64,000 nt of DNA from Nesterenkonia lacusekhoensis (GTDB lineage: Bacteria; Actinomycetota; Actinomycetes; Actinomycetales; Micrococcaceae), in the NCBI RefSeq assembly GCF_017876395.1, contig NZ_JAGINX010000001.1:2604001-2668000 (forward strand), read 5' to 3'. Positions 1-64,000 of the stretch are shown here, in pieces. The notes beneath the pieces are model-generated. The model made no database searches. It was not told where the DNA came from and worked only from the letters and a program-made list of their open reading frames with translations. Numbering within the stretch: the first letter of the stretch is position 1; each line of letters opens with the position of its first letter. A program made the translations under genes and the position numbers.

Positions 1-1158
1 CATCGTCTCTCCGGGCTCCACGGTCAGGGTGACGCCGTCGAGCAGCTCGGAGCGCCCGTCGGCGGGACCGTCCGGCTCGGCGTCGGGATAGCTGAAGCGC
101 ACGTCGTCCAGCTCGATCCGGCCGAGCTCCGGCGGGCTGACCGGTTCTCCGCCGTGCTCGGCGGGGGAGGCGATCGTGTTCTCGGTGTCCATGACCTCGA
201 TGTGTCGGTCGATGGCGGTCTTGGCGGTGAAGGTCATGCCCAGCAGCATGCCCACGCTCTCGATGGGCCCTTTGAGTACGGCCGCGGTGGCGAAGAAGGC
301 GGCCAGCGCTCCCACGGTGACCCCGGTGGTCTCCTCATGGGCGACCTGCCACAGCCCGATCAGCAGGCACAGTCCGAGGATGGTCTCGGGCAGCAGCACC
401 ATGGCGGCCAGGAAGCGGGCCAACGTGTGGGCTTTGGAGACTTCCAGGCGGCGCAGCTGATCGGCCTCGGAGGTGAAGCCGGACAGTGCGTGGTTCCCGC
501 GGCCGAATGCCTTGAGCACCCGGATGCCGTGGACGGACTCCTCCACAGCGGTGGCGACCTCTCCGGCCTGGTCCTGAGAGGCGCGCGAGTAGTGGACGAA
601 GAGCCGGCGGAACCGCGGCCCGATCACCAGCACCGGCACTGCGGCGAGCAGGAAGACCAGTGTCAGCAGCGGGGAGAGGGTGAACATCAGGGTGAAGCCC
701 ACCAGCATCGCCACCACAGAGGTCACCAGCATCAGGGCTCCGAAGGCGAACCAGCGGCGCAGCAGGTTCAGGTCTGCGATGGCTCGTGACTGCAGCTGGC
801 CCGCGCCCCAGGCGGAGTGGAAGGCGGTGGGCAGGTCGGTCAGCCGGTCGAAGAGCCGGGTGCGCATGGCCGTCTCGGCATCGGAGGAGGGTGGGATGAC
901 GAAGAACCGGCGCATGTAGATCAGTCCGGCCTCCAGGGCCCCCAGCATCAGGATGACCCCGCCGGCGATCCATACGGTGCGGGCGCCTGCCCCCTCGGCG
1001 AGGACCGAGTTCACCAGCACCTGCAGCACCTGCGGGATGGTCAGGGCGACGACGGCGGCGCCGATGGCGGAGATCAGCCCCAGGGCCCAGCGGATGCGGC
1101 GGCCCTCAAGGTAGGGGTCGAGCCGGCGCAGGGTTCTCCAGAGACCATTCTGTTGCAT
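1..1158 (-). CDS. ABC exporter, fused permease and ATPase (3' end outside window)
   Basis: Reading from an ATG at 1158 gives an uninterrupted frame that runs off the left edge. The first ~310 residues have the hydrophobic pattern of an ABC_membrane domain, including a VEESVHGIRVLKAFGR segment typical of the intracellular coupling loop of type IV ABC exporters. The nucleotide-binding domain begins close to the edge (IELDDVRFSYPDAEPDG, then a LLDGVTLTVEPGET stretch), so the Walker A, signature and Walker B motifs are not visible. The family works as homodimers or heterodimers that export drugs, lipids or peptides through the membrane. The start lies 8 bp past the stop of the upstream metallophosphoesterase, so the two are probably co-transcribed. 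The substrate cannot be told. Confidence 0.85.
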   Translation of the reverse strand, partial: MQQNGLWRTLRRLDPYLEGRRIRWALGLISAIGAAVVALTIPQVLQVLVNSVLAEGAGARTVWIAGGVILMLGALEAGLIYMRRFFVIPPSSDAETAMRTRLFDRLTDLPTAFHSAWGAGQLQSRAIADLNLLRRWFAFGALMLVTSVVAMLVGFTLMFTLSPLLTLVFLLAAVPVLVIGPRFRRLFVHYSRASQDQAGEVATAVEESVHGIRVLKAFGRGNHALSGFTSEADQLRRLEVSKAHTLARFLAAMVLLPETILGLCLLIGLWQVAHEETTGVTVGALAAFFATAAVLKGPIESVGMLLGMTFTAKTAIDRHIEVMDTENTIASPAEHGGEPVSPPELGRIELDDVRFSYPDAEPDGPADGRSELLDGVTLTVEPGETM

Positions 1159-1165
1159 ATGACAA

Positions 1166-2119
1166 CTAATGATAGACGGTCAGGAGCGTGGCTTCAGGCG
1201 GACAGTTCAATCTGACCTGTGCCTTGGCCGATGTGCCGATGCCCGCAGAGACATGCAGCGGCACGACATGCCCGTCAGGTGTGCGGATGCTGCTCAGGCC
1301 CTTGGCCTGCCGGCGGGGGAGGTCACAGTTGGTCACCAGGGCGTGTTCACCCGGCAGGCAGATCTGCCCGCCATGGGTGTGTCCGCACAGCACCAGGTCG
1401 GCGCGCTGGCCGCTGCCCGGGTCCTGCCGGGCGAAGTCCTGCAGGGCCGAGCGCACCGGAGCGTGGGCGACGCCGATCCGCAGCGTGGCGCTGCTGCGGT
1501 CAGCTGCGGCTGAGTCTTCCTCGGCGGGCCAGCCTGGGAACTCCGCCAGGTCGATATGCGGATCGTCCACGCCGGAGAACTCCAGGCGATGCCCCGCGAC
1601 CTCGGCGCTCCAGGTGCGGTTGGTCAGGTTCACCCAGCTGCGGTCGCTCAGCTGTTCGAAGAACTCCCGCCAGGGGAGCTCCACGGCATGCTCGTCCAGC
1701 TGGGAGGGCCCCACCAGGTACCGCGCCGGATTCTTCCGCGTGGGCGCGTAATAGTCGTTGGACCCCGGGACGAAGACCCCGGGGATCTCCAGCAGCGGAT
1801 CCAGGGCTTCGAGCACCTCGGGGACCGCGTGATGGTCTGAGAGGTTGTCCCCGGTGTTGACCACCAGGTCCGGTCCCAGCTCGGCCAGGCTGCGGATCCA
1901 TTCCACCTTCTGCCGCTGTCCGGGGACGTGGTGGATGTCGGAGATGTGCAGGATGCGCAGCGGCCTCTGCTCCGGAGTCCGCCGGCGTCCGACCTGGACC
2001 TCCCTGGTGGTGAACCGGGTCAGGCCGACGCGGTGGCCGTAGACGAGCATGGCCCCTCCGAGCAGAGCACCGGCCCCGGCGCATGCGCCGAGGCCGGTGA
2101 ACACAGCGGATGCCCTCAT
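1166..2119 (-). CDS. Membrane-anchored metallophosphoesterase
   Basis: 317 residues. An N-terminal hydrophobic segment (about residues 7-27) suggests a membrane anchor with the enzyme outside. The calcineurin-like signature is complete: DIHH for DxH, GDN, GSND for GNH/D, and GHTHGG near the C-terminus, which together bind the dinuclear metal centre. It resembles the YkuE/YaeI group of phosphodiesterases, some of which act on lipid A or nucleotides, but the substrate here is unknown. It sits between the penicillin-binding protein gene (15 bp upstream) and the ABC exporter gene (7 bp downstream) on the same strand, so a three-gene transcript is likely. Confidence 0.88.
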   Translation of the reverse strand: MRASAVFTGLGACAGAGALLGGAMLVYGHRVGLTRFTTREVQVGRRRTPEQRPLRILHISDIHHVPGQRQKVEWIRSLAELGPDLVVNTGDNLSDHHAVPEVLEALDPLLEIPGVFVPGSNDYYAPTRKNPARYLVGPSQLDEHAVELPWREFFEQLSDRSWVNLTNRTWSAEVAGHRLEFSGVDDPHIDLAEFPGWPAEEDSAAADRSSATLRIGVAHAPVRSALQDFARQDPGSGQRADLVLCGHTHGGQICLPGEHALVTNCDLPRRQAKGLSSIRTPDGHVVPLHVSAGIGTSAKAQVRLNCPPEATLLTVYH

Positions 2120-2134
2120 CGGGCGTTCCCTCGA

Positions 2135-4324
2135 TCAGTCATCGTCGTCTCCGTCGTCGGAGTCGTCGCCTCCGCCGCCTCCGCTGTTGGCGTAGCGGCT
2201 CATATCGCGGCGGTCGTCGAACGGTGAGTCATCGGACTCGGGGAAGTCCTCGGTGCTGTAGTTCTCGCCCACTGCGTTCATGTAGTCCAGCCACATGGGT
2301 CCGGCGATCGTGGAGCCGTAGAACTCCTCGTAGTGCTGCCCGTCGATCCAACGGTCGTAGAGCTGCTCGTTGCCGTCGTAGCGGCCCACCCAGGCGGCTG
2401 TGGAGAGCCCGCGTGAGAAGCCCATGAACCAGGTGGAGGAGGAGGTGTCGTTCGTGCCGGTCTTGCCCGCCATCGGGAAGTTCGGGTTGTTGTTGGCGAT
2501 CTGGCCCTCAGCGATGTTGATCATCGAGTCGTTGACCTCAGCCACCACGTCCTCGTCGAGGACCTGCTCGCAGTCGGACTCAGCCACGTCGTACTCGGTG
2601 CCGTGGGTGTCGGTGACCTCGCTGATGGCGCGCGGGGTGCAGTACTCGCCGTCGGCCGCGAAGGCTGCGTAGGCCGCTGCCAGGTTCAGCGGGGCGACCT
2701 CCTCAGCACCCAGCACGAAGGACGGGTTGGACGGATCCAGGCCGGCGCCGCTGTAGGCGTTATGGATGTTCAGCCGGTCGGTGAGCTCGGTGATGGTGCA
2801 CAGGTCGCCGCCCTTGGCGGTGGCCGCCGTCGCGGTGTTCACCGAGTAGTAGAGGCCGTAGTCCACTGTCATCTCGCGTTCGGCGTCATCGGCGACGTTG
2901 TCGATCGACCACCCGTCGTCGTCGAGGATCGTGGCTCTGCCGTTGGGCAGGCAGTGGGCGTCCCAGGTGTCGTACTGGGGGTAGTGGTCCTCAGAGGCGT
3001 CGATCTCGTCGTCCATGGAGCCGCCCTCCTCCAGGTAGGCGGCGGCCACGAAGGGCTTCAGCGTCGAACCGGCTGCGAAGCCGCCGCTGTTGCCGTAGTC
3101 GAAGTCGGCGTTGAAGTTGATGGTGGTGTTGCCCGTGCCCTCGGCGTCAGGGTCGTAGGTGGTGTTCTGCGCCATGGCCAGGATGTTGCCGGTGCCGGGC
3201 TCCACGGTGCTCAGCGCAGTGCCCACGGCCTCCGGGTCATCGGCCGGGACGGCCGCCCGGGCCTCCTCCTCGGCGTTCTGCTGTGTGTCCGGGTCCAGAG
3301 TGGTGACCACGCGCAGACCGCCGCGGTTCAGCAGCTCCTGGCGGGACTCGCGGTCCGGGCCGAAGGTGTCATCGCTGAGGATGCTCTCCTCGACGTAGTC
3401 GCAGAAGTAGTTGGCCATGTCGGAGGAGACGCAGCCGGCCTCCTCGCGGTTGATCTCCAGGTCCTCGGCCACATCCACGGCCACGGCCTCGTCGTACTCG
3501 TCCTGGGTGATCTTGCCGGTCTCCAACATGGCGTCCAGGACCACGTCGCGGCGCGCCTGGGAGGCCTCCGGATTCACCTCCGGGTTGTAGCCGTTGGGGG
3601 ACTGGACCATGCCGGCCAGGACGGCGGAGCGCTGGATGTCCAGCTCGGAGGCGGAGACGCCCCAGTAGTACTGGGCGGCAGCCTCGACGCCGTAGTTCCG
3701 TCCGCCCAGCAGGACGATGTTGAGGTATCCCTCGAGGATCTCCTCCTTGGTCATCTCGTTCTCTACCGAGACGGCCAGGCGCATCTCCTGAAGCTTGTCC
3801 GCGTAGGTCTTCTCGCCGGTGCCGGAGATGGTCAGCCGGGACTCGCCGCGCAGGTAGGCGGCGTTGATCAGCACGTTGTTCACGTACTGCATGGTCAGGG
3901 TGGAGGCGCCCTGCTGCGTGCTGGAGGTCAGGTTGTGGATGGCCGCACGGGTCACGCCGCGGGCGTCCACGCCGCCGTGTTCGTAGAAGCGCTCATCCTC
4001 GATGGCGACCATCGCATCCTGCATCTCCTGGGAGATCTCGTCGATGCCCACCGGCTCACGGTTCTCCGCGTAGAAGGTGGCCAGTTCGGTCTCGCCGTCG
4101 TTCGCGTAGATGCGCGACGGCGTCGAGAGCGGCTCTTCGTGGAGCTCTGTGGGGAGCTCGTCGAGGATGTCGGAGCCGGCGGCCGCTGCGGCGCCGCCGG
4201 TGGCTGCCAAGGGGAAGATGAGTCCCGCTGCCAGCAGGCCGCACAGCGCGCTCACGCCCAGGAAGGACATGATCTTGCCGACCGTAGTGGCAGTGTCAAA
4301 GAGGGGGGACTTACGAGACGCCAT
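2135..4324 (-). CDS. Class A penicillin-binding protein (bifunctional transglycosylase/transpeptidase)
   Basis: 729 residues, of typical PBP1 size. A short cytoplasmic tail and one transmembrane helix (about residues 15-45) lead into a GT51 glycosyltransferase domain with the EDERFYEHGGVD motif that carries the catalytic Glu. The transpeptidase domain has the acyl-enzyme serine in STLKPF, the SVN triad and KTGT. The C-terminal tail is a very acidic Gly/Asp run. The enzyme polymerises lipid II and cross-links peptidoglycan outside the membrane. Actinobacterial homologues are called PonA. The acidic tail and Asp/Glu richness fit a salt-tolerant host (inference). It is divergent from the DUF4177 gene, 44 bp away. 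Confidence 0.95.
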   Translation of the reverse strand: MASRKSPLFDTATTVGKIMSFLGVSALCGLLAAGLIFPLAATGGAAAAAGSDILDELPTELHEEPLSTPSRIYANDGETELATFYAENREPVGIDEISQEMQDAMVAIEDERFYEHGGVDARGVTRAAIHNLTSSTQQGASTLTMQYVNNVLINAAYLRGESRLTISGTGEKTYADKLQEMRLAVSVENEMTKEEILEGYLNIVLLGGRNYGVEAAAQYYWGVSASELDIQRSAVLAGMVQSPNGYNPEVNPEASQARRDVVLDAMLETGKITQDEYDEAVAVDVAEDLEINREEAGCVSSDMANYFCDYVEESILSDDTFGPDRESRQELLNRGGLRVVTTLDPDTQQNAEEEARAAVPADDPEAVGTALSTVEPGTGNILAMAQNTTYDPDAEGTGNTTINFNADFDYGNSGGFAAGSTLKPFVAAAYLEEGGSMDDEIDASEDHYPQYDTWDAHCLPNGRATILDDDGWSIDNVADDAEREMTVDYGLYYSVNTATAATAKGGDLCTITELTDRLNIHNAYSGAGLDPSNPSFVLGAEEVAPLNLAAAYAAFAADGEYCTPRAISEVTDTHGTEYDVAESDCEQVLDEDVVAEVNDSMINIAEGQIANNNPNFPMAGKTGTNDTSSSTWFMGFSRGLSTAAWVGRYDGNEQLYDRWIDGQHYEEFYGSTIAGPMWLDYMNAVGENYSTEDFPESDDSPFDDRRDMSRYANSGGGGGDDSDDGDDDD

Positions 4325-4368
4325 AGGCTCTATGGTATCCGGATGGTCAAGTCCATTAGGGTGGGGAT

Positions 4369-4539
4369 ATGTCTGCTTCGGAACCGATCCAGTGGGAATA
4401 CGCCACCATTCCGCTCATCATTCACAACACCAAGGGAATCCTCGATCAGTGGGGCGAGGACGGCTGGGAGCTCGTCACCGTGCTGCCCGGGCCGGAGGGC
4501 AACGCTCCGGTGGCCTACCTCAAGCGGCCCAAGAGCTGA
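4369..4539 (+). CDS. DUF4177-type small protein
   Basis: 56 residues, starting MSASEPIQWEYATIPLIIH. The opening 'WEYATIPL' and the later 'LDQWGEDGWELVTVL' core are characteristic of DUF4177, a small beta-rich family of unknown function. It starts 12 bp before the RidA gene start region ends its leader, and actinobacterial genomes often have DUF4177 directly before RidA, so the two are probably one operon. The length matches the family. Function is not known. Confidence 0.8.
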   Translation: MSASEPIQWEYATIPLIIHNTKGILDQWGEDGWELVTVLPGPEGNAPVAYLKRPKS

Positions 4540-4551
4540 GCGGAGGCTGCG

Positions 4552-5049
4552 ATGAACAGCTCATCCGAGGTCGAGCAGCGCCTGGCCCAGGCCGGGATCA
4601 GCATCCCTGAGGTCGTCCCGCCGGTCGCCTCCTACCAGCCCGCCGTGGTGGTGGAGGGTCCCGACGGCGGCGGGACCGTCTATGTCTCCGGCCAGCTGCC
4701 GCTGGTGGACGGCGCCCTGCCGATGACCGGAAAGGTCGGCGGCGAAGTCACCGAGGACCAGGCCTTCGAGCTGGCCCGGCAGTGCGGGATCAACCTGATC
4801 GCGGCGCTGAAGCATGCGCTGAAGGACTACGACGGCGGACTGGACCGGGTCACGCGGATCGCGAAGGTCGGCGGCTTCGTCGCCTCCGCCTCGGACTTCA
4901 CCGGACAGCCGCGGGTCATCAACGGCGCCTCCGAGCTGCTGGGCGAGGCCTTCGGCGACGCGGGCCAGCATGCCCGCAGCGCCGTGGGGGTGAACGTCCT
5001 GCCGCTGGACACACCGGTGGAAGTCGATCTGATCGCCCATTTCGCCTGA
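4552..5049 (+). CDS. RidA family protein (enamine/imine deaminase-like)
   Basis: 165 residues of the YjgF/YER057c/UK114 fold. This is the longer actinobacterial form, with VYVSGQLPLVDGALPMTGKVGGEVTEDQAFELARQCGINLIAALK in the middle and a VGVNVLPLDTPVEVDLIAHF end. Canonical RidA hydrolyses reactive 2-aminoacrylate formed by PLP enzymes. It uses a conserved Arg in a (R/S)xxVGV-like segment; here the equivalent is 'ARSAVGVNVLP'. The start codon is preceded by GGAGG-like sequence at about 4541. It lies in the DUF4177-RidA-ATP-grasp run. The exact substrate is uncertain. Confidence 0.88.
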   Translation: MNSSSEVEQRLAQAGISIPEVVPPVASYQPAVVVEGPDGGGTVYVSGQLPLVDGALPMTGKVGGEVTEDQAFELARQCGINLIAALKHALKDYDGGLDRVTRIAKVGGFVASASDFTGQPRVINGASELLGEAFGDAGQHARSAVGVNVLPLDTPVEVDLIAHFA

Positions 5050-5068
5050 TCCTGAGATCATCTGAAGG

Positions 5069-6301
5069 ATGAAGACTGACTTTGTCCCCGTCATCGTGGG
5101 GACCGATCTCAACGCGTACCACATGGCGGCCTCCTTCCATGAGGCCTACGGGGTGAAGCCCCATGTGCTCGGCAAGGTGCAGATGGGCTTCACCCACTAC
5201 AGCACCATCATCGAGACGGTGACGCTGGTGGAGAACCTCGACGACGCCGAGGTCTTCGTCGAGGCGCTGCTCGGCTATGCCGATCAGCTCGACGCCGGCA
5301 CAGCCCAGAAGCTTCCGCTGGTGCTGGTGGGGACCAACGACCACTATGTCCGGCTGATCATCGAGCATGCCGAGCAGCTCCGTGCACGGTACCTGTTCAA
5401 CTACCCGAGCGAGGAGCTGCTCAACCAGCTGCAGGTCAAAGAGGCCTTCTATCCGCTGGCGCAGAAACACGGGCTGACCATCCCTGAGACCCACATCCAC
5501 CAGGTGGGCGAGCCGGTGGACCTGGAGATCTCCCGATTCCCCGCCATCCTGAAGCCCAGCAACGGGGTGGAGTACTACCGGAACAAGTTCGCCGGCCAGG
5601 AGAAGGTCTACCGGGTCAATTCCATGGAGGAGGTCCGCGAGGTCATCGCCACGATCGAGGCGAGCGGCTATCGGGACACGCTGATCATCCAGGACTTCAT
5701 TCCCGGGGACGACACCTACATCTGGGACTCGGTGCTCTATCTCAACAGTGACGGCGAGGCTGAGTTCGTGAACTTCGGCCAGGTGGTGCTGCAGGAGCAC
5801 GAGGCCAGCGCCATCGGCAACTACACCGCCATCATCTCGCGCTTCGACCGTGAGGTCATGGAGCAGCTCAAGGGCTTCCTGGAGGCCATCGGCTACACCG
5901 GCATCGCCAACTTCGACCTGAAGTACGACTCCCGCGACGGCGTCTTCAAAGTCCTCGAGGTCAACGTGCGCCAGGGCCGCTCCAGCTACTACGCCACGAT
6001 GCAGGGGCAGAACCTGGCCCAGCACCTGGTGGAGGATCTGGTGCGCGGCCGCCGCGGCGGCGACTGCACCTACGTGGACGAGGACGTGCTCTTCACCGTG
6101 GTGCCGAAGTACATCCTCAAGGAGTACGTCACCGAGCCCACAGTGCGCGAGGACGTTGTCCGGTTCATCCGTGAGAAGAAGATCGGCAATCCGCTGCACT
6201 ACCGCGGGGACCGGTCACTGCTGCGCAGAGCCTGGTTGGCGGTGCGGGCGGCCCGCTACCGCAAGAAGTACGCCTCCGCCTCCTGGCGCGATGGGCTCTG
6301 A
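5069..6301 (+). CDS. ATP-grasp carboxylate-amine ligase, D-aspartate ligase-like
   Basis: 410 residues. The N-terminus 'FVPVIVGTDLNAYHMAASFHEAYGVKPHVLGK' is typical of ATP-grasp ligases related to the D-aspartate ligases (Asl) of Gram-positive bacteria, which add an amino acid to the peptidoglycan stem lysine. ATP-grasp features visible are the lysine-containing PAILKPSNG strand, the IIQDFIPGDD loop, and metal-binding acids in 'YDSRDGVFKVLEVNVRQGRSS'. The acceptor is inferred, not shown. Many Micrococcaceae have interpeptide bridges ending in acidic amino acids, so a wall cross-bridge role is plausible. It follows RidA by 19 bp. Confidence 0.75.
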   Translation: MKTDFVPVIVGTDLNAYHMAASFHEAYGVKPHVLGKVQMGFTHYSTIIETVTLVENLDDAEVFVEALLGYADQLDAGTAQKLPLVLVGTNDHYVRLIIEHAEQLRARYLFNYPSEELLNQLQVKEAFYPLAQKHGLTIPETHIHQVGEPVDLEISRFPAILKPSNGVEYYRNKFAGQEKVYRVNSMEEVREVIATIEASGYRDTLIIQDFIPGDDTYIWDSVLYLNSDGEAEFVNFGQVVLQEHEASAIGNYTAIISRFDREVMEQLKGFLEAIGYTGIANFDLKYDSRDGVFKVLEVNVRQGRSSYYATMQGQNLAQHLVEDLVRGRRGGDCTYVDEDVLFTVVPKYILKEYVTEPTVREDVVRFIREKKIGNPLHYRGDRSLLRRAWLAVRAARYRKKYASASWRDGL

Positions 6302-6372
6302 TCTTCGCGTCTGAGGCCAGCGGCCCGCCCCGCCACCCGGTCGCCACCCGGTCGCTACCCGGCAGATTCGAG

Positions 6373-6426
6373 CGGGGTTCTGGCCCTTATGAGGCGCTTT
6401 CGAGGCTGAGAAGGGCCAAAACCCCG
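6373..6426. other. Long imperfect inverted repeat in intergenic space
   Basis: CGGGGTTCTGGCCCTT (6373-6388) pairs with AAGGGCCAAAACCCCG (6411-6426): 16 positions with one mismatch around a 22-base loop. It follows the ligase stop at 6301 and precedes the strong hairpin at 6463. It could be a first terminator or an RNA stability element; no U-run follows on the plus strand. Confidence 0.5.
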
Positions 6427-6462
6427 GCGCAATCCGGACTTCACGGGAGGGGAGGGGTCCTG

Positions 6463-6510
6463 ATACGACGAAGGGGCCGGAGGATGATTCCTCCGGCCCC
6501 TTCGTCGTAT
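6463..6510. terminator. Bidirectional hairpin terminator between the ligase and crp
   Basis: A perfect 22-bp stem (6463-6484 with 6489-6510) around a TGAT loop, built on AAGGGGCCGGAGGA and its complement. It lies between two convergent genes, the ATP-grasp ligase ending at 6301 and the Crp regulator ending at 6521, so it most likely stops transcription from both sides. Confidence 0.8.
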
Positions 6511-6520
6511 GTGCCTCAGA

Positions 6521-7198
6521 TCAGCGGCTGCGCTGACGGATGCGCTGGATGTCCAGGATGACCACGGCGCGGGCCTCCAGACGCAGCCAGCCGCGCTGGA
6601 CGAACTCTGCCAGAGCCTTGTTCACGGTCTCGCGGGAAGCGCCGACCAGCTGGGCCAGCTCCTCCTGGGTGAGCTCGTGAGCCACCAGGACGCCGTCCGG
6701 GGCCGGGCGGCCGAAGCGGTCGGCCAGGTCCAGCAGCGCCTTGGCCACACGGCCGGGAACATCGGAGAAGACCAGGTCGGCCAGGGACTCGTTGGTGCGG
6801 CTCAGGCGCTGGGCCAGAGCGCGCAGCAGCTGGACGGAGACATCCGGAGCCTGGGTGATGACTTCACGCAGGCTGTCGTGCTTCAGGCCGGCCAGGCGGG
6901 TCTCGGAGACCGCCGTCGCCGTCGCAGTGCGCGGTGCCGGGTTGAACAGCGCCATCTCACCGAAGATCTCACCCGGGCCCAGCACGGCCAGCAGGTTCTC
7001 ACGACCGTCGGGGGTGGTGCGGCCGAGCTTGATCTTCCCGGAGACGATGAAGTACAGCTGATCACCCTGGTCTCCCTCGTGGAAGACCGAGGCGCCGCGG
7101 GACAGGTCCACCTCAGAGAGTTCCGCAGTCAGAGCGGCGAAGACGTCGTCATCCACCGTCGCGAAAAGGGGGGCGCGACGCAGCACTTCAAGATCCAT
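6521..7198 (-). CDS. Crp/Fnr family global regulator (GlxR-type)
   Basis: 225 residues from the ATG at 7198, which has GAGAGGAAG upstream and begins MDLEVLRRAPLF, the usual start of actinobacterial GlxR/Crp. An in-frame start 28 codons upstream is possible but unlike the family. The cyclic-nucleotide domain has GEIFGEMALFNPAPRTATATA, the phosphate-binding cassette with the Arg and Ala/Thr positions for cAMP. The HTH_Crp domain is 'LTQEELAQLVGASRETVNKALAEF'. In corynebacteria and mycobacteria this protein controls carbon metabolism, including acs. It is divergent from the MarP-like gene, and the 229-bp gap must hold both promoters. Confidence 0.93.
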   Translation of the reverse strand: MDLEVLRRAPLFATVDDDVFAALTAELSEVDLSRGASVFHEGDQGDQLYFIVSGKIKLGRTTPDGRENLLAVLGPGEIFGEMALFNPAPRTATATAVSETRLAGLKHDSLREVITQAPDVSVQLLRALAQRLSRTNESLADLVFSDVPGRVAKALLDLADRFGRPAPDGVLVAHELTQEELAQLVGASRETVNKALAEFVQRGWLRLEARAVVILDIQRIRQRSR

Positions 7199-7427
7199 GG
7201 GTCTTCCGTTCTTCCTCTCGAGGCACAGAAAAGATATCAAGCATACCTGACGCTGCCCAGAACTGCTGTACGGCTCCGGCAATGTGACGTCGGATACTGC
7301 TTACGAAGTTACCAGGTCAAGCCCGGAGCGGGAAACGTCCAGGAATCTTCGCAGAGCGTATGTCATTCTATTCAGGGTCCGAGGACTTCCGGCACTTGGA
7401 CAGAGAGACGGCGGACAGGAGCGATGC

Positions 7428-8606
7428 ATGGGGATCACCCTGCTCGATGTGATTCTGGTGATCGTGCTGATCGGCTTCCTGGCTGTCGGCCTGAGCAAGG
7501 GGCTGTGGGTCACCGTCGGCGGTGCCGCCGGGTTCCTGGTGGGCGCAGTGGCGGCCTTCTTCGCCATGCCGCTGGTGGCCGAATGGGTCTCGGACCCGGT
7601 CTGGAGGGTGGTCGCCGTGCTGGCCGCCGCCGTCGTGCTGGTGGTCGCCGGTCATGCCTTGGGGACCACGGCGGGGGCCGAGGTCCAGCGCCTCTTCCAC
7701 TCACCCACGCTGCACACCCTGGGCTCGCTGGTGGGCGGGCTGGTCAACCTGGTGGTCGCCGCCTTCGTCATCGCCGCACTGTCGTTCTCCGTCTCGGCGA
7801 TGGGCTTCCCTACGATCAACCAGCACATGAAGCAGTCCGCCGTGCTCCAGGGCATCAACTCTGTGGTCCCTGAGCGCACTGAGGCGTGGTTCGCCCAGCT
7901 GCGCACTGCGGTGATGGAGTCTGACATCCCGGAGATCGCTCAGCCGCTGGTCCCCAGCTCCGCGGAGCTTCCCGACGACGTGGAGCTCACCGAAGCCGCC
8001 GAACACTCCGCCGCAGCAGTGGGGCGCATCAGCGGAGTGGCCGAACACTGCGGTCAGAGCCAGACGGGGACCGGTTTCGCGATCTCCCCCACCAGGGTGG
8101 TCACCAACGCACATGTGATCGCCGGCGTGGCTGAGCCCTCAGTGGAGATGGCCAGCGGTGAAGTGGTCACCGGACGCACGGTCTACTTCGATCCGGCTGA
8201 GGACCTGGCCGTGCTGGCGGTGGATCCCCTGGACGTCCCTGCCCTGGAGATCGGGGAGGCTGCCGACGCCGGTGCCACCGGCTACGTGATGGGCTATCCG
8301 GCCGGGGGTCCCTTCGTGGCCGGTCCGGCCATCGTCCAGGCGCGCGACGTCTCCCGGATCAATGACATCTACGGAGGCTCGCCCTCCGAGCTGGAGATCT
8401 ATCAGCTCAACGCCGATGTGCGGCAGGGCAACTCCGGCGGGCCCCTGGTCGATGAGCAGGGCCGCGTGATCGGTGTGGTCTTCGCTCGGGCGGTCGAGGG
8501 CAGCGCCGTGGGCTTCGCGCTGACGGCGCAGCAGGCCGGCGAGGTGCTGACCGATCCTGAGAGCTTCACGGAGACAGTGTCCACCGGACAGTGCGTGGAC
8601 CGCTGA
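7428..8606 (+). CDS. MarP-like membrane serine protease (CvpA domain plus trypsin-like domain)
   Basis: 392 residues from the ATG at 7428, with AGGAG just upstream; longer in-frame starts lack a ribosome site. Four predicted membrane helices (CvpA/colicin V production-like) occupy about residues 5-130. An extracytoplasmic chymotrypsin-fold domain follows, with catalytic His in TNAHVIAG, Asp in AEDLAVL and Ser in RQGNSGGPL. Two Cys residues, in EHCGQS and near the C-terminus, may form a disulfide as in mycobacterial MarP, which supports survival in acid and processes a peptidoglycan hydrolase. The substrate here is unknown. Confidence 0.9.
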   Translation: MGITLLDVILVIVLIGFLAVGLSKGLWVTVGGAAGFLVGAVAAFFAMPLVAEWVSDPVWRVVAVLAAAVVLVVAGHALGTTAGAEVQRLFHSPTLHTLGSLVGGLVNLVVAAFVIAALSFSVSAMGFPTINQHMKQSAVLQGINSVVPERTEAWFAQLRTAVMESDIPEIAQPLVPSSAELPDDVELTEAAEHSAAAVGRISGVAEHCGQSQTGTGFAISPTRVVTNAHVIAGVAEPSVEMASGEVVTGRTVYFDPAEDLAVLAVDPLDVPALEIGEAADAGATGYVMGYPAGGPFVAGPAIVQARDVSRINDIYGGSPSELEIYQLNADVRQGNSGGPLVDEQGRVIGVVFARAVEGSAVGFALTAQQAGEVLTDPESFTETVSTGQCVDR

Positions 8607-8699
8607 GCCGCACCTTCCCGTCTCCGAGTTCCACCACGTTGTCCTTCTTCCACTGCCGATAGGGCTGTGGGACTCTGCACGAGCTGTGGAAGTTCGGGC

Positions 8700-9149
8700 T
8701 CAGTCCTCCACCAGGGAGGCCAGGTGCTCGATCGCGTAGCGGTAGCCCTCGACGCCGGCACCTGCGATCACAGCGGCGGCCACAGGCGAGACATAGGAGT
8801 GCTTCCGGAACTCTTCGCGGGCGTGGACGTTGCTGATGTGGACCTCCACCACCGGGAGCTCCACGGCACGCAGAGCATCGGCGATCGCCACTGAGGTGTG
8901 GGTATAGGCCGCGGGATTGATGACGATCCCCTGGGCGGCCCCGCGGGCTGCCTGGATGGCGTCCACCAGGGCCCCCTCATGGTTGGACTGCATGAAGTCG
9001 ATCTCCAGCCCCAGGCGCTGTCCTGTCTGAGTGCACAGCGTCTCGACGTCGGCGAGGGTGGCGGAGCCGTAGAGTCCGGGCTCCCGGGTGCCCAGGAGGT
9101 TCAGGTTCGGCCCGTTGGCCACCACGATCCGCGACGGACTGTCAGCCAT
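8700..9149 (-). CDS. aroQ: 3-dehydroquinate dehydratase, type II
   Basis: 149 residues, the normal size of the dodecameric type II enzyme. It converts 3-dehydroquinate to 3-dehydroshikimate in the shikimate pathway. Signatures are [16 protein letters not shown] (catalytic Tyr), [25 protein letters not shown] and [18 protein letters not shown] with the conserved His, Asn and Arg. It is alone on the minus strand, converging with the MarP-like gene (93-bp gap), with no other aromatic pathway genes nearby. Confidence 0.96.
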
Positions 9150-9246
9150 GACAACACTCCTCAGAAAGACATGAACGGGACGATGCTCCCCTCAGCGTAC
9201 AGCTGAGGACGCGCAGAAGGGGCCGCGCGACCTCGGAGGGTCCCTT

Positions 9247-9303
9247 CTGAATGAAGCTTCACAGCGACGCGGGCGGCTTGCCCGCGCGGCGCGCTTCATT
9301 CAG
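9247..9303. terminator. Nested hairpin after acs
   Basis: Outer arms CTGAATGAAGC (9247-9257) and GCTTCATTCAG (9293-9303) are perfect complements, and GCGGGCGGCTTGCCCGC forms an inner stem. It lies between the acs stop (9347) and the aroQ start (9149) on the same strand, so it probably ends the acs transcript. No U-run is evident. Confidence 0.5.
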
Positions 9304-9346
9304 CAGGGAGGAGAGGTCCCGCGGCCCCGACGCGCTGTTCTGGGAC

Positions 9347-11335
<1,989 letters not shown>

Positions 11336-11420
11336 GCGCTCCTCCTAGGGGTACTGACGAATGCGTCGGCGCGGAACTGTGCTGCCGATCACAATACAGG
11401 CTTGCGCTGACCTCCTGCGA

Positions 11421-11435
11421 GACGTGTGTCACGTC
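11421..11435. promoter_or_regulatory. 15-bp perfect palindrome in the acs-nth divergent promoter region
   Basis: GACGTG-TGT-CACGTC lies 86 bp upstream of the acs start codon and about 100 bp upstream of nth. It is the right size and place for a dimeric regulator site controlling acs. It does not match the TGTGA-N6-TCACA GlxR consensus well, so the regulator is unknown. Confidence 0.35.
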
Positions 11436-11533
11436 CTGACAGGAGTGTAGGGCGCTCTGCGCGATGTTCCGGATCTGCGCCACGATGAGCGGTGCTCTTT
11501 CTGCGACGAGCGGCAGAGGACGGGATCCGTAGA

Positions 11534-12328
11534 ATGAGGGCGATGACAGCTGAGGAGACACCGCTGGCCACGAAGCGCCGGGTCCGGAAGATCAACCGCG
11601 TGCTGGGGGAGACCTATCCCTATGCTGTGGCCGAGCTCGACTTCGACAACGCCTTCGAGCTCCTGGTGGCCACGGTGCTCTCCGCTCAGACCACCGACGT
11701 GCGGGTCAACTCCATCACTCCGGAGCTCTTCCGCCGCTATCCGGATGCCCACGCGATGGCGGTGGCTCAGGAGGATGCCATCGCGGAGATCATCCGCCCG
11801 ACCGGCTTCTATCAGTCCAAGACCAAGGCGCTGCTGGGGTTGGCAGGGGCCTTGGTGGAGCAGCACGACGGCGAGGTCCCCGGTGACCTGGACGCCTTGG
11901 TGAGGCTGCCCGGCGTCGGGCGCAAGACGGCGTTCGTGGTCCTGGGCAACGCCTTCGGCCGTCCCGGGCTCACCGTGGACACCCATTTCGGCCGGTTGGC
12001 TCGACGCTTGGGCATGACCAGCCAGGAGGATCCGGTCAAGGTGGAGCGTGATGTCGCTGAGCTCTTCGAGCCCAAGGACTGGACCATGCTCTCTCACCGT
12101 CTGATCTTCCACGGTCGACGGGTCTGTCACGCGCGTCGGCCGGCCTGCGGGGCCTGCCCGATCGCGCAGTGGTGCCCCTCCTACGGGGCCGGTGAGACGG
12201 AGCCGCAGGCCGCCCGTGAGCTGCTGAAGTACGAGCTCGCGCCGGGCCGCGAGAAGCTGCTGGAGAAGATGCGCGCCGGCTGGACACGCCGTCAGCTGCG
12301 CGAGGAGGGGTATCCGCTCAGTGCCTGA
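11534..12328 (+). CDS. nth: Endonuclease III (DNA glycosylase/AP lyase)
   Basis: 264 residues from the ATG at 11534. Starts at 11492 and 11543 are also in frame, and none has a strong ribosome site. It removes oxidised pyrimidines and nicks the abasic site. The helix-hairpin-helix is [18 protein letters not shown] with the catalytic Lys, the catalytic Asp is in [13 protein letters not shown], and the 4Fe-4S cluster loop is C-x6-C-x2-C-x5-C ([17 protein letters not shown]). Its last 8 bases overlap the NUDIX gene, so the two are translationally coupled. Confidence 0.94.
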
Positions 12329-13100
12329 TCCTTCTGTCCGCCGTCTGAGCCGCAGCCAGCTGGAGTCCCAGCTGGAGGCTCTGGTGCACGACGCCGCCGC
12401 CTACAGCCGCGAACATCCTCAGGGCGCCGCAGAGGGGGCGTGGTGGGAGCGCATGCCCGCCGAGCTCCCCGGGCCCGGGAGCGCGTCGTGGCAGCTGCGG
12501 CCTGATGAGGAGGACTGGGACCCTGCTGTGGTCAGCTCCTGGCGCCGGGCGGCGGTGCTCTTCCTCTTCTGTCTGCCTGAGGACGCTGCCGCGGAGCCGT
12601 ATCTGCTGCTGACGGAGCGTTCGGCCGGCCTGGCCAAGCATCCGGGCCAGGTCTCGCTGCCCGGGGGGTCTCAGGAGGAGTTCGACGCCGGCCCGGCGGC
12701 CTGCGCTCTGCGCGAGGCGCAGGAGGAGATCGGCCTGGATGTCAGCCGCGCGAGTCTGGTGGGGATGCTTCCCCCGGCACCGGTCCCGGTCAGCGGCTTC
12801 ATGGTGACTCCGGTGGTGGCCGCTGCGGCGGACCCCGGGGTGCTGACGCCGCAGGCCGGGGAGGTGGAGCGGGTGCTGCGTGTGCCGGTGGCCCAGCTGG
12901 TCGAGCCCCAGAACCGCCGCAGTGCTGTCCTCCGGTGGAAGGGCGTGGAGCGGCGCTCGCCGGCCTTCCTCTTTGACGGGGTGCTGATCTGGGGCTTCAC
13001 CGGAATTCTGGTGGACCGAGTGGTGAGCCGACTGGGGTGGAGCCAGCCGTGGGATGAAACACGGGCTGTGGACCCGAGGGAGCACCAGCGGCTGGGCTGA
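12321..13100 (+). CDS. NUDIX hydrolase, CoA pyrophosphatase-like
   Basis: 259 residues from a GTG that overlaps the nth stop. The NUDIX box is complete ([26 protein letters not shown], i.e. Gx5Ex7REUxEExGU), preceded by '[22 protein letters not shown]', the UPF0035-type pattern found in CoA pyrophosphatases such as NudL/YeaB. Those enzymes cleave CoA to 4'-phosphopantetheine and adenosine 3',5'-bisphosphate. The substrate is inferred from the family. An extra ~75-residue N-terminal segment is present. The nth-NUDIX pair is a common actinobacterial arrangement. Confidence 0.87.
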
Positions 13101-13228
13101 GGCTGCGCTGATGTCGGCTCCGTTGAATTCCTCCACAGCTGCGGCGCCGCCGACGACGCCGCGCGCGGCTCTCCACAGTTCTGCCTCACCGCTGCCTGTG
13201 GTGCCCGGCGGCGCCGCAGAGTGGGGAC

Positions 13229-14365
13229 ATGGCTTCATCCCGTGTCCCGTTCCTCCCGGCCCGTGCCGACTCCGATGCCCCTGCGGAGCCGACCTTCCTG
13301 CTGGTCACCGGGGAGGAGGAGCTGCGCGACGATGTGGCTCTGATCGCCGCCGTCGTCGGGGGACGGCTGGACTGCAGACCCGGCTGGCCCGACGTGCCGG
13401 CCGGGGGCTGGGCTGCGATGATGTGCGGTCCGGATGCCCTCCCGCCCTCGGGAGTTCCGGCTGAACAGGTCCTTCTGCTCGGCCACGTCAGAAGCGCCGA
13501 CCCTGAGCCGGAGTCGCTCTGGCGCTTGGCCGCCTCCCGCCCGGGGATGCAGGCCGTTCCGCTGCCCCAGGCCGACGTGTGGCTGAGCGAGCACCTGGGC
13601 GGACGCGTCATGGACCGGGCCCCCGGCCGCGTGCTCGGTGTGGCGGGGGTCTTCGGCGGAGTCGGCGCCACCACAGTCTCCTATCTTCTGGCCGCGGAGG
13701 CGGCCGCCCGCGGGATGAGCGCGCTGCTGGTGGACGGGGACCCTCATCCGGGGTCCGGCATCCGCACCCTGCTTCGGGAACAAGCGTCTTCGGGGGCCGC
13801 CGATGGGTCCCTGGGGTGGTCGGCCTTGGCCCAGATCGAGGGTGAGCTCTCCTCCTCCCAGCTGCAGGCGGCCCTGCCTGTCCTCGAAGGCATCCATGTG
13901 GTCAGTGAGACCGGTCCGGGTGCGGAGTCGGCAGCGGGTCCGGAGCGGGACCCTGCCCCGCTGCGCACGGCGGAGGAGGTGATCGGGGCGGGCAAGCGCG
14001 CCTTCGACCTGGTGATCCTCGACGCCGGCCGTCGTCCCGCCCTGCTGCGCGCGGCGGCCGATCGCCTGGAGAGCGTACTGATGGTGGCACCGTCCTGCGG
14101 CCGTGCCGCGCATGCGGCCGATGAGCTGATGTCCGCTGCGCCGGGAGTTCCCTTCCGCCTGGTGCTCAACGGCCGGCCGCGGGCCGGGTGGGGCGCCGCG
14201 GAGATGCGCAGCGCCCTGGATGTGGAGCTCGTCGCCGACATTCCGGAGCAGCGATGGCTGCGGCGAGCCGATGAGGTGGGGGAGTCCTATGAGCTGCTCC
14301 GCTCGGGACGGGGCGCGGCCATGATCAGTGGGATCCTGCAGGCGACCGGAGTCCTCGATGGATGA
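13229..14365 (+). CDS. Ssd/CpaE-like ATPase of the tad pilus locus
   Basis: 378 residues. An N-terminal receiver-like region without clear phosphorylation residues is followed by a ParA/MinD-type domain. That domain begins GRVLGVAGVFGGVGATTVSYLLAAEAAARG, a degenerate deviant Walker A in which the usual Lys is replaced (GGVGATT), then LLVDGDPHPGSGI. This form is typical of actinobacterial 'septum site-determining protein' Ssd, equivalent to CpaE/TadZ, which positions Tad machinery at a pole or septum. It overlaps the tadA start by 8 bp and heads the ssd-tadABC operon. Confidence 0.85.
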   Translation: MASSRVPFLPARADSDAPAEPTFLLVTGEEELRDDVALIAAVVGGRLDCRPGWPDVPAGGWAAMMCGPDALPPSGVPAEQVLLLGHVRSADPEPESLWRLAASRPGMQAVPLPQADVWLSEHLGGRVMDRAPGRVLGVAGVFGGVGATTVSYLLAAEAAARGMSALLVDGDPHPGSGIRTLLREQASSGAADGSLGWSALAQIEGELSSSQLQAALPVLEGIHVVSETGPGAESAAGPERDPAPLRTAEEVIGAGKRAFDLVILDAGRRPALLRAAADRLESVLMVAPSCGRAAHAADELMSAAPGVPFRLVLNGRPRAGWGAAEMRSALDVELVADIPEQRWLRRADEVGESYELLRSGRGAAMISGILQATGVLDG

Positions 14366-15545
14366 GCTGCAGGACCTGCGCGAGGAGCTGGCCGCCTCCT
14401 CTGAGCCGCTGACGGCCGCGAGGATCGCTGAGGCTGTGCGCAGCTCCGGGTTGGCTCTGGGGTCGGGCACCACACAGCAGCTGGTGCGTTCGCTGCGCGA
14501 TGAGCTGGTGGGGCTCGGACCGCTGCAGCAGTTCGTGGACCAGCAGGGGGTCACTGATGTTCTGGTCGGGGCTCAGGGGCGGATCCACACCGACGGGACC
14601 GCCGGTCTGCAGGCCACAGGGGTACAGGTGGGCAGCGAAGAGCAGGTGCGAGGCCTGGCCCGACGGCTGATCGCCATGTCCGGCGGTCGCCTGGATGAGG
14701 GCCACCCCTGCGCGGACGGTCGGATCGGTGACTGCCGGATCCACGCGGTGATCCCTCCGGTGGCCGTAGAGGGCACCATGATCTCGGTCAGGGTCTCGCG
14801 CAGCTCAGTGACCCGCATGGCCGAGCTCGCTCAGCAGTGGGACCAGTCGAAGCTGTGGGTTCCGGCGGTTCGGGGCATCATCACAGGCCGGATGAACTGG
14901 CTGATCTCCGGGGCCACCGGATCCGGGAAGACCAGTCTGCTGGCCGGGATGCTCGGAGAGTGCCGCCCTCAGGAACGCATCGTCGTGGTCGAGGACACCA
15001 CAGAACTCCACCCGGATCATCCTCATGTGCTGCATCTGCAGGGTCGGCAGGGCAATGTGGAGGGCGCCGGACGAGTCGATATGGGCCGGTTGGTGCGTGA
15101 GACCCTGCGGATGCGGCCGGACCGTCTCATCGTGGGCGAGTGCCGCGGTGCAGAGCTCCGGGACTTCCTCACGGCGATGAACACAGGACACCAGGGTGCC
15201 GGCGGCACGGTGCATGCCAATTCCCCGGAGTCGGTTCCGGCGCGGCTGGTGGCGATGGGGGCGTTGGCGGGGCTGAGTCCGGAGACCGTCGCCCTGCAGG
15301 CCGCCGCCGCATTGGACGTGGTGCTTCACGTGGACCGGCGTGCCGGGGCTCGGATGCCGGTGGCTCTCTCGACGGTCAGCTACAGCCAGGGCCGTCTGCT
15401 CATGGAACCTGTGCTCCTCCAGGATCGGGGCCGGACACGGCGCGGCGCGGGCTGGCCGGATTTCGCCGCGCGTGCCGGTCTGGCGGCTGATCCTTCGCGG
15501 GAGGATCCGGTGGCAGGAGGCGGCGATGAGCTGGCACCCGCCTGA
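14358..15545 (+). CDS. tadA: TadA secretion ATPase
   Basis: 395 residues from the ATG at 14358, inside the ssd stop region. Type II/IV secretion ATPase with Walker A SGATGSGKTSLL, Asp box 'VVVEDTTEL', Walker B 'RPDRLIVGECRGAE' and the His box 'GHQGAGGTVHANS'. Hexamers on the cytoplasmic face power assembly of Flp/Tad pili. The CDS runs 20 bp into tadB. The pilin this machine needs is interrupted elsewhere in the window, so the machine may be idle in this strain. Confidence 0.93.
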   Translation: MDELQDLREELAASSEPLTAARIAEAVRSSGLALGSGTTQQLVRSLRDELVGLGPLQQFVDQQGVTDVLVGAQGRIHTDGTAGLQATGVQVGSEEQVRGLARRLIAMSGGRLDEGHPCADGRIGDCRIHAVIPPVAVEGTMISVRVSRSSVTRMAELAQQWDQSKLWVPAVRGIITGRMNWLISGATGSGKTSLLAGMLGECRPQERIVVVEDTTELHPDHPHVLHLQGRQGNVEGAGRVDMGRLVRETLRMRPDRLIVGECRGAELRDFLTAMNTGHQGAGGTVHANSPESVPARLVAMGALAGLSPETVALQAAAALDVVLHVDRRAGARMPVALSTVSYSQGRLLMEPVLLQDRGRTRRGAGWPDFAARAGLAADPSREDPVAGGGDELAPA

Positions 15546-16308
15546 GCTGCTGAGCGCCGTCGCGGTCTTCGCCGCCGCTGCCGCGGCCATGCTGATGCTG
15601 ATCCGTCCGGCGAGGGGATCTCGGAGACCTCGCCTCTGGTCAGAGAGCCTGCACGCGATGCGCGCGAAGATCCGCGGCCTCGGTGCAGACTCCAGCGGTG
15701 CCCTGCGCCGCGACGCCGCGATGCTGCTGCGTCAGTTCTCTGCGCTGCTGCAGTCGGGACGGGCAGAGTCTCAGGTCTGGTCCGACCTGCGGGACCACTG
15801 GTCGGGCCGAGCTCCCACAGGCGGCGGAGTCGACGCGGAGACCCGCGAGCATCCCTTCGCCGTGGTGTGTGGGCAGGTCGCAGCCAGCGAACAGTTGGGA
15901 CAGGGGAGTGCCGCCGGACTGCGCCGCTGCCTGCGCGGAGGCTCGTCCTCCCTGCCCCCGGAGGTCCTGCGCTGTGTGGAACAGCTGATCGCTGTCACGG
16001 CACTGTCCGAGCAGACCGGCGCGCCCCTGTCGCGACTGGTGGAGCAGCTGGCGGAGGGGATGGACGAAGCCTCTGAGCTGCATGCCGCTGTGGAGACGGC
16101 CGTCGCCGGACCGAAGCTGACCCAGGTGGTGTTGGCCCTGCTGCCCTTGGGCGGCCTCGGCCTGGGCCAGATGATGGGCGTCAGTCCGTTGACCACTTTG
16201 GTCGGCACTGCGCTGGGGTGGCTGTGCCTGCTGCTGGGTCTGAGCCTCTTGGCGGCGGGCTGGTGGTGGAGCACCCGGCTCATCCGCGGGGTGACCAGCC
16301 ATGTCTGA
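15526..16308 (+). CDS. tadB: TadB inner-membrane platform protein
   Basis: 260 residues from the ATG at 15526, preceded by GCAGGAGGCGG. A membrane helix near residues 8-25 and two more near the C-terminus flank a T2SF-type cytoplasmic helical domain ('LLRQFSALLQSGRAESQVW', '...EQTGAPLSRLVEQLAEGMDEASELHAAVETAVAGPKLTQVVLALLPLGGLGLGQMMG'). With TadC it forms the membrane platform for the pilus. Ends 8 bp after the tadC start. Confidence 0.85.
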   Translation: MSWHPPELLSAVAVFAAAAAAMLMLIRPARGSRRPRLWSESLHAMRAKIRGLGADSSGALRRDAAMLLRQFSALLQSGRAESQVWSDLRDHWSGRAPTGGGVDAETREHPFAVVCGQVAASEQLGQGSAAGLRRCLRGGSSSLPPEVLRCVEQLIAVTALSEQTGAPLSRLVEQLAEGMDEASELHAAVETAVAGPKLTQVVLALLPLGGLGLGQMMGVSPLTTLVGTALGWLCLLLGLSLLAAGWWWSTRLIRGVTSHV

Positions 16309-17014
16309 GCTGACACAGGGTCTGACCGCAGTCTTGGCCCCGACGCAGGCTTCGCACCTGGTGCCTCCGCTGCTCCCGGCATCGGCAGGGATGCTCGTGG
16401 CCGCGGCTGCTGTGCTGCTGCTCATCCCGCCTGCGGTCCGGCTGAACCCCTCTCGGGGCAGACCTGCAGAGGGCTCGTCTCAGGGGGCTCTCCGAGCAGG
16501 GTTGCTCGGACGCCTGGGCCGCCGTCGCGGTGGGCCGAAAGGGTCGGCTCAGAACGAACCGGTCCAGCGCTGCTCCCAAGCAGTGGATGCGGCAGGGCTG
16601 CTGGACCTCACCGGCGCGCTGCTCTCCTCCGGCGTGGGTATCGAGGCGGCATTGGACCGTTTGGCCGCCTGCGTGCCCGGGGCAGAGCCTCTGGCCCATG
16701 TCCACCGCAGCCTGACCGCCGGGACAGGGTGGGAGACGGCGTGGTCCGGCGTCGGAGAGGATTCGGAGCTGCGGGTCTTCGGAGAGCAGTTGGCCTTCGC
16801 CCATGCCACCGGGGCGCCCACGGTGGAGCTGCTTCAGACCGGGGCGCGGCAGGCTCGGGCGGCGCACCGTCAGCAGGCCGAGCAGCGGGCCGCACGGCTG
16901 GGGGTTCAGATGGTGATCCCGCTGGGCATCTGTTTCCTGCCGGCCTTCGTCCTGCTCGGTGTGGTGCCGGTGGTCCTGGCGCTCGTGCCGGAGTCTCTGG
17001 GGCAGATGGGCTGA
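16301..17014 (+). CDS. tadC: TadC inner-membrane platform protein
   Basis: 237 residues with an N-terminal membrane helix and a second T2SF-like domain ('LLDLTGALLSSGVGIEAALDRLAAC', 'AHRQQAEQRAARLGVQMVIPLGICFLPAFVLLGVVPVVLAL'). It is the last gene of the ssd-tadA-tadB-tadC block. In most relatives the DUF4244 pilin follows directly; here the next pilus genes are on the opposite strand from about 20.6 kb. Confidence 0.85.
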   Translation: MSELTQGLTAVLAPTQASHLVPPLLPASAGMLVAAAAVLLLIPPAVRLNPSRGRPAEGSSQGALRAGLLGRLGRRRGGPKGSAQNEPVQRCSQAVDAAGLLDLTGALLSSGVGIEAALDRLAACVPGAEPLAHVHRSLTAGTGWETAWSGVGEDSELRVFGEQLAFAHATGAPTVELLQTGARQARAAHRQQAEQRAARLGVQMVIPLGICFLPAFVLLGVVPVVLALVPESLGQMG

Positions 17015-17095
17015 GACCCTCAGAGGATTCAGACTCCCAGGAGACGTTGAGGAGTTATCGAGCCAGAGTCTGAGCTGGGTTGCTACGTTCCGTGG

Positions 17096-18220
17096 ATGTC
17101 CTCCCGAGACCACAGACTCGATGCCGCCAAGGGCGTGCTGATCTTCATGGTGGTGCTGGGCCACATCATGGCCGCAGTGTCTCCATGGGATGACGCCTCG
17201 CTGCGGATCTTCCAGACTGCCATCTACGCCTTCCACATGCCGGCCTTCGTCTTCCTCACCGGCGTGACCGCACGTTCCGGGAAGATCCCCCACCGGGTGG
17301 CGTTCCTCCTGGTCCTGCTGGCCACGGCTCTGCCGCTCTACTACGGGTGGATGAGTATGCTCGGCCTGGAGCCCGAGTTCGACTTCCTGGTGCCGTACTG
17401 GATCACCTGGTTCCTGCTCGCGCTGGTGTGGTGGCTTCTGACCGTGCCGCTGATCGAGCGTTTCCCGCGCGCCATGCTCAGCCTGTCACTGGCCGCAGGT
17501 CTCTTCGGCGGTCTCATCCCTGAATACGACTATGAGCTCTCCCTCGCCCGAGCGCTGACGTTCTGGCCGTTCTTCGTCATCGGTAAGCTCTACGGCCGCA
17601 GCATCCTCTCCTGGGCCGGTTCGGGAGGACTGGGCAAGCGGATCGGTCTGCTGGGCGCCGCCATGGTGCCTGTGGGGGTCTTCTACGCCGTCGACGTGGA
17701 GAAGCTCTGGTTCTACGGCAGCCGCGGCTTCGATTTCCTGGACGCCACAGCCGCCGAGGGCTCCGCGCTGCGGGCGATCATCGCGCTCTGTGCCATGCTC
17801 AGCACAGTGGCCGTGCTGGCCTGGATGCCTCGCGGCGCCGGATTCTGGGCCGCAGTCGGCCGGCGCTCGCTGGCCGTCTACCTCCTGCACGGCTTCATGG
17901 TCCGAGCGCTGAACCGCCCCTTGGACGACATCCTGGAAGTCGTGCCCGGTCCTGTGATGGTGATCGTCTGCTTCCTCCTGGCCGGACTGACCACCTGGCT
18001 GTTCGCTCTGCCGGTGTGGGACGAGGGCATCCGCCGCTATGGTGAGGGCGTCATCCGGCTGGCCGCTGCTCCCGTCGTGTGGGTGCGGGCCACCATCCAG
18101 AAGGGCCGTGAGCGTCGCGCCCAGCAGGCTGAGCACGAACGCATCGGGGAGCAGAATCCTGAAGCAGAGAACGCTGCAGAGGACTCTGCAGAGGCGAAGC
18201 CGGCGCTCAGTCGGCGGTGA
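17096..18220 (+). CDS. Acyltransferase 3-like membrane protein
   Basis: 374 residues with about ten hydrophobic helices. The N-terminus 'SSRDHRLDAAKGVLIFMVVLGHIMAAV' carries the Arg-Asp and helix-1 His signature of acyltransferase family 3 (OafA/fucose 4-O-acetylase group), with 'AFHMPAFVFLTGV' next. These enzymes O-acetylate cell-surface sugars or glycolipids using a cytoplasmic acyl donor. The acceptor is unknown. The last ~50 residues are a charged Ala/Glu/Arg tail. Its 3' end overlaps the convergent DUF4031 gene by 14 bp. Confidence 0.8.
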   Translation: MSSRDHRLDAAKGVLIFMVVLGHIMAAVSPWDDASLRIFQTAIYAFHMPAFVFLTGVTARSGKIPHRVAFLLVLLATALPLYYGWMSMLGLEPEFDFLVPYWITWFLLALVWWLLTVPLIERFPRAMLSLSLAAGLFGGLIPEYDYELSLARALTFWPFFVIGKLYGRSILSWAGSGGLGKRIGLLGAAMVPVGVFYAVDVEKLWFYGSRGFDFLDATAAEGSALRAIIALCAMLSTVAVLAWMPRGAGFWAAVGRRSLAVYLLHGFMVRALNRPLDDILEVVPGPVMVIVCFLLAGLTTWLFALPVWDEGIRRYGEGVIRLAAAPVVWVRATIQKGRERRAQQAEHERIGEQNPEAENAAEDSAEAKPALSRR

Positions 18221-19130
18221 GCTCAGCCAGTTCCCGCTCCAGATTGATGCGGGCCTGGTCCTCCCAGAGCCGCCGTCCGGAGGCGGTGCGGAACAGCTCA
18301 GGGACCTCCAGCAGCCGCCGGAGCACCTGTGCGCGGCCGGCCCGGAACTGGTCCTCGGGCACATGGGCATAGTCCCGGCGCACCTGCTCGGCATAGCGCC
18401 GGTACAGCGCAGGTTCGCGCCCCAGGACTTCCAGGTCTGCGTCCACCAGGACCGCTCCGGAGAGGTCCCCCTCCTCAGGAGCGTGGGAGGCGGTGAGCCG
18501 GACCAGCCTCGCGGTCTCCTCGACGACCGCGTCGGGCAGCACCGGATCCAGCTGCTGCTCAGCCAGCCGGGCTGAGGCCTCCTCGTCGGCGCCGGCGCTG
18601 CCGGCGTAGACGGCGTCGTGATACCAGGCGGCCAGCAGCAGCGTCGGTGACTGTTCAGCCCTGCATTCCCCATGACGCTCCAGCAGGGCGACGCCGTGGA
18701 GCACTGAGGCCAGATGCGGCAGTGCGTGATAGCTGCGGTGCGGCTCAGACCATCGGTCCAACAGGTCCTCGCCCAGACCGCCCCACCGGGCAGGTGGCAC
18801 GGGCGCGTCCAGCAGTCGCCCGCCCAGACGTCCCCAGGCGCGGCCGAGCCGGGGCCGGAGCTTGGCGCTGCGCTCCCGTGCGCGCACCCGCAGACCGGAG
18901 CGGGTCAGGACTCGGGCCAGCTCGCTGCCGCTGACCGGCACTGCGCCGCGGGCGACCAGCTCGGGGTGGCGGACCTCCGGGACGTCGTAGTGGTCCTCGT
19001 CGAAGGCGCGCTCACTGATCCCGGCCGCGGCCGCGAAGTCATGCAGCTCCTCCAAGGATTCATCCGAGATCAGATGGGAGAAGACGGTCCCGTGGGCCGG
19101 CCAGTACGGCGGATCGATGTAGAGGGTCAT
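18207..19130 (-). CDS. DUF4031 and HD-type domain protein
   Basis: 307 residues from the ATG at 19130. The first ~80 residues (MTLYIDPPYWPAHGTVFSHLISDESLEELHDFA) are DUF4031, a small domain of unknown function. The rest is an HD-like predicted metal-dependent hydrolase: 'RSYHALPHLASVLHG', 'LLLAAWYHDAVYAG' with the HD pair, and 'SGAVLVDADLEVLG'. Similar proteins are annotated as predicted metal-dependent HD superfamily phosphohydrolases with no defined substrate. A longer in-frame start (19295) adds sequence unlike the family. Confidence 0.8.
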   Translation of the reverse strand: MTLYIDPPYWPAHGTVFSHLISDESLEELHDFAAAAGISERAFDEDHYDVPEVRHPELVARGAVPVSGSELARVLTRSGLRVRARERSAKLRPRLGRAWGRLGGRLLDAPVPPARWGGLGEDLLDRWSEPHRSYHALPHLASVLHGVALLERHGECRAEQSPTLLLAAWYHDAVYAGSAGADEEASARLAEQQLDPVLPDAVVEETARLVRLTASHAPEEGDLSGAVLVDADLEVLGREPALYRRYAEQVRRDYAHVPEDQFRAGRAQVLRRLLEVPELFRTASGRRLWEDQARINLERELAELTAD

Positions 19131-19209
19131 CACTGAGCATCTTAGGGCTCTCGGTCTGAGGCCGGCACGCGCGTAGCCTGGGGAAGGTACCCGAGGAAAG
19201 GAACAGAAG

Positions 19210-19515
19210 ATGCTCGTCGCATTCTCCGTAGCACCTGCCGCGTCCTCCGGCGAGGACGGCTCCGTCAGCCGCGCAGTGGCTGAGGCTGTGCGCATCGTTC
19301 GGGACTCCGGGCTGCCCTATGAGACCAATTCGATGTTCACCACGATCGAAGGCGAGTGGGACGAAGTCTTCGCCGTGATCAAGGAGGCCACCGACGCGGT
19401 CACCGCTGTCAGCTCCCGCGTCTCTCTGGTGGTGAAGGCCGACATCCGCCCCGGGCACGACAACCAGCTCACCGAGAAGGTCCAGCGGGTGGAGGACTAC
19501 CTGAGCGAGCACTGA
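19210..19515 (+). CDS. Thiamine-binding protein (MTH1187/YkoF-like)
   Basis: 101 residues: 'LVAFSVAPAASSGEDGSVSRAVAEAVRIVRDSGLPYETNSMFTTIEGEWDEVFAVIKEA' matches the UPF0045 fold. The family binds thiamine or its pyrimidine and is often found near thiamine transport genes. Here the neighbours do not concern thiamine. The ATG at 19210 has GGAAAGGAAC upstream. Divergent from the DUF4031 gene. Confidence 0.82.
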   Translation: MLVAFSVAPAASSGEDGSVSRAVAEAVRIVRDSGLPYETNSMFTTIEGEWDEVFAVIKEATDAVTAVSSRVSLVVKADIRPGHDNQLTEKVQRVEDYLSEH

Positions 19516-19597
19516 TCTCGGCGTCCGAAGCCTGAGGTCCGTCCCCGCAGAACCTCGCACTCGCTGGGCGCTCGCCTACGCCGGCGGGTCCCGCTGC

Positions 19598-20566
19598 TCA
19601 GGCGGCGCGGGTGATGCCGCGGCGTCGCTGTGGCCTGCGCAGCTGGGCCACGGCGACGCCGGCCAGGCAGACGCCTCCGCCCAGGATGGCCAGCGGCGGG
19701 GGAACCTCACCCAGGGTCAGGGCAGACATCAGCACGACGACGGCGGGCACGGCCAACGTCGCCGAAGCCACCCTGCCCGTGGGGAAGTGGTTCATCGCGT
19801 AGCCCCAGAACCAGAAGCCCAGAGCTGAGGGCCCGACGCCCATATACACCGCACCGAGGAGCGTGCCGGTGCTGAGGCTGCCCAGTTCGCCGGCGGTCTG
19901 ACCGAGGAAGGGCAGCAGCGCCAGCGCTCCGGCCACACAGCCCAGCCAGGTGGCGGTCAGCGGGTCCACATCCCGCAGCGCGAGCTTCTGGACCATCATG
20001 CCCGCTGCGTAGAGCACCGCAGCGCCGAAGGCGATGACCAGCCCCGCCATGGCCAGCTGTCCGGTGCTGCCGGCGACGGTGATGAAGCCGATGCCGGAGA
20101 GCGAGATCAGCATCCCCAGGAACAGGCGCCGCGAGAAGGCCTCCTTGAAGAAGACCACCGCGCCCACGCCCACCATCAGCGGAGCGAGGTTGACCATCAT
20201 GGCCACAGTGCCGGCGTCGAGGAAGTGGCCGGCCCAGTTGAAGACCAGCGTGTAGACGGCGAACCAGATCACGCCGAAGGCGGCGGTGTAGGCCAGGCCG
20301 CGTCCGCGGGGGAGCAGCTGCTGTCCGCGGCGGATCCAGAGGATCAGCACGGTCAGCGTCAGTGAGCCGGCCAGCAGTCGGATCAGCGCCAGCGGCCCCG
20401 GAGAGATGTCCGAGGCGGCCCACCGCATGATCACGAAGGTGGAGGCCCACATCAGGACGGTGACCACGATCGCCAGGATCGGCACGGCGGATCGCTGGGG
20501 TGCCGGCGTCGGGGTGTCGTGCTCCGGCGTCTGGGATGCCGGATCGCCGGCCGCTGCTGAACTCAC
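19598..20566 (-). CDS. EamA-family (DMT) transporter
   Basis: 322 residues with ten predicted helices in two EamA repeats (about residues 25-160 and 170-305), for example 'VPILAIVVTVLMWASTFVIMRWAA' and 'LGAVYMGVGPSALGFWFWGYAMNHFPTGRVASATLAVPAVVVLMSALTLGE', the latter typical of RhaT/YdcZ-like exporters. Probably exports an amino acid or other metabolite; the substrate is unknown. It begins 28 bp downstream of the tadG-like stop on the same strand. Confidence 0.88.
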   Translation of the reverse strand: MSSAAAGDPASQTPEHDTPTPAPQRSAVPILAIVVTVLMWASTFVIMRWAASDISPGPLALIRLLAGSLTLTVLILWIRRGQQLLPRGRGLAYTAAFGVIWFAVYTLVFNWAGHFLDAGTVAMMVNLAPLMVGVGAVVFFKEAFSRRLFLGMLISLSGIGFITVAGSTGQLAMAGLVIAFGAAVLYAAGMMVQKLALRDVDPLTATWLGCVAGALALLPFLGQTAGELGSLSTGTLLGAVYMGVGPSALGFWFWGYAMNHFPTGRVASATLAVPAVVVLMSALTLGEVPPPLAILGGGVCLAGVAVAQLRRPQRRRGITRAA

Positions 20567-20594
20567 ACTCCTGGCAACCGCCTCGCACTGCCGC

Positions 20595-21035
20595 TCATTC
20601 CGACGCCTCGGGAGGGCCGGCCCGGGAGACCCCGTTGGCCGGCATCTGTGGCAGCGGCAGCCAGGAGGGATTCAGTGGGCTGACCTCCAACAGATCGCGG
20701 GTGGTCTCCACTGTGATCTCCGTGCCGAAGTCCCCGCCGACCGTGCAGGAGCTGAGCTGTGCCCCGTTGGCGGTGGCCACCTCCTCGGCCACGCTGCATG
20801 GATCCTCGGAGGTCAGACCGCGGGCGGCGTCGGCGCCGGCCAGAGCGGCCAGGTCTGCCGCACGGGCAGCCTGGGCCGCGGCCGTCGCCGACGCGCTGAG
20901 CAGGTGGACCAGTCCCAGCAGCAGCACCAGGACGGCGATCATCCCCAGGACGAGTACGGTCCCCGACCCTCGCTCGGAAGCACCCCGCTCGGTGTCCCCG
21001 CGGGCGGGCACGGTGTCCGTCTCCCGCGCCCTCAT
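20595..21035 (-). CDS. TadG/Rv3654c-like pilus-locus protein
   Basis: 146 residues. After a charged 25-residue N-terminus there is 'GSGTVLVLGMIAVLVLLLGLVHLLSASATAAAQAARAADLAALAGADAARG', the single-helix, Ala-rich prepilin-like signature of Rv3654c family TadE-like proteins. Two cysteines in the extracytoplasmic part (DPCSV, LSSCTVGG) may pair. It overlaps the TadE stop by 4 bp, so the two are coupled. Likely a minor pilin or assembly factor of the Tad pilus. Confidence 0.82.
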   Translation of the reverse strand: MRARETDTVPARGDTERGASERGSGTVLVLGMIAVLVLLLGLVHLLSASATAAAQAARAADLAALAGADAARGLTSEDPCSVAEEVATANGAQLSSCTVGGDFGTEITVETTRDLLEVSPLNPSWLPLPQMPANGVSRAGPPEASE

Positions 21036-21484
21036 GGTGAGTCCTCCGCGGCCGGGACATGCTCGGTGCGCGCGCTGGCCTCGGCAGTCTGATCCATATC
21101 CAGCTCCACCAGGCCCAGCAGCCGCACCGGCCGGGTCAGCTCCACATGGGAGTACTCGCCGTCCCGGGAGATCGCTGTGCTGACCTCCTGGCCTGCTACA
21201 CGAGAGGCCGTCTGCTCCGCGGCCGAGGGGTCCTCTCCGCGGGCCAGTTCTCGGGCAGCGGCCCGAGCGCCTTCCTCCAGGGAGACCTGAGCGGCCCCGT
21301 GCATCGCCAGGCTCAGCAGCAGACCCAGGATCAGCACGACGCCGGGCAGGGCCACGGCGAACTCCGTGCTCACCGAGCCGCGCTCCCGCCCCGTTCCGGG
21401 CCCCGGTCCTGTTCCGGGTTCGAGTCCTGCCCCGGGCTCCGTACCGATGCCGCTGCGCTCGCAGGCGCCGTCGAACTCACCCAT
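21032..21484 (-). CDS. TadE-like minor pilin
   Basis: 150 residues from the ATG at 21484, which has AGGAGG 7 bases upstream; a start 7 codons earlier lacks this. A Gly/Pro/Glu-rich leader of ~35 residues is followed by 'RGSVSTEFAVALPGVVLILGLLLSLAMHGAAQVSLEEGARAAARELARGE', the TadE domain, where the Glu and the preceding Ser resemble a prepilin peptidase site. It is encoded 33 bp downstream of the pilin 3' half. Confidence 0.84.
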   Translation of the reverse strand: MGEFDGACERSGIGTEPGAGLEPGTGPGPGTGRERGSVSTEFAVALPGVVLILGLLLSLAMHGAAQVSLEEGARAAARELARGEDPSAAEQTASRVAGQEVSTAISRDGEYSHVELTRPVRLLGLVELDMDQTAEASARTEHVPAAEDSP

Positions 21485-21516
21485 GCCGATCCTCCTGCCC
21501 TCCACGGCGCTCAGCC

Positions 21517-21615
21517 TCAGTAGCTGAGCGCGTTCTCCACGAGCCCGGACAGCAGGCCCTGCACAGTGTCCGAGGACAGCACGGTGACCAGCAGCCCGGC
21601 GAAGCCCACCGCCGC
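21517..21615 (-). pseudogene. 3' half of the DUF4244 (Flp-type) pilin gene
   Basis: Frame AVGFAGLLVTVLSSDTVQGLLSGLVENALSY ending TGA at 21517 is the C-terminal part of an actinobacterial DUF4244 pilin. It lacks the leader and processing site. Immediately upstream, at about 21,614, the sequence becomes unrelated and leads into the integrase. The missing first 33 codons are at 56,263-56,360. In the present arrangement only short unrelated leaders are in frame (for example an ATG at 21645). Confidence 0.85.
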
Positions 21616-21643
21616 GACACTTCTGAAGCTAAGACGGGCTTCC
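21601..21643. other. Left attachment site of the element (attL)
   Basis: Chromosomal pilin sequence ends at about 21,614-21,615, where GC is the only base pair shared with the right end in register. Element sequence follows, with AGCTAAGACGGGCTTC at 21,627-21,642. This 16-mer is, with one mismatch, the reverse complement of 56,235-56,250 at the right end. Distances from the GC are 11 and 12 bases, so on the circle the two would flank the crossover like attP arms. Confidence 0.75.
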
Positions 21644-21658
21644 ATGTAATGTGCTGAT

Positions 21659-23167
21659 ATGGCTGATAAACCCTCCGCATCGGTTTCCCGCGTGGCCATC
21701 TACGCTCGCCAGTCGATCCTGGAGGACCAGGGCATCGAGCAGCAGCTGGCCGACTGCCGCAAAGCCGTGGAGGAGCGCGGCTGGAGAGTCTTCGACGAGT
21801 TCATCGACAACAAGGTCTCCGGCTCCAAGGAGCGCGGGGCAGCAACGCAGTGGGCCAAGATGCTCCAGGCCTACGATGACGGCCTCTTCGACGTGCTGAT
21901 GATCGACAGGCCCGACCGGTTCAGCCGCCGGCTGACCGACCTGCTCGATGTCAGGGAGACCCGGGACGTCCGGGTGGTCAGCGCCCGCGGCGGCGTGGAC
22001 ACCGACCACGGCGATGTCCAGCTGGGCATCCAGGTGGTCCTGGCCAAGAACGAGGTCCGCGAGAAGACGATCAGGGCCAAGCGCTACGCCGTCGAGCGCC
22101 ACAAGCAGGGCCACCCCAATGCAGGCGGCGGCCCGCATGGCTACAGATGGGTGCCCGCGGCCAACCGTGATCCGCAGACCCAGGCCCGCTATGAGATCGA
22201 TGAGGATGAGGCTGAAGATGTCAGGTTCATCTTCAGCGAGTTCCTGGCCGATCCCGACAAGCAGGCCTCCATGAAGCAGATCGCCCGAGCTCTCAACGAC
22301 AAAGGCCGACGCACTCGCCGTGGCACGAAGTGGGGAGCATCGACCATCCGGCGCATGCTGATGAACCCCTACTACGCAGGGCTGCTGCCTCCCTCTCGGC
22401 CCTACGACGGCTCCGGCAGCCACCACTACAACAACCTGGATCTGGAGAACTGCATCACCGGGGCATGGGAGCCGATCATCACCGAAGAGCAGCTCCGGGC
22501 CGCCCGCGGCAAGCTCTCGCTGGTCAAACCCAACCACGACGGCACAGCCCGGAAGTGGCTGCTGCCGGGTCTGGCCACCTGCGGCAAGTGTGGCGGTCCG
22601 GTCAGATCATCCATAGGGACGCAACGGGTCCGAGACAAGGCGACCGGCAAGCGCGTCGCCGTCGACGACTATCACGCCTACCGGTGCGCGACCATCGGGA
22701 ACGGATGCTTCCAGCGGGCTGGTGACATCATTGACGAGTTCATCTCCCAGGTGGTCATCGAGCGTCTGGCAACCGCAGACCTGGCGGATCTGCTGGCCAT
22801 CGACGACGGGCCGGACTTCGAGGCACTGTTCGCCAAGCAGAAGGCCTTGGACGGCCGCGAGGGTGAGATCGCGCTGATGATCGCCCGGGGTCAGCTCAAC
22901 CGCGAGGCCGCGGAGCCTGCCCTGGAGGAGATCAGGCAGGAACAGGAGACCGTGAAGAACGAGCTCGCCAGGGCGGTGAAGCAGGACCCTTTGGCAGAGC
23001 TGGCTGGTGTCGACGATGTAGAGGCGTGGTGGAACGCATCGACGCTGGCGAGGCAGCGGGCCATTGTCGGCAAGCTCATGGACGTGGTGATCCACCCGAT
23101 CGGAGGAGGCAGACGGACCACTGCGAAGAACATCGCGGAGACAGTGGAGATCCGCTGGAAGGACTGA
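21659..23167 (+). CDS. Large serine recombinase (integrase)
   Basis: 502 residues. The catalytic resolvase domain starts 'SVSRVAIYARQSILEDQGIEQQLADCRK', with the nucleophilic Ser in ARQS and Arg residues in MIDRPDRFSRR. The Recombinase domain follows (HGYRWVPA... to 'RGTKWGASTIRRMLMNPYYAGLLP'). The zinc ribbon comprises CGKCGGP (about residue 308) and a later CATIGNGC. A coiled coil spans roughly residues 400-440. Length and order match phiC31/TP901-1-type large serine integrases. The start codon is only 44 bp from the crossover site and has no strong ribosome site. It is the enzyme expected to have inserted the element into the pilin gene. Confidence 0.95.
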   Translation: MADKPSASVSRVAIYARQSILEDQGIEQQLADCRKAVEERGWRVFDEFIDNKVSGSKERGAATQWAKMLQAYDDGLFDVLMIDRPDRFSRRLTDLLDVRETRDVRVVSARGGVDTDHGDVQLGIQVVLAKNEVREKTIRAKRYAVERHKQGHPNAGGGPHGYRWVPAANRDPQTQARYEIDEDEAEDVRFIFSEFLADPDKQASMKQIARALNDKGRRTRRGTKWGASTIRRMLMNPYYAGLLPPSRPYDGSGSHHYNNLDLENCITGAWEPIITEEQLRAARGKLSLVKPNHDGTARKWLLPGLATCGKCGGPVRSSIGTQRVRDKATGKRVAVDDYHAYRCATIGNGCFQRAGDIIDEFISQVVIERLATADLADLLAIDDGPDFEALFAKQKALDGREGEIALMIARGQLNREAAEPALEEIRQEQETVKNELARAVKQDPLAELAGVDDVEAWWNASTLARQRAIVGKLMDVVIHPIGGGRRTTAKNIAETVEIRWKD

Positions 23168-23249
23168 CGGCAGAGGCAGGGCCTCGGCCTGAGAACACAT
23201 GGTGAAGATGAGAGTCATGATAGTGACCCCAGACTGCAGCGCCCGCACC

Positions 23250-23582
23250 TGTCGGGTTTTTGTCGGGTGCTGTCGGGTCGCTGTCGGGCGCCTCTGGCGC
23301 ACATCCCGACATGTTTTTCCCTGATATTGCAGGGGAAAGTTCACGTTGTCGGGTTTGTCGGGTGTCCTGAGCAAAACTTTCTATATACCGAGAGAACACC
23401 CCTGGAGCACTACCCCTGCACTTCAACACATTTTTTCTCTGTATACCCCTCTCTAAGACCCGACATACCCGACAGAAGCACTAAAACCCCTGGTCAGAGA
23501 GATATGTCCTGTCGGGTTTTGCCGGTCAGAGCTGTCGGGTTCCGCGCTCCAAGGCCCGACAAACAGGAACCAAAACCCGACA
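23250..23582. repeat. Cluster of 13 TGTCGGG motifs (iteron-like region)
   Basis: Exact TGTCGGG occurs on the plus strand at 23250, 23261, 23271, 23282, 23347, 23356, 23510 and 23533, and its complement CCCGACA at 23305, 23459, 23468, 23555 and 23576. Between the clusters lie AT-rich tracts (TTTCTATATACC at about 23,380 and TTTTTTCTCTGTATA at about 23,430). The whole 648-bp gap 23,168-23,815 has no convincing gene. It looks like a replication origin or a multi-site operator. The two closely spaced head-to-tail groups (9-11 bp apart) are one helical turn apart. Confidence 0.7.
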
Positions 23583-23815
23583 AGTTGCCGCTGGGGGCCG
23601 GCGGCTTCATGCTCCGAAACCCACATCATCCATCACCACCTCCCGGGCATGTGCTCCGAGCGAGGCCGGCAGGCCGAGCGGGACATCAGTCAGGCCAGCT
23701 GAGCACCCATGGGCAGAAGAAGATCCACCTGCCCACCAGGCCTCCCGCCTAGTAGATCACCAGACGCGCGATAGTATTCACACAACGGCCTCGTAGACCA
23801 GGAAGGTACGCACCC

Positions 23816-24268
23816 ATGACTGATGAGCACACCGTCCCGCCTGAGTCCAAGCTCCTCAAGGAGGTCCAGTCCCTCTCCGGCATCCCCGTTCCCGAGCTGG
23901 CCGAGGCCACCGGCCTGTCGAAGGCCACCATCCACTCCGCCATCCAGGGAGTGCGCTACAAGACCGGCGGCTCCATCCCGGCCCCGCCGTCGGACAAGAC
24001 CCTGGTGAAGCTGGCCCGAGCCCTGTCCATCACTCCTCAGCAGCTTCGCGAGGCCAGCCCCAACCGGGCCCGGGCGATCCACGAGCTCTCCGAGGAGCCG
24101 GCGCTGGAGAAGTCCCTGCCCAGCGATGAGGAGAGTCAGGCTGCTGCGGCCGCTCACCTCCGGCTGGCCCGCAGGGTGCTGGCCGCCTTCACCGACCAGG
24201 AGCTGCGCGAGGAGATCGCTCGGCGGGAGGCTGAGCGCAACGAGCGTGAAGCCTCGGCGAGTTCCTGA
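23816..24268 (+). CDS. HTH regulator (Xre-like)
   Basis: 150 residues. 'LLKEVQSLSGIPVPELAEATGLSKATIHSAIQGVRYKTGGSIPAPPSDKTLVKLARALSITPQQLREAS' has the helix-turn-helix and following helices of Xre/Cro proteins. The second half is charged and helical ('LRLARRVLAAFTDQELREEIARREAERNERE'), probably a dimerisation coiled coil. GGAAGG precedes the ATG. It is the first gene after the TGTCGGG repeats and may bind them (inference). Confidence 0.7.
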   Translation: MTDEHTVPPESKLLKEVQSLSGIPVPELAEATGLSKATIHSAIQGVRYKTGGSIPAPPSDKTLVKLARALSITPQQLREASPNRARAIHELSEEPALEKSLPSDEESQAAAAAHLRLARRVLAAFTDQELREEIARREAERNEREASASS

Positions 24269-24385
24269 TAGTCTCTCCAGCGCTACCTCCCCAAGCTGAG
24301 ACCCCACCGGGGTTTGTCATGCCCAGAAGCAGCCGCAGGCTGCACCGGGTACTCAGCTTGGTAATCACATAGTGGAGGTAGTTCT

Positions 24386-24958
24386 TTGAACGACATCATC
24401 ACCCTGTCCCCAGCAGCACAGTCTCTGATCCGTGATCAGATCTCGCTGCTGGAGGGCATCTATCCCGCTCCGGTGAACCACGAGTTCGTGGTCCAGCGCC
24501 TGCAGGAGGCTCGCCATAACCTCGAGCACCTGCTGACGCTGAGTTCCTCCGAGGCCCCAGGCCTCACTCAGGAGGACGCCGAGCACTTCCGCACCATCCA
24601 GGTCGCTCCCTTAGTCGCCGAGCCCATCGAGGCCGAGCGTCTGATGGCGATGGAATCCACCCCTCAGCATCGTGCTGCGACTCATCTGCTGACTCATTCC
24701 TCGCACTACGCGGAGCTGGTCACAGCCCTGGTCGCCAGCGATGACTGTGGGTGGATCGGGTTCGTCTTCCCGCTGGATGACGGGCTCCATCGCTTCGAGG
24801 TTCCCCAGCATCTCTCCGGCGAGGCCCGTCGCGTGGGCTCTCTGGTGCTGTTGCTGCTGGGCGTCTCGATCCGTGAGTCCCTGGGTGAGCTGCTGCCCGG
24901 TCTGGACCCGCAGTCCTCGGTAGCCTTCGCCGAGGCCTGCCAGATCCTGCAGCAGTAG
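24386..24958 (+). CDS. Hypothetical protein of the element
   Basis: 190 residues from a TTG start with GGAGGT 7 bases upstream. I do not recognise a domain. It is mainly helical and acidic, with 'HRAATHLLTHSSHYAELVTALVASDDCGWIGFVFPLDDGLHRFEVPQHLSGEARRVGSLVLLLLGVSIRESLGELLPGL'. It lies between the Xre-like regulator and ArdA on the same strand, a position where small antirestriction or regulatory proteins are common. A GCCGGAGGC hairpin follows the stop. Confidence 0.6.
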   Translation: MNDIITLSPAAQSLIRDQISLLEGIYPAPVNHEFVVQRLQEARHNLEHLLTLSSSEAPGLTQEDAEHFRTIQVAPLVAEPIEAERLMAMESTPQHRAATHLLTHSSHYAELVTALVASDDCGWIGFVFPLDDGLHRFEVPQHLSGEARRVGSLVLLLLGVSIRESLGELLPGLDPQSSVAFAEACQILQQ

Positions 24959-25019
24959 CACCGCCGGAGGCGGCACCGGGTGGCTCCTCGAATGTGATCC
25001 CCACTGAGAGGAGCTGCCC

Positions 25020-25550
25020 TTGTCTGTCACTTCCACCGTCACCCCGGCCGTCTGGATTGGGTGTCTCGCCTGCTACAACGCAGGCCGACTCACAGGTGAC
25101 TGGTTCGAGGCCATCACTGCCGACGAGGTCACCCCGGAGAAGCTCCACGGCCACCAGACCTCCCACGAGGAGCTGTGGTGCCTAGATCACGAGTATCTAC
25201 CCATCGATGGTGAGTGCTCACCTCACCAGGCTGCCAAGCTCGCCCGTCACCTCGACGAGATCGACGAGTACCTGCTGCCTGCCTTCCTCGCCTGGATCGG
25301 CTCCGGCAGTCACGTCCTCGACGGAGAAGATCTCCCCGACCACGGAGAGTTCATCGACCGCTACTGCGGCCACTGGGACTCATTCACCCAATACGCCCAC
25401 CAGCTGGCCGAGGACATCTGCCTGCTCGCTGACGCCCCCGAGCACATCACCCGATACTTCAACTGGCAGTCCTGGACCGACGACCTGCAGCACGAGTACA
25501 CCGTTCTCGACGCCGCCGAAGGAGGTGTCTACATCTTCCGTGACCACTGA
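25020..25550 (+). CDS. ardA: ArdA-family antirestriction protein
   Basis: 176 residues, strongly acidic, from a TTG with GAGAGGAG upstream. The N-terminus 'VWIGCLACYNAGRLTGDWFEAITADEV' matches the ArdA pattern (YVACLAAYNxGxLxGxW), and the C-terminus has the paired 'ITRYFNWQSWTDDLQHEYTVLDAAEGGVYIF'. ArdA dimers mimic bent B-form DNA and inhibit type I restriction enzymes. On mobile elements they protect incoming DNA. It sits near the integrase end, as is usual for early-expressed transfer genes. Confidence 0.88.
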   Translation: MSVTSTVTPAVWIGCLACYNAGRLTGDWFEAITADEVTPEKLHGHQTSHEELWCLDHEYLPIDGECSPHQAAKLARHLDEIDEYLLPAFLAWIGSGSHVLDGEDLPDHGEFIDRYCGHWDSFTQYAHQLAEDICLLADAPEHITRYFNWQSWTDDLQHEYTVLDAAEGGVYIFRDH

Positions 25551-25636
25551 GCTGATCTGACGCTTCCTTAAGCCCCGCTGGCACCACAGCCAGGGAGCTT
25601 TGCTCACCCGGAGACGACCCTCACCAGGAGCAATAC

Positions 25637-25879
25637 ATGACCACAATCGCCTACCTGAACTCTCCCCACACAGACCCTGAGGTCCACGCAGCCGACTGCT
25701 CCAACATCACCAGGAGGACCCGGATGGGCTTTGAGCACGCCGGCTGCGCTGAAGTTACCACCCGCAGTGAAGCCATCTATGACTACAATGCCGACTTCAT
25801 CGACGACGGCGCCACCAACGATGAGCTCTGGGACTTGCTGTTCTTCCCCTGCGCCAAGCTGGGCTGGGGCTCGCTGTGA
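25637..25879 (+). CDS. Small hypothetical protein downstream of ardA
   Basis: 80 residues with a CAGGAG ribosome site. Contains 'EVHAADCSNITRRTRMGFEHAGCAEVTTRSEAIYDYNADFIDDGATNDELWDLLFFPCAKLGWG', with three cysteines and acidic composition. No family recognised. It is likely part of the ardA operon, and its stop overlaps the next start as GTGA. Confidence 0.6.
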   Translation: MTTIAYLNSPHTDPEVHAADCSNITRRTRMGFEHAGCAEVTTRSEAIYDYNADFIDDGATNDELWDLLFFPCAKLGWGSL

Positions 25880-26031
25880 CCGCCGAAACTGACACCACTG
25901 AACAGACGATCCGTGCCCAGATCCAGAGGTTCGACGACGTGCTGGCGGATCCGGAATGGGAATGGGGCGCGATGGTCGACGCCGCGCTGGACGTCCGGGA
26001 GGCTCTCCAGCACCTGGTCGATAGGGCCTGA
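25876..26031 (+). CDS. Small acidic hypothetical protein
   Basis: 51 residues starting with the GTG that overlaps the previous stop. Sequence 'TIRAQIQRFDDVLADPEWEWGAMVDAALDVREALQHL' is acidic and helical. Translational coupling and the strong terminator right after it mark it as the last gene of the ardA operon. Function unknown. Confidence 0.55.
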   Translation: MTAETDTTEQTIRAQIQRFDDVLADPEWEWGAMVDAALDVREALQHLVDRA

Positions 26032-26033
26032 CG

Positions 26034-26075
26034 AGAAGACCCCCGACACCTCACGGTGCGGGGGTCTTCTTTTTC
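26034..26075 (+). terminator. Rho-independent terminator of the ardA operon
   Basis: AGAAGACCCCCG (26034-26045) pairs perfectly with CGGGGGTCTTCT (26059-26070), followed by TTTTCT. Canonical intrinsic terminator 3 bp after the last stop codon. Confidence 0.9.
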
Positions 26076-26141
26076 TACAGTGAAGGTCACAGTGACTTCA
26101 GGTGGTCCAACTTCCCCTGCCACTCCAGACGCAGCTGAACG

Positions 26142-27131
26142 TCACTCCTGGTCAAATCCGCGCTTGATCCGCTCAGCATGGAGACCACGGGCGTTCGACC
26201 CTGGGAGGGCGCCCTTGAGGGTGATGCACCACATGTTGATCAGCGCCTGGCAGTACGGGCACCTGTGGTCGAGAGCTCGACTCGCTTCGGGTCCAAGACG
26301 TTCCCGGCGTTGGTCGTTGTAGAGCTTGGCTGTGCCAGTGATGAACGCTGCCACTACTAGCCCCGGCGCACCTCCGACCAGGATCAGCAATCCCCCTAGC
26401 TGCACCCACCATGTCCACAGGTAGATGGCGATTAGCATGTTGACGCCATCGAGCGCCCCCGCCTTGTACTGCGGATAGTCCTCTTCCAGCCAGCGGGCAG
26501 CGTTGAGGATCTGCTCCTGAACTCGCTCATGGAAGAGGCCGAGACGCTCGGGCACCTCAGGTTCAGCGGCTACTTCCTCAAGTTCTTCGGGGCTGTAGTG
26601 CTCCAGAACCGAATCGATCAGCTGACGCCAGTGCTCGTCCCCGACGGAATCGAAGAACGAAGATTGAAGTCGCCACGCAGAGACTTCGCTCCAGGTGGAG
26701 ACTTCCGTGCTGGAGAGGAAGTTCTCGTAGATCCTGCCAGTGATGCCAGTTTCGACAGCTTCCCGGAAGGGTCGCGTAATGTCGATGGCCTCCAGCACAT
26801 TGCCCACGCCTTCAGCGACATGCACAGGCGGGACGAACGCCTTGAAGAAGGTCTCCGTAGACAACGAGCCTTGGACGAGGGAAGCGATGTCCGTAGCGTC
26901 GGCGGCATCTTGGAGTGCAGCTCCAGGCCCGGAGCCCTCCAACAGCGCGGTGAAGGAAGGTGCTATTGAGGTTTGTGGCTGCCACGTCGTAATGCTTCTC
27001 TCAATGGCCTGCTGATAGGCCTCTAATACGCCCAGTCCGTCCGCCCAGGGGCTCTGGGCGAGCGTCTGTCCCAGCTCTCCGATCCCCGCCGCATTCACAA
27101 TCGCTCTATGTGCTCCGCCCTCGGTCGTCAT
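26142..27131 (-). CDS. Hypothetical protein with C-terminal membrane hairpin
   Basis: 329 residues, GAGAGGG before the ATG. The first ~230 residues are soluble and helical. Two hydrophobic helices follow ('ALDGVNMLIAIYLWTWWVQLGGLLILVGGAPGLVVAAFITGTAKLY'). A C-terminal basic segment has a possible metal knuckle 'CPYCQALINMWC'. No family recognised. It is divergent from a small HTH gene across 80 bp that includes the palindrome CGATA-C-TATCG at 27,156-27,166. A soluble domain joined to a membrane hairpin is the layout of some phage-defence effectors, but no motif confirms this. Confidence 0.55.
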   Translation of the reverse strand: MTTEGGAHRAIVNAAGIGELGQTLAQSPWADGLGVLEAYQQAIERSITTWQPQTSIAPSFTALLEGSGPGAALQDAADATDIASLVQGSLSTETFFKAFVPPVHVAEGVGNVLEAIDITRPFREAVETGITGRIYENFLSSTEVSTWSEVSAWRLQSSFFDSVGDEHWRQLIDSVLEHYSPEELEEVAAEPEVPERLGLFHERVQEQILNAARWLEEDYPQYKAGALDGVNMLIAIYLWTWWVQLGGLLILVGGAPGLVVAAFITGTAKLYNDQRRERLGPEASRALDHRCPYCQALINMWCITLKGALPGSNARGLHAERIKRGFDQE

Positions 27132-27211
27132 CGCCGCCCTCTCTTCGCCTCATGTCGATACTATCGGCTCGCCAGGGAGCCGGAATCGACTGGTCCGCTA
27201 GGCTCGTAGAC

Positions 27212-27415
27212 ATGGCGCGGAAGTTCTATACCCTCGACGAGGTCGCCGAGGCGCTGGCGATCTCAATGTCGCAGATGCGGGCACTGATCAAGCGCGGCGA
27301 GATCGAGGGCATCCAGATCGGCGGCCGCGGGCAGTGGCGCATCGAGGATGCGAAGCTCGAGGAGTATATCGAGCGGATGTACGAAGAGCAGCGGCGGGGC
27401 CTAGGCCGAGCCTGA
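27212..27415 (+). CDS. Excisionase-like HTH_17 DNA-binding protein
   Basis: 67 residues from the ATG at 27212: 'FYTLDEVAEALAISMSQMRALIKRGEIEGIQIGGRGQWRIEDAKLEEYIERMY' is the winged HTH of MerR/excisionase type (HTH_17). Candidate recombination directionality factor for the integrase, or a repressor of the divergent gene at 27,131. Its position 4 kb from the integrase does not decide this. Confidence 0.8.
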   Translation: MARKFYTLDEVAEALAISMSQMRALIKRGEIEGIQIGGRGQWRIEDAKLEEYIERMYEEQRRGLGRA

Positions 27416-27501
27416 CTAGGAGCATCGCCGCGTCACGTAGACCGACGGACCTTCAGGTCTGACTAAGCTGGTTCCCAGGACCACGCACCAGAGGGAGACG
27501 A

Positions 27502-27726
27502 ATGGCTGAATCGGCGCTAAACAGCAACTTTCAGGCTGCCAAGAAGGCCAAGGAAGACGAGTTCTACACCCAGCTCGAAGACATCGAGAACGAGCTGAAG
27601 CACTACCGTCACCACTTCAAGGACAAGGTCGTTTACTGCAACTGTGACGACCCCCGGGTGAGCAACTTCTTCCACTTCTTCTCCTATAAGTTCGAAGACC
27701 TCGGCCTGAAGAAGCGGGTCTGCTGA
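27502..27726 (+). pseudogene. N-terminal fragment of an EcoRI-type adenine methyltransferase
   Basis: About 70 codons: 'NSNFQAAKKAKEDEFYTQLEDIENELKHYRHHFKDKVVYCNCDDPRVSNFFHFFSYKFEDLGLKK' is the start of EcoRI-like adenine-specific DNA methylases, including the SAM-site region and the CNCDDP segment. The frame runs into the terminal repeat of an IS3 element at 27,716 and stops. The rest of the gene is not found after the insertion (28,995-29,200). The catalytic part is therefore missing. Confidence 0.8.
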
Positions 27727-27766
27727 AGGTTCGGTTGACTTCAAGACTGCTTAGAAAGCAGGAAGG

Positions 27767-28081
27767 ATGGAAGTCATGCCGAAAGTCGTCTACACCGAGG
27801 AGTTTCGCCGGACCGCCGTGGAGCTGGTTGCTGGCGGGATGAGCCAGAAGCAGGTCTGCGCGGATATGGGCTGCTCGAAATCTGCGCTGCAGTCCTGGGT
27901 CCGGGCCGCGAAGCTCGAAGAGCACGGGATCGAGCCGGCTAAGGATGCTGAGGAGTCTCGGGAACAGGCGAAGATGCTGCGCCGGATCCGTGAGCTGGAG
28001 CAGGAGAACAAGGTCCTGCGCGAAGCTGCGGCGTATCTCTCCCAGGCGAATTTGAAGCTGGGTGGGGCCTCCCCAAAATGA
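27767..28081 (+). CDS. IS3 transposase OrfA
   Basis: 104 residues. The HTH 'FRRTAVELVAGGMSQKQVCADMGCSKSALQSWVRAAKLEEHG' is followed by a leucine zipper 'MLRRIRELEQENKVLREAAAYLSQANLKLGG'. Ends 4 bp past the start of orfB in the -1 frame, near CCCCAAAATG, where programmed frameshifting would make the OrfAB transposase. Confidence 0.92.
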   Translation: MEVMPKVVYTEEFRRTAVELVAGGMSQKQVCADMGCSKSALQSWVRAAKLEEHGIEPAKDAEESREQAKMLRRIRELEQENKVLREAAAYLSQANLKLGGASPK

Positions 28082-28962
28082 TGTTCCCGCTGGTCCGTGA
28101 CCTTGCCGCCGCCGGGGTGCCGGTGGCGGTGACCTGCCGGGTTCTGGGTTTCACCAAGCAAGCGTTCTACAAATGGGCAGCAGCCCCGATTTCTCAGCGG
28201 GATTGGGAGGATGCCCACCTGCTCAACGCCGCAATCGATGTTCATGCTGATGACCCGGAGTTCGGGCACCGGTTCATCGCCGATGAGCTCGCCGCCGCCG
28301 GGTACCGGGCCTCTGAGCGGCGGGTGTGGCGGCTGTGCTCACAGCAGCAGATCTTCTCCGCCACTCAGCGCAAGGGCAGGAAGAATCACAAGAAGCCAGG
28401 CCCGCCAGTCTGTGATGACCTGCTGGCCCGGGATTTCACCGCCACCAGGTCGAATCAGAAATGGCTGGTGGACATCACCGAGCACCGTACCGGTGAGGGC
28501 AAGCTCTACCTATGTGCGATCAAGGATGTCTTCAGCAACCGGATCGTAGGCTATGCGATCGATTCCAGGATGAAATCACGGCTGGCTGTGGCCGCCCTGC
28601 ATGATGCGGTTTCCCGCCGCGGAGGACCCTCAGAAGTGGCCGGATGCATTGTCCATTCGGATAGAGGGTCGCAATTTCGTTCACGGAAATTCCAGCGGGC
28701 GCTGAAGGGATACAAGCTGGCTGGGTCCATGGGACGGGTCGGGGCTGCTGGGGATAACGCGGCGATGGAGAGCTTCTTCTCGACGTTGCAGAAGAACGTG
28801 CTCAACAGGCAGTCCTGGGCCACCAGGGATCAGTTGCGAGCCCGGATCATTCACTGGATCGAAGCGACCTATCATCGCCGCCGCCGACAGCGGAGGCTGG
28901 GTAAGCTGACTCCGGTCGAATACGAGACCGTTCACAAGGATGCCGTCGCCCTGGCGGCATAA
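28078..28962 (+). CDS. IS3 transposase OrfB (DDE integrase core)
   Basis: 294 residues with an HTH_21 segment ('DDPEFGHRFIADELAAAGYRASERRVWRLCSQQQI') and an rve integrase core. DDE residues: Asp in WLVDITEHRT, Asp in IVHSDRGSQFRS, Glu in AAMESFFSTLQ. Intact, so this copy could still be active. Confidence 0.93.
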   Translation: MMFPLVRDLAAAGVPVAVTCRVLGFTKQAFYKWAAAPISQRDWEDAHLLNAAIDVHADDPEFGHRFIADELAAAGYRASERRVWRLCSQQQIFSATQRKGRKNHKKPGPPVCDDLLARDFTATRSNQKWLVDITEHRTGEGKLYLCAIKDVFSNRIVGYAIDSRMKSRLAVAALHDAVSRRGGPSEVAGCIVHSDRGSQFRSRKFQRALKGYKLAGSMGRVGAAGDNAAMESFFSTLQKNVLNRQSWATRDQLRARIIHWIEATYHRRRRQRRLGKLTPVEYETVHKDAVALAA

Positions 28963-29130
28963 GCCCGACGGTCAACCGAACCTTCAGCAGACCCGCAGTC
29001 CCTCGGCCTTGTCGGGTCTGGTCACGGAACCTCGTCACTTTCCAGGTGGTGCGGTAATGGAACGGCATCAGCAGGCGTGGGTCACGGCGAGCAAGGGTGG
29101 GTCTCGTGCCGGGCACGCCAGAAACAAACG

Positions 29131-29172
29131 AGCTGGCGGCGTCATCACCGGTACAGGTAATGACGCCGCCAG
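29131..29172. terminator. Hairpin downstream of the surface protein gene
   Basis: AGCTGGCGGCGTCAT pairs with ATGACGCCGCCAGCT around a loop with its own ACCGGT/ACAGGT pairing. It is 34 bp after the natural stop of the VWA gene on the minus strand. No clear U-run. Confidence 0.55.
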
Positions 29173-29205
29173 CTGCGTGTGATCGGCTGATCAGCTCATG
29201 GCCGG

Positions 29206-31178
29206 TCAGCTGTTGCGGCGAACCTTCGCGAAGGCCACCACGCCGGAGCCGACGATGACGAGCAGCAGAGCCATCAGGCCCAGGCCCACCGCGCCGGAGG
29301 CACCGGTGGAGGCGAGGTCGTCGCCCGGCTTGCCGCCACCGTCCTCAGTGCCACCGTCCTCAGTGCCACCGTCCTCAGTGCCACCGTCCTCAGTGCCACC
29401 GTCCTCAGTGCCACCGTCCTCAGTGCCACCGTCCTCAGTGCCACCGTCCTCAGTGCCACCGTCCTCAGTGCCACCGTCCTCAGTGCCACCGTCCTCAGTG
29501 CCACCGTCCTCAGTGCCACCGTCCTCAGTGCCACCGTCCTCAGTGCCACCGTCCTCAGTGCCACCGTCCTCACCTCAGTGCCACCGTCCTCAGTGCCACC
29601 GTCCTCAGTGCCACCGTCCTCAGTGCCACCGTCCTCAGTGCCACCGTCCTCAGTGCCACCGTCCTCAGTGCCACCGTCCTCAGTGCCACCGTCCTCAGTG
29701 CCACCGTCCTCAGTGCCACCGTCCTCAGTGCCACCGTCCTCAGTGCCACCGTCCTCAGTGCCACCGTCCTCAGTGCCACCGTCCTCAGTGCCACCGTCCT
29801 CAGTGCCACCGTCCTCAGTGCCACCGTCCTCAGTGCCACCGTCCTCAGTGCCACCGTCCTCAGTGCCACCGTCCTCAGTGCCACCGTCCTCAGTGCCACC
29901 GTCCTCAGTGCCACCGTCCTCAGTGCCACCGTCCTCAGTGCCACCGTCCTCAGTGCCACCGTCCTCAGTGCCACCGTCCTCAGTGCCACCGTCCTCTTCG
30001 GACTCAACCGGGAGCTCATGGTCGTCATCGTCCGTCACCGGATCGCCCTCGCTCGGCGGCGTCCCCTCCACTGTCACGTGGTTCTCGATGATCCCTGCGT
30101 CCGCATCTGCGTCAGTGGCGGTGTATGTTGCCCACGCGCTGACTGACTGTCCCGGCGCAAGGACATGGGGCTCATCCGGCCACTCTCCGTACTCGATCTC
30201 AGAGATTCCCTCCAAGGCATCGGTCAGCTGAACGTCCCGCAGTGTGAGTGCCCCGGTGTTGGTCACGGTGAACTCGTAACGGACATCATCTCCCGCGTGC
30301 CCGGGCCCTCCCTCGACGAACAGACCGTTCTTCTCGACCGAGACGCCCGCACACTGCTTGTCGATCTGACCGATGAGGGCGTTGCGCAGTCGTGCGAAGT
30401 CAACTTCAAGGTAGTCGTCGCCAAACTGCGGTCCACTGACGTGGGGCATGTGCTCGTGAAACAGGCCGTACTCGGACTGCGTCAGGTTGTCGACGACTCC
30501 GACGCCTATGACGCGAGTCCCGGCCTCCTTGACCTGATTGGCGCTGGTCACGGCAGCATCGATCGTGGCCTGATCAGTGGCGTTTCCCAGACCCCTTGGC
30601 GGCAGTCCCCACTGGGTCGGGTTTCCGTCTGTCACGAAGAGCACAGCATCATAGCTCTCACCAGCGCCGCTCAGCGCCTGAAACGCGCGATCCCAGTTCG
30701 TGCCACCCTGCATGGTTCCTGGCCGCTGGATGCCATCCACGTGCTGGCCGATGGTCTCCAGTCCTGCGCCCGAAGTATCGGTGAGACGCAAGGGCTGATT
30801 CGACGCCTGAGAAGTAGCAGGCGCATACGACGCCCAGTTGTGGAACGCCAGCCGAACCGGATACTCCTCCAAGGACTCCGCGAAGTCCACGAGGCCAGAA
30901 CGCAGCATGTCGAGCTGCTGGTTGTCGATGGAGTTCGACACATCGATGCTGACCGCCACGTCCAGCTCACACTGGTCCGTCAAGGCCGGGTTCGGAGCGG
31001 GCGGCACCGTGGACTCGACAGCGGAAGCCGACGTCGCCACAGTCAGTGTCGCGCCGACTGCCAAGCACAGAGCCCCTCCGAGCGCGACGGCTCTGCGTAC
31101 GGCTCGGGGGGTTCTTCGTCGGGCCCTGTCCCGCTCCGCAGGTGCGGGCGTTGACTGCGAGTGCTCCTTCGGTGTCAC
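29206..31178 (-). pseudogene. VWA-domain surface adhesin with EDGGT repeats and LASTG anchor, frameshifted
   Basis: GTG start at 31178 with GAGGAG upstream. Signal peptide with twin Arg-rich n-region, cleaved after SASA. VWA domain from 'CELDVAVSIDVSNSIDNQQ' (MIDAS DxSxS) to 'LFVTDGNPTQWG'. DUF11-like domain '[42 protein letters not shown]'. About 43 EDGGT pentapeptide repeats. Tail [11 protein letters not shown], a membrane helix and a basic end (KVRRNS). LASTG fits the LAxTG signal of class E sortases. A 5-bp CCTCA insertion at about 29,571 shifts the frame two-thirds along the repeats, so translation reads RTVAL repeats and stops at 29,274 without the anchor. Confidence 0.85.
29335..29996. 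repeat. Tandem array of a 15-bp unit
   Basis: Unit GTCCTCAGTGCCACC (plus strand), about 43 copies, nearly identical, encoding EDGGT on the minus strand. One irregular unit, GTCCTCACCTCAGTG at about 29,566-29,580, contains an extra CCTCA. Copies are about 15 to the left of it and about 28 to the right. Confidence 0.97.
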
Positions 31179-31645
31179 ATCATCTCCTCGGTATAGGTGT
31201 GAAGGGTCGGACATACTATTATGGACCTCCGGTTCCAGGGACTGTGGCAGGCATTGACCCTCGATCGTGGACACGGTGTCGGTTGGGCTATGCCGCTTCA
31301 GCAAGGATAGGTTAAGGGCGGGACTGCCGCACATTTAGGTGACAGTTGGGGGTGTCAGGCCGCGAGGCTCACGGCCGGGTTCATGATGGTCTCGTATTCG
31401 ATGGGGGTCAATCGGCCCAGACGGGTCTGTCGGCGGCGTCGGTGATACGTCCTTTCGATCCAGGTGATGATTGCGATTCGGAGCTCTTCTCGGGTCTGCC
31501 AACGCTTACGGTCCAGGACGTTCTTCTGTAGCAGCGCGAAGAAGGACTCCATGGCGGCGTTATCGCCGGCAGCACCGACCTGGCCCATGGATCCGATGAG
31601 GTGGTGACGGTTCAGGGCGTGCACGAACTTCCGTGACCGGAACTG

Positions 31646-33097
31646 GCCGTATTCAAGTGGTCGTCGCAACACCTACCTGATGGAGGTGTTCGATGGGCAT
31701 TGGCCCAAGGCAGAAGAGGGCAAGGGAATATCGCGGTCAGATCGTCTCTCCTGGGCGCCCAACGGTGGCTTGGCGCGAGGACCGTGTGCGGTTCTGGCAG
31801 GCCATCGCTGCAGGAGCTAAGACCCGAGAGGCCGGTGAAGCCGCCGGTGTCTCCGAGCCTGTAGCTCACCGTTGGTTCCGACATGCTGGTGGCGTGAATC
31901 CACACTTGGCCTCGACTGTTTCCGGACGGTATATCTCCTCCTCTGAACGGGAGGACATCGCTTTATGGCGAGCCCAAGACAGCGGGGTCCGTGAGATCGC
32001 CCGTCGGCTGGGGCGTAGCCCATCGACGATCTCACGGGAGCTACGGCGTAACGCCTCGACCAGGACCTATCAGCTGGAGTACAAGGCCTCGATTGCTCAG
32101 TGGCATGCTGAGCGGCGCGCCCGCCGTCCGAAGACCGCGAAGATGGTCACCAACGACCGGCTGCGCCAGTACGTCCAAGACAAGCTCAGCGGTGAGATCA
32201 TCACCGCCGAAGGTGAAGTTGTCGGCCCCGAGGGCCCGGCCTGGGATGGAAAGAACAAGCCCCACCGTGGGGACCGTGAATGGGTCACCGCCTGGAGTCC
32301 GCAGCAGATTGCCAAGCGGCTGCCACTGGAGTTCCCCGATGACCCGACCATGAGGATCTCTCATGAGGCGATCTATCAGGCCCTCTACGTCGAATCCCGC
32401 GGCGGGCTTGCCCGGAAGCAGTCCTGGCACCTGCGCCGAGGTCGCACCAAGCGAATGCCCCGGGCCCGCACACGGCAGGAAGCCTGGGCTCATGTCACTG
32501 CCGAGACCGTGCTGCAGAAACGCCCCAAGGAGGTCGAGGACCGCAAGATCGCCGGCCACTGGGAAGGTGACCTGATCATCGGACTGAAGCGTTCGGCCGT
32601 GGCCACGTTGATCGAGCGCACCACCCGCTACGCGATACTGGTCCACCTGCCCCGCCAGGCCGGGTACGGGCAAATTCGACCAACGAAGAACGGCCCGGCA
32701 CTGGCGGGGTATGGGGCGTTGACCATGAAAGACGCTCTGGCGAAGTCGATCACCCATCTGCCTGAGCAGCTGCGCCGTTCTTTGACCTGGGACCGCGGCA
32801 AAGAGCTCTCGGCACATGCGCTGCTGACGAAAGAGACTGGGCTGCCGGTGTACTTCGCTGACGCGAAGAGTCCCTGGCAGCGTGGCTCCAACGAGCACCT
32901 CAATGGTCTGCTTCGGCAATACTTCCCGAAAGGCACTGACCTCTCCAGGTGGAACGCCACCGAAATCGCAGCTATCGCCACCGCCATGAACAACCGGCCA
33001 CGCGGGATCTTGGGGTGGCGCACTCCCGCCGAGGCGTTCGCCGATCAACTACGCTCAGTCCAACAACACACTGTTGCGACGACCAGTTGAATACGGC
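31646..33097. mobile_element. IS30-family insertion sequence
   Basis: 1,452 bp with near-perfect inverted ends (GCCGTATTCAAGTGGTCGTC against the complement of the right end, one mismatch) and a CTG duplication at 31,643-31,645 and 33,098-33,100. Inserted in orfB of the older IS3. Confidence 0.92.
31693..33090 (+). CDS. IS30 family transposase
   Basis: 465 residues. The N-terminal HTH region has 'ISSSEREDIALWRAQDSGVREIARRLGRSPSTISRELRRN'. The catalytic core has 'KIAGHWEGDLIIG' (Asp), 'LTWDRGKELSAH' (Asp) and 'SPWQRGSNEHLNGLLRQYFPKGTDLS' (Glu). Intact and full length for an actinobacterial IS30 with an extended N-terminus. Confidence 0.95.
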   Translation: MGIGPRQKRAREYRGQIVSPGRPTVAWREDRVRFWQAIAAGAKTREAGEAAGVSEPVAHRWFRHAGGVNPHLASTVSGRYISSSEREDIALWRAQDSGVREIARRLGRSPSTISRELRRNASTRTYQLEYKASIAQWHAERRARRPKTAKMVTNDRLRQYVQDKLSGEIITAEGEVVGPEGPAWDGKNKPHRGDREWVTAWSPQQIAKRLPLEFPDDPTMRISHEAIYQALYVESRGGLARKQSWHLRRGRTKRMPRARTRQEAWAHVTAETVLQKRPKEVEDRKIAGHWEGDLIIGLKRSAVATLIERTTRYAILVHLPRQAGYGQIRPTKNGPALAGYGALTMKDALAKSITHLPEQLRRSLTWDRGKELSAHALLTKETGLPVYFADAKSPWQRGSNEHLNGLLRQYFPKGTDLSRWNATEIAAIATAMNNRPRGILGWRTPAEAFADQLRSVQQHTVATTS

Positions 33098-33681
33098 CTG
33101 GCTGCCTCTGTCGGCGTGCAGAATGCATCCGGCGACGTCGCCTCGGCGGGTGACGGCGTTGCGGACGGCGTCGACGGCGAGCTTCGCGGTCATCCGGTCC
33201 GAGATTGAGTAGCCGACGATCCGGTTGGAATGGACGTCTTTGATCGCGCAGCAGTAGAGCTTGCCCTCACTCGTCCGATGCTCCGTGATGTCCGTGAGCC
33301 AGAGCCGGTTCGGGGCATCGGCGCGGAACACCCGCTGCACGTGATCGTCGAACACGGGCGGGCCTGCCTTCTTCCCCTTCCCGCGCCGGCGGCGCTGCGC
33401 GGACGAGAGAATCCCCGCCTGCGAGCACAACTTCCATGCCGTCCGCCTGCTCATCCGCCACCCAGCCCGCCGGGCCTCGTCGGCCAGGTATCGCTATCCG
33501 AATGTCGGGTCGTCGTGGTGCGCGTCATGTAGTGCGTTGAGGCGGTGCGCGCGGAGAATGTCCGCGTCCCGGATCGGAGCGTTGCGCCACCGGTAATAGG
33601 GCTGTCTTGCGAGCTTGAGGACCCGGCACGACACCGTGACGGGGATCCCCGCTTCGGCGAGCTCAGATACGAGCGGGTATG

Positions 33682-33987
33682 TCATTTTGGGGAGCCACCG
33701 AGTTTCAGGTTCGCCTGCGACAGATACGCCGCAGCCCTCCTGAGCACCTCGTTCTCCTGCTCGAGCAGCCGAATCCGCTTCTTCAACTCGCGGGCTTCGG
33801 CCGCATCCGCCGCAGTCTGACCGGGACGGTTGCATTCTTCGACGTCGGCTTGGCGGAGCCAGTTCTGCAGCGTCGCTTCGCTGATACCGAAGTCGACGGC
33901 GATCTGTTTGATGGTGACGCCGCTCTCGCGGCTACGAGCGACCGCGATAACGTCCTCGCGGAACTCTCTGGGATAAGGACCAGGCAT
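33682..33987 (-). CDS. IS3 transposase OrfA (second copy)
   Basis: 101 residues: 'YPREFREDVIAVARSRESGVTIKQIAVDFGISEATLQNWLRQADVEE', then a zipper 'ELKKRIRLLEQENEVLRRAAAYLSQANLKLGGSPK'. Intact, but its OrfB partner is broken, so the element cannot move on its own. Confidence 0.9.
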   Translation of the reverse strand: MPGPYPREFREDVIAVARSRESGVTIKQIAVDFGISEATLQNWLRQADVEECNRPGQTAADAAEARELKKRIRLLEQENEVLRRAAAYLSQANLKLGGSPK

Positions 33988-34240
33988 GATGACATCCTCC
34001 CCGCCAGCGCTCCTCAGCGCTAACGATCAGTTGTCACCAGTTCGTTCCCCACGCGCGAGCGTATCGGCACTGCTGCCAGAATAGGGCCTTGGAGCGGCGA
34101 TCCTTCTGCTCTGGACAGGCGTGGGCGAAACACTGCGCTCATGAGCCTACTCGTGGCTTCTGTTCCTATGGGCAATCCTCAGAATCTGCTCTCGCCACCT
34201 ACCACATGCACAGACCTCAAGAGTCATCCGATCCTGCGAC

Positions 34241-35011
34241 TCAGTCCCGCTCGCGGGAGACCAGATCGTCCGCGTACCCGATGAGACTCGTCACGAGCAT
34301 CAGGGCCTGGACGCAGTTGCGCTTGCTGAACTGCCTCTTCGAGACTCCGTGCACGCTGGCGTGTCGGGAGTAGTGGTGCGGGATCTCGTCGCCCTTCTCC
34401 TTCCAGAACTGCTCGTGCGCGTTCCACACCGGCAGCCAAACGAACGCCTGGTGCACGCCCATCGAGTCGATGATGTCGGGGATGCCCGCGCTCTGCCGGA
34501 CGGTGATCTGCGTCCGCGCGTGCCGGTCGGGATAGAAGCGGGAAATCAACGAGTCGAGCGTCACGGTGAACAGCGCCTGCGCTGACTTCGTGTGTCCGGC
34601 CCGCATCGCACCGATGCCGTCGCGCATGAAAGCCACCTCTTCGCTGACAGCCGGATGCTGAGCCCCGTCAAGGACCGATTCGCAGTCCTCGACGATCGAG
34701 GAGTATCGATCCGAGAGCACCTTGCGTCGCGCCTGACGGTCCCCGGCGCGGAGCAGGCGAACCGCCGTCGCGCCGCGAGGCACGAGGTACAGGGGTATGC
34801 CCTCCTGCTGGAGGAACTCGTAGACCTGATGTGCGGACACCTCGTCGACGTAGTCGCGCAGATTGGACGGCAGGAAGTTGCGCTGGAAGGTGCGCAGGAC
34901 TTCTGGATCGAGGAGCGGTCTTAGAGATCGCCGGAGGTCGTCGGACCACTGCCGGGTCATCGCTTGGATGGTAGCGGAGAGCTCGGACGAGATCAGCGTC
35001 GTCATACTCAC
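34241..35011 (-). CDS. Putative HEPN-domain protein
   Basis: 256 residues, mostly helical. Near the C-terminus 'IPHHYSRHASVHGVSKRQFSKRNCVQALMLVTSLIGYADDL' contains RHxxxH (R-H-A-S-V-H), the Rx4-6H motif of HEPN ribonucleases, placed just before the last helix as in abortive-infection and DUF4209-like HEPN proteins. No other family is recognised. Its start overlaps the stop of the DUF6907 gene by 4 bp, so the two are translationally coupled. Candidate toxin or defence effector; the motif alone is suggestive, not proof. The flank 34,039-34,240 shows nothing. Confidence 0.5.
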   Translation of the reverse strand: MSMTTLISSELSATIQAMTRQWSDDLRRSLRPLLDPEVLRTFQRNFLPSNLRDYVDEVSAHQVYEFLQQEGIPLYLVPRGATAVRLLRAGDRQARRKVLSDRYSSIVEDCESVLDGAQHPAVSEEVAFMRDGIGAMRAGHTKSAQALFTVTLDSLISRFYPDRHARTQITVRQSAGIPDIIDSMGVHQAFVWLPVWNAHEQFWKEKGDEIPHHYSRHASVHGVSKRQFSKRNCVQALMLVTSLIGYADDLVSRERD

Positions 35012-35295
35012 CTTCGCTCACCCAACTCCTCCAGCAGCGTCCTGATCTGGTGAACCAGTCGTTGCGCGCTCTCTGGAGTGAGGTGCAGGCCATCGACTGC
35101 GACCCAGGCTTCGTCCTCGTCGAAGGCCCTGAAACCGGAGACGTGCAGCTCGCCTGTTTCAGCAACACCTCCTCCACGGACGATCGCCGGTACTGTCCGC
35201 ACGAAGGTCTCGTGCCTGAGATCCTGCTCGTGGATTTCGTCATGGTCTGCTCGGCACCAAGCAGGACAGGGGTGGGGCATCTCTTCAATTCCCAT
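35008..35295 (-). CDS. DUF6907-type small protein
   Basis: 95 residues: 'PHPCPAWCRADHDEIHEQDLRHETFV' has the C-P-x-W-C-x3-H cluster of the actinobacterial DUF6907 family, followed by beta-rich 'GELHVSGFRAFDEDEAWVAVDGLHLTPESAQRLVHQIRTLLEEL'. The Cys/His set may bind zinc. Function unknown. It is encoded directly before, and coupled to, the HEPN-like gene. Confidence 0.7.
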   Translation of the reverse strand: MGIEEMPHPCPAWCRADHDEIHEQDLRHETFVRTVPAIVRGGGVAETGELHVSGFRAFDEDEAWVAVDGLHLTPESAQRLVHQIRTLLEELGERR

Positions 35296-35322
35296 CAACT
35301 CACCTTACGCCCCTCCTGACGG

Positions 35323-35985
35323 TCAAGGCAGCACCATCTCGCCGATCAGCCGGCACTGGAAGATGTGCTCCTCCAGCTCAGCCTCGATGTCGGCGGACTG
35401 CTCGAACTCGCTCCCGCCTCCCATCGACAGCACTTCCTCATCGAAGGTCATCCGGGTGAAGGACCGGACATCCCCGCGCCGCGGGTTGGAGGCATCCTCC
35501 CAGTTGGCCCGGTAGATGCTGTTCTCGACGTGCTCCAGTGCGCCGGTGCCCTCGACGACCGCCTCTCCGGTGCAGTTGTACTTCACCACATCCACCTGCA
35601 CCGGGTTGCCGTGCTCGTCGTCGACGATGGTCCACAGGCTCAGCCGCGGGGTGACCTGCAGCCAGGACTGGGCGTAAGTGTCGCCCTCCTCGGGGATGAA
35701 GGCCTCCACTGCCTCCTCGAGGAGCCCGGCTTCAAGCTCCTCCAGCACACTCTCGGCGACCTCCTCGTCGGTCATGTCCTCCGGGTCGATCTCCTCCGAG
35801 CTCGAAGACTCCTCTTCCTGCTCGTCAGATGAGGGGTCCTCAGGCTCAGGGGAACTGCCCTCAGTCTCTTCAGGCGCTGGAGCAGCGGTTTCCTCGACCT
35901 CAGACTCCTCGCCGCCGTCGTAGGCGCAAGCGGTCAGGCCCAGACCTGCCACCAGCACTGCTGCTGTAATGCGCTTCGGACCCAT
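35323..35985 (-). CDS. Secreted lipoprotein of the transfer region
   Basis: 220 residues. Signal sequence with lipobox LTAC, then a ~60-residue acidic Ser/Glu/Pro linker and a folded domain 'ESVLEELEAGLLEEAVEAFIPEEGDTYAQSWLQVTPRLSLWTIVDDEHGNPVQVDVVKYNCTGEAVVEG'. No family recognised. It follows the membrane protein gene at 35,989 by 3 bp and ends the leftward operon starting at 37,515. Linkage to transfer membrane proteins suggests an envelope role. Confidence 0.7.
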   Translation of the reverse strand: MGPKRITAAVLVAGLGLTACAYDGGEESEVEETAAPAPEETEGSSPEPEDPSSDEQEEESSSSEEIDPEDMTDEEVAESVLEELEAGLLEEAVEAFIPEEGDTYAQSWLQVTPRLSLWTIVDDEHGNPVQVDVVKYNCTGEAVVEGTGALEHVENSIYRANWEDASNPRRGDVRSFTRMTFDEEVLSMGGGSEFEQSADIEAELEEHIFQCRLIGEMVLP

Positions 35986-35988
35986 AGC

Positions 35989-36528
35989 TCAGGCCTCCTT
36001 CTTCGAGGTGACGTTCTTCAGGTTCCGGGTGATGTTGCCCCACAGCCGCGGGGCCACGATCAGCGATGCCAGGAACGCTGCGGCCGCCCCGGCGATCCAG
36101 ACGTTGGAGAAGATCCCCAGAGCCGTGGAGATGCCCCAGCGCACGATGAGGAAGCCCAGGGTGAAGGCCAGCGCCAGAGCAGCCAGCCTCCAGATCGGGG
36201 AGCGGGCCTGCCACTCGTAGAACTCGCGGATCGCGGTCTTGATGAACCCGGAGGTCTCCTTGAAGTTGCCGGTGGCCTGGTCCGGGATTCGGATCAGCCC
36301 GACCTTGAACATCATCGAGATCAGCTGGAAGGCGAACATCGTCAGTCCGGTCGCTGCCAGCTCCCGGTAGCCCGACTCGGAGATCGCCCAGCCGAGCATC
36401 CCCAGGGCACCGCAGGCCAGCAGGGTGCCGATCACCGTCCAGAGGTGGTTGTCCGGGCCCGAGTCCACCCGGGTGTTCACATGAACATCGATGTGCTCAC
36501 GCGCCTCGGTCTTGTGTTCCTCAGCCAT
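35989..36528 (-). CDS. Membrane protein, leftward operon
   Basis: 179 residues from the ATG at 36528, overlapping the upstream stop. Four predicted helices ('HLWTVIGTLLACGALGMLGWAI', 'LAATGLTMFAFQLISMMFKVGLI', 'IWRLAALALAFTLGFLIVRWGI', 'ALGIFSNVWIAGAAAAFLASLIV'). No family recognised. Coupled to its neighbours, so probably part of one envelope complex. Confidence 0.65.
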   Translation of the reverse strand: MAEEHKTEAREHIDVHVNTRVDSGPDNHLWTVIGTLLACGALGMLGWAISESGYRELAATGLTMFAFQLISMMFKVGLIRIPDQATGNFKETSGFIKTAIREFYEWQARSPIWRLAALALAFTLGFLIVRWGISTALGIFSNVWIAGAAAAFLASLIVAPRLWGNITRNLKNVTSKKEA

Positions 36529-37339
36529 CACTGGCCTCCTTCTTGTCGTTCCCGGCCGGAAGCACCGGCACCAGGGAGTGCTCACTGTCATGGGGAGCCG
36601 CCTCTGCAGGCTCCGGGGTCTCGTCGTCGACCACCTCGACGAAGTCCTCGTCGTCGGGGTCCTCAAGCTCTCCGGTGGTCTTCTCCACCGCCGGCAGAGC
36701 AGGCACCGTGCTCGGTGCTGCCGCAGACTCGGGCATCGTCGGCAGGGCTGCGGCCTCCTGCTTCTTCACGCCGGGCCATCCGGTACATCGGACGATCCAC
36801 GCCACCAGCGCCAGCCCGAGAGCGAGCTGAACCCACCCGTACTGCCAGACCAGAACCCCGTAGTCGATGAACACCAGCGGGAAGCGCGGCTCGAGATAGA
36901 GCCAGCGGTCGAACAGTCCCAGCAGACTCAGGGCGAAGTAGCCGACCACTCCGACTGCAGTGGAGGCGACCAACCACGGCCACCACAGGATGCGCCTGCC
37001 CTTCGGCGGCAGCACCAGCCAGCTGACCGCATACAGCCCCTTGGCCAGCAGCATCGCCGGGCCGGCCAGCAGCACCATCGCCGGGGCGATGATCAGCACC
37101 AGGGTCATGATGCGCGCGAACTGCTCTTTCGGATCGTCACCGTGAGCGATGAATCGCGCTGGGAACCAGGGAATCCGGGCCTCGTGGAAGCTGCTGTCCG
37201 CAGCCCCGGCCTCCTTCTGCGCCAGCTTCGCAGCCTTGCGCTTGAGTCTCTGCGCCTGCCGCCGGTCACTCTGCGTCCAGGTGATCTCGTGCTGAATCAG
37301 CCAGTTGGCCCGCTCATCCTCCTGCCGGTACACCGTCAT
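36521..37339 (-). CDS. Membrane protein with acidic C-terminal tail
   Basis: 272 residues. A cytoplasmic, charged N-terminus (about 75 residues), then four hydrophobic helices between about residues 80 and 195 ('IMTLVLIIAPAMVLLAGPAMLLAKGLY', 'ILWWPWLVASTAVGVVGYFALSLLGLF', 'LALGLALVAWIV'), and a ~75-residue acidic, Pro/Ala-rich tail. No family recognised. Overlaps both neighbouring genes by 4-8 bp. Confidence 0.65.
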   Translation of the reverse strand: MTVYRQEDERANWLIQHEITWTQSDRRQAQRLKRKAAKLAQKEAGAADSSFHEARIPWFPARFIAHGDDPKEQFARIMTLVLIIAPAMVLLAGPAMLLAKGLYAVSWLVLPPKGRRILWWPWLVASTAVGVVGYFALSLLGLFDRWLYLEPRFPLVFIDYGVLVWQYGWVQLALGLALVAWIVRCTGWPGVKKQEAAALPTMPESAAAPSTVPALPAVEKTTGELEDPDDEDFVEVVDDETPEPAEAAPHDSEHSLVPVLPAGNDKKEASDG

Positions 37340-37515
37340 CCCGAGATCTCTTCGCCGTCGGCGGCCTCCTCAGGGGCCTCTTCCTCGACCTGCCCGCAGT
37401 CGCAGTCCTCCTCGGCCATGGAGGTGCCCCACGATCCGCCGATCAGCAGGCCCAGGACGAAGGGGATCGCCATGACCGTCAGGACTCCTACGAGCTTCCA
37501 CATACCACCGTTCAT
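37336..37515 (-). CDS. Small single-pass membrane protein
   Basis: 59 residues: one helix 'MWKLVGVLTVMAIPFVLGLLIGGSW', then an acidic tail with CDCG. The ATGA overlap with the next gene shows coupling. It heads the four-gene leftward operon (37,515 to 35,323). Confidence 0.65.
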   Translation of the reverse strand: MNGGMWKLVGVLTVMAIPFVLGLLIGGSWGTSMAEEDCDCGQVEEEAPEEAADGEEISG

Positions 37516-37548
37516 CGCCTTGCCTCTCTAATCGGCGGTTACTTTATG

Positions 37549-37570
37549 TCTAGTATTCTACTATACTAGA
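37549..37570. promoter_or_regulatory. Operator-like palindrome in a divergent promoter
   Basis: TCTAGTAT-TCTACT-ATACTAGA is a perfect inverted repeat with a 6-base spacer. Two further ACTAG copies follow at 37,572 and 37,583. The AT-rich block lies between the leftward membrane operon (start 37,515) and the rightward coupling-protein operon (start 37,602), so one regulator could control both. Confidence 0.6.
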
Positions 37571-37601
37571 GACTAGCGATCTACTAGTGAAGGAGTGCGA
37601 T

Positions 37602-37820
37602 GTGAAACCCGACAACCTCGACGCGAGGCAGATCATCTCGATGGAACCCGAGGCTCGGCAGCGCCTCCGAACCACAGCTGTCACCTACGACATCGGCCAC
37701 GGCCCGTTCGCCCGAGTGCTGATCGCCGCCGCTCTGGATCTTCTGGATCAGGACCAGGCATTCAGCGCCTGCATCCAGGACAAGGTCACCGCCGAGAAGC
37801 AGCGCTACAAGAGGAGCTGA
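37602..37820 (+). CDS. Small protein preceding the coupling ATPase
   Basis: 72 residues from the GTG at 37602, with AAGGAG 7 bases upstream. 'PDNLDARQIISMEPEARQRLRTTAVTYDIGHGPFARVLIAAALDLLDQDQAFSACIQDKV' is helical and could be a ribbon-helix-helix-like regulator or relaxosome accessory protein; no motif decides. It ends 5 bp before the coupling-protein start. Confidence 0.6.
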   Translation: MKPDNLDARQIISMEPEARQRLRTTAVTYDIGHGPFARVLIAAALDLLDQDQAFSACIQDKVTAEKQRYKRS

Positions 37821-37825
37821 TCAGC

Positions 37826-39610
37826 ATGGCCAGGAAACGCAAGCCCCACGTCATCGACAAGGACAAGCAGACCCCCTATGCCGGGTGCCTCGAGGGAATC
37901 CCGCAGGAGACCGCCCCGCACGTGCTCGTCTCCGGGCCTACCGGTCGAGGCAAAGCTCTGGTCGACCACACGATGATCCCGGTGGCCGACCTCCGTCGCT
38001 ACGTGCCCATCGGGCAGCTGGACGTCGGTGACAAGGTCCTTGAGGGCGTCACCGGCAAACCCACTGAAGTCGTCGGCGTCTACCCCCAGGGACTCAAGCC
38101 GGTCTTCCGGCTGCGGTTCGAAGACGGCTCCACTGTCGACTGCTGTGAAGAGCATCTCTGGAACGTCCGCGATGGCGCCCAGCGCAGGGCGGGCGAACCG
38201 TTCGAGACGATGTCGCTGCGGGAGATCATCGCAGCGACTCGCACCGGGGAGCGCAGTGGATTCTCTGTGCCTGCCGGCTCCACCCGTGAGGGCGAGGACC
38301 TGCTGATCGCAGGCATCCATGACTTCGGCCGGGAGGAGGAGATGACCTGCATCGAAGTTGCCGCAGAGTCCCAGCTCTTCCAAGCCGGCATGGGGCACAT
38401 CGTCACTCACAACACCACCCGTGTCCTCGCCCCTGCCGCTCTGCTGTGGCAAGGTCCCCGCGTGGTCGTCAGCTCGAAGACTGACTACCTGAAGTGGCTG
38501 ATCACCAAGGGTGTCCACCAGCGCGGCCCGGTCTACATCATGGACCTTGCAGGCGAGCTCGACCCGTCATTCGACTGGCTCCAGGGCGTGGACTACAGCA
38601 TGGTCACCTCTGACCCTTGCCACCTCATCGCCAACGATGATGACGCGCTGGCGATGGCCTCCCTGCTGATGAAGGTCGGTTCCCTGGGCGCCTCCGGCAA
38701 CGCAGAAGGCGGCGGAGGCTCGGACGCCTTCTGGCAGACCCAGGCTGCTCAGCCGATGGCCGCTCTCCTGCAGGCCGGCAAGGCGAAGGGCGATGGCATC
38801 AGCTGGGCGCTGCGGGCAGTGGACAAGTTCGAGAAGGACTCCGACGACGACACCTCGCCGTCCTGGGCCAATGCGTTCGAGTACGTGGCCAATACCTCGT
38901 TCCACGCGCAGAAGCTGCTGGCCGTCACGCAGATGGACGGCAAGCTGCGCGACTCCGTGAAGGCGACCATGCTGGCTGGACTCACTCCATGGGCGCTGAC
39001 CAACGTTCGAGGGTTCGGGCACAACACCATTCCCTTCACCCCGAAGATGATGGAAGGTCCAGATGAACCGACTCTTGCGATCATCGCCCCCTCCGACGGT
39101 GTCGCCGCAGGTGCTGCCGTCGGCGCCATCGAGACCATCGTGAGGCACTGGCGCCGAGGCATCGAGTACGGATTGGACCGTGTCCTGTGCTGTGTCGATG
39201 AGCTGGTGAACACCGCTCCGCTCCCCGCCCTTCCGCAGTGGGTGACCGAGGCCCGTGGACTTGGGGTGGCCTTCCTCTGTGCGGTCCAGAGCACCAACCA
39301 GATGAAGCTGCGTTGGGGTGAGGACGGTGCCGAGGTTCTCCGTGAGGTCTTCCCGGCTCACCTCATCCTTGAGGGGGCTCCTGAGAAGGATCTTCTGGAG
39401 GCCGCGGCATGGTGGGACGGCGAGAAGGATGTGGCCCGGCACTCCCACGATGCGCAGGCGAAGTCATCCATCTCCTACGAACGTGTTCCGGTCACCAACC
39501 CGACGGATCTGCTTCCGAAGTCTGTGGAAGAAGGTCGCCTCCTCCGTTACGGCAAGAAGGGGTACATGGTGGACCTTCCGGGCATCTGGAGGTTCGGTAC
39601 TGCTGGGTAG
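37826..39610 (+). CDS. VirD4/TraG-like coupling ATPase containing an intein
   Basis: 594 residues as translated, 441 after intein removal, from the ATG at 37826 with GAGGAG upstream. The extein Walker A GPTGRGK is split after its Lys; splicing would restore GPTGRGKTTRVLAPA. Walker B is 'RVLCCVDELVN' (Asp458, Glu459 in precursor numbering). 'GLGVAFLCAVQSTNQMKLRWGEDGAEVLREVFPAHLIL' resembles the TraM-recognition/TraG C-terminal region of type IV coupling proteins. These ATPases bring the relaxase-DNA complex to the transfer channel at the membrane. No N-terminal membrane helices are present, so it is a soluble, membrane-helix-less type. Cognate relaxase at 49-51.5 kb. Confidence 0.85.
   Translation: MARKRKPHVIDKDKQTPYAGCLEGIPQETAPHVLVSGPTGRGKALVDHTMIPVADLRRYVPIGQLDVGDKVLEGVTGKPTEVVGVYPQGLKPVFRLRFEDGSTVDCCEEHLWNVRDGAQRRAGEPFETMSLREIIAATRTGERSGFSVPAGSTREGEDLLIAGIHDFGREEEMTCIEVAAESQLFQAGMGHIVTHNTTRVLAPAALLWQGPRVVVSSKTDYLKWLITKGVHQRGPVYIMDLAGELDPSFDWLQGVDYSMVTSDPCHLIANDDDALAMASLLMKVGSLGASGNAEGGGGSDAFWQTQAAQPMAALLQAGKAKGDGISWALRAVDKFEKDSDDDTSPSWANAFEYVANTSFHAQKLLAVTQMDGKLRDSVKATMLAGLTPWALTNVRGFGHNTIPFTPKMMEGPDEPTLAIIAPSDGVAAGAAVGAIETIVRHWRRGIEYGLDRVLCCVDELVNTAPLPALPQWVTEARGLGVAFLCAVQSTNQMKLRWGEDGAEVLREVFPAHLILEGAPEKDLLEAAAWWDGEKDVARHSHDAQAKSSISYERVPVTNPTDLLPKSVEEGRLLRYGKKGYMVDLPGIWRFGTAG
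37955..38413 (+). other. Class 3 mini-intein (153 residues) in the Walker A motif
   Basis: In-frame segment Ala44-Asn196 of the precursor. It starts ALVDHTMIP, with Ala in place of the usual Cys/Ser nucleophile, continues 'IGQLDVGDKVLEGVTGKPTEVVGVY' (block A/N2-like), block B 'FEDGSTVDCCEEHLW', and ends IVTHN before Thr197. The class 3 WCT set is present: Trp69 (block B, after His67), Cys132 (block F, MTCIEV) and Thr151 (block G, before His152-Asn153). There is no room for a homing endonuclease. Class 3 splicing uses the block F Cys to form the branched intermediate, so residue 1 need not be nucleophilic. Confidence 0.88.
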
Positions 39611-39672
39611 GCCGCCGGAGGCGGCGCCTCGGGTGTGTTCTGCGAAGAGTTGTTCTCTGGAAGGAGGCTCAC

Positions 39673-40035
39673 GTGGAAGACACCCGGGACGCTGTCTCCG
39701 AGGCCATGGACCGAATACAGGTCGACCTCGCTGCTCTGCAGGCCGGACTGGCGAGGCTCCATGCCACAGCCCCGCTGGTCGGGCCGGTGCCGCAGCACCT
39801 GCGCGCTGCTCGGCGCAGCTGGCATATGACAGCCCAGCGGGCTCGGGAAGCTCTGATGCTCAGCCGCCAGTCGCTGGCGATGCTGAGTCTCTGCCGGTCT
39901 TCGCCGGACGCACCCGCCCCAGGCTCTCCTTCGGCAGAGTCTTCAACAGCTCGGAGGGGTGAATATCCAGCCCCCGAGCCAGGATCACCAGCGTCTCCAG
40001 GGTCGGATTCCGCTTCCCGCGCTCCAGTCCGCTGA
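39673..40035 (+). CDS. Hypothetical protein downstream of the coupling ATPase
   Basis: 120 residues from a GTG with AAGGAGG upstream. Helical first half 'AVSEAMDRIQVDLAALQAGLARLHATAPLVGPVPQHLRAARRSWHMTAQRAREALMLSRQSLAML', then a low-complexity Pro/Ser/Ala tail. The last 176 bp overlap the antisense Xre gene, so the tail may be incidental. A GCCGCCGGAGGCGGC hairpin (39,611-39,627) lies in the 62-bp leader. Confidence 0.5.
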   Translation: MEDTRDAVSEAMDRIQVDLAALQAGLARLHATAPLVGPVPQHLRAARRSWHMTAQRAREALMLSRQSLAMLSLCRSSPDAPAPGSPSAESSTARRGEYPAPEPGSPASPGSDSASRAPVR

Positions 40036-40204
40036 TGTAGGTCCGATCCAGGCCCACGTACCGAGCGAACTCCTCCTGCGAGTAGGTCACGCGGGACCGC
40101 CGGAGGTACCTGAGGTGCTTGCCGAAGGTCTCGCGGTGGGACTCCGGGACAGTGTGACGGGGCGGGTTCTCCACGTCTCTGAGGCTATTTTGAGTGTGGA
40201 TCAT
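39860..40204 (-). CDS. Xre-family repressor
   Basis: 114 residues. 'FGKHLRYLRRSRVTYSQEEFARYVGLDRTYISGLERGKRNPTLETLVILARGLDIHPSELLKTL' is a complete HTH_3. The promoter side carries GTCAAC direct repeats (about 40,207 and 40,223) that may be its operator. The exact start among the first 20 codons is uncertain. Confidence 0.85.
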   Translation of the reverse strand: MIHTQNSLRDVENPPRHTVPESHRETFGKHLRYLRRSRVTYSQEEFARYVGLDRTYISGLERGKRNPTLETLVILARGLDIHPSELLKTLPKESLGRVRPAKTGRDSASPATGG

Positions 40205-40317
40205 CAGTCAACGGATTATGCGTCAACTGCTAGTATGACGAAGTGAAAACCGGCTGGGCGCCAGCCCTGTCTCTAACCCGGTTGAAACCCCTCATTCGGC
40301 CCGCAAGTATGGCGGCC

Positions 40318-40674
40318 ATGAGCGATCACCAGATCCCCATCTCCCAGAGCACAGCCGAGCTGCTGGACTCTCATCTGAACCACTTCGAGCGGATTCTCTC
40401 AGCCCTGGACGCCGGGCACAGCTATCGCAGTCACGATCCCCACCAGATGCTCCACGAGGCCCCGGTCGAGATCACTGTGGAGCACCAGATGACCGTGGTG
40501 CTGACCGAGGGTGAGCCCCGGATCTCCGCGACCGCAGTGTTCGACGACAGTGGGCGGATCGAGAACCCCACGCTCACCGCCGCATGGAGCGGCGGGCAGG
40601 TGGAGAGTGTGATCTCTCCGGGAGTCTCGCTGCACCGAGCCCTGCAGGCCTACGCCGAGGCCGAGGTGCTCTAG
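40318..40674 (+). CDS. Hypothetical protein
   Basis: 118 residues (the start at 40309 is an alternative). 'STAELLDSHLNHFERILSALDAGHSYRSHDPHQMLHEAPVEITVEHQMTVVLTEGEPRISATAVFDDSGRIENPTLTAAWSGGQVESVISPGVSLHRALQAYAEAEVL' shows alternating strands suggesting a small beta domain. No family recognised. Convergent with the next Xre gene (4-bp overlap) and divergent from the previous one. Confidence 0.55.
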   Translation: MSDHQIPISQSTAELLDSHLNHFERILSALDAGHSYRSHDPHQMLHEAPVEITVEHQMTVVLTEGEPRISATAVFDDSGRIENPTLTAAWSGGQVESVISPGVSLHRALQAYAEAEVL

Positions 40675-40928
40675 ATGCCGGCTTCGGCCAGCAGCTCGGA
40701 GACCTTCACCTGCAGCACAGAGGCCAGGCCAGCAAGTGTTGAGAGGCGCGGGTTCGAGGGGCCTTGGGCGCCCTTGCGGCCGGAGCCCCGGCCAGCCTCG
40801 ATGAGCTGGAGCTGATTCTTTGTCACTCCAGCAGTGAAAGCCAGGGCCTCCTGAGAGAGTTCCCTATCGCTCCGCAGGCGCCGCACTGCGTCCCCGAGGC
40901 GCTTCGCCTCATCTTCAGTCCAAGACAC
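40671..40928 (-). CDS. Xre-family HTH protein
   Basis: 85 residues: 'LGDAVRRLRSDRELSQEALAFTAGVTKNQLQLIEAGRGSGRKGAQGPSNPRLSTLAGLASVLQVKVSELLAEAGI'. HTH_3 with an 11-residue Gly/Arg insertion between the recognition helix and helix 4. Second Xre regulator within 800 bp; probably controls the rightward lipoprotein operon across the 132-bp divergent gap, which contains CTATATAGAAGGCC-type AT-rich sequence. Confidence 0.85.
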   Translation of the reverse strand: MSWTEDEAKRLGDAVRRLRSDRELSQEALAFTAGVTKNQLQLIEAGRGSGRKGAQGPSNPRLSTLAGLASVLQVKVSELLAEAGI

Positions 40929-41060
40929 CTAACAATCGTGTAAACCAGGCCTGCTCCACAACACCCTATATAGAAGGCCTGATATAGATGGACATCACGC
41001 GTGTGTCCTGATTTATCAAGCTGAACGGAGTTGGGCAGGCCTCAGACAGGAGCGGAAGGC

Positions 41061-41918
41061 ATGGAGCACGACGAGACACCTGAGGAGCCTCCACCTCCTC
41101 GACCTCAGCGACGGGGCTTCACCTCAGCCCGCATGAACAACCTGATCTCGCAGGCCAAGTCGCAGGCCTCCGAGAAGCTCTCTGCTGAGAACATCCAGCA
41201 GGCCCGCGAGCGCCTCAGCCCTCACGCCGAGAAGCTGGGAGAGGGTGCCAGAACAGCGTTCACCTCCGGCACTGAGAAGCTCCATTCCACTCGTGAATCG
41301 CTGACCCCGGCTGCGGCCAAGGCTCGGGAGAACCTCACTGAGACCGCTGGACAGGTCCGCGAGAAGATCAGGTGGCTCGCCGAAGCAGAGGTCGGCGAAG
41401 ACGGGCGCCTCATCCGCCCGAAGCTGGTGCGCATCTCGCAGAGGATGCTGCTGGCAGCCGCCATCCTCGGAGTCCTCGGAACACTGCTGCTCTCCCGGCG
41501 CTTCCTCAGCGGGATCGAGGGCGACGCAGCCGCCTCGGAGGAGCAGGCTGCTCTCGCCCTGCCGGCTGTATGGGTTCTCGTGGTCCTGGCAGTGCTGATG
41601 CTCTACATCGGCAGCATTGTCGCTCTGCGGCTGAGGCTCCCGCTGTGTCGGGTCAGCTCCACGGTCCTGGCCGTCTGCGGCCTCCTCGGGGCCATCACCT
41701 TAACCCTGGGCATCCGAGCCATCCCCGGCATCGGCTGGGCGGCTGGCTTCGCAGTCGGCTTCGGCGGCTGGGTGTTGCTGGCCTCGGGTGTCCTTGGGTT
41801 CGCGGCCGCGGCGATGCTCTGGGCCCTGCCTCCCTGCCGCCAGTGGCACGCCGAGCCCCGCCGGAGAAGACAGCACCGAGGCGCGATCAGCGCAACACCT
41901 CCTGCCCCTGCCCCCTGA
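41061..41918 (+). CDS. Membrane protein with amphipathic helical N-terminus
   Basis: 285 residues. Residues ~25-115 are a repetitive charged helix ('ARMNNLISQAKSQASEKLSAENIQQARERLSPHAEKLGEGARTAFTSGTEKLHSTRESLTPAAAKARENL'), like apolipoprotein/LEA-type repeats. Four hydrophobic helices follow between about residues 130 and 260. No family recognised. First of four rightward genes (41,061-44,801). Confidence 0.6.
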   Translation: MEHDETPEEPPPPRPQRRGFTSARMNNLISQAKSQASEKLSAENIQQARERLSPHAEKLGEGARTAFTSGTEKLHSTRESLTPAAAKARENLTETAGQVREKIRWLAEAEVGEDGRLIRPKLVRISQRMLLAAAILGVLGTLLLSRRFLSGIEGDAAASEEQAALALPAVWVLVVLAVLMLYIGSIVALRLRLPLCRVSSTVLAVCGLLGAITLTLGIRAIPGIGWAAGFAVGFGGWVLLASGVLGFAAAAMLWALPPCRQWHAEPRRRRQHRGAISATPPAPAP

Positions 41919-41956
41919 GCCCGACAGCCACATCCCAGAGAGGACCCACACGGCAC

Positions 41957-42904
41957 ATGACCCAACTGACCAACGCAGACATCGCCCGCCTAAGGACACG
42001 TGACCTCCAGGCTGAGATCGAGTCAACTGGAGGTTTCTCAACCGACTTCGGGCTTATGCCGCCTCAGCTGATCGAGTTCGTCCGGCCTACCTTCCCCCAG
42101 GCCGAGAAGATGCTCGCCTCAGCGCCCTGCGAGATGGCCATCTGGAGCTCACCCGGCGACGGCACGTACTACTCCGGCGACGGGGTGCCCGTAGTGGCCA
42201 CCGGGTTTGCCAACCGGACCGGAACCGCCTTAGCCCTCGGTGCGACAGCTGGGAACCTCGCCGGCCACGCATGGAACAAACGCAAAGCCGAGAAGATGGC
42301 TCAGAAGCGCTGGATGCCCTTCGTTCCCCAGGGAGTCCTCACCGTCAGTAACTACGGCTTCTACATCGACCACGAGGACGGCCAGTACGGGAGAGCCTGG
42401 CAGGACCTGCAGAAGGTCGAGTGGATTGAGCCTTCCAAGATTGAGATCCGGACATCGCACGGCCAAGACCAGGCGCGTCTTCAGCTGGTCTCAGACTGGG
42501 CAGAGCTCATCTACATCCTCTGGATCAAAGTGGTGGCTAAAGGCCAACACCCCAGGAAGTTTGACTGGATTCCGCCTCACCTGCAGACCATCCCGCCGGG
42601 CAGCTACCCGGAGTACGGGACGGGTGCCCGCTCCGTCCACGGCCCGGCTGCACGCGGCCCTGAGGCGCCTCCTGGTCACACCAACGCGAACCTCTCACTG
42701 ACCTTCGGGCTGATCACCGTCTTCTCGGTCTTCTTCCTCATCCCGCCGCTGCTGTTCGGCCCACTGGCCATCTGGCAGGGCATAGAGGCGAAGAAGAAGG
42801 GCAACAGATCCCGCAGGCGAATCCTCGGAATGGCCTTGGGCGCGATCATGCTCGCCATCATCTTCTTCGTCCTCGTCATCGCGCTGATGGGAGCGCTCGT
42901 CTGA
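41957..42904 (+). CDS. Protein with C-terminal DUF4190-like membrane hairpin
   Basis: 315 residues from the ATG at 41957 (GAGAGGACCC upstream). The soluble part (1-235) includes 'WMPFVPQGVLTVSNYGFYIDHEDGQYGRAWQDLQKVEWIEPSKIEIRTSHG', beta-rich and PH-like. The last ~80 residues, 'LTFGLITVFSVFFLIPPLLFGPLAIWQGIEAKKKGNRSRRRILGMALGAIMLAIIFF', form two helices like DUF4190. Function unknown. Confidence 0.65.
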   Translation: MTQLTNADIARLRTRDLQAEIESTGGFSTDFGLMPPQLIEFVRPTFPQAEKMLASAPCEMAIWSSPGDGTYYSGDGVPVVATGFANRTGTALALGATAGNLAGHAWNKRKAEKMAQKRWMPFVPQGVLTVSNYGFYIDHEDGQYGRAWQDLQKVEWIEPSKIEIRTSHGQDQARLQLVSDWAELIYILWIKVVAKGQHPRKFDWIPPHLQTIPPGSYPEYGTGARSVHGPAARGPEAPPGHTNANLSLTFGLITVFSVFFLIPPLLFGPLAIWQGIEAKKKGNRSRRRILGMALGAIMLAIIFFVLVIALMGALV

Positions 42905-42957
42905 CATTCCCTACAGAACTCACCAGAGAGAGCACGCACTCAACCGGAAGGAACTCC

Positions 42958-43860
42958 ATGAAGAACCACACCACGAAGATCGCGGGACTCAGCCTGGCAG
43001 CCCTGCTGGCCCTGACTGCCTGCGGTGACGGCGACGATGCCGACACGTCCAATGGCGATGAGAACGGCGCGACCGAGGACAACGGCGGCGAAGAGACCGC
43101 CGACGAAGTCTTCGAGTTCGAGGCTCCCGTCACCGAGTCCCAGCAGGGACCCTACGACGAGGCGACCGTGCAGATCCCCGACGAGCTGCTGGAGAACGAG
43201 CCGGAGTACGCCGAGAACCGCGTGCTGGAGTCGGTGACTCTGCGTGCCGCAGAGGCCGAGGCTGGTCAGTGCGCTCTGGAGGCTGACTACAACTACTCCG
43301 AGAACGTACCCGAAGATCCTGTTGACCAGAGGTTGTCCTCCGGCGCTGACTTCCCGAACAGCAGCGGCCACCAACTCGAACCCTCCAACGGAGAGATCGT
43401 CGAGGAGTTGGTCACCGAGACCATCGATCAAGACACGCACGACTATCGCGGCGCGACTTTCACGTATGGAGTTGTCCAGGATGACCCGAATCTGACCTAC
43501 AGCAAAATGCTCGGAGTCACCCAAAGCGAAGACGCTTTCAGCAAGGAGTCCTTCTCCGAAGACTTCTCCACCGTGACCCACGATCTCACCTGCAGCGGTG
43601 AAACTGCGCCGATCCAGTTCCGCACGGCTGAATGGGAGGAAGAGTCCGCCGATGAGATCGGTCGGAACAGCACCAACCTGACTGATGAGGGTCACCAGGA
43701 GCTGGTCGACACCGGTGCGACCTGGACCACCATGAGCGTCTCCAGCTCCGCCTTCGCCGAAGTCGAGGCCGGTGTGGACTCCGAGGGCAACATCACCCTC
43801 TACGCCCCCGGTATCGACGGCTGGGAGTACGACTCCAACGGCAACTGGATCAGCAACTAG
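42958..43860 (+). CDS. Secreted lipoprotein A
   Basis: 300 residues. Signal 'KIAGLSLAALLALTACGDG' with lipobox LTAC; acidic linker; C-terminal domain with two Cys (QCAL, LTCSG). No family recognised. It has the same signal peptide as the next gene, to near identity, while the mature parts differ. Ends 14 bp before that gene. Confidence 0.7.
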   Translation: MKNHTTKIAGLSLAALLALTACGDGDDADTSNGDENGATEDNGGEETADEVFEFEAPVTESQQGPYDEATVQIPDELLENEPEYAENRVLESVTLRAAEAEAGQCALEADYNYSENVPEDPVDQRLSSGADFPNSSGHQLEPSNGEIVEELVTETIDQDTHDYRGATFTYGVVQDDPNLTYSKMLGVTQSEDAFSKESFSEDFSTVTHDLTCSGETAPIQFRTAEWEEESADEIGRNSTNLTDEGHQELVDTGATWTTMSVSSSAFAEVEAGVDSEGNITLYAPGIDGWEYDSNGNWISN

Positions 43861-43874
43861 GAGGTAGCCGACCC

Positions 43875-44801
43875 ATGAAGAACACCAAGACCATCACCGG
43901 ACTCTCCCTGGCCGCTCTGCTGGCACTGACCGCCTGCGGCGACGACAACGGCAACGAGGAGACCGAGGCTCAGGAGCCGGAGAACCAGGCCGAGGAGAAC
44001 GGCACCGAAGAGGAGTCTGAAGAAGAGAGCTCCGAGGAGGATGCCGAGGCGGTAGAGGCCGAAATACGAGAAGTCGTTGAGCCTTTCCTCGACGAGCAGG
44101 ACCAGATCGAGCTGAATCAGGTTGAGGAAGAGATCGGCAGCGCCGTCTCTTTCTACGCAGCAACAGGGAGGGCTCATGTCTCGTTGCGCACCGCTGAGGG
44201 GATGAACAATATGTCCCGCGGCCTGCAGCTCGGCCAGGAGGTCTACAACCTCATCATTGATGAGGTAGAAGCCATCGAGGAGCTCAACGTACACGTCCAA
44301 ACGGCGCAGAGCGAATCAACCATCAACGAGTACGCGGAGGTCGAGGAGTCCACCTCGCTGGACGACGTACTGGAGGGTGAGATCCAGCCGATCATCGACG
44401 AGGAGGTCGGTGAGGGCGAGCCGCAGTTCGACGGCGAGGAAGAGATCACCGTGTTCATGCAGCGTTTCGAGGACCCTGAGCACCTGGAGGAGGTCGGTCC
44501 CGAGATCGCCGAGATCGTCTTCCGCGAGCTACAGGGCCGGGAGCTGGAGATCTCCACCGGTGAGTTTGATGATGAGTCCGGCGAAACCATCATGGAACCC
44601 CTCGACGTGGACTCTCTCGAGGTAGCGCTGCAGTCCAACGGTCCCGAGAAGTTCTTCATCACCTCCGACGGCACCATGACCGAGATGTACGGCGCCAACG
44701 AGGAGGGCACCGAGGACCTCGGCTGGGACTACTCAGGCGAGGGCGACGGCGACACCGATGACGAGGACTCCGAGGAGGACGACGACTTCTTCGAGAACTG
44801 A
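43875..44801 (+). CDS. Secreted lipoprotein B
   Basis: 308 residues. Signal 'TITGLSLAALLALTACGDD' with lipobox, a 45-residue Glu-rich linker, a domain of about 190 residues with no cysteines, and a Asp/Glu-rich end. Last gene of the operon, followed at once by a strong terminator. Function unknown. Confidence 0.7.
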   Translation: MKNTKTITGLSLAALLALTACGDDNGNEETEAQEPENQAEENGTEEESEEESSEEDAEAVEAEIREVVEPFLDEQDQIELNQVEEEIGSAVSFYAATGRAHVSLRTAEGMNNMSRGLQLGQEVYNLIIDEVEAIEELNVHVQTAQSESTINEYAEVEESTSLDDVLEGEIQPIIDEEVGEGEPQFDGEEEITVFMQRFEDPEHLEEVGPEIAEIVFRELQGRELEISTGEFDDESGETIMEPLDVDSLEVALQSNGPEKFFITSDGTMTEMYGANEEGTEDLGWDYSGEGDGDTDDEDSEEDDDFFEN

Positions 44802-44821
44802 TCCTCACCGCACACACGAGT

Positions 44822-44856
44822 AACCCCCGGAGATCAGATCTCCGGGGGTTTTCTCA
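44822..44856 (+). terminator. Rho-independent terminator of the lipoprotein operon
   Basis: AACCCCCGGAGAT-CAG-ATCTCCGGGGGTT, a perfect 13-bp stem, then TTCTC. Also placed to terminate the convergent coiled-coil gene ending at 44,876. Confidence 0.88.
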
Positions 44857-44875
44857 TTCGAGGAGGATTTGCCGC

Positions 44876-45316
44876 TCACCGGCCGAGACCTCGGCTCTGT
44901 GCAGTCTCACGGGAGCGATCCGCCTGCTTGGCGAACAGCTCACGGGAGGAGGGCTGACGCTCCTGCTCCTGGGACTGCTCCTCTCGCTCTGATGCCTCCC
45001 GGGAGTCACGCTCAGCCTGCTCGGTCTCGCGGGCGTCCATCTCGGCAGCCTCACGCTCTGCGATCTCCTGCTCACGCTGCTGCTCCTCGCGGGCCTCCTG
45101 GGCCAGCCGCTCCTGCTCTGCGGCCTCACGCTGAGCAGCTTCCTGCTCCTGATCCTGGAGCTGACGCTCCTGGTCGCGCTCTTGCTGGCGCTGCTGCTCG
45201 TTGAGCTGCTCCATCAGCCGGTGCTGCTCGGCCTGAGACTTCACGTTGCGAGAGAACTCCGCATCGCCCTGCTGCTGGCGCATCCGCTGCTGAAGCGGGG
45301 TTTCGGTCTGTGCCAC
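44876..45316 (-). CDS. Gln/Glu/Arg-rich coiled-coil protein
   Basis: 146 residues, almost all one predicted coiled coil ('EQLNEQQRQQERDQERQLQDQEQEAAQREAAEQERLAQEAREEQQREQEIAEREAAEMDARE'). Similar low-complexity runs occur in the relaxase C-terminal region, so it may be a relaxosome helper (inference from location only). Confidence 0.55.
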   Translation of the reverse strand: MAQTETPLQQRMRQQQGDAEFSRNVKSQAEQHRLMEQLNEQQRQQERDQERQLQDQEQEAAQREAAEQERLAQEAREEQQREQEIAEREAAEMDARETEQAERDSREASEREEQSQEQERQPSSRELFAKQADRSRETAQSRGLGR

Positions 45317-45419
45317 TGTCGATCACCTATCCATGTATCGGCTGCTGATTGCTGGGCTCACCACCCCGGGTCACACCCGTGGCATGAGCAGTTATCTGGC
45401 CGCTAGGGCTCTTATCCCG

Positions 45420-45998
45420 TCACCGCCACCACAACTGAACGCGATCAGATCAGGAGGGCCTCCGGACCCAGATCGCCTCGGTGCTCGATGATCTTCCGGT
45501 TGATGCCACCAAAATTGGGATGCTCGGCTCTGCCGCAACGGTGGAAGCCACCGCGAAAATCATTGCCGAGCCTCACACAAGGTTTGGTGTGATCGTGCTG
45601 GACCCGGTGCTGGTGGCCACCAGCGGTGACACGCTCTCCGACGATGATGCCGCTCTGGACATGGTGAATCACCTGCCGAAACACTCGAGCACATGGCCCG
45701 GCAAGCCCATGCTCTTGCCCAGCACGGGCCACGAGCGGTCATAGTCAAAGGCGGACACTTGGACCATAACGATCCAGAAATCACCGACGTCGTGGTCATT
45801 GACGGTGCGGCGCACTCCTTGAAGGTTCCCCGCGTCACGACCCGCAATACCCACGGCACCGGGTGCACGCTGTCTTCAGCCATTGGTCAAGGGCAGACCG
45901 ACTTGACCCGTGCCCTGGCCGCTGGAGCAGAATGGGAACTCTCCTACGCTCCGCAGACCGGACACGGACCTGTCCATCACATGGCCATGCGAGCCTAA
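45420..45998 (+). pseudogene. Decayed thiD (hydroxymethylpyrimidine kinase)
   Basis: Pieces in different frames: 'TATTTERDQ' near 45,420; 'IASVLDDLPVDATKIGMLGSAATVEATAKII...FGVIVLDPVLVATSGDTL' (45,478-45,650); 'GPRAVIVKGGHLD...VPRVTTRNTHGTGCTLSSAIGQGQ' (45,725-45,900). These are collinear parts of ThiD, including the GTGCTLSSA anion hole, but the N-terminal ~60 residues are missing and at least one frameshift lies near 45,690. GC is lower than in neighbouring genes. Confidence 0.82.
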
Positions 45999-46013
45999 GC
46001 GTCACAGTGTTGT

Positions 46014-46664
46014 TCACAGCGCTTGTTGCCAGAACTCTGCCTCGAGACGCGAGGCCGTGGCAAAGATCCGTGACAGCTCGGCAAAGCGTTGTTCAGACAA
46101 CGGCCCCTCACCGGCAAGCGTGTCGAGGTTCTTGATTTCTTCTTCCGAGGCCTTAACGAACTGCGGGTCGATATATGTTTCGATCCATTGCCGATATGGG
46201 TGGTCTGGATTATCTTCCAATACGTGGGCGATTTCGGCGCCAATCTCGGCGTATCCAATCAGGCACGGAGACAGCGACACGTACAAATCAAGCAGGGTGC
46301 CAGTCACCGCGGTGTCAATCACATAGCGGGTGTATGCCACCGTGCCCAGATCCTCGGGCGTGGCGTTGAGCTCCTCTGGGCTAATACCCCATTCAGCGGT
46401 CATCGAGGTATGTAACCCGGTCTCCCAGACAATATTCTTGAGCCCGTCCATGGAGTGCTGAATACCTTCCAAGGTGGTCTGTTTGTACACGGCTAGACCG
46501 TAGGCTCGGGCAAAGTGAATCAAAAAGTGGTAGTCCTGAATCAAATAGCGCTGGAACGCTGCCAATTCCAGGGACTCATCAGCGAGTTTGCGGATAAATT
46601 CGTGGCGGGTATAGGACTGCCATACCTCAAGATTGGCCTCTTTAAGGTCGTGGAACAAGGTCAT
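46014..46664 (-). CDS. tenA: TenA family aminopyrimidine aminohydrolase/thiaminase II
   Basis: 216 residues. 'YLIQDYHFLIHFARAYGLAVYK' has the conserved Asp, 'LSPCLIGYAEIGAEIA' the active-site Cys of the TenA_C class, and 'SRLEAEFWQQAL' the C-terminal catalytic Glu. The enzyme recycles thiamine breakdown pyrimidines to HMP. Its start overlaps the stop of the upstream TenA-like gene (ATGA). GC content and codon use are lower than in the element, which suggests separate acquisition. Confidence 0.9.
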   Translation of the reverse strand: MTLFHDLKEANLEVWQSYTRHEFIRKLADESLELAAFQRYLIQDYHFLIHFARAYGLAVYKQTTLEGIQHSMDGLKNIVWETGLHTSMTAEWGISPEELNATPEDLGTVAYTRYVIDTAVTGTLLDLYVSLSPCLIGYAEIGAEIAHVLEDNPDHPYRQWIETYIDPQFVKASEEEIKNLDTLAGEGPLSEQRFAELSRIFATASRLEAEFWQQAL

Positions 46665-47323
46665 GCGTGAATTCCGTTCAGCGGGTATGTGTAGGTGTCA
46701 TTAAAGAAAGCGAGTTCTAGCTCCACCGCCCGACGGAAGTAGTCGTGAGCAGTCTGGGCATCCTGGGCCCCAGAGCGGTCCGCCTCTTGTTCCAGAAACG
46801 TCGCAAAGTCCAGGAAATCGGCGTTATCGTGCAGGGTGATCCACTCGTGATAGATAAAGCTTTCGGGCCGGTTCTGCGGGGCTTTGGCCGCCCAGTCCCG
46901 GTAGAGACATTCGGTGACCATCAAGACCGCCACAACGGCACTGTAGTTTTGAGACGCGGCAGCCTCTCGCATCAGATCGCAGAATCCGGCTGCACTCGGG
47001 GTGTCCGGAGTAGCAGCGCGGAGCTCATCGCTCACACCCAAAGCCTCGAAGGCCCGCTGGAAGTAGGTGTCCTCGCTGTTAGCCATCTCCCCAGCGAAAC
47101 TGGCGTAGCGCAACCGTGCTTCGAGGCGATCTGCGGTGGTAATAGCGGCACCAAGCAGTTGCAAGAAGGCTTCAAAAAAGCGGTAGTCTTGGTCCAGATA
47201 CCCGGCCATGACCTCATCATCAACAGAGCCTTCAAAAAGCTCGGTCACAAACCGGTGGTTAATGGCTTGCTCCCAGGTCTCCCGGTTGGTCTCGAGAAGT
47301 TCTTGACTGAATCGTTGGCTCAT
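46661..47323 (-). CDS. TenA-like protein (probable TenA_E class)
   Basis: 220 residues. 'GYLDQDYRFFEAFLQLLGAAI' aligns with the TenA Asp region and 'ELELAFFNDTYTYPLNG' with the C-terminal Glu. The Cys position reads 'VLMVTECLYRDWAA', where a Glu precedes the Cys as in TenA_E proteins that act on other aminopyrimidine intermediates. First gene after the TPP riboswitch. Confidence 0.85.
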   Translation of the reverse strand: MSQRFSQELLETNRETWEQAINHRFVTELFEGSVDDEVMAGYLDQDYRFFEAFLQLLGAAITTADRLEARLRYASFAGEMANSEDTYFQRAFEALGVSDELRAATPDTPSAAGFCDLMREAAASQNYSAVVAVLMVTECLYRDWAAKAPQNRPESFIYHEWITLHDNADFLDFATFLEQEADRSGAQDAQTAHDYFRRAVELELAFFNDTYTYPLNGIHA

Positions 47324-47454
47324 AGTGTCCTCTCGTCCTTTCCGACGTTGTGTAGAAGCGACTAGAAGAGATCAGAACACGGTCGTGCGACAAGAATGAG
47401 GCCTGGCGTTCACCCACTCCACCGGAGCCGAAAGATGTGACCCATCAGAGCACT

Positions 47455-47527
47455 GACATCCCTTCGCGAATGCTAATTCGATCAGGTTCTCGGGTGTAAT
47501 CTCAGCCCATTCTCGGGCACCCCGTGT
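47455..47527 (-). ncRNA. TPP riboswitch (THI element)
   Basis: On the minus strand: GGGGTGCCC at the 5' end, GGCTGAGATTACACCC, GAACCTGATC and the closing GCGAAGGGATG, which are the conserved THI-box pieces in order and spacing. The P2/P4-type helices are short but plausible. It lies about 130 bp upstream of the TenA-like gene, so it controls the two tenA genes in response to thiamine pyrophosphate. Confidence 0.9.
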
Positions 47528-48007
47528 CGTTGAACGACTGTATCGAAGGTGCTAGCCAACGTCTAGAGTGCCACGAGCTTAACAGAAACCCGCAGCGACA
47601 TACTCCCGCAGTATGTCAGCCCTCCTCGGAGCACGAGACAATCTCGCACGTGTTCCTGGGTGCGATCACCGGGTGCGAGCAAAACCGTGGGATGGGGACG
47701 TCGGATCGCCAGTGGCATGTGCGTGGAAGGCCACCGTCTCCTGTGGGACAGACCGGTAGCGTCGACAATGGGGGCGCCCGCAGGGCGATGACCGTGCTAT
47801 ATATGGTCCGCACGGAACACGCAAGCCTTACCGAACGTGTTCTCCTCGAATCTGATCACCCGCAGGTCACCAAGCCTGTTGCGTATCTGATGCTCACGCT
47901 GGTGCCGTGACGATCCGGGTGTTTTGGTGACTGTCGATCTCGACTTATTCCATCCCCAAGACACCGTACCGATCGACGTACTCAACATGACGGAGTAGCA
48001 CTAAACC
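47528..48007. other. Gene-free stretch between the riboswitch and the ISL3 remnant
   Basis: No reading frame here has credible ribosome site, codon use or family resemblance. It probably holds the promoter for the riboswitch transcript near 47,540-47,580 and debris from earlier insertions. Confidence 0.5.
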
Positions 48008-49135
48008 GGCTCATCGTAATTGAGAGTGTAGAACTGGTCTGAAGCCACCGGACTCGAGCAGACATCTCGCGATGTAGTGCGTGAGGTTGCGGAACCCCAG
48101 CGCTGACCCGCGTAGATGTTCGAGCCTGCCATTGATCGCTTCAGTAGGCCCGTTCGACGTTCCCGGTCGGGTGAAGAACGCCAGGATATCAGCAGCTCGA
48201 CGCTTCAGAGTCCGTCCTAACCGTTTGAGCTCGACCAGTCCTGTCGGCAGATTCGTCGTCAGATCGTCGATGACTGATTGTAAGAGCTTTGTGCCCTCGT
48301 TGCCGTCGTTGGTTCGGTAGGCGCTCACAATGTCTTGATAGACGGCCCAGGTGACTTCGACGGCGGTGAAGTTGGCGTCGGCGAAGAGGCTTACGATCCT
48401 CTCCTGCTGTTTGGCCGTGAGCAGATCAGCACCGGTGTGCAGAGTCCTGCGCGCCCGATACAACGGGTCTGTTGCTCGTCCGCGATGCCCGGTGGTCTCC
48501 TGCTGAATGCGGCGGCGTACCTCGTCGAGGGCATCACCGGCGAGTTTGACGACGTGGAACGGGTCCATGACTTCGACAGCCTCGGGCAGTTCCTCAACGG
48601 AGGCTGTTTTGAAGCCGGAGAATCCGTCCATCGCGACGACGTCGATGCCATCACGCCAGTCTTTCGGTCGGGCTTTCAACCATTGCTTGAACACCTGTTT
48701 CGACCGTCCGGGCACCATGTCGAGCAGGCGTGCCGGGCCTGCTTTCTGGCTGATGGGAGTGAGGTCGATGATGACGGTGACGTACTTGTCACCGTGCCTG
48801 GTGTGCCGCCAGACGTGTTCGTCGACACCAATGACGCTGACCCCGTCGAACCGGGTCGGGTCGTCGATCAGCAGTCGATGTCCCTGCGCGAGGATCGCGG
48901 AGTTCGCGGTGTGCCAGGACACGCCGAGTTTGCGGGCTCTTCGTAATTGAGGTCGAGGGAGTCGAGTCGGCAGAATGTCGTGAGGTCAGGAGATGAGAAA
49001 GTAGGCTTGGACACGTCGAGGTCTTTCGGATGGAGTGTGCGAGAACTTCCATCATCGGAAGACCTCGACGTCTATCCGGGCAGCGCCACGCCGTGTCCTG
49101 GAATCACTGATCCACACCCTCAATTACGAAGAGCC
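48008..49135. mobile_element. ISL3-family deletion derivative
   Basis: Left end GGCTCATCGTAATTGAGAG (48,008) and right end, inverted, CCTCAATTACGAAGAGCC (49,118-49,135). Total 1,128 bp, about 300 bp shorter than complete relatives. A third copy of the end, GGCTCTTCGTAATTGAGG, lies inside at 48,935-48,952, exactly where transposase codons are missing. No 8-bp target duplication was found. Confidence 0.75.
48011..49014 (-). pseudogene. ISL3 transposase with internal deletion
   Basis: The N-terminus 'MSKPTFSSPDLTTFCRLDSLDL' begins at a GTG (49,014). It then meets an end-repeat sequence (reads NYEEP), and the protein resumes out of register as 'RKLGVSWHTANSAILAQGHRLLIDDPTRFDGVSVIGVDEHVWRHTRHGDKYVTVIIDLTPI' to the end at 48,011. 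The zinc-finger/HTH part (about 110-130 residues) is missing. The DDE_Tnp_ISL3 core looks intact. Confidence 0.85.
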
Positions 49136-49340
49136 AGTTATCTCCAAACGGTCTGCGCTTGCCGGCCCTGATCCGGTGCTCGCCATGAACCAGTCGCTTG
49201 AGGCTCTCCACCTCGCGCTCCAGCTCCCTGATCCGATCCGCATCGGTCTTCGGCCTGGCTTGGATCTCCTCCTTCCCCGGGCCGATCCCGTGCTTCACGT
49301 ACAGCCGGCGCTTCGTCTCGGCACTCATCGCCATGCTCAT
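49104..49340 (-). pseudogene. Small gene after the relaxase, 3' end replaced by ISL3
   Basis: Starts at the ATG overlapping the relaxase stop (TGATG at 49,340). 'MSMAMSAETKRRLYVKHGIGPGKEEIQARPKTDADRIRELEREVESLKRLVHGEH' has a short coiled coil. At 49,135 the frame enters the IS end repeat and closes with LFVIEGVDQ. The original C-terminus is lost. Confidence 0.7.
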
Positions 49341-51511
49341 CACCTCTCCAGCCCACGAGACTCACGCTCGGAGCTCTTCTGCAGTGAGGACTCCTTGGCG
49401 ACCAGCCTCTGGCGAGCCTGCTGATACGCCTCCCTGCTGCGCTCGGGGCTCTGCTCACGAGCCCGATCCTCGGCCGCACGCTGCTTGCCCAGCACGTCGG
49501 CACCGACCTTGTGCTCGGATGCCTTCGCACTGTCGTAGCTGGGGACGTAGCCGGCATCGCGTGGCCGCAGATCCGCCTGCAGGGCGTAGACCTGCTTACC
49601 TTCGGCCTCAGTGCGGTTGTCCCCGGCCAGCCGTTGCAGCTTCTGGTACTTCTCCGCTGAGAGCTTCGCCCGCACCGCCTTGCCGTCCTTAGCGATCAGA
49701 TGCAGACCGCGCTGACCCTTCGCTACCGGATCGTCGTGGCGCAGCTGGTAGTCCACGTTCGCTGAGCCATCCTCGAGCTCAGTCGCCACAGCCAGCACCT
49801 CTCGGTCCCTGAGATCCCAGCCCTTGAGAGCGCGGAGACCCTCCTCCTGGCCGGGCTCCCGGGACATGGGAACTGTGGCCTGCTCCACCGGCTCCGGCGC
49901 CGTGCGCTCGGCGTCGCGCTCCTTGAGCTTGGACCACTTGCTGTCCCCGGCCTGAGGCCGCTCCGCCTCGACAGCATCCACGCGAGGCTCTTCAGCCTCA
50001 GCCTGCGGGACCTGCGGCGTCTCAACCTCGGGAGTCTCCGGCTCCTTCGGAGCCTTCGCCATCAGGCTGTCGAACCACTGCCGGCTCTCTCGGTCCCACT
50101 CGGCCTGCCGGGCACGGAACTCTTCGAGCTCCTTGGCCTCACGCTCGGCAGCCTCAGCAGCCGATTGGCGAAGCTCCTGCCGCTCGCGCTCTGCTCTCTG
50201 GGTCGGAGACTCCTCAATGGCAGGCTCGGCCGGCGTCTCCACCACAGGAGTCTCTGCCAGCGTCGGCGCCGGCTTACGCTCCTTGGCCCACTGCTGGAGC
50301 ATCCGCTCAGCCTCACGCTGAGCCTCCTCGCCGATACGCTCCATGGCCCGCTGGTGCTCGGCGGCGGGCCAACTGACCGGCTTCGCCTGAGCCAGCTCAC
50401 GGTTGCGCTCGAGGGCAGCCTCCACGTCTTCGACTCTGTAGCCCTCGCCCAGGCGTGATCCCTTGCGACGATGAGCGTTGGCCGGCTCCTGGATGACGCC
50501 GTCCTCGTCGGCCAGCATCATCCCGAAGCTCACGTCGTGAGAGCGCTTGGTGTACTTGGAGATCGTCACACCGCGTTCGCGCCCGACCTGATCCAGCCTC
50601 TGCCAGTCGGTCGCACGCTGGTCGGCGAGCGTCTCGCGCACGCGACCCTTCAGCTCAATCTCGCTGAACCTCTCCTTCGGGCCCGGGGCTCCGATGTCTG
50701 CCGCTGCATCTCGGGTCTGCTCATTCAGCTGATAACGCTCGAACTCTCGCTGCAGCCGGTCCTGCTGCTTCTGCCGCGGCGTCGGCGCATCATCGGTCCG
50801 CTCCAGCTTCACCTGCTTCTCCGCGGCCTCGATCCTCTTCCGCAGCTGGTTCGGGCTCAGATCCTTCTCAGCGTTGTCGACGACCTGCTGCCGAGCCTCG
50901 GCCATCCGCTCCTCAGCCTGCCGGGTGAGTTCGCGCATATCCTCACGCTGCTCGACGCCGAGCTCCTCCAGCACCTTGTCATGGGTGATCGAGAGCCTGG
51001 AGTGAGTCACAGCGTCCGAGCGCAGCGACCTTCCCGTCTCAGGATGCACGGCACCGATGATGATGTGGTTGTGGACGCAGCCGGTCCTGCCGTTGACCTC
51101 GGTGGCGATCAGCGCGGGACGGCCATCGCCGATCCTCTCCGCCAGAGCCCGGCCTCGCCGCTGAGCTTCCTCCCACGACGCCGGATCATCCGGATCCAGC
51201 TCGTCGAGACCGAAGCTCTGCACAATCGGATATGCCTGCACGTACTCCGACTCGTACATGATCTGGCCGCGGTCGTCCCGAGCCAGCACAGGCTCACCGT
51301 TCTCGTCGCGAACCTTCTTCCCCGCCTCGTCGAGCACGTGCATCGGCCGGACGCCATCTTTGCCGTGCGCAGCGCGGATCTCTCCGAGTCGCTTCTCGAA
51401 CATGATGGGGTTCGACGGGGCATTGACCGCCGAGATTGCCACGGCGTCCTTGCCCGCGTAGTTAGCCGAGGCACCCGAGCGCCTCGTGGACTGTGCGGTG
51501 ACGGTAGCCAT
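49340..51511 (-). CDS. MobA/VirD2-like relaxase
   Basis: 723 residues. N-terminal relaxase domain: candidate catalytic Tyr in 'SGASANYAGKDAVA' (about residue 18) and the metal-binding histidine motif in 'LIATEVNGRTGCVHNHIIIGAVHPETG' (H-N-H). This would nick oriT and pilot single-stranded DNA. From about residue 190 the protein is charged and helical, with Glu/Arg/Gln-rich coiled coils, and a C-terminal domain has 'GWDLRDREVLAVATELEDGSANVDYQLRHDDPVAKGQRGLHLIAKDGKAVRAKLSAEKYQKLQRLAG'. The first base is shared with the MobC-like stop. The exact MOB class is uncertain. Confidence 0.83.
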   Translation of the reverse strand: MATVTAQSTRRSGASANYAGKDAVAISAVNAPSNPIMFEKRLGEIRAAHGKDGVRPMHVLDEAGKKVRDENGEPVLARDDRGQIMYESEYVQAYPIVQSFGLDELDPDDPASWEEAQRRGRALAERIGDGRPALIATEVNGRTGCVHNHIIIGAVHPETGRSLRSDAVTHSRLSITHDKVLEELGVEQREDMRELTRQAEERMAEARQQVVDNAEKDLSPNQLRKRIEAAEKQVKLERTDDAPTPRQKQQDRLQREFERYQLNEQTRDAAADIGAPGPKERFSEIELKGRVRETLADQRATDWQRLDQVGRERGVTISKYTKRSHDVSFGMMLADEDGVIQEPANAHRRKGSRLGEGYRVEDVEAALERNRELAQAKPVSWPAAEHQRAMERIGEEAQREAERMLQQWAKERKPAPTLAETPVVETPAEPAIEESPTQRAERERQELRQSAAEAAEREAKELEEFRARQAEWDRESRQWFDSLMAKAPKEPETPEVETPQVPQAEAEEPRVDAVEAERPQAGDSKWSKLKERDAERTAPEPVEQATVPMSREPGQEEGLRALKGWDLRDREVLAVATELEDGSANVDYQLRHDDPVAKGQRGLHLIAKDGKAVRAKLSAEKYQKLQRLAGDNRTEAEGKQVYALQADLRPRDAGYVPSYDSAKASEHKVGADVLGKQRAAEDRAREQSPERSREAYQQARQRLVAKESSLQKSSERESRGLER

Positions 51512-51978
51512 CAGGCTGCCCGCTCAGACTCGACGAACTCGATCAGGAGCTCCTCCATGCGGAGGATGGCTTCCTTGGACTCCTTCACGTCTCGAGCAGC
51601 CTCAGCGACCTGCTGCTTGGTGACAGCATCGCCGAAGTTCAGCTTCTTCATGATCGTGTACAGCGATCCCTGCGAGTGGCTGGTGCGGTTGCGGCAGTCG
51701 GTCAGCGACTCCCACACCTCATCCGGTACAGCCACTGTGGCCGCCCCAGCCGTCGCCAGAGCTTCCGGCTGGCCGGCCATGACGCGCGCAGCCTTCTCGT
51801 TCTCCACGAGCAGGATGCGCACTGCTTCAGTCCAGTCGACATCGTCGAACGCCACGCCGCGAACATCAGCCAGGGCCTGACGCATCGCGGCGACAGCCTT
51901 CTCCTCATCGACACCAAGACGGAGGTTGCGATGCCGGCCATACTTCGTCGGCTTACGCCGCTGAGCCTGTGCCGCCAT
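51511..51978 (-). CDS. MobC-like mobilisation accessory protein
   Basis: 155 residues. The basic start 'AQRRKPTKYGRHRNLRLGVDEEKAVAAMRQAL' and C-terminal helices 'GDAVTKQQVAEAARDVKESKEAILRMEELLIEFVESE' fit an accessory relaxosome protein. The middle 'SQGSLYTIMKKLNFGDAVTKQQVAE' resembles an HTH. It directly precedes the relaxase (TGATG overlap), the usual MobC position. Recognition comes from position and composition rather than a clear signature. Confidence 0.65.
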   Translation of the reverse strand: MAAQAQRRKPTKYGRHRNLRLGVDEEKAVAAMRQALADVRGVAFDDVDWTEAVRILLVENEKAARVMAGQPEALATAGAATVAVPDEVWESLTDCRNRTSHSQGSLYTIMKKLNFGDAVTKQQVAEAARDVKESKEAILRMEELLIEFVESERAA

Positions 51979-52425
51979 AGCAACCTCCTCCCTGCTTGTT
52001 CACATCGTGCGCATCGTCTAACTGGTCTCTACCAGTTTACTATGCCGCCACGCTGCTGAACAAGCAGATGTTTCGCCCAGATTCTCCGCCGCCTGGCACA
52101 GAATCTGGGCGAAACGAACCCGAGGACCAGTTCCACCCGTAGTACAAATAAGGCTCGCTTCGCTCGCCTCCCCGGCCTGCGGCCGGAGTACGGGTGCTGG
52201 TCCATCCGCCTGCGTCGGCCTTCGGCCTCCTCCGGCTCGGGGGATAAATCCCAGCTCCAGGCCCATGCAGCGCCTGCGCCCTTCGGGCTCCGGCGTGCAG
52301 TGGGCCTTCCGCTATGCGCGCTGCAGCAGTGCCGCATCGCTTGAGGCAATGGCGCCCGCTCCACGGGCTTGGCACCCTCCGAACCTCGCCTGTTCGGCGT
52401 CGTTTCGGCCGGCGAGGGCGCAGGA
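51979..52425. other. Hairpin-rich non-coding region upstream of mobC (oriT candidate)
   Basis: No convincing gene. It contains several short hairpins with TTCG-type loops: GCTCGCTTCGCTCGC (about 52,153), GGCCTGCGGCC (about 52,172), GGCCTTCGGCC (about 52,213) and GCGCCCTTCGGGC (about 52,272). Placement right before mobC-relaxase and clustered inverted repeats make it the likeliest oriT location. Confidence 0.45.
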
Positions 52426-52672
52426 TCACGACTTTGTCGAGATTCTGCATGGATCTTGTAGTAATCCTGTAGACGCCCGAAGCGCTGTTGCATCTCTGCA
52501 CAGATGTTGTCGAGATCCTGCAGTATCTCTGCAGCCGCTCGGAGCCGTTGCACGGATCGTGCGCGGATCTTGTCGTAATTCTGCAGCGATCCTGTCGTCA
52601 GACTGTCGTGCTGCGATCCTGTCGAATCTCTGTCGTGATCTTGCATGGATCTTGCACAGATCCTGCTTCACC
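52426..52672. repeat. Array of degenerate 11-bp repeats (iteron-like)
   Basis: On the minus strand, units of the form [G/A]CA[A/G]GATCNNN follow at 11-base steps, for example GCAGGATCTGT, GCAAGATCCAT, GCAAGATCACG, ACAGAGATTCG, ACAGGATCGCA, then GCAGAATTACG, ACAAGATCCGC, GCACGATCCGT, and later ACAGGATTACT, ACAAGATCCAT, GCAGAATCTCG. About 18 recognisable units with a few irregular spacings. The 11-bp step, about one helical turn, argues for protein binding on one DNA face. Frames read through it are not credible proteins. Confidence 0.75.
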
Positions 52673-52683
52673 CCAGGCATGAA

Positions 52684-52724
52684 GAAACCCCGCCGGGATC
52701 TCCGCGATCCGCGACGGGGCTCTT
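52684..52724 (-). terminator. Terminator for the 53.1-52.7 kb gene
   Basis: On the minus strand AGCCCCGTCGCGGATC, loop GCGGA, GATCCCGGCGGGGTTT: about 13 pairs with two mismatches, then TTTCTTC. It separates the gene ending at 52,741 from the repeat array. Confidence 0.8.
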
Positions 52725-52740
52725 CCCGACGAGCTTCGCC

Positions 52741-53097
52741 TCAGGCGGCGTGAGGCTTCGGGTGACGGCTGGCCTCGTAGACCTTGACCATCTCCTCGAA
52801 CTTCTCGGCCAGCTGCTCGATCCGCTTGGACTCGTCGCGGTCGGTATTGACCATCACGATGTTGCCCTCCTCATCACGCAGCGGCTCCTTGGTCTCCTTG
52901 TCCCGACGCTCGACCTTCACCGGCTCGATGCTGAAGTACTCGTAGAGCATCTCGACGAACTCTGCGCGGGTGCGGCCGGCGTCCTTCACGGCCTTGTCGA
53001 TGGCGGCGTCGTAAGCCTGCTTGGCCTCCTCCGCCTCCTTGAGCTGACGAGCGATCTCCTCTGCGCGTGCCTTGGGGTTGAACTTGGTGGTAGCCAC
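52741..53097 (-). CDS. Hypothetical charged helical protein
   Basis: 118 residues: 'FNPKARAEEIARQLKEAEEAKQAYDAAIDKAVKDAGRTRAEFVEMLYEYFSIEPVKVERRDKETKEPLRDEEGNIVMVNTDRDESKRIEQLAEKFEEMVKVYEAS'. Helices flank a short beta segment. No family recognised. It lies after the primase and Zn-ribbon genes on the same strand and next to the 11-bp repeats, so a DNA-binding replication accessory role is possible. Confidence 0.6.
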   Translation of the reverse strand: MATTKFNPKARAEEIARQLKEAEEAKQAYDAAIDKAVKDAGRTRAEFVEMLYEYFSIEPVKVERRDKETKEPLRDEEGNIVMVNTDRDESKRIEQLAEKFEEMVKVYEASRHPKPHAA

Positions 53098-53172
53098 AGC
53101 GTGGCCTCCAATCTCCTTCGATGTGGGTAATGGATGTGACTCCGATGTCGGAGTCCGGGTCTGGGGTCGCTC

Positions 53173-53499
53173 CTACGCCGGAGCGGGTTCGTGGTCGCGG
53201 TCGCGGCACACAGAGCACTTCGTGAACAGAAAGCCCCTGCCGCTCTCCACGTTGAAGTCGGTTACCTCCAGCGTGATGAACTTGCACTCTTCGCAGTTGC
53301 TCTCACGCCACTTCCGCCGCTCCTCGCAGTCGCCATCGCAACCGGTACTTCCGCAGGTGGGGCAGGGGCGGTGCATCATGTCCTCGACGTACCAGCACGT
53401 CCGACACCGGCCCTTCCCGTCGTTGAAGTCCTCGGGAATCTCGCGGCCGCACGAACGAACGCACTTGCTCTTCTCGGTGGTCTCGATGTTCACAGTCAT
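53173..53499 (-). CDS. Cysteine-rich zinc-ribbon protein
   Basis: 108 residues from the ATG at 53499 (AGAAGGAAG upstream). Four Cys clusters: C-x3-C (CVRSC), C-x2-C (CRTC), C-x2-C with C-x3-C (CPTCGSTGCDGDC), C-x2-C (CEEC), and a final CSVC. This fits two or three zinc ribbons. Function unknown. Downstream of the primase gene. Confidence 0.65.
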   Translation of the reverse strand: MTVNIETTEKSKCVRSCGREIPEDFNDGKGRCRTCWYVEDMMHRPCPTCGSTGCDGDCEERRKWRESNCEECKFITLEVTDFNVESGRGFLFTKCSVCRDRDHEPAPA

Positions 53500-53618
53500 C
53501 ACTTCCTTCTGGGGGTCTATGTCTCGTGGTCGGCGGGTGACTCCCGCGCTCGCCATTCGGGGGACCTCAGGTGGTGGATGGGCTGAGGGCTGGCGCGGGT
53601 GGCCGCGACCAGCTCGCC

Positions 53619-55544
53619 TCAGTCCTCCGCATCATCAGAAGCCGCAGCACCATCACGGATCAGCGCCCCGTAGTACTCCCGCTTCAGGACTGGCGCGCAC
53701 TTCTTGTTCAGGTCTGCCGAGCCCTTCGCCTTCGGATTCATCCAGCCTTCGAGGCTGAACTCGTGGATCAGGTGCTCCGGGGCTGCCATCCGCTTGCCCG
53801 GTCGCACTGCGCCAGTCTTGAACTTCCAGCCCTCAGCCTCAGCAGCATCGACGATCCGGTTCTTGAACTCCGTCTTGTTGACCACCGTGCCCGAGGGGTT
53901 CGACTGCCCGAACCAAGCCTTGTAGAGGTCGTAGAGGAAGGCGATCGGCAGCATGTCCCAGACGAACCGGTCCTTCAGCTCGTGCCAGAACTCCACGACC
54001 GGGTTGTTCTCCTGCTTGAACCGAGCCATGACCTCCTGGCACGCCGGCGGATTGGAGAACTCTGTGTGGGTCATCTCCAGGCAGCGCCGCAGTACGTACT
54101 GGAGCACGTCAGGCCGGGTGAGGTAGTCCTGCTTGATGGCCTTGTTCTCCACGCCCGTGAAGGACTTGTTGAACGGCACGAACAGCTGGCGCCGCGTCAG
54201 CGAGGCCGACTTGTCACTCGACTTCGGCAGGTCGTTCAGGCACTGGATCATCACGCCCTCGAACCTCGCGTTGTAAGGGTCCTTGTGCTTGCGCTCCAGG
54301 GTGAAGACATCGCCGGTGATGACCGACTTGAAGACATCCAGCTCCCGGGAGAACACCCCGACGGGGTTCTCATCGGTGATGATCGCGTCGGCGTGCATCA
54401 GCGGCGTCAGAGCGAATGGCTTGTCGAACCTGCTGATCGGCAGGCTCGCGTAGCCCTTCTCGCCCTTCAGGTTCCGGGCCACCTGGCAGTAGGTGCCCTT
54501 TCCGTTCCGCCCCTTCGGCGAGTAGGGCATCAGCGCCTGGTCGTACCTCACGCCTGGACGCATCACAGCCGAGAGGCCTTCCCACAGCAGCTGGGGGATG
54601 CCCTCATCATCCGACAGGGACTCGATCCAGGAGTCGAAGTCCCAGGTGGTGCCGTCGGGCTGAGTGATGACCGGGCTCTGAGCGTCAGCGACGTAGTCCA
54701 CCGGCGACTTCGTGAGGAACACGAACTCGGGGCTGAAGTCCAGCAGCTCCTGCTTCTGGTGGTCGAAGATCCCGTTGTTCACCGGGATATAGCGGGCCGC
54801 ACGGGTCCGCTGCGTCAGGGGAGCGAGATCACGCAGACGCTCCATCGCCGAGTCTGGCTGCCTGCCGCTGAGGCCCGGGTTCAGGCTGGTCAGCTTCGAA
54901 CGGATCTGCCCTTCGTCCGTGACGTACAGGCCGGACGCAGCGTTGTAGATCGCCAGCGGTGCAGTGTGATGCTCACCCTGCCCAGCGAGGTCGATCTTGA
55001 TGATGGTCTCCATCTTCATCAGGATCCTCGCTGTCATCGCCTCGTCGAGGTTCTCGATGGGCTTCAGCTTCGGCATCCTGGCGCCGGCCTTCCGGAGGGC
55101 CTCATCTATAGTCAGCTTCCTCTGCCCCCCGTCGTAAGTGGTCTCGTAATCGGGCCACGTACCACCGGCAAGCATCAGCAAGTCGTACTTCATGTCGAAT
55201 GAGTCCCTGCGGCGGTTCTCGAGGACGATGCCATTGTTGACCTTGTGGAGCATCCGCAGGCCAGCCTGCTTGAGCACGCTGTGGCCCGCACGACGAGCGT
55301 CCTCCATCTCCGCAGCAAAGTCCTCAGAGGCAAGCTGCTTCTCGATGGTCAGGTGTGCGACCTCATGAAGCGGGATGCGACGGAGGAAAAAGTCATCGCC
55401 TCCCTCATCCTCAGCGCTGGCGTCAACAGGCGTTGACGACCCCTCATGAGAATCGTTAGCATTAGCAGTAACAGCCGACCAGCTGGAAGATTCTTCAGGA
55501 GCCCCGTCGTTGCCCGCGGCGGGGTTTTCTATTGCCTCAGACAC
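53619..55544 (-). CDS. P4-type primase/helicase replication protein
   Basis: 641 residues from the GTG at 55544 (an in-frame GTG 12 bp upstream is possible), overlapping the stop of the HTH gene by 8 bp. Acidic disordered N-terminus (~50 residues), then a D5_N-like region, then a superfamily 3 helicase core: Walker A SPKGRNGKGTY (about residues 342-352) and Walker B 'ADAIITDENPV'. 'FTLERKHKDPYNARFEGVMIQCLNDLPKSSDKSASLTRRQLFVPFNKSFTG' carries motif C Asn and the sensor Arg, as in phage/plasmid D5 primases. It would unwind the element's origin after excision. Confidence 0.88.
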   Translation of the reverse strand: MSEAIENPAAGNDGAPEESSSWSAVTANANDSHEGSSTPVDASAEDEGGDDFFLRRIPLHEVAHLTIEKQLASEDFAAEMEDARRAGHSVLKQAGLRMLHKVNNGIVLENRRRDSFDMKYDLLMLAGGTWPDYETTYDGGQRKLTIDEALRKAGARMPKLKPIENLDEAMTARILMKMETIIKIDLAGQGEHHTAPLAIYNAASGLYVTDEGQIRSKLTSLNPGLSGRQPDSAMERLRDLAPLTQRTRAARYIPVNNGIFDHQKQELLDFSPEFVFLTKSPVDYVADAQSPVITQPDGTTWDFDSWIESLSDDEGIPQLLWEGLSAVMRPGVRYDQALMPYSPKGRNGKGTYCQVARNLKGEKGYASLPISRFDKPFALTPLMHADAIITDENPVGVFSRELDVFKSVITGDVFTLERKHKDPYNARFEGVMIQCLNDLPKSSDKSASLTRRQLFVPFNKSFTGVENKAIKQDYLTRPDVLQYVLRRCLEMTHTEFSNPPACQEVMARFKQENNPVVEFWHELKDRFVWDMLPIAFLYDLYKAWFGQSNPSGTVVNKTEFKNRIVDAAEAEGWKFKTGAVRPGKRMAAPEHLIHEFSLEGWMNPKAKGSADLNKKCAPVLKREYYGALIRDGAAASDDAED

Positions 55545-55875
55545 GGGCCTCACCACCAGAGAGGGCAGTGACGGCCGGTTGCAGGATCGACGCCAGCTCC
55601 TCGCGCTTTGCGTCGGTCATCTTCGGCGCCTTGGCGACGATCTTCCTGGCGGCAGCCTTCAGATCCGCATACTCACGAGCTTCACGCTCGTTCGCCGGGA
55701 TGACCCGCTCCAGGCCGAAGACATGGTCGAGGTCCTCGATTCGGTACTTATTCTTGCCGCCGTCGGACCAGTCGCGGAAGACGGGAAGCTCGCCGGAGGC
55801 GGCCCGGCGGTTGATAGTCGCAGTGCTGCGACCGGTGTGCTTGCAAGCACCCTTCAAATCAACGTACTTAGACAC
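55537..55875 (-). CDS. HTH DNA-binding protein upstream of the primase
   Basis: 112 residues: 'YVDLKGACKHTGRSTATINRRAASGELPVFRDWSDGGKNKYRIEDLDHVFG' is an excisionase/MerR-like HTH. The C-terminal half is a charged helix. Being first in the replication operon, it may regulate it or act as origin-binding or directionality factor. Confidence 0.78.
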   Translation of the reverse strand: MSKYVDLKGACKHTGRSTATINRRAASGELPVFRDWSDGGKNKYRIEDLDHVFGLERVIPANEREAREYADLKAAARKIVAKAPKMTDAKREELASILQPAVTALSGGEARV

Positions 55876-56061
55876 TTCGTGCGCTCCATCAGTTCGATGT
55901 TGCGCAACTTCATGAATCGGTCGAAGCGATACCGCAGTGTCGGCCTACCAGAGCCGACGGCGGCGGTGCGAGCCATCAGGCTCAAGCACCCATATCTGTG
56001 AAGTTTCGAAGCGAGGGGTTGAATCGTTACCGGGTCTCCAGCCACCACAGCTGAAGTCGGC

Positions 56062-56083
56062 GATCACATCCGTAGATGTGATC
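56062..56083. promoter_or_regulatory. Perfect palindrome upstream of the replication operon
   Basis: GATCACATC-CGTA-GATGTGATC: 9-bp arms with a 4-base spacer, 187 bp upstream of the HTH-primase operon. The gap 55,876-56,231 has no gene and should hold the promoter. A likely operator for one of the element's HTH regulators. Confidence 0.55.
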
Positions 56084-56231
56084 CGCATCTGTTAGCTGGG
56101 AGCCGCCTGCCGACGGAACCCAGGGAAACTGAGTTGCGGCCCGGCGTCTGTGCCGGACTCTTCCATTATATCGCGGTGCTCACTGTCGAACAAGGGGTAC
56201 AGCCTTACTCGCTCATCTCAATCAGGGTCTC

Positions 56232-56276
56232 TCAGAAGCCCGTCCTAGCTCCGTAATAGTTGGCCAGCATGACGAT
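56232..56276. other. Right attachment site of the element (attR)
   Basis: Element sequence with GAAGCCCGTCCTAGCT (56,235-56,250), 12 bases, then the GC at 56,263-56,264, where pilin coding sequence resumes (CAGCATGACGATCCC on the plus strand). See the left site for the matching arm. Confidence 0.75.
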
Positions 56277-56360
56277 CCCGTACTCCGCGGTGGCCAGTCC
56301 CTCCTCCTCGGTGTGCAGCTGCGCCAGACTCGTCTCTGGGGCTCGGATGCTCTCCGTCAT
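56232..56360 (-). pseudogene. 5' half of the DUF4244 (Flp-type) pilin gene
   Basis: ATG at 56360 with AAGGAG 11 bases upstream. It reads MTESIRAPETSLAQLHTEEEGLATAEYGIVMLA (33 codons), the start of a Flp/DUF4244 pilin with the Glu of 'GLATAEYGI' (the +5 Glu and Tyr typical of Flp pilins). At the element border it continues as NYYGARTGF and stops at 56,232. Joined to the 21,517-21,615 piece it restores '...VMLAAVGFAGLLVTVLSS...'. Confidence 0.85.
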
Positions 56361-56568
56361 CGCCCTCACTCCTTCTCCCATCGGATTCCCCGCCCGCGGC
56401 TGCGGACAGGACCTCCAGCGTCACCGCGGCCACCCTGCCTGTGGCGGGGTCACCCCTGTTCTGTGGAGTCCCGGGAGTGTCCCGACGCCGGCCTGCCCGC
56501 CTGTGGCGGAAACGCGCCGCGTACCCCACGTCCCACCTGCCCCACTCGCCCACCCGCGCCCAGGCACG

Positions 56569-56607
56569 AAAGAGGGGCGGCCCGCATGCAGCGGACCGCC
56601 CCTCTTC
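56569..56607 (-). terminator. Terminator after metQ
   Basis: AGAGGGGCGGCCC (56,571-56,583) against GGACCGCCCCTCT (56,593-56,605), one mismatch, with the CATGCAGC loop. Lies 60 bp after the metQ stop. The rest of 56,361-56,665 has no gene and should hold the pilin promoter. Confidence 0.75.
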
Positions 56608-56665
56608 ACGGGACTCAGCTCAGTCGGAGCTCAGCACAGTCGGTGCTCAGCACAGCCTCTCCGGC

Positions 56666-57523
56666 TCAGAAGGCCGGGAGGACCTCCTCGTCCTGCCAGG
56701 TCTCCTCGATGTACTCGCGGACCTCATCGGAGTGCAGGAGCTCGTCGAGGGTCTCGATGGCCTCGTGCTCCTCATCCACGCTGCGTGCCGCCAGGAAGTT
56801 CGCGTAGGGGTTGTCCTGCGGGGACTCCACCAGCAGGCCGTCCTCAGCCGGGGTCAGGCCGGCCTCCATGGCGTAGTTGCCGTTGATCACCGCGGCGTCC
56901 ACGTCGTCCAGGGTGCGGGTCAGGGCGGAGGCGTCGGCTTCGACGAACTCGAAGTCCTGCGGGTTGTCCTCCACGTCGTTGAAGGTGGCGGACTCGGCGT
57001 CGGCGCCCTCGGCCAGGGTGATCAGCCCGGCCTCCTGGAGCAGCACCAGGCCGCGGGCCTGGTTGGAGGGGTCGTTGTTCAGCGCGATGGTGGCGCCGTC
57101 GGGAAGGTCCTCGGCGTCGTCGATCTGGCTCGAGTAGAGCGCGAAGGGCTCGATGTGCACGTCCTCGAAGTGGACCAGATCGTAGCCGTTCTCCTCCACC
57201 TCGTTGTCGAACCAGGGCTGGTGCTGGAAGTAGTTGGCGTGGAGGTCGCCGTCGTTCAGCGCCTCATTGGGGATCTGGTAGTCGTCGAACTCCTCGATCT
57301 CCAGGTCGAGTCCGGCCTCCTCGGCCAGGTTCTCGTCCACGAACTCCAGGATGGCCGCATGCGGGGCAGGGGAGGCGCCCACGGTCAGCGTGGTGATCCC
57401 GTCCTCGGCCTCCGGAATGGTGGACTCGTCGTCTCCGCCGGCCAGGCCGCAGGAGGTCAGGGCGAGAGCCGCGACGGCGGCCGCGGAGACGCTCAGCGCG
57501 CGGTGTGTGCGGGGGTGAGACAT
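56666..57523 (-). CDS. metQ: Methionine ABC transporter substrate-binding lipoprotein
   Basis: 285 residues. Signal with lipobox LTSC. NlpA/MetQ fold: 'TLTVGASPAPHAAILEFVDENLAEEAGLDLEIEEFDDYQIPNEALNDGDLHANYFQHQPWFDNEV', 'IALNNDPSNQARGLVLLQEAGLI', 'DAAVINGNYAMEAGL'. Captures methionine outside the membrane for MetNI. Last gene of metN-metI-metQ. Confidence 0.94.
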   Translation of the reverse strand: MSHPRTHRALSVSAAAVAALALTSCGLAGGDDESTIPEAEDGITTLTVGASPAPHAAILEFVDENLAEEAGLDLEIEEFDDYQIPNEALNDGDLHANYFQHQPWFDNEVEENGYDLVHFEDVHIEPFALYSSQIDDAEDLPDGATIALNNDPSNQARGLVLLQEAGLITLAEGADAESATFNDVEDNPQDFEFVEADASALTRTLDDVDAAVINGNYAMEAGLTPAEDGLLVESPQDNPYANFLAARSVDEEHEAIETLDELLHSDEVREYIEETWQDEEVLPAF

Positions 57524-57572
57524 GGCAGTACCTCTTTCGTGTGAAGGGATGATGCGTGGTGGGACGGCCGGA

Positions 57573-58253
57573 TCAGCGGTGGTCGAGCCGTCGGGAGATG
57601 AAGTTTCCGGTGTACTGGACCGCAGTGACGATCAGGACCAGCAGGATCACGCAGATGAGCATGACATCGGCCTGGTAGCGGTTGTAGCCGTAGTTGATGG
57701 CCAGCTGGCCCAGGCCGCCGCCGCCCACAGCGCCGGCCATGGCGGTGAAGCTGATCAGGGTGACCAGGGTGATGGTCAGTCCGCCCACGATCCCGGGCAG
57801 GCCCTCACGCAGCAGCACGTTCCAGGTGACATGCAGGTCTGATGCTCCCATCATGCGCACCGCCTCCACCTTGCCCCAGGAGACCTCACGCAGGGAGTTC
57901 TCCACCATGCGCGCGAAGAAGGGGATGGCTCCGACGGTCAGCGGCACCACGGCGGCCTCCCAGCCGATGGCGGTGCCCACGATCAGCCGGGTGAAGGGGA
58001 TGATCCAGAGCATCAGCACGATGAACGGCACCGCGCGTCCGAAGTCCACCACCAGGCTGAGGGCGCGGTACACCGGGCTCATCGGACGCAGGCCCTTGGG
58101 CCCCAGGTTATGCAGCAGCACGCCCAGCGGCAGTCCGAACAGGACGGTGAAGAAGCCGGTGGCCGCTGTCATGTAGAGCGTCTCCAGGACGGCGTCGAGC
58201 AGCTGGTTCTCCACCACCGGGTTGTTGAGCCAGCGTCCCTCGGCGAGCAGCAT
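57573..58253 (-). CDS. metI: Methionine ABC transporter permease
   Basis: 226 residues with five helices and the EAA loop 'ENSLREVSWGKVEAVRMMGASDLHVTWNVLLREGLPGIVGG'. Its ATG shares a base with the metN stop (TGATG). Methionine import across the cytoplasmic membrane. Confidence 0.94.
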   Translation of the reverse strand: MLLAEGRWLNNPVVENQLLDAVLETLYMTAATGFFTVLFGLPLGVLLHNLGPKGLRPMSPVYRALSLVVDFGRAVPFIVLMLWIIPFTRLIVGTAIGWEAAVVPLTVGAIPFFARMVENSLREVSWGKVEAVRMMGASDLHVTWNVLLREGLPGIVGGLTITLVTLISFTAMAGAVGGGGLGQLAINYGYNRYQADVMLICVILLVLIVTAVQYTGNFISRRLDHR

Positions 58254-59299
58254 CAGGACTCCTCCTTCCGGCCGGCCTGCGCCTCTGCGCCGGCGTCGGC
58301 CTCAGTCTCCAGGGCGGCGGCAGTGGTCAGCTCGGCGTGCAGTCCGGCTGCGCTCAGGACCTCGAGGGTCTTCTGCGCCGCGGCGGCGCCTTCGGGGCGG
58401 ATGTGCAGCCGACCGACCTGGCGTCCCTGGATGGTCTCGATGGAGCCTGCCTCCACCCGGGCGGGCAGCCCGTTGTCGCTGAGCAGGGTGAACAGGTCAC
58501 CCACGTGGCTGATCCGATCGGATTCGGTCAGCAGCACATCGATCAGCTGCGCGCCGGCTTCCAGAGCGGAGGTCGGCGGCAGAGAGATGAGCTCCTTGGA
58601 CAGCGGCGAGCTGCGGTCGGAGATGACCTCGAGCAGCTGACCGCTGCGGACGATGCTGCCGGCGTCGAGCAGGGAGACCGAGTCGCAGATCTCGCGCACC
58701 ACAGACATCTCGTGGGTGATGATGATGACAGTGATGCCCAGCCGGTCGCGCAGCTGGCCGATCAGCTCCAGGATCTGTCGCGTGGTCGCCGAATCGAGGG
58801 CAGAGGTCGGCTCGTCGCAGAGCAGCACCCCCGGCTCGGCGGCCAGGGCGCGGGCGATGCCCACACGCTGCTTCTGCCCGCCGGAGAGCTGGGCGGGATA
58901 GTTGTCCGCCCGGTCGGCCAGGCCGACCAGCTCCAGCAGCTCGGCCACGCGGCGCTTCCTCTCGGCCTTGGGCACCCGGGCGATCTCCAGCGGGTGGGCG
59001 ATGTTCTGGGCGGCAGTGCGCGAGTCCAGCAGGTTCACGTGCTGGAAGACCATCCCGATGCTGCGGCGGGCCTTCACCAGTTCGGCTCCGCGGGCGGCGG
59101 AGAGATCGACGCCGTCGATGCTGATCTGCCCCTGGGTCACCTGATCCAGGCCGGTCAGGCAGCGGATCAGAGTGGACTTGCCGGCGCCGGAGCGCCCCAC
59201 GATGCCGTGGATCTCACCTGCGGGGATCTGCAGGTTCACTGAGTTCAGCGCCGTCACCCCGCCGGGGTAGACCTTGCTGACCTCGTTCAGCTCAATCAC
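58253..59299 (-). CDS. metN: Methionine ABC transporter ATP-binding protein
   Basis: 348 residues. Walker A GRSGAGKSTLI, signature 'LSGGQKQRVGIARAL', Walker B 'LLCDEPTSALD'. A C-terminal NIL/ACT-like domain (about 265-325, 'RISHVGDLFTLLSDNGLPARVEAGSIETIQGRQVGRLHI') binds methionine for feedback inhibition in MetN. The tail is Ala/Glu-rich. First gene of the operon, behind a probable riboswitch. Confidence 0.95.
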   Translation of the reverse strand: MIELNEVSKVYPGGVTALNSVNLQIPAGEIHGIVGRSGAGKSTLIRCLTGLDQVTQGQISIDGVDLSAARGAELVKARRSIGMVFQHVNLLDSRTAAQNIAHPLEIARVPKAERKRRVAELLELVGLADRADNYPAQLSGGQKQRVGIARALAAEPGVLLCDEPTSALDSATTRQILELIGQLRDRLGITVIIITHEMSVVREICDSVSLLDAGSIVRSGQLLEVISDRSSPLSKELISLPPTSALEAGAQLIDVLLTESDRISHVGDLFTLLSDNGLPARVEAGSIETIQGRQVGRLHIRPEGAAAAQKTLEVLSAAGLHAELTTAAALETEADAGAEAQAGRKEES

Positions 59300-59404
59300 G
59301 CCGAACGGTATCCTTCCGTGTGCTCTTGTCCGCTCCAGTCAGTACCGGCTCGGGCGGGGTGACGCCCAGGCCGGTGAAAGCAGACCGCTTCGGGATCCGG
59401 GACC

Positions 59405-59500
59405 ACCCGTGAACATGGGGTTGGTGAGCGACGGTGAACGGATCCTGCGAGCCGGCGCGGGGTTGCCGCGCGCAGCTCATCGTCGCTGCTCGTGAAGCAG
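59405..59500 (-). promoter_or_regulatory. Probable SAM riboswitch leader of metNIQ
   Basis: Minus-strand leader: CACGAGCAGCGACGATGAGCTG, then GCGCGCGGCAACC and a GC-rich return strand. The GGCAACC box and the preceding GAGC-x-GCGA helix resemble the SAM-I/SAM-IV class found before actinobacterial met genes. A met operon directly downstream supports this. I cannot fold it fully by eye, so the class is open. Confidence 0.5.
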
Positions 59501-59532
59501 ATAATCAGGGTAGCGGATCTCCGGAGGAATCG

Positions 59533-61905
59533 TCATGTCCGCGTCACAGAGTCCAGCAGAGCCTCGAGCAGGTGCAGCGCGGCGAGCTTCTCCAGCGGAG
59601 AGTTCTTATTGCCGCACTTCGGCGACTGTACGCAGCTGGGGCAGCCGGACTCGCAGGGGCAGCTGCGGATGGTTGCCGCCGTGGTGCGGTTCCACTCCTC
59701 GGCCAGCTCATAGCCGCGCTCAGCGAACCCCGCCCCGCCCGGGTGCCCGTCATAGACGAAGATCGTGGGCTGCTCGGTGTCTCGGTGCAGCGCAGTGGAG
59801 ACTCCGCCGATGTCCCAGCGGTCCCCGGAGGTCAGCAGCGGCAGCAGCCCGATCATCGCGTGCTCGGCGGCATGCAGCGCCCCGGGGATGTGCTCCGGGA
59901 TCACCCCGGCCTCGGAGAGGGCAGTCTCCGGAGCGGTGATCCACATGGCCTGGGTGCGCAGGGTCGACGGCGGCAGCTCCAGGGGCTCATCGGAGAGCAC
60001 CTCCGAGGTGCCCAGAGCTTTGCGCTGGAACCCGACGACGGCGCTGGTCACCTCCACGGTCCCGGTGTGGATCCCATAGCGTCGCCAGGCGGCCGAGTCG
60101 GAGGTCTCGAGCACCTCGATGGAGGTGGTCTCTCGGGCCTGGGTGTAGTACGGCGGATTCACCGCCGAGACCAGCACGACGCCCTCCTGCTGGTCCAGGT
60201 CCTCCACCAGATAGCTGCGCCCCTGGTGGACGTAGATCGCTCCGGGATGGGCCTGCGGCTGGGCCTGTGCGGAGCCCATGTCCCCGATGACCGAACCGTC
60301 CTCGGCGTCGACGATCGTGCAGGGCCCGCCGCCGTCGGAGCGCAGCTTCACCCAGTCGGCGGCGCTGGCGTCGTCGTGGGCGAAGAACCATCCGCGCGGG
60401 CGGCGTCGCAGGTGCCCCTGCTCGGTGAGCGCGTCCAACAGCCAACGCCCGGCGGGGAACAGCGCGGTGTCATCGGCCTCATCGGGGGCGATCGGCAGCT
60501 CCTGGGCGGCGGCCAGCAGATGCGGCGCGGCCACATGCGGGTTGGCGGGATCGGTGACCGCATCTTCGATCCGCGCTTCGAAGATCGCCTCCGGGTGGCT
60601 GAGCAGGTAGGAGTCCAACGGGTCGTCCCCGGCCACGAAGAAGGCGGCGCCGCGCTGGGCGGAGCCGTCGGCGCCCGGGCGTCCTGCCCGTCCCAGCTGC
60701 TGGAAGAAGGAAGCGCGGGTTCCGGGCCATCCGGCGATCAGCACCACATCCAGTCCGGAGATGTCGATGCCCAGTTCCAGTGCCGGGGTGGAGGCCACCC
60801 CGAGCAGCCGTCCTGCGCGCAGAGCATCTTCGAGCTCGCGCCGCTCCTCCTTCAGGTAGCCGGAGCGGTAGGCCGCCACCCGCCCCTTCAGCTCGAGGTC
60901 GACCTCGGCCAGCTGGTCCGAGGCGATCTGCGCGATGGTCTCCGCCCCGCGGCGGGACTTGATGAAGGAGAGCGTGCGGTAGCCGGCCACCACCAGGTCG
61001 GTCATCAGGTCGGCGGCCTCCACGGTGAGGCTGCGCTTGAGCGGAGCATCATTGTCTCCGGTGGCCTCCGCCGGGGAGGACTCCCACAGGTAGACATCCA
61101 CGGCCTCATGGGGGGATCCGTCCTCGGTGACCGCGGCGACCTGCTCCTGCTCAGCGCCGATCAGTCGTGCGAAGGAGGCCGCCGGGTCCCCACTGGTGGC
61201 ACTGGCCCCGGCGAAGACCGGATCGCCGCCGTAGTGCGCGCAGACCCGTCGCAGCCGCCGCATCAGCAGGGCGATGTGGGAGCCGAAGATCCCGCGGAAG
61301 CTGTGGGCCTCATCGATGATCACGTAGCGCAGCCGGGAGAGGAACCGGGCCCACGCGCGGTGGTTGGGCAGGATCCCCACGTTGAGCATGTCCGGGTTGG
61401 TCAGCACCACATTGGCGTGCTGGCGCACCCATCGGCGCTCCTGCTGCTCGGTGTCCCCGTCGTACGACGCCGGGCGCACCCCACCGGCCGGTCCAGCCGG
61501 TCCGATGGCCTCGGCCAGCTCGGTCAGCGCGTCCAGCTGATCGGCCGCCAAGGCCTTGGTGGGGGAGAGGTACAGGATGGTGGCGCCGGTGGGGCCAGCC
61601 TCCGCTCCGCAGATCGACGCCAGGCCGGGCAGCTGGGTGCCCAACGACTTTCCGGAGGCCGTGCCGGTGGCCAGGATGACGTGCTGGCCGGCGTGCAGCG
61701 CCTCGGCCGCCTGGACCTGGTGGGTGTAGAGGCCGGAGACGCCGACCTGCCGGTAGCCCGCGCGCACCTCCTGGGGCACCCAGGAGGGCCAGCCGGCCCG
61801 CTGGGCCCGGCGTGGAGGCAACGTCTGGACATGCCGAAGTCGGCTGTCTTCGCCCACATGGGTGGAGAGGCCGGCACGCTGGAGCAGATCGTAGGCATCA
61901 GTCAC
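59533..61905 (-). CDS. DEAD/DEAH-box helicase with DUF1998
   Basis: 790 residues. Motif I 'ILATGTASGKSLGTQLP', Ia 'LSPTKALAADQLDAL', II 'VIIDEAHSFRG', III 'GASATSGDP', helicase C 'YRSGYLKEERRELEDALRAGRLLGVASTPALELGIDISGLDVVLIAGWPGTRASFFQQLGRAGR'. C-terminal DUF1998 region with a Cys-rich zinc site 'CPCESGCPSCVQSPKCGN'. Related to SftH/Rv3649-type superfamily 2 helicases of uncertain role in DNA repair, commonly adjacent to tad/Ssd genes in actinobacteria. Confidence 0.92.
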   Translation of the reverse strand: MTDAYDLLQRAGLSTHVGEDSRLRHVQTLPPRRAQRAGWPSWVPQEVRAGYRQVGVSGLYTHQVQAAEALHAGQHVILATGTASGKSLGTQLPGLASICGAEAGPTGATILYLSPTKALAADQLDALTELAEAIGPAGPAGGVRPASYDGDTEQQERRWVRQHANVVLTNPDMLNVGILPNHRAWARFLSRLRYVIIDEAHSFRGIFGSHIALLMRRLRRVCAHYGGDPVFAGASATSGDPAASFARLIGAEQEQVAAVTEDGSPHEAVDVYLWESSPAEATGDNDAPLKRSLTVEAADLMTDLVVAGYRTLSFIKSRRGAETIAQIASDQLAEVDLELKGRVAAYRSGYLKEERRELEDALRAGRLLGVASTPALELGIDISGLDVVLIAGWPGTRASFFQQLGRAGRPGADGSAQRGAAFFVAGDDPLDSYLLSHPEAIFEARIEDAVTDPANPHVAAPHLLAAAQELPIAPDEADDTALFPAGRWLLDALTEQGHLRRRPRGWFFAHDDASAADWVKLRSDGGGPCTIVDAEDGSVIGDMGSAQAQPQAHPGAIYVHQGRSYLVEDLDQQEGVVLVSAVNPPYYTQARETTSIEVLETSDSAAWRRYGIHTGTVEVTSAVVGFQRKALGTSEVLSDEPLELPPSTLRTQAMWITAPETALSEAGVIPEHIPGALHAAEHAMIGLLPLLTSGDRWDIGGVSTALHRDTEQPTIFVYDGHPGGAGFAERGYELAEEWNRTTAATIRSCPCESGCPSCVQSPKCGNKNSPLEKLAALHLLEALLDSVTRT

Positions 61906-62004
61906 TGACGTCCAGCGTACCGATCTGTAGGCGGCACAGCGGCCTCCGGCGTCGCCCGGCCGATCGGCGCGGCGGCGCGCTCCGCTCAGGCGGCGGCGCG
62001 CCGA

Positions 62005-63054
62005 TCAGGCCGAGGCGCCCAGGGCGGTGATGTTCTCCGGGAGCCGTTCGTTGCTGCCGTACATGAAGTGGTTGCTCATGTTCTCGGAGAACCGGTTGGC
62101 CTCCGTGGTGCGCCCGACGGCCTCAGCCACTTCGCGGATGTGCATCGGGGAAGCCCCGCAGCACACCCCCAGGTAGTTCACGCCCAGCTGATGGGCTTCC
62201 TGAGCCCAGGCACCGAGCTCGTAGCGGTTGTGGAAGAGCGGGTCCAGGGCGGTGGGGAAGGTGCGGCCATGCGGGGAGGGCGCGGAGGCGCGCACATCGG
62301 AGAGGTTGAAGAAGGTGGGCTCCTCCGCCGTCGTCCGGTAGGGGACGGGGAGCGCGCCCACGTGGCAGGAGACCTTCTCCCGGATCTTCCGCAGCCACGG
62401 CTGAATGGTCTCCGGGCCGCGGAAGCAGTTGAGCCCGACCACATCTGCCCCGCCCTGTTCCAGGCGCTGAGCGGTCTCCACGACGCCGACGCCGTCGGCC
62501 ATCTCCTCGAAGGCCATCGGTGCCAGGGTCAGCACCACCGGCAGGCCGCTGGCGCGGGCGATCTCGAGTGCGGCCAGCGCCTCTCCGGCGTAGTAGAAGG
62601 TCTCGCCGATGATGAGATCAGCGCCCTCCTCCACTGCCCAGCCGACCATCTCCTCGAACATGGTCCGCACCTCAGCCTGTTTGGCCGGATCGGCGGGGTC
62701 CCAGATGTTCGAGTTGGAGATGTTTCCGGCCATCAGATCCCCGGGACGGGCGTCGGCCACCTCGCGGGCGATGCGCAGCGCGGAGCGGTTCAGCGGCTCG
62801 AGCAGATCCTCTTTGCCGATCACCCGCATCTTCTCGCGGTGACCGTTATAGGTGAAGGCCTCGACGATGTCGGAGCCGGCCCGCTGGAAGTCCACGTGCA
62901 GGGACTTCAGCGCTTCGGGGAACTCCAGGGCGACTTCGGGAACGAACTCGCCCGCGCTGAGGTAACCGCGCCGCTCGAGTTCGAAGAGGAAGCCTTCGGC
63001 ACAGATGACGGGGCCGGCGTCGAGCCGCTCGGTCAGAGAGGTGGGGGCGGTCAT
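62005..63054 (-). CDS. Homocysteine S-methyltransferase (betaine-homocysteine type)
   Basis: 349 residues from the ATG at 63054 (AAAGGAG upstream). Zinc ligands: Cys in 'VVGLNCFRG' and the Cys pair in 'YLGVCCGASPMHIREVAEA'. 'AEGFLFELERRGYLSAGEFVPEVALEFPEALKSLHVDFQRAGSDIVEAFTYNG' matches the BHMT/MmuM family, which methylates homocysteine to methionine. The methyl donor is not certain; betaine would fit an osmolyte-using halotolerant host. A hairpin GGGGTCTTCAG/CTGAAGCCCC at 63,128-63,154 lies in the leader. Confidence 0.85.
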   Translation of the reverse strand: MTAPTSLTERLDAGPVICAEGFLFELERRGYLSAGEFVPEVALEFPEALKSLHVDFQRAGSDIVEAFTYNGHREKMRVIGKEDLLEPLNRSALRIAREVADARPGDLMAGNISNSNIWDPADPAKQAEVRTMFEEMVGWAVEEGADLIIGETFYYAGEALAALEIARASGLPVVLTLAPMAFEEMADGVGVVETAQRLEQGGADVVGLNCFRGPETIQPWLRKIREKVSCHVGALPVPYRTTAEEPTFFNLSDVRASAPSPHGRTFPTALDPLFHNRYELGAWAQEAHQLGVNYLGVCCGASPMHIREVAEAVGRTTEANRFSENMSNHFMYGSNERLPENITALGASA

Positions 63055-63260
63055 CACCGCTCCTTTCAGTCGTGGGACATGAAGCTGCCACGTGAAGGAG
63101 CGGCCGAGGCGAGGCCTCGCTTGGTCAGGGGTCTTCAGGAGAAGCTGAAGCCCCTTACGGCCGTGAACTGTTGATCATATCTGTGGCAGCACCCTGATCC
63201 TATCCCAAGACCGCCGCCACGCAGGGCATATGTTCAAAAGCGTCACATGAACACAAAGCG

Positions 63261-63989
63261 TCAGCGCGCCAGGTCGTCGAACTGCGAATGCGAGGAGGAG
63301 CGGGTGCTCTGTGCTCCGGGCGCACCGAATACGCGAACCTCGCCCAGCAGTGTCCAGCCCAGGTACTCGTAGAGCTCGCGGCCGTCCTCTGTGGCGACCA
63401 GCAACCCCTCTTCGACGTCCTGCTCCAGAGCGATGGCGATCAGCGCGCGGGTCACGAAGGTGCCCAGTCCCTGGCGCCGGTAGTCGGGCGAGGTGAAGAT
63501 GCGATCCAGGATCGCGTAGCTTCCCACGACGGCGACGCGGCCGCGAGCCGCCACCTGGGCCTCTGCGCCCTCGCCGTGCAGGACCGTGAACAGTGTCCAG
63601 CCCTCGAAGTCTTCGCGCTGAGTGGTGAAGCCCTCAGGAGTGATCGGATCCTCGACGTCCTGGGTGTCCATGTCCACGACCATCAGCTTCTCTTCGTCGC
63701 TGATCAGTTCCAGACCGTCGATCTCAGCGTCTTCGATCTCGGAGTCGGCAGTCTCGTCGTCGGGGCCGCTGATGATGGTGAGCAGACGCTTCGGGCTCTT
63801 GGCCACGCTGGAGGCGGCCTTGCGCAGGTCGCTGCCTTCGGGGGCGTAGATGACGTATTCCCACTCGTCAGAGTCGCCGGCGCGCAGGGCCGAATGGACG
63901 TTGCCCTCATGGCTGACGTCATAGTCATGGGTCCTCGCCCAGCCGGTCACCCAGTCTCGGACGAGTGCGTCGTTCAGCTCACTAGTCAT
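63261..63989 (-). CDS. GNAT family acetyltransferase
   Basis: 242 residues. The C-terminal GNAT core has 'ARGRVAVVGSYAILDRIFTSPDYRRQGLGTFVTRALIAIALEQDVEEGLLVATEDGRELYEYLGWTLLGEVRVF'; RRQGLG is the acetyl-CoA pyrophosphate loop. The N-terminal ~110 residues are a separate domain of unknown role. Substrate unknown. The window ends 11 bp after its start. Confidence 0.85.
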   Translation of the reverse strand: MTSELNDALVRDWVTGWARTHDYDVSHEGNVHSALRAGDSDEWEYVIYAPEGSDLRKAASSVAKSPKRLLTIISGPDDETADSEIEDAEIDGLELISDEEKLMVVDMDTQDVEDPITPEGFTTQREDFEGWTLFTVLHGEGAEAQVAARGRVAVVGSYAILDRIFTSPDYRRQGLGTFVTRALIAIALEQDVEEGLLVATEDGRELYEYLGWTLLGEVRVFGAPGAQSTRSSSHSQFDDLAR

Positions 63990-64000
63990 GCAACGACCAT

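Follow-up and report, generated by a model that had tools for sequence, protein, structure and literature searches.

Degenerate 11-bp repeats between the replication and mobilization genes of a Nesterenkonia mobilizable element: a possible orphan centromere-like site

Results

An 11-bp array in four blocks

In the window analysed here, a stretch of 64,000 nucleotides of Nesterenkonia lacusekhoensis DNA, an array of degenerate 11-bp repeats belongs to a mobilizable element that encodes a P4/D5-type primase, a relaxase and a MobC-like protein. We give a probability of about 0.5 to the reading that the array is an orphan centromere-like site, used for partition or stability of the small element. 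This reading is favored because an adaptor protein that binds side by side fits the pitch, the division into blocks and the free core, as well as the partition genes that accompany similar arrays. The array is called orphan because no dedicated partition NTPase or ParR gene adjoins it.

Between positions 52429 and 52668 we identified 17 clear units on the same strand, plus one or two weak ones, so the approximately 18 degenerate 11-bp repeats that a sequence-only reading had reported at 52426-52672 are real. The consensus proposed in that reading, [G/A]CA[A/G]GATCNNN, is right as a sequence, but it lies on the minus strand, where the unit is approximately CTGCARGATCN (CTGCAggATCN from an unbiased motif search). 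Each pitch consists of an 8-bp conserved core and 3 freer positions. A strict search with [AG]CA[AG]GATCNNN recovers 15 units, and the unbiased motif search gives 21 matches in the array (19 minus-strand and 2 plus-strand), with 14 of the 20 steps between matches being a multiple of 11.

The clear units form four minus-strand blocks of 4, 3, 5 and 5, with an exact 11-bp pitch inside each. Block D (52429..52472) has the four units CTACAGGATTA, CTACAAGATCC, ATGCAGAATCT and CGACAAAGTCG; block C (52502..52534) has three, CTGCAGAGATA, CTGCAGGATCT and CGACAACATCT; block B (52543..52597) has five, CGACAGGATCG, CTGCAGAATTA, CGACAAGATCC, GCGCACGATCC and GTGCAACGGCT; and block A (52614..52668) also has five, AAGCAGGATCT, GTGCAAGATCC, ATGCAAGATCA, CGACAGAGATT and CGACAGGATCG. 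All were delimited by the motif search, and block A also by strict units. The last-to-first steps between blocks are 40, 19 and 27 bp, and helical phase is therefore preserved inside blocks only. Thus, the earlier description of 11-base steps across about 250 bp, with the units on one face of the helix, holds inside each block but neither between blocks nor as one uniform run.

The periodicity is strong by several measures. Over 52401-52700 the lag-11 self-match is 0.43, versus 0.25 in dinucleotide-preserving shuffles (z 7.2), and lag 22 reaches z 4.4. With lags 11, 22 and 33 summed, period 11 gives z 9.0 and is top of 14 periods, the others from 7 to 20 all being ≤1.6. The autocorrelation for an 11-bp period that had been proposed as a check thus stands at z 7-9 above dinucleotide shuffles. 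When the entire window was scanned, the top lag-11 stretch began at 52426. For the full 762-bp gap between the gene for a 118-aa protein and mobC, which was picked blind to the signal, the period-11 z is 8.0, a value reached by 0 of 100 shuffles. As controls, 20 chromosome stretches, each of 20 kb, were taken from five genomes of the same family; their lag-11 z peaks at 3.8, versus 7.5 at the array.

An 84-aa minus-strand open reading frame (52426-52680) crosses the array and has no Pfam match. Since lag 33 (z 2.1) falls far below lag 11, the array does not encode a protein repeat, in agreement with the earlier argument. To judge from the sequence, the earlier picture of non-coding, protein-binding-type DNA between the replication and mobilization operons of a mobile element appears sound. 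We found no adjacent pair of array units elsewhere in the genome, and Rfam gave sub-threshold matches only.

The host element

Reading along the minus strand, the element encodes a weak HTH_17/excisionase-like protein of 112 aa (55537..55875; E 0.0033, below the cut-off), a P4-family primase-helicase (53619..55556; TIGR01613, E 2e-48, with DUF5906 and Pox_D5), a 127-aa protein (53173..53556), and, as the last gene of the replication operon, the 118-aa helical protein (52741..53097). The array follows, and then come the MobC-like protein (155 aa; 51511..51978; 52% identity to its homologue in locus L005) and a MobA/VirD2-type relaxase (49340..51511; PF03432, E 4.6e-11). A strong terminator-like RNA hairpin directly after the replication operon (52684..52730; z -3.2) separates that operon from the array; it has no T run, and a consensus terminator search of it was negative.

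About 450 bp separate the array from the start of mobC. Upstream of mobC and apart from the array is an inverted repeat with 21-nt arms and a 4-nt loop (52070..52115; DNA fold z -7.1), and next to it, on the minus strand, a motif, GGCGAGCGAAGCGAGCCTTATTTGTACTAC (52139..52168), that in an alignment by eye resembles the sequence upstream of mobC in L005 (GAGCCGAAGGCGAGGTTATTTGTCATAC). Taken together, the hairpin and motif, 270-350 bp from the array, are a candidate oriT.

The element is sporadic. This MobC was found in 1 of 245 genomes of the family, the source genome itself, and the 118-aa protein in 3 of 98. The closest relaxase and MobC (approximately 53% and 52% identity) are those of genome G027 (locus L005), where the replication genes differ from those of the window element and no array occupies the gap upstream of mobC. 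Homologues or analogues of the 118-aa protein precede mobC in L003/L005, L054, L039 and L016. A DNA search found no plasmid record covering the element, MobC and the 118-aa protein had no plasmid matches, and single-sequence scans of genome and viral contigs for relatives returned nothing. The window element has no ParA, ParM or ParR gene, and no actin-like gene (ALP_N) was found in the genome. As a test for hijacking inside the genome, the 48-kb second contig was searched; neither an 11-bp array nor a ParR or actin-like gene was present.

Arrays and partition genes in related loci

A search with the primase alignment gave 45 genome loci and 7 viral loci, of which 50 were usable and were scanned blind. 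The lag-11 z is above 5 in 15 of these and above 6 in 8, versus 0 of 20 controls, and no other non-codon lag behaves like lag 11 across the loci. In 20 of the 50, loci of prophage type, we identified a ParR-like gene; its product, exemplified by RWSVPRADESTNRWLDEQYDISRSLQLLIRESIQRDGY in L032, has a ribbon-helix-helix pattern. An actin-like protein was seen beside it in 19 cases, and the twentieth locus ends first. Evidence for the actin-like annotation includes a PF17989 (ALP_N) match in L073 (E 9e-6) and the motifs IDVGNGYVK and VDVGEGT.

The 11-bp signal is associated with these partition genes. For 18 of the 20 loci with a ParR-like gene, the highest lag-11 value of the whole 20-kb locus is close to the 5' end of parR, where the control lags 8, 10, 13 and 14 place theirs in only 0-3 of 20. 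These 20 loci also have higher lag-11 z scores than the remaining 30 (Mann-Whitney p 4e-6; Fisher p 9e-4 at z > 4.5), the 20 including many close relatives (Arthrobacter, Streptomyces) and so not being 20 independent events. In two loci with no ParR, an array is next to a ParA gene: in L061 a period-11 array (z 4.6) abuts the gene (PF01656), and in L044 the array abuts it weakly (whole gap z 2.8, rank 3) and a ribbon-helix-helix-like gene then follows. The array cores are group specific (AGACC/GGTCT, GAGAC/GTCTC, TGACA, TGGCCA, CARGATC) on a constant 11-bp pitch, as expected for an adaptor and site that co-evolve. The link of the window array to partition would run by analogy through the prophage loci, the core sequences of which differ from its own.

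The order of array, mobC and relaxase, with no partition genes, recurs in two other genera. L016, from another genus of the family, encodes an HTH protein, a primase, small genes and a 104-aa protein, followed by a hairpin, the array, MobC and the relaxase; the 11-bp units of its array are of TGGCCA type and occur on both strands, and the unselected gap gives z 5.6. The blind scan picked out L060 (Nocardioides speluncae), with z 8.7 for the unselected gap; its mob genes were noticed only afterwards. There the array is about 460 bp upstream of MobC-like and relaxase-like genes, which were named by sequence pattern, Pfam giving no match. A third case, L054 (Rothia), was not counted: its z of 4.6 comes from a segment chosen post hoc, and over the whole gap z is 2.8 (rank 4). 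Three further loci, L039, L005 and L065, have mob genes with no array upstream of mobC, and the array is therefore not essential to the mob module.

The 13.65-kb contig L006 encodes a homologue of the 118-aa protein and an integrase and has an array of TTGCATCA(G/A)GA units. It also encodes a 310-aa protein (10490-11422, minus strand) with four tandem HTH_17 (MerR/excisionase-type) domains. In the Brevibacterium primase-relaxase element L065, a GGCCA-core array with an 11-bp pitch (16950-17430) lies beside an XRE-type regulator; the core is the same as that of L016 but is placed elsewhere. A motif, AGCGAAACTGTATACAC, is common to two genera just upstream of mobC (L016 12353-12370 and L039 14494-14511) and is probably the oriT core of this relaxase family.

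MobC as candidate binder

We infer from its sequence and position that MobC is the favored binder of the array. Two features make it the best candidate: in three genera its gene comes after the array, and its N-terminus has a ribbon-helix-helix-like pattern (the strand HRNLRL, then two helices). The fold itself is assigned with low confidence, from this pattern and from a poor structure model predicted without relatives (pLDDT 50). A second prediction without relatives, of the 118-aa protein, was also poor (pLDDT 60). MobC has no significant Pfam match, its profile did not match the ParR-like family in hhalign, and no credible match came from searching solved structures with the profiles of MobC and of the ParR-like family.

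Discussion

A proposed role for the array

If the array is a centromere-like site, a small DNA-binding protein, most likely of the ribbon-helix-helix type, would bind each 11-bp unit side by side in blocks of 3-5, and the bound units would build a nucleoprotein segment. This segment could tether or distribute the extrachromosomal form before and after conjugation, and it may also tune the neighboring mob operon. The site might work without a motor, as StbA does on the R388 stbDRs, with MobC the favored binder, or the adaptor might be borrowed from a co-resident plasmid or phage. Tentatively, and as a rather long shot, relaxosome and segrosome may have merged in some actinobacterial mobilizable elements, with MobC coating an orphan 11-bp centromere beside oriT in one complex for inheritance and transfer, or else a plasmid or phage in the same cell may supply a partition system that the orphan centromere parasitizes.

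A close parallel is R388, in which two sets, each of five 9-bp repeats (TTGCATCAT) with two-nucleotide spacers, adjoin oriT. StbA bound to these stbDRs ensures stability, StbB not being needed, and maintenance is independent of the neighboring ATPase (PMC3098194). Our period-11 test gives z 9.4 on the stbDR stretch. The likeness to the window array includes the 11-bp pitch that results from the 9-bp repeat and 2-bp spacer, the sets of five, the position near oriT or oriT-like features and mob genes, and a TGCA-type core common to both units. The stbDR shares 8 of 9 bases with the L006 unit, which may be convergence. Unlike R388, the window array has four blocks rather than two and is in an actinobacterium with a P4-type primase, with no stb operon beside it. 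No counterpart of StbA was recognised in the window element by eye comparison with the 118-aa protein and MobC; StbA itself has no Pfam match.

The parC of plasmid R1 has two sets of five repeats to which ParR binds, with two repeats in a 22-bp probe (PMC4949242). The array resembles parC in its degenerate repeats, 11-bp pitch and blocks, but ParMRC systems have an adjacent ParR adaptor and an actin-like ParM gene, both missing here. Among actinobacterial prophages, AlpA of Corynebacterium glutamicum CGP3 binds 24 alpS repeats upstream of alpAC (PMC4446434), and our related loci carry parC-parR-alp modules of this ParR/actin-like kind at the same 11-bp pitch. SGI1 is reported to stabilize itself by hijacking the parABS of its IncC helper (PMC10954446). 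SGI1 is likewise a mobilizable element using a partition system that is not fully self-encoded; the helper system there is parABS, whereas the window site is an 11-bp array with no known partner. By analogy the array seems to behave like a parC or stbDR site, yet we file it as neither a ParMRC system, a StbA system nor an oriT.

More broadly, the results reveal a recurring non-coding signature, an 11-bp pitch with a free core, that in many actinobacterial mobile elements is tied to partition sites, and point to elements that keep a "centromere" without a motor. A single array with a few small proteins makes directly testable the question of how small integrative and mobilizable elements persist through cell division in the excised state. 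The pitch test also offers a route to such sites where sequence similarity fails.

Alternative explanations

The array could instead be an origin of replication (oriV), with iterons recognized by the P4/D5-type primase-helicase or by a small protein of the replication operon. P4-type replicons have iteron origins, and here too a repeat array is beside, and directly follows, a P4-family primase operon. All of the surveyed arrays came from a primase search, so some link to the replication module is conceivable. One locus, L040 (Collinsella), has a short TGGAACAAAAC array in 11-bp steps just upstream of its P4-type primase gene (8900-9010), possibly a true replication iteron. However, iterons do not occur wherever the primase family does: L039, L047, L052, L058 and others carry this family with no 11-bp array within 10 kb. 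Similar arrays adjoin partition genes in about 18-20 related elements, and in the related prophages the array is at parR, about 8 kb from the primase. We regard the primase loci with no array and these distant parR arrays as the strongest points against an origin. L006 adds an array and a 118-aa homologue with no recognizable primase. Because the arrays are missing from some primase relatives and track partition genes, an origin of replication, suggested in the sequence-only reading by the location, is unlikely and is not favored.

Somewhat less plausible is an operator or relaxosome accessory array, at which MobC (or the HTH protein) would repress the mob operon or aid nicking at oriT, with no role in segregation. 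The position upstream of mobC and the relaxase gene agrees with this, as does the candidate oriT hairpin about 310 bp from the array. MobC-type proteins of other plasmids act as autoregulators of their own operon, as is reported for RA3 MobC (PMC4175270). Yet 17-20 units over 240 bp far exceed the usual operator, about 450 bp separates them from the mobC start, and no array is present upstream of mobC in L039, L005 and L065.

An origin of transfer, the other function that had been proposed for this location, is likewise not favored. The oriT-like features lie outside the array (52070-52168), relatives with similar mob genes are array free, and the array itself has no nic region or inverted repeat, its units being direct repeats (19 of 21 on the same strand). 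Lastly, a functionless remnant or chance repeat, such as a slippage product or decayed sequence, would suit the presence of MobC in a single genome but is very improbable, given that period 11 is held across blocks despite divergence to a self-match of about 48%, something that slippage would not preserve, and that the same pitch occurs in the same place in other genera (L016, L060).

Other features of the window

We noted three further repeat-rich or fragmentary regions in the window. A second, different iteron-like cluster is at 23249-23590, where the octamer TGTCGGGT occurs in ten exact copies, on both strands, in 340 bp; shuffles predict 2.5 in the whole 64 kb. The cluster directly follows a serine recombinase gene (21659-23167) and resembles a control or attachment region belonging to another integrated element. 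At 44876-45316 (minus strand) is a 146-aa glutamate/glutamine-rich open reading frame with a tail (QADRSRETAQSRGLGR) similar to the relaxase C-terminus; taken with ISL3 fragments at 48.0-49.1 kb, it could be a remnant of another mob gene. In the gene at 29274-31334 (minus strand), which encodes a cell-surface-like protein, a 15-bp repeat (EDGGT) recurs about 44 times. The repeat frame slips to RTVAL, so that the tail is read in another frame, possibly indicating a phase-variable locus or an assembly slip.
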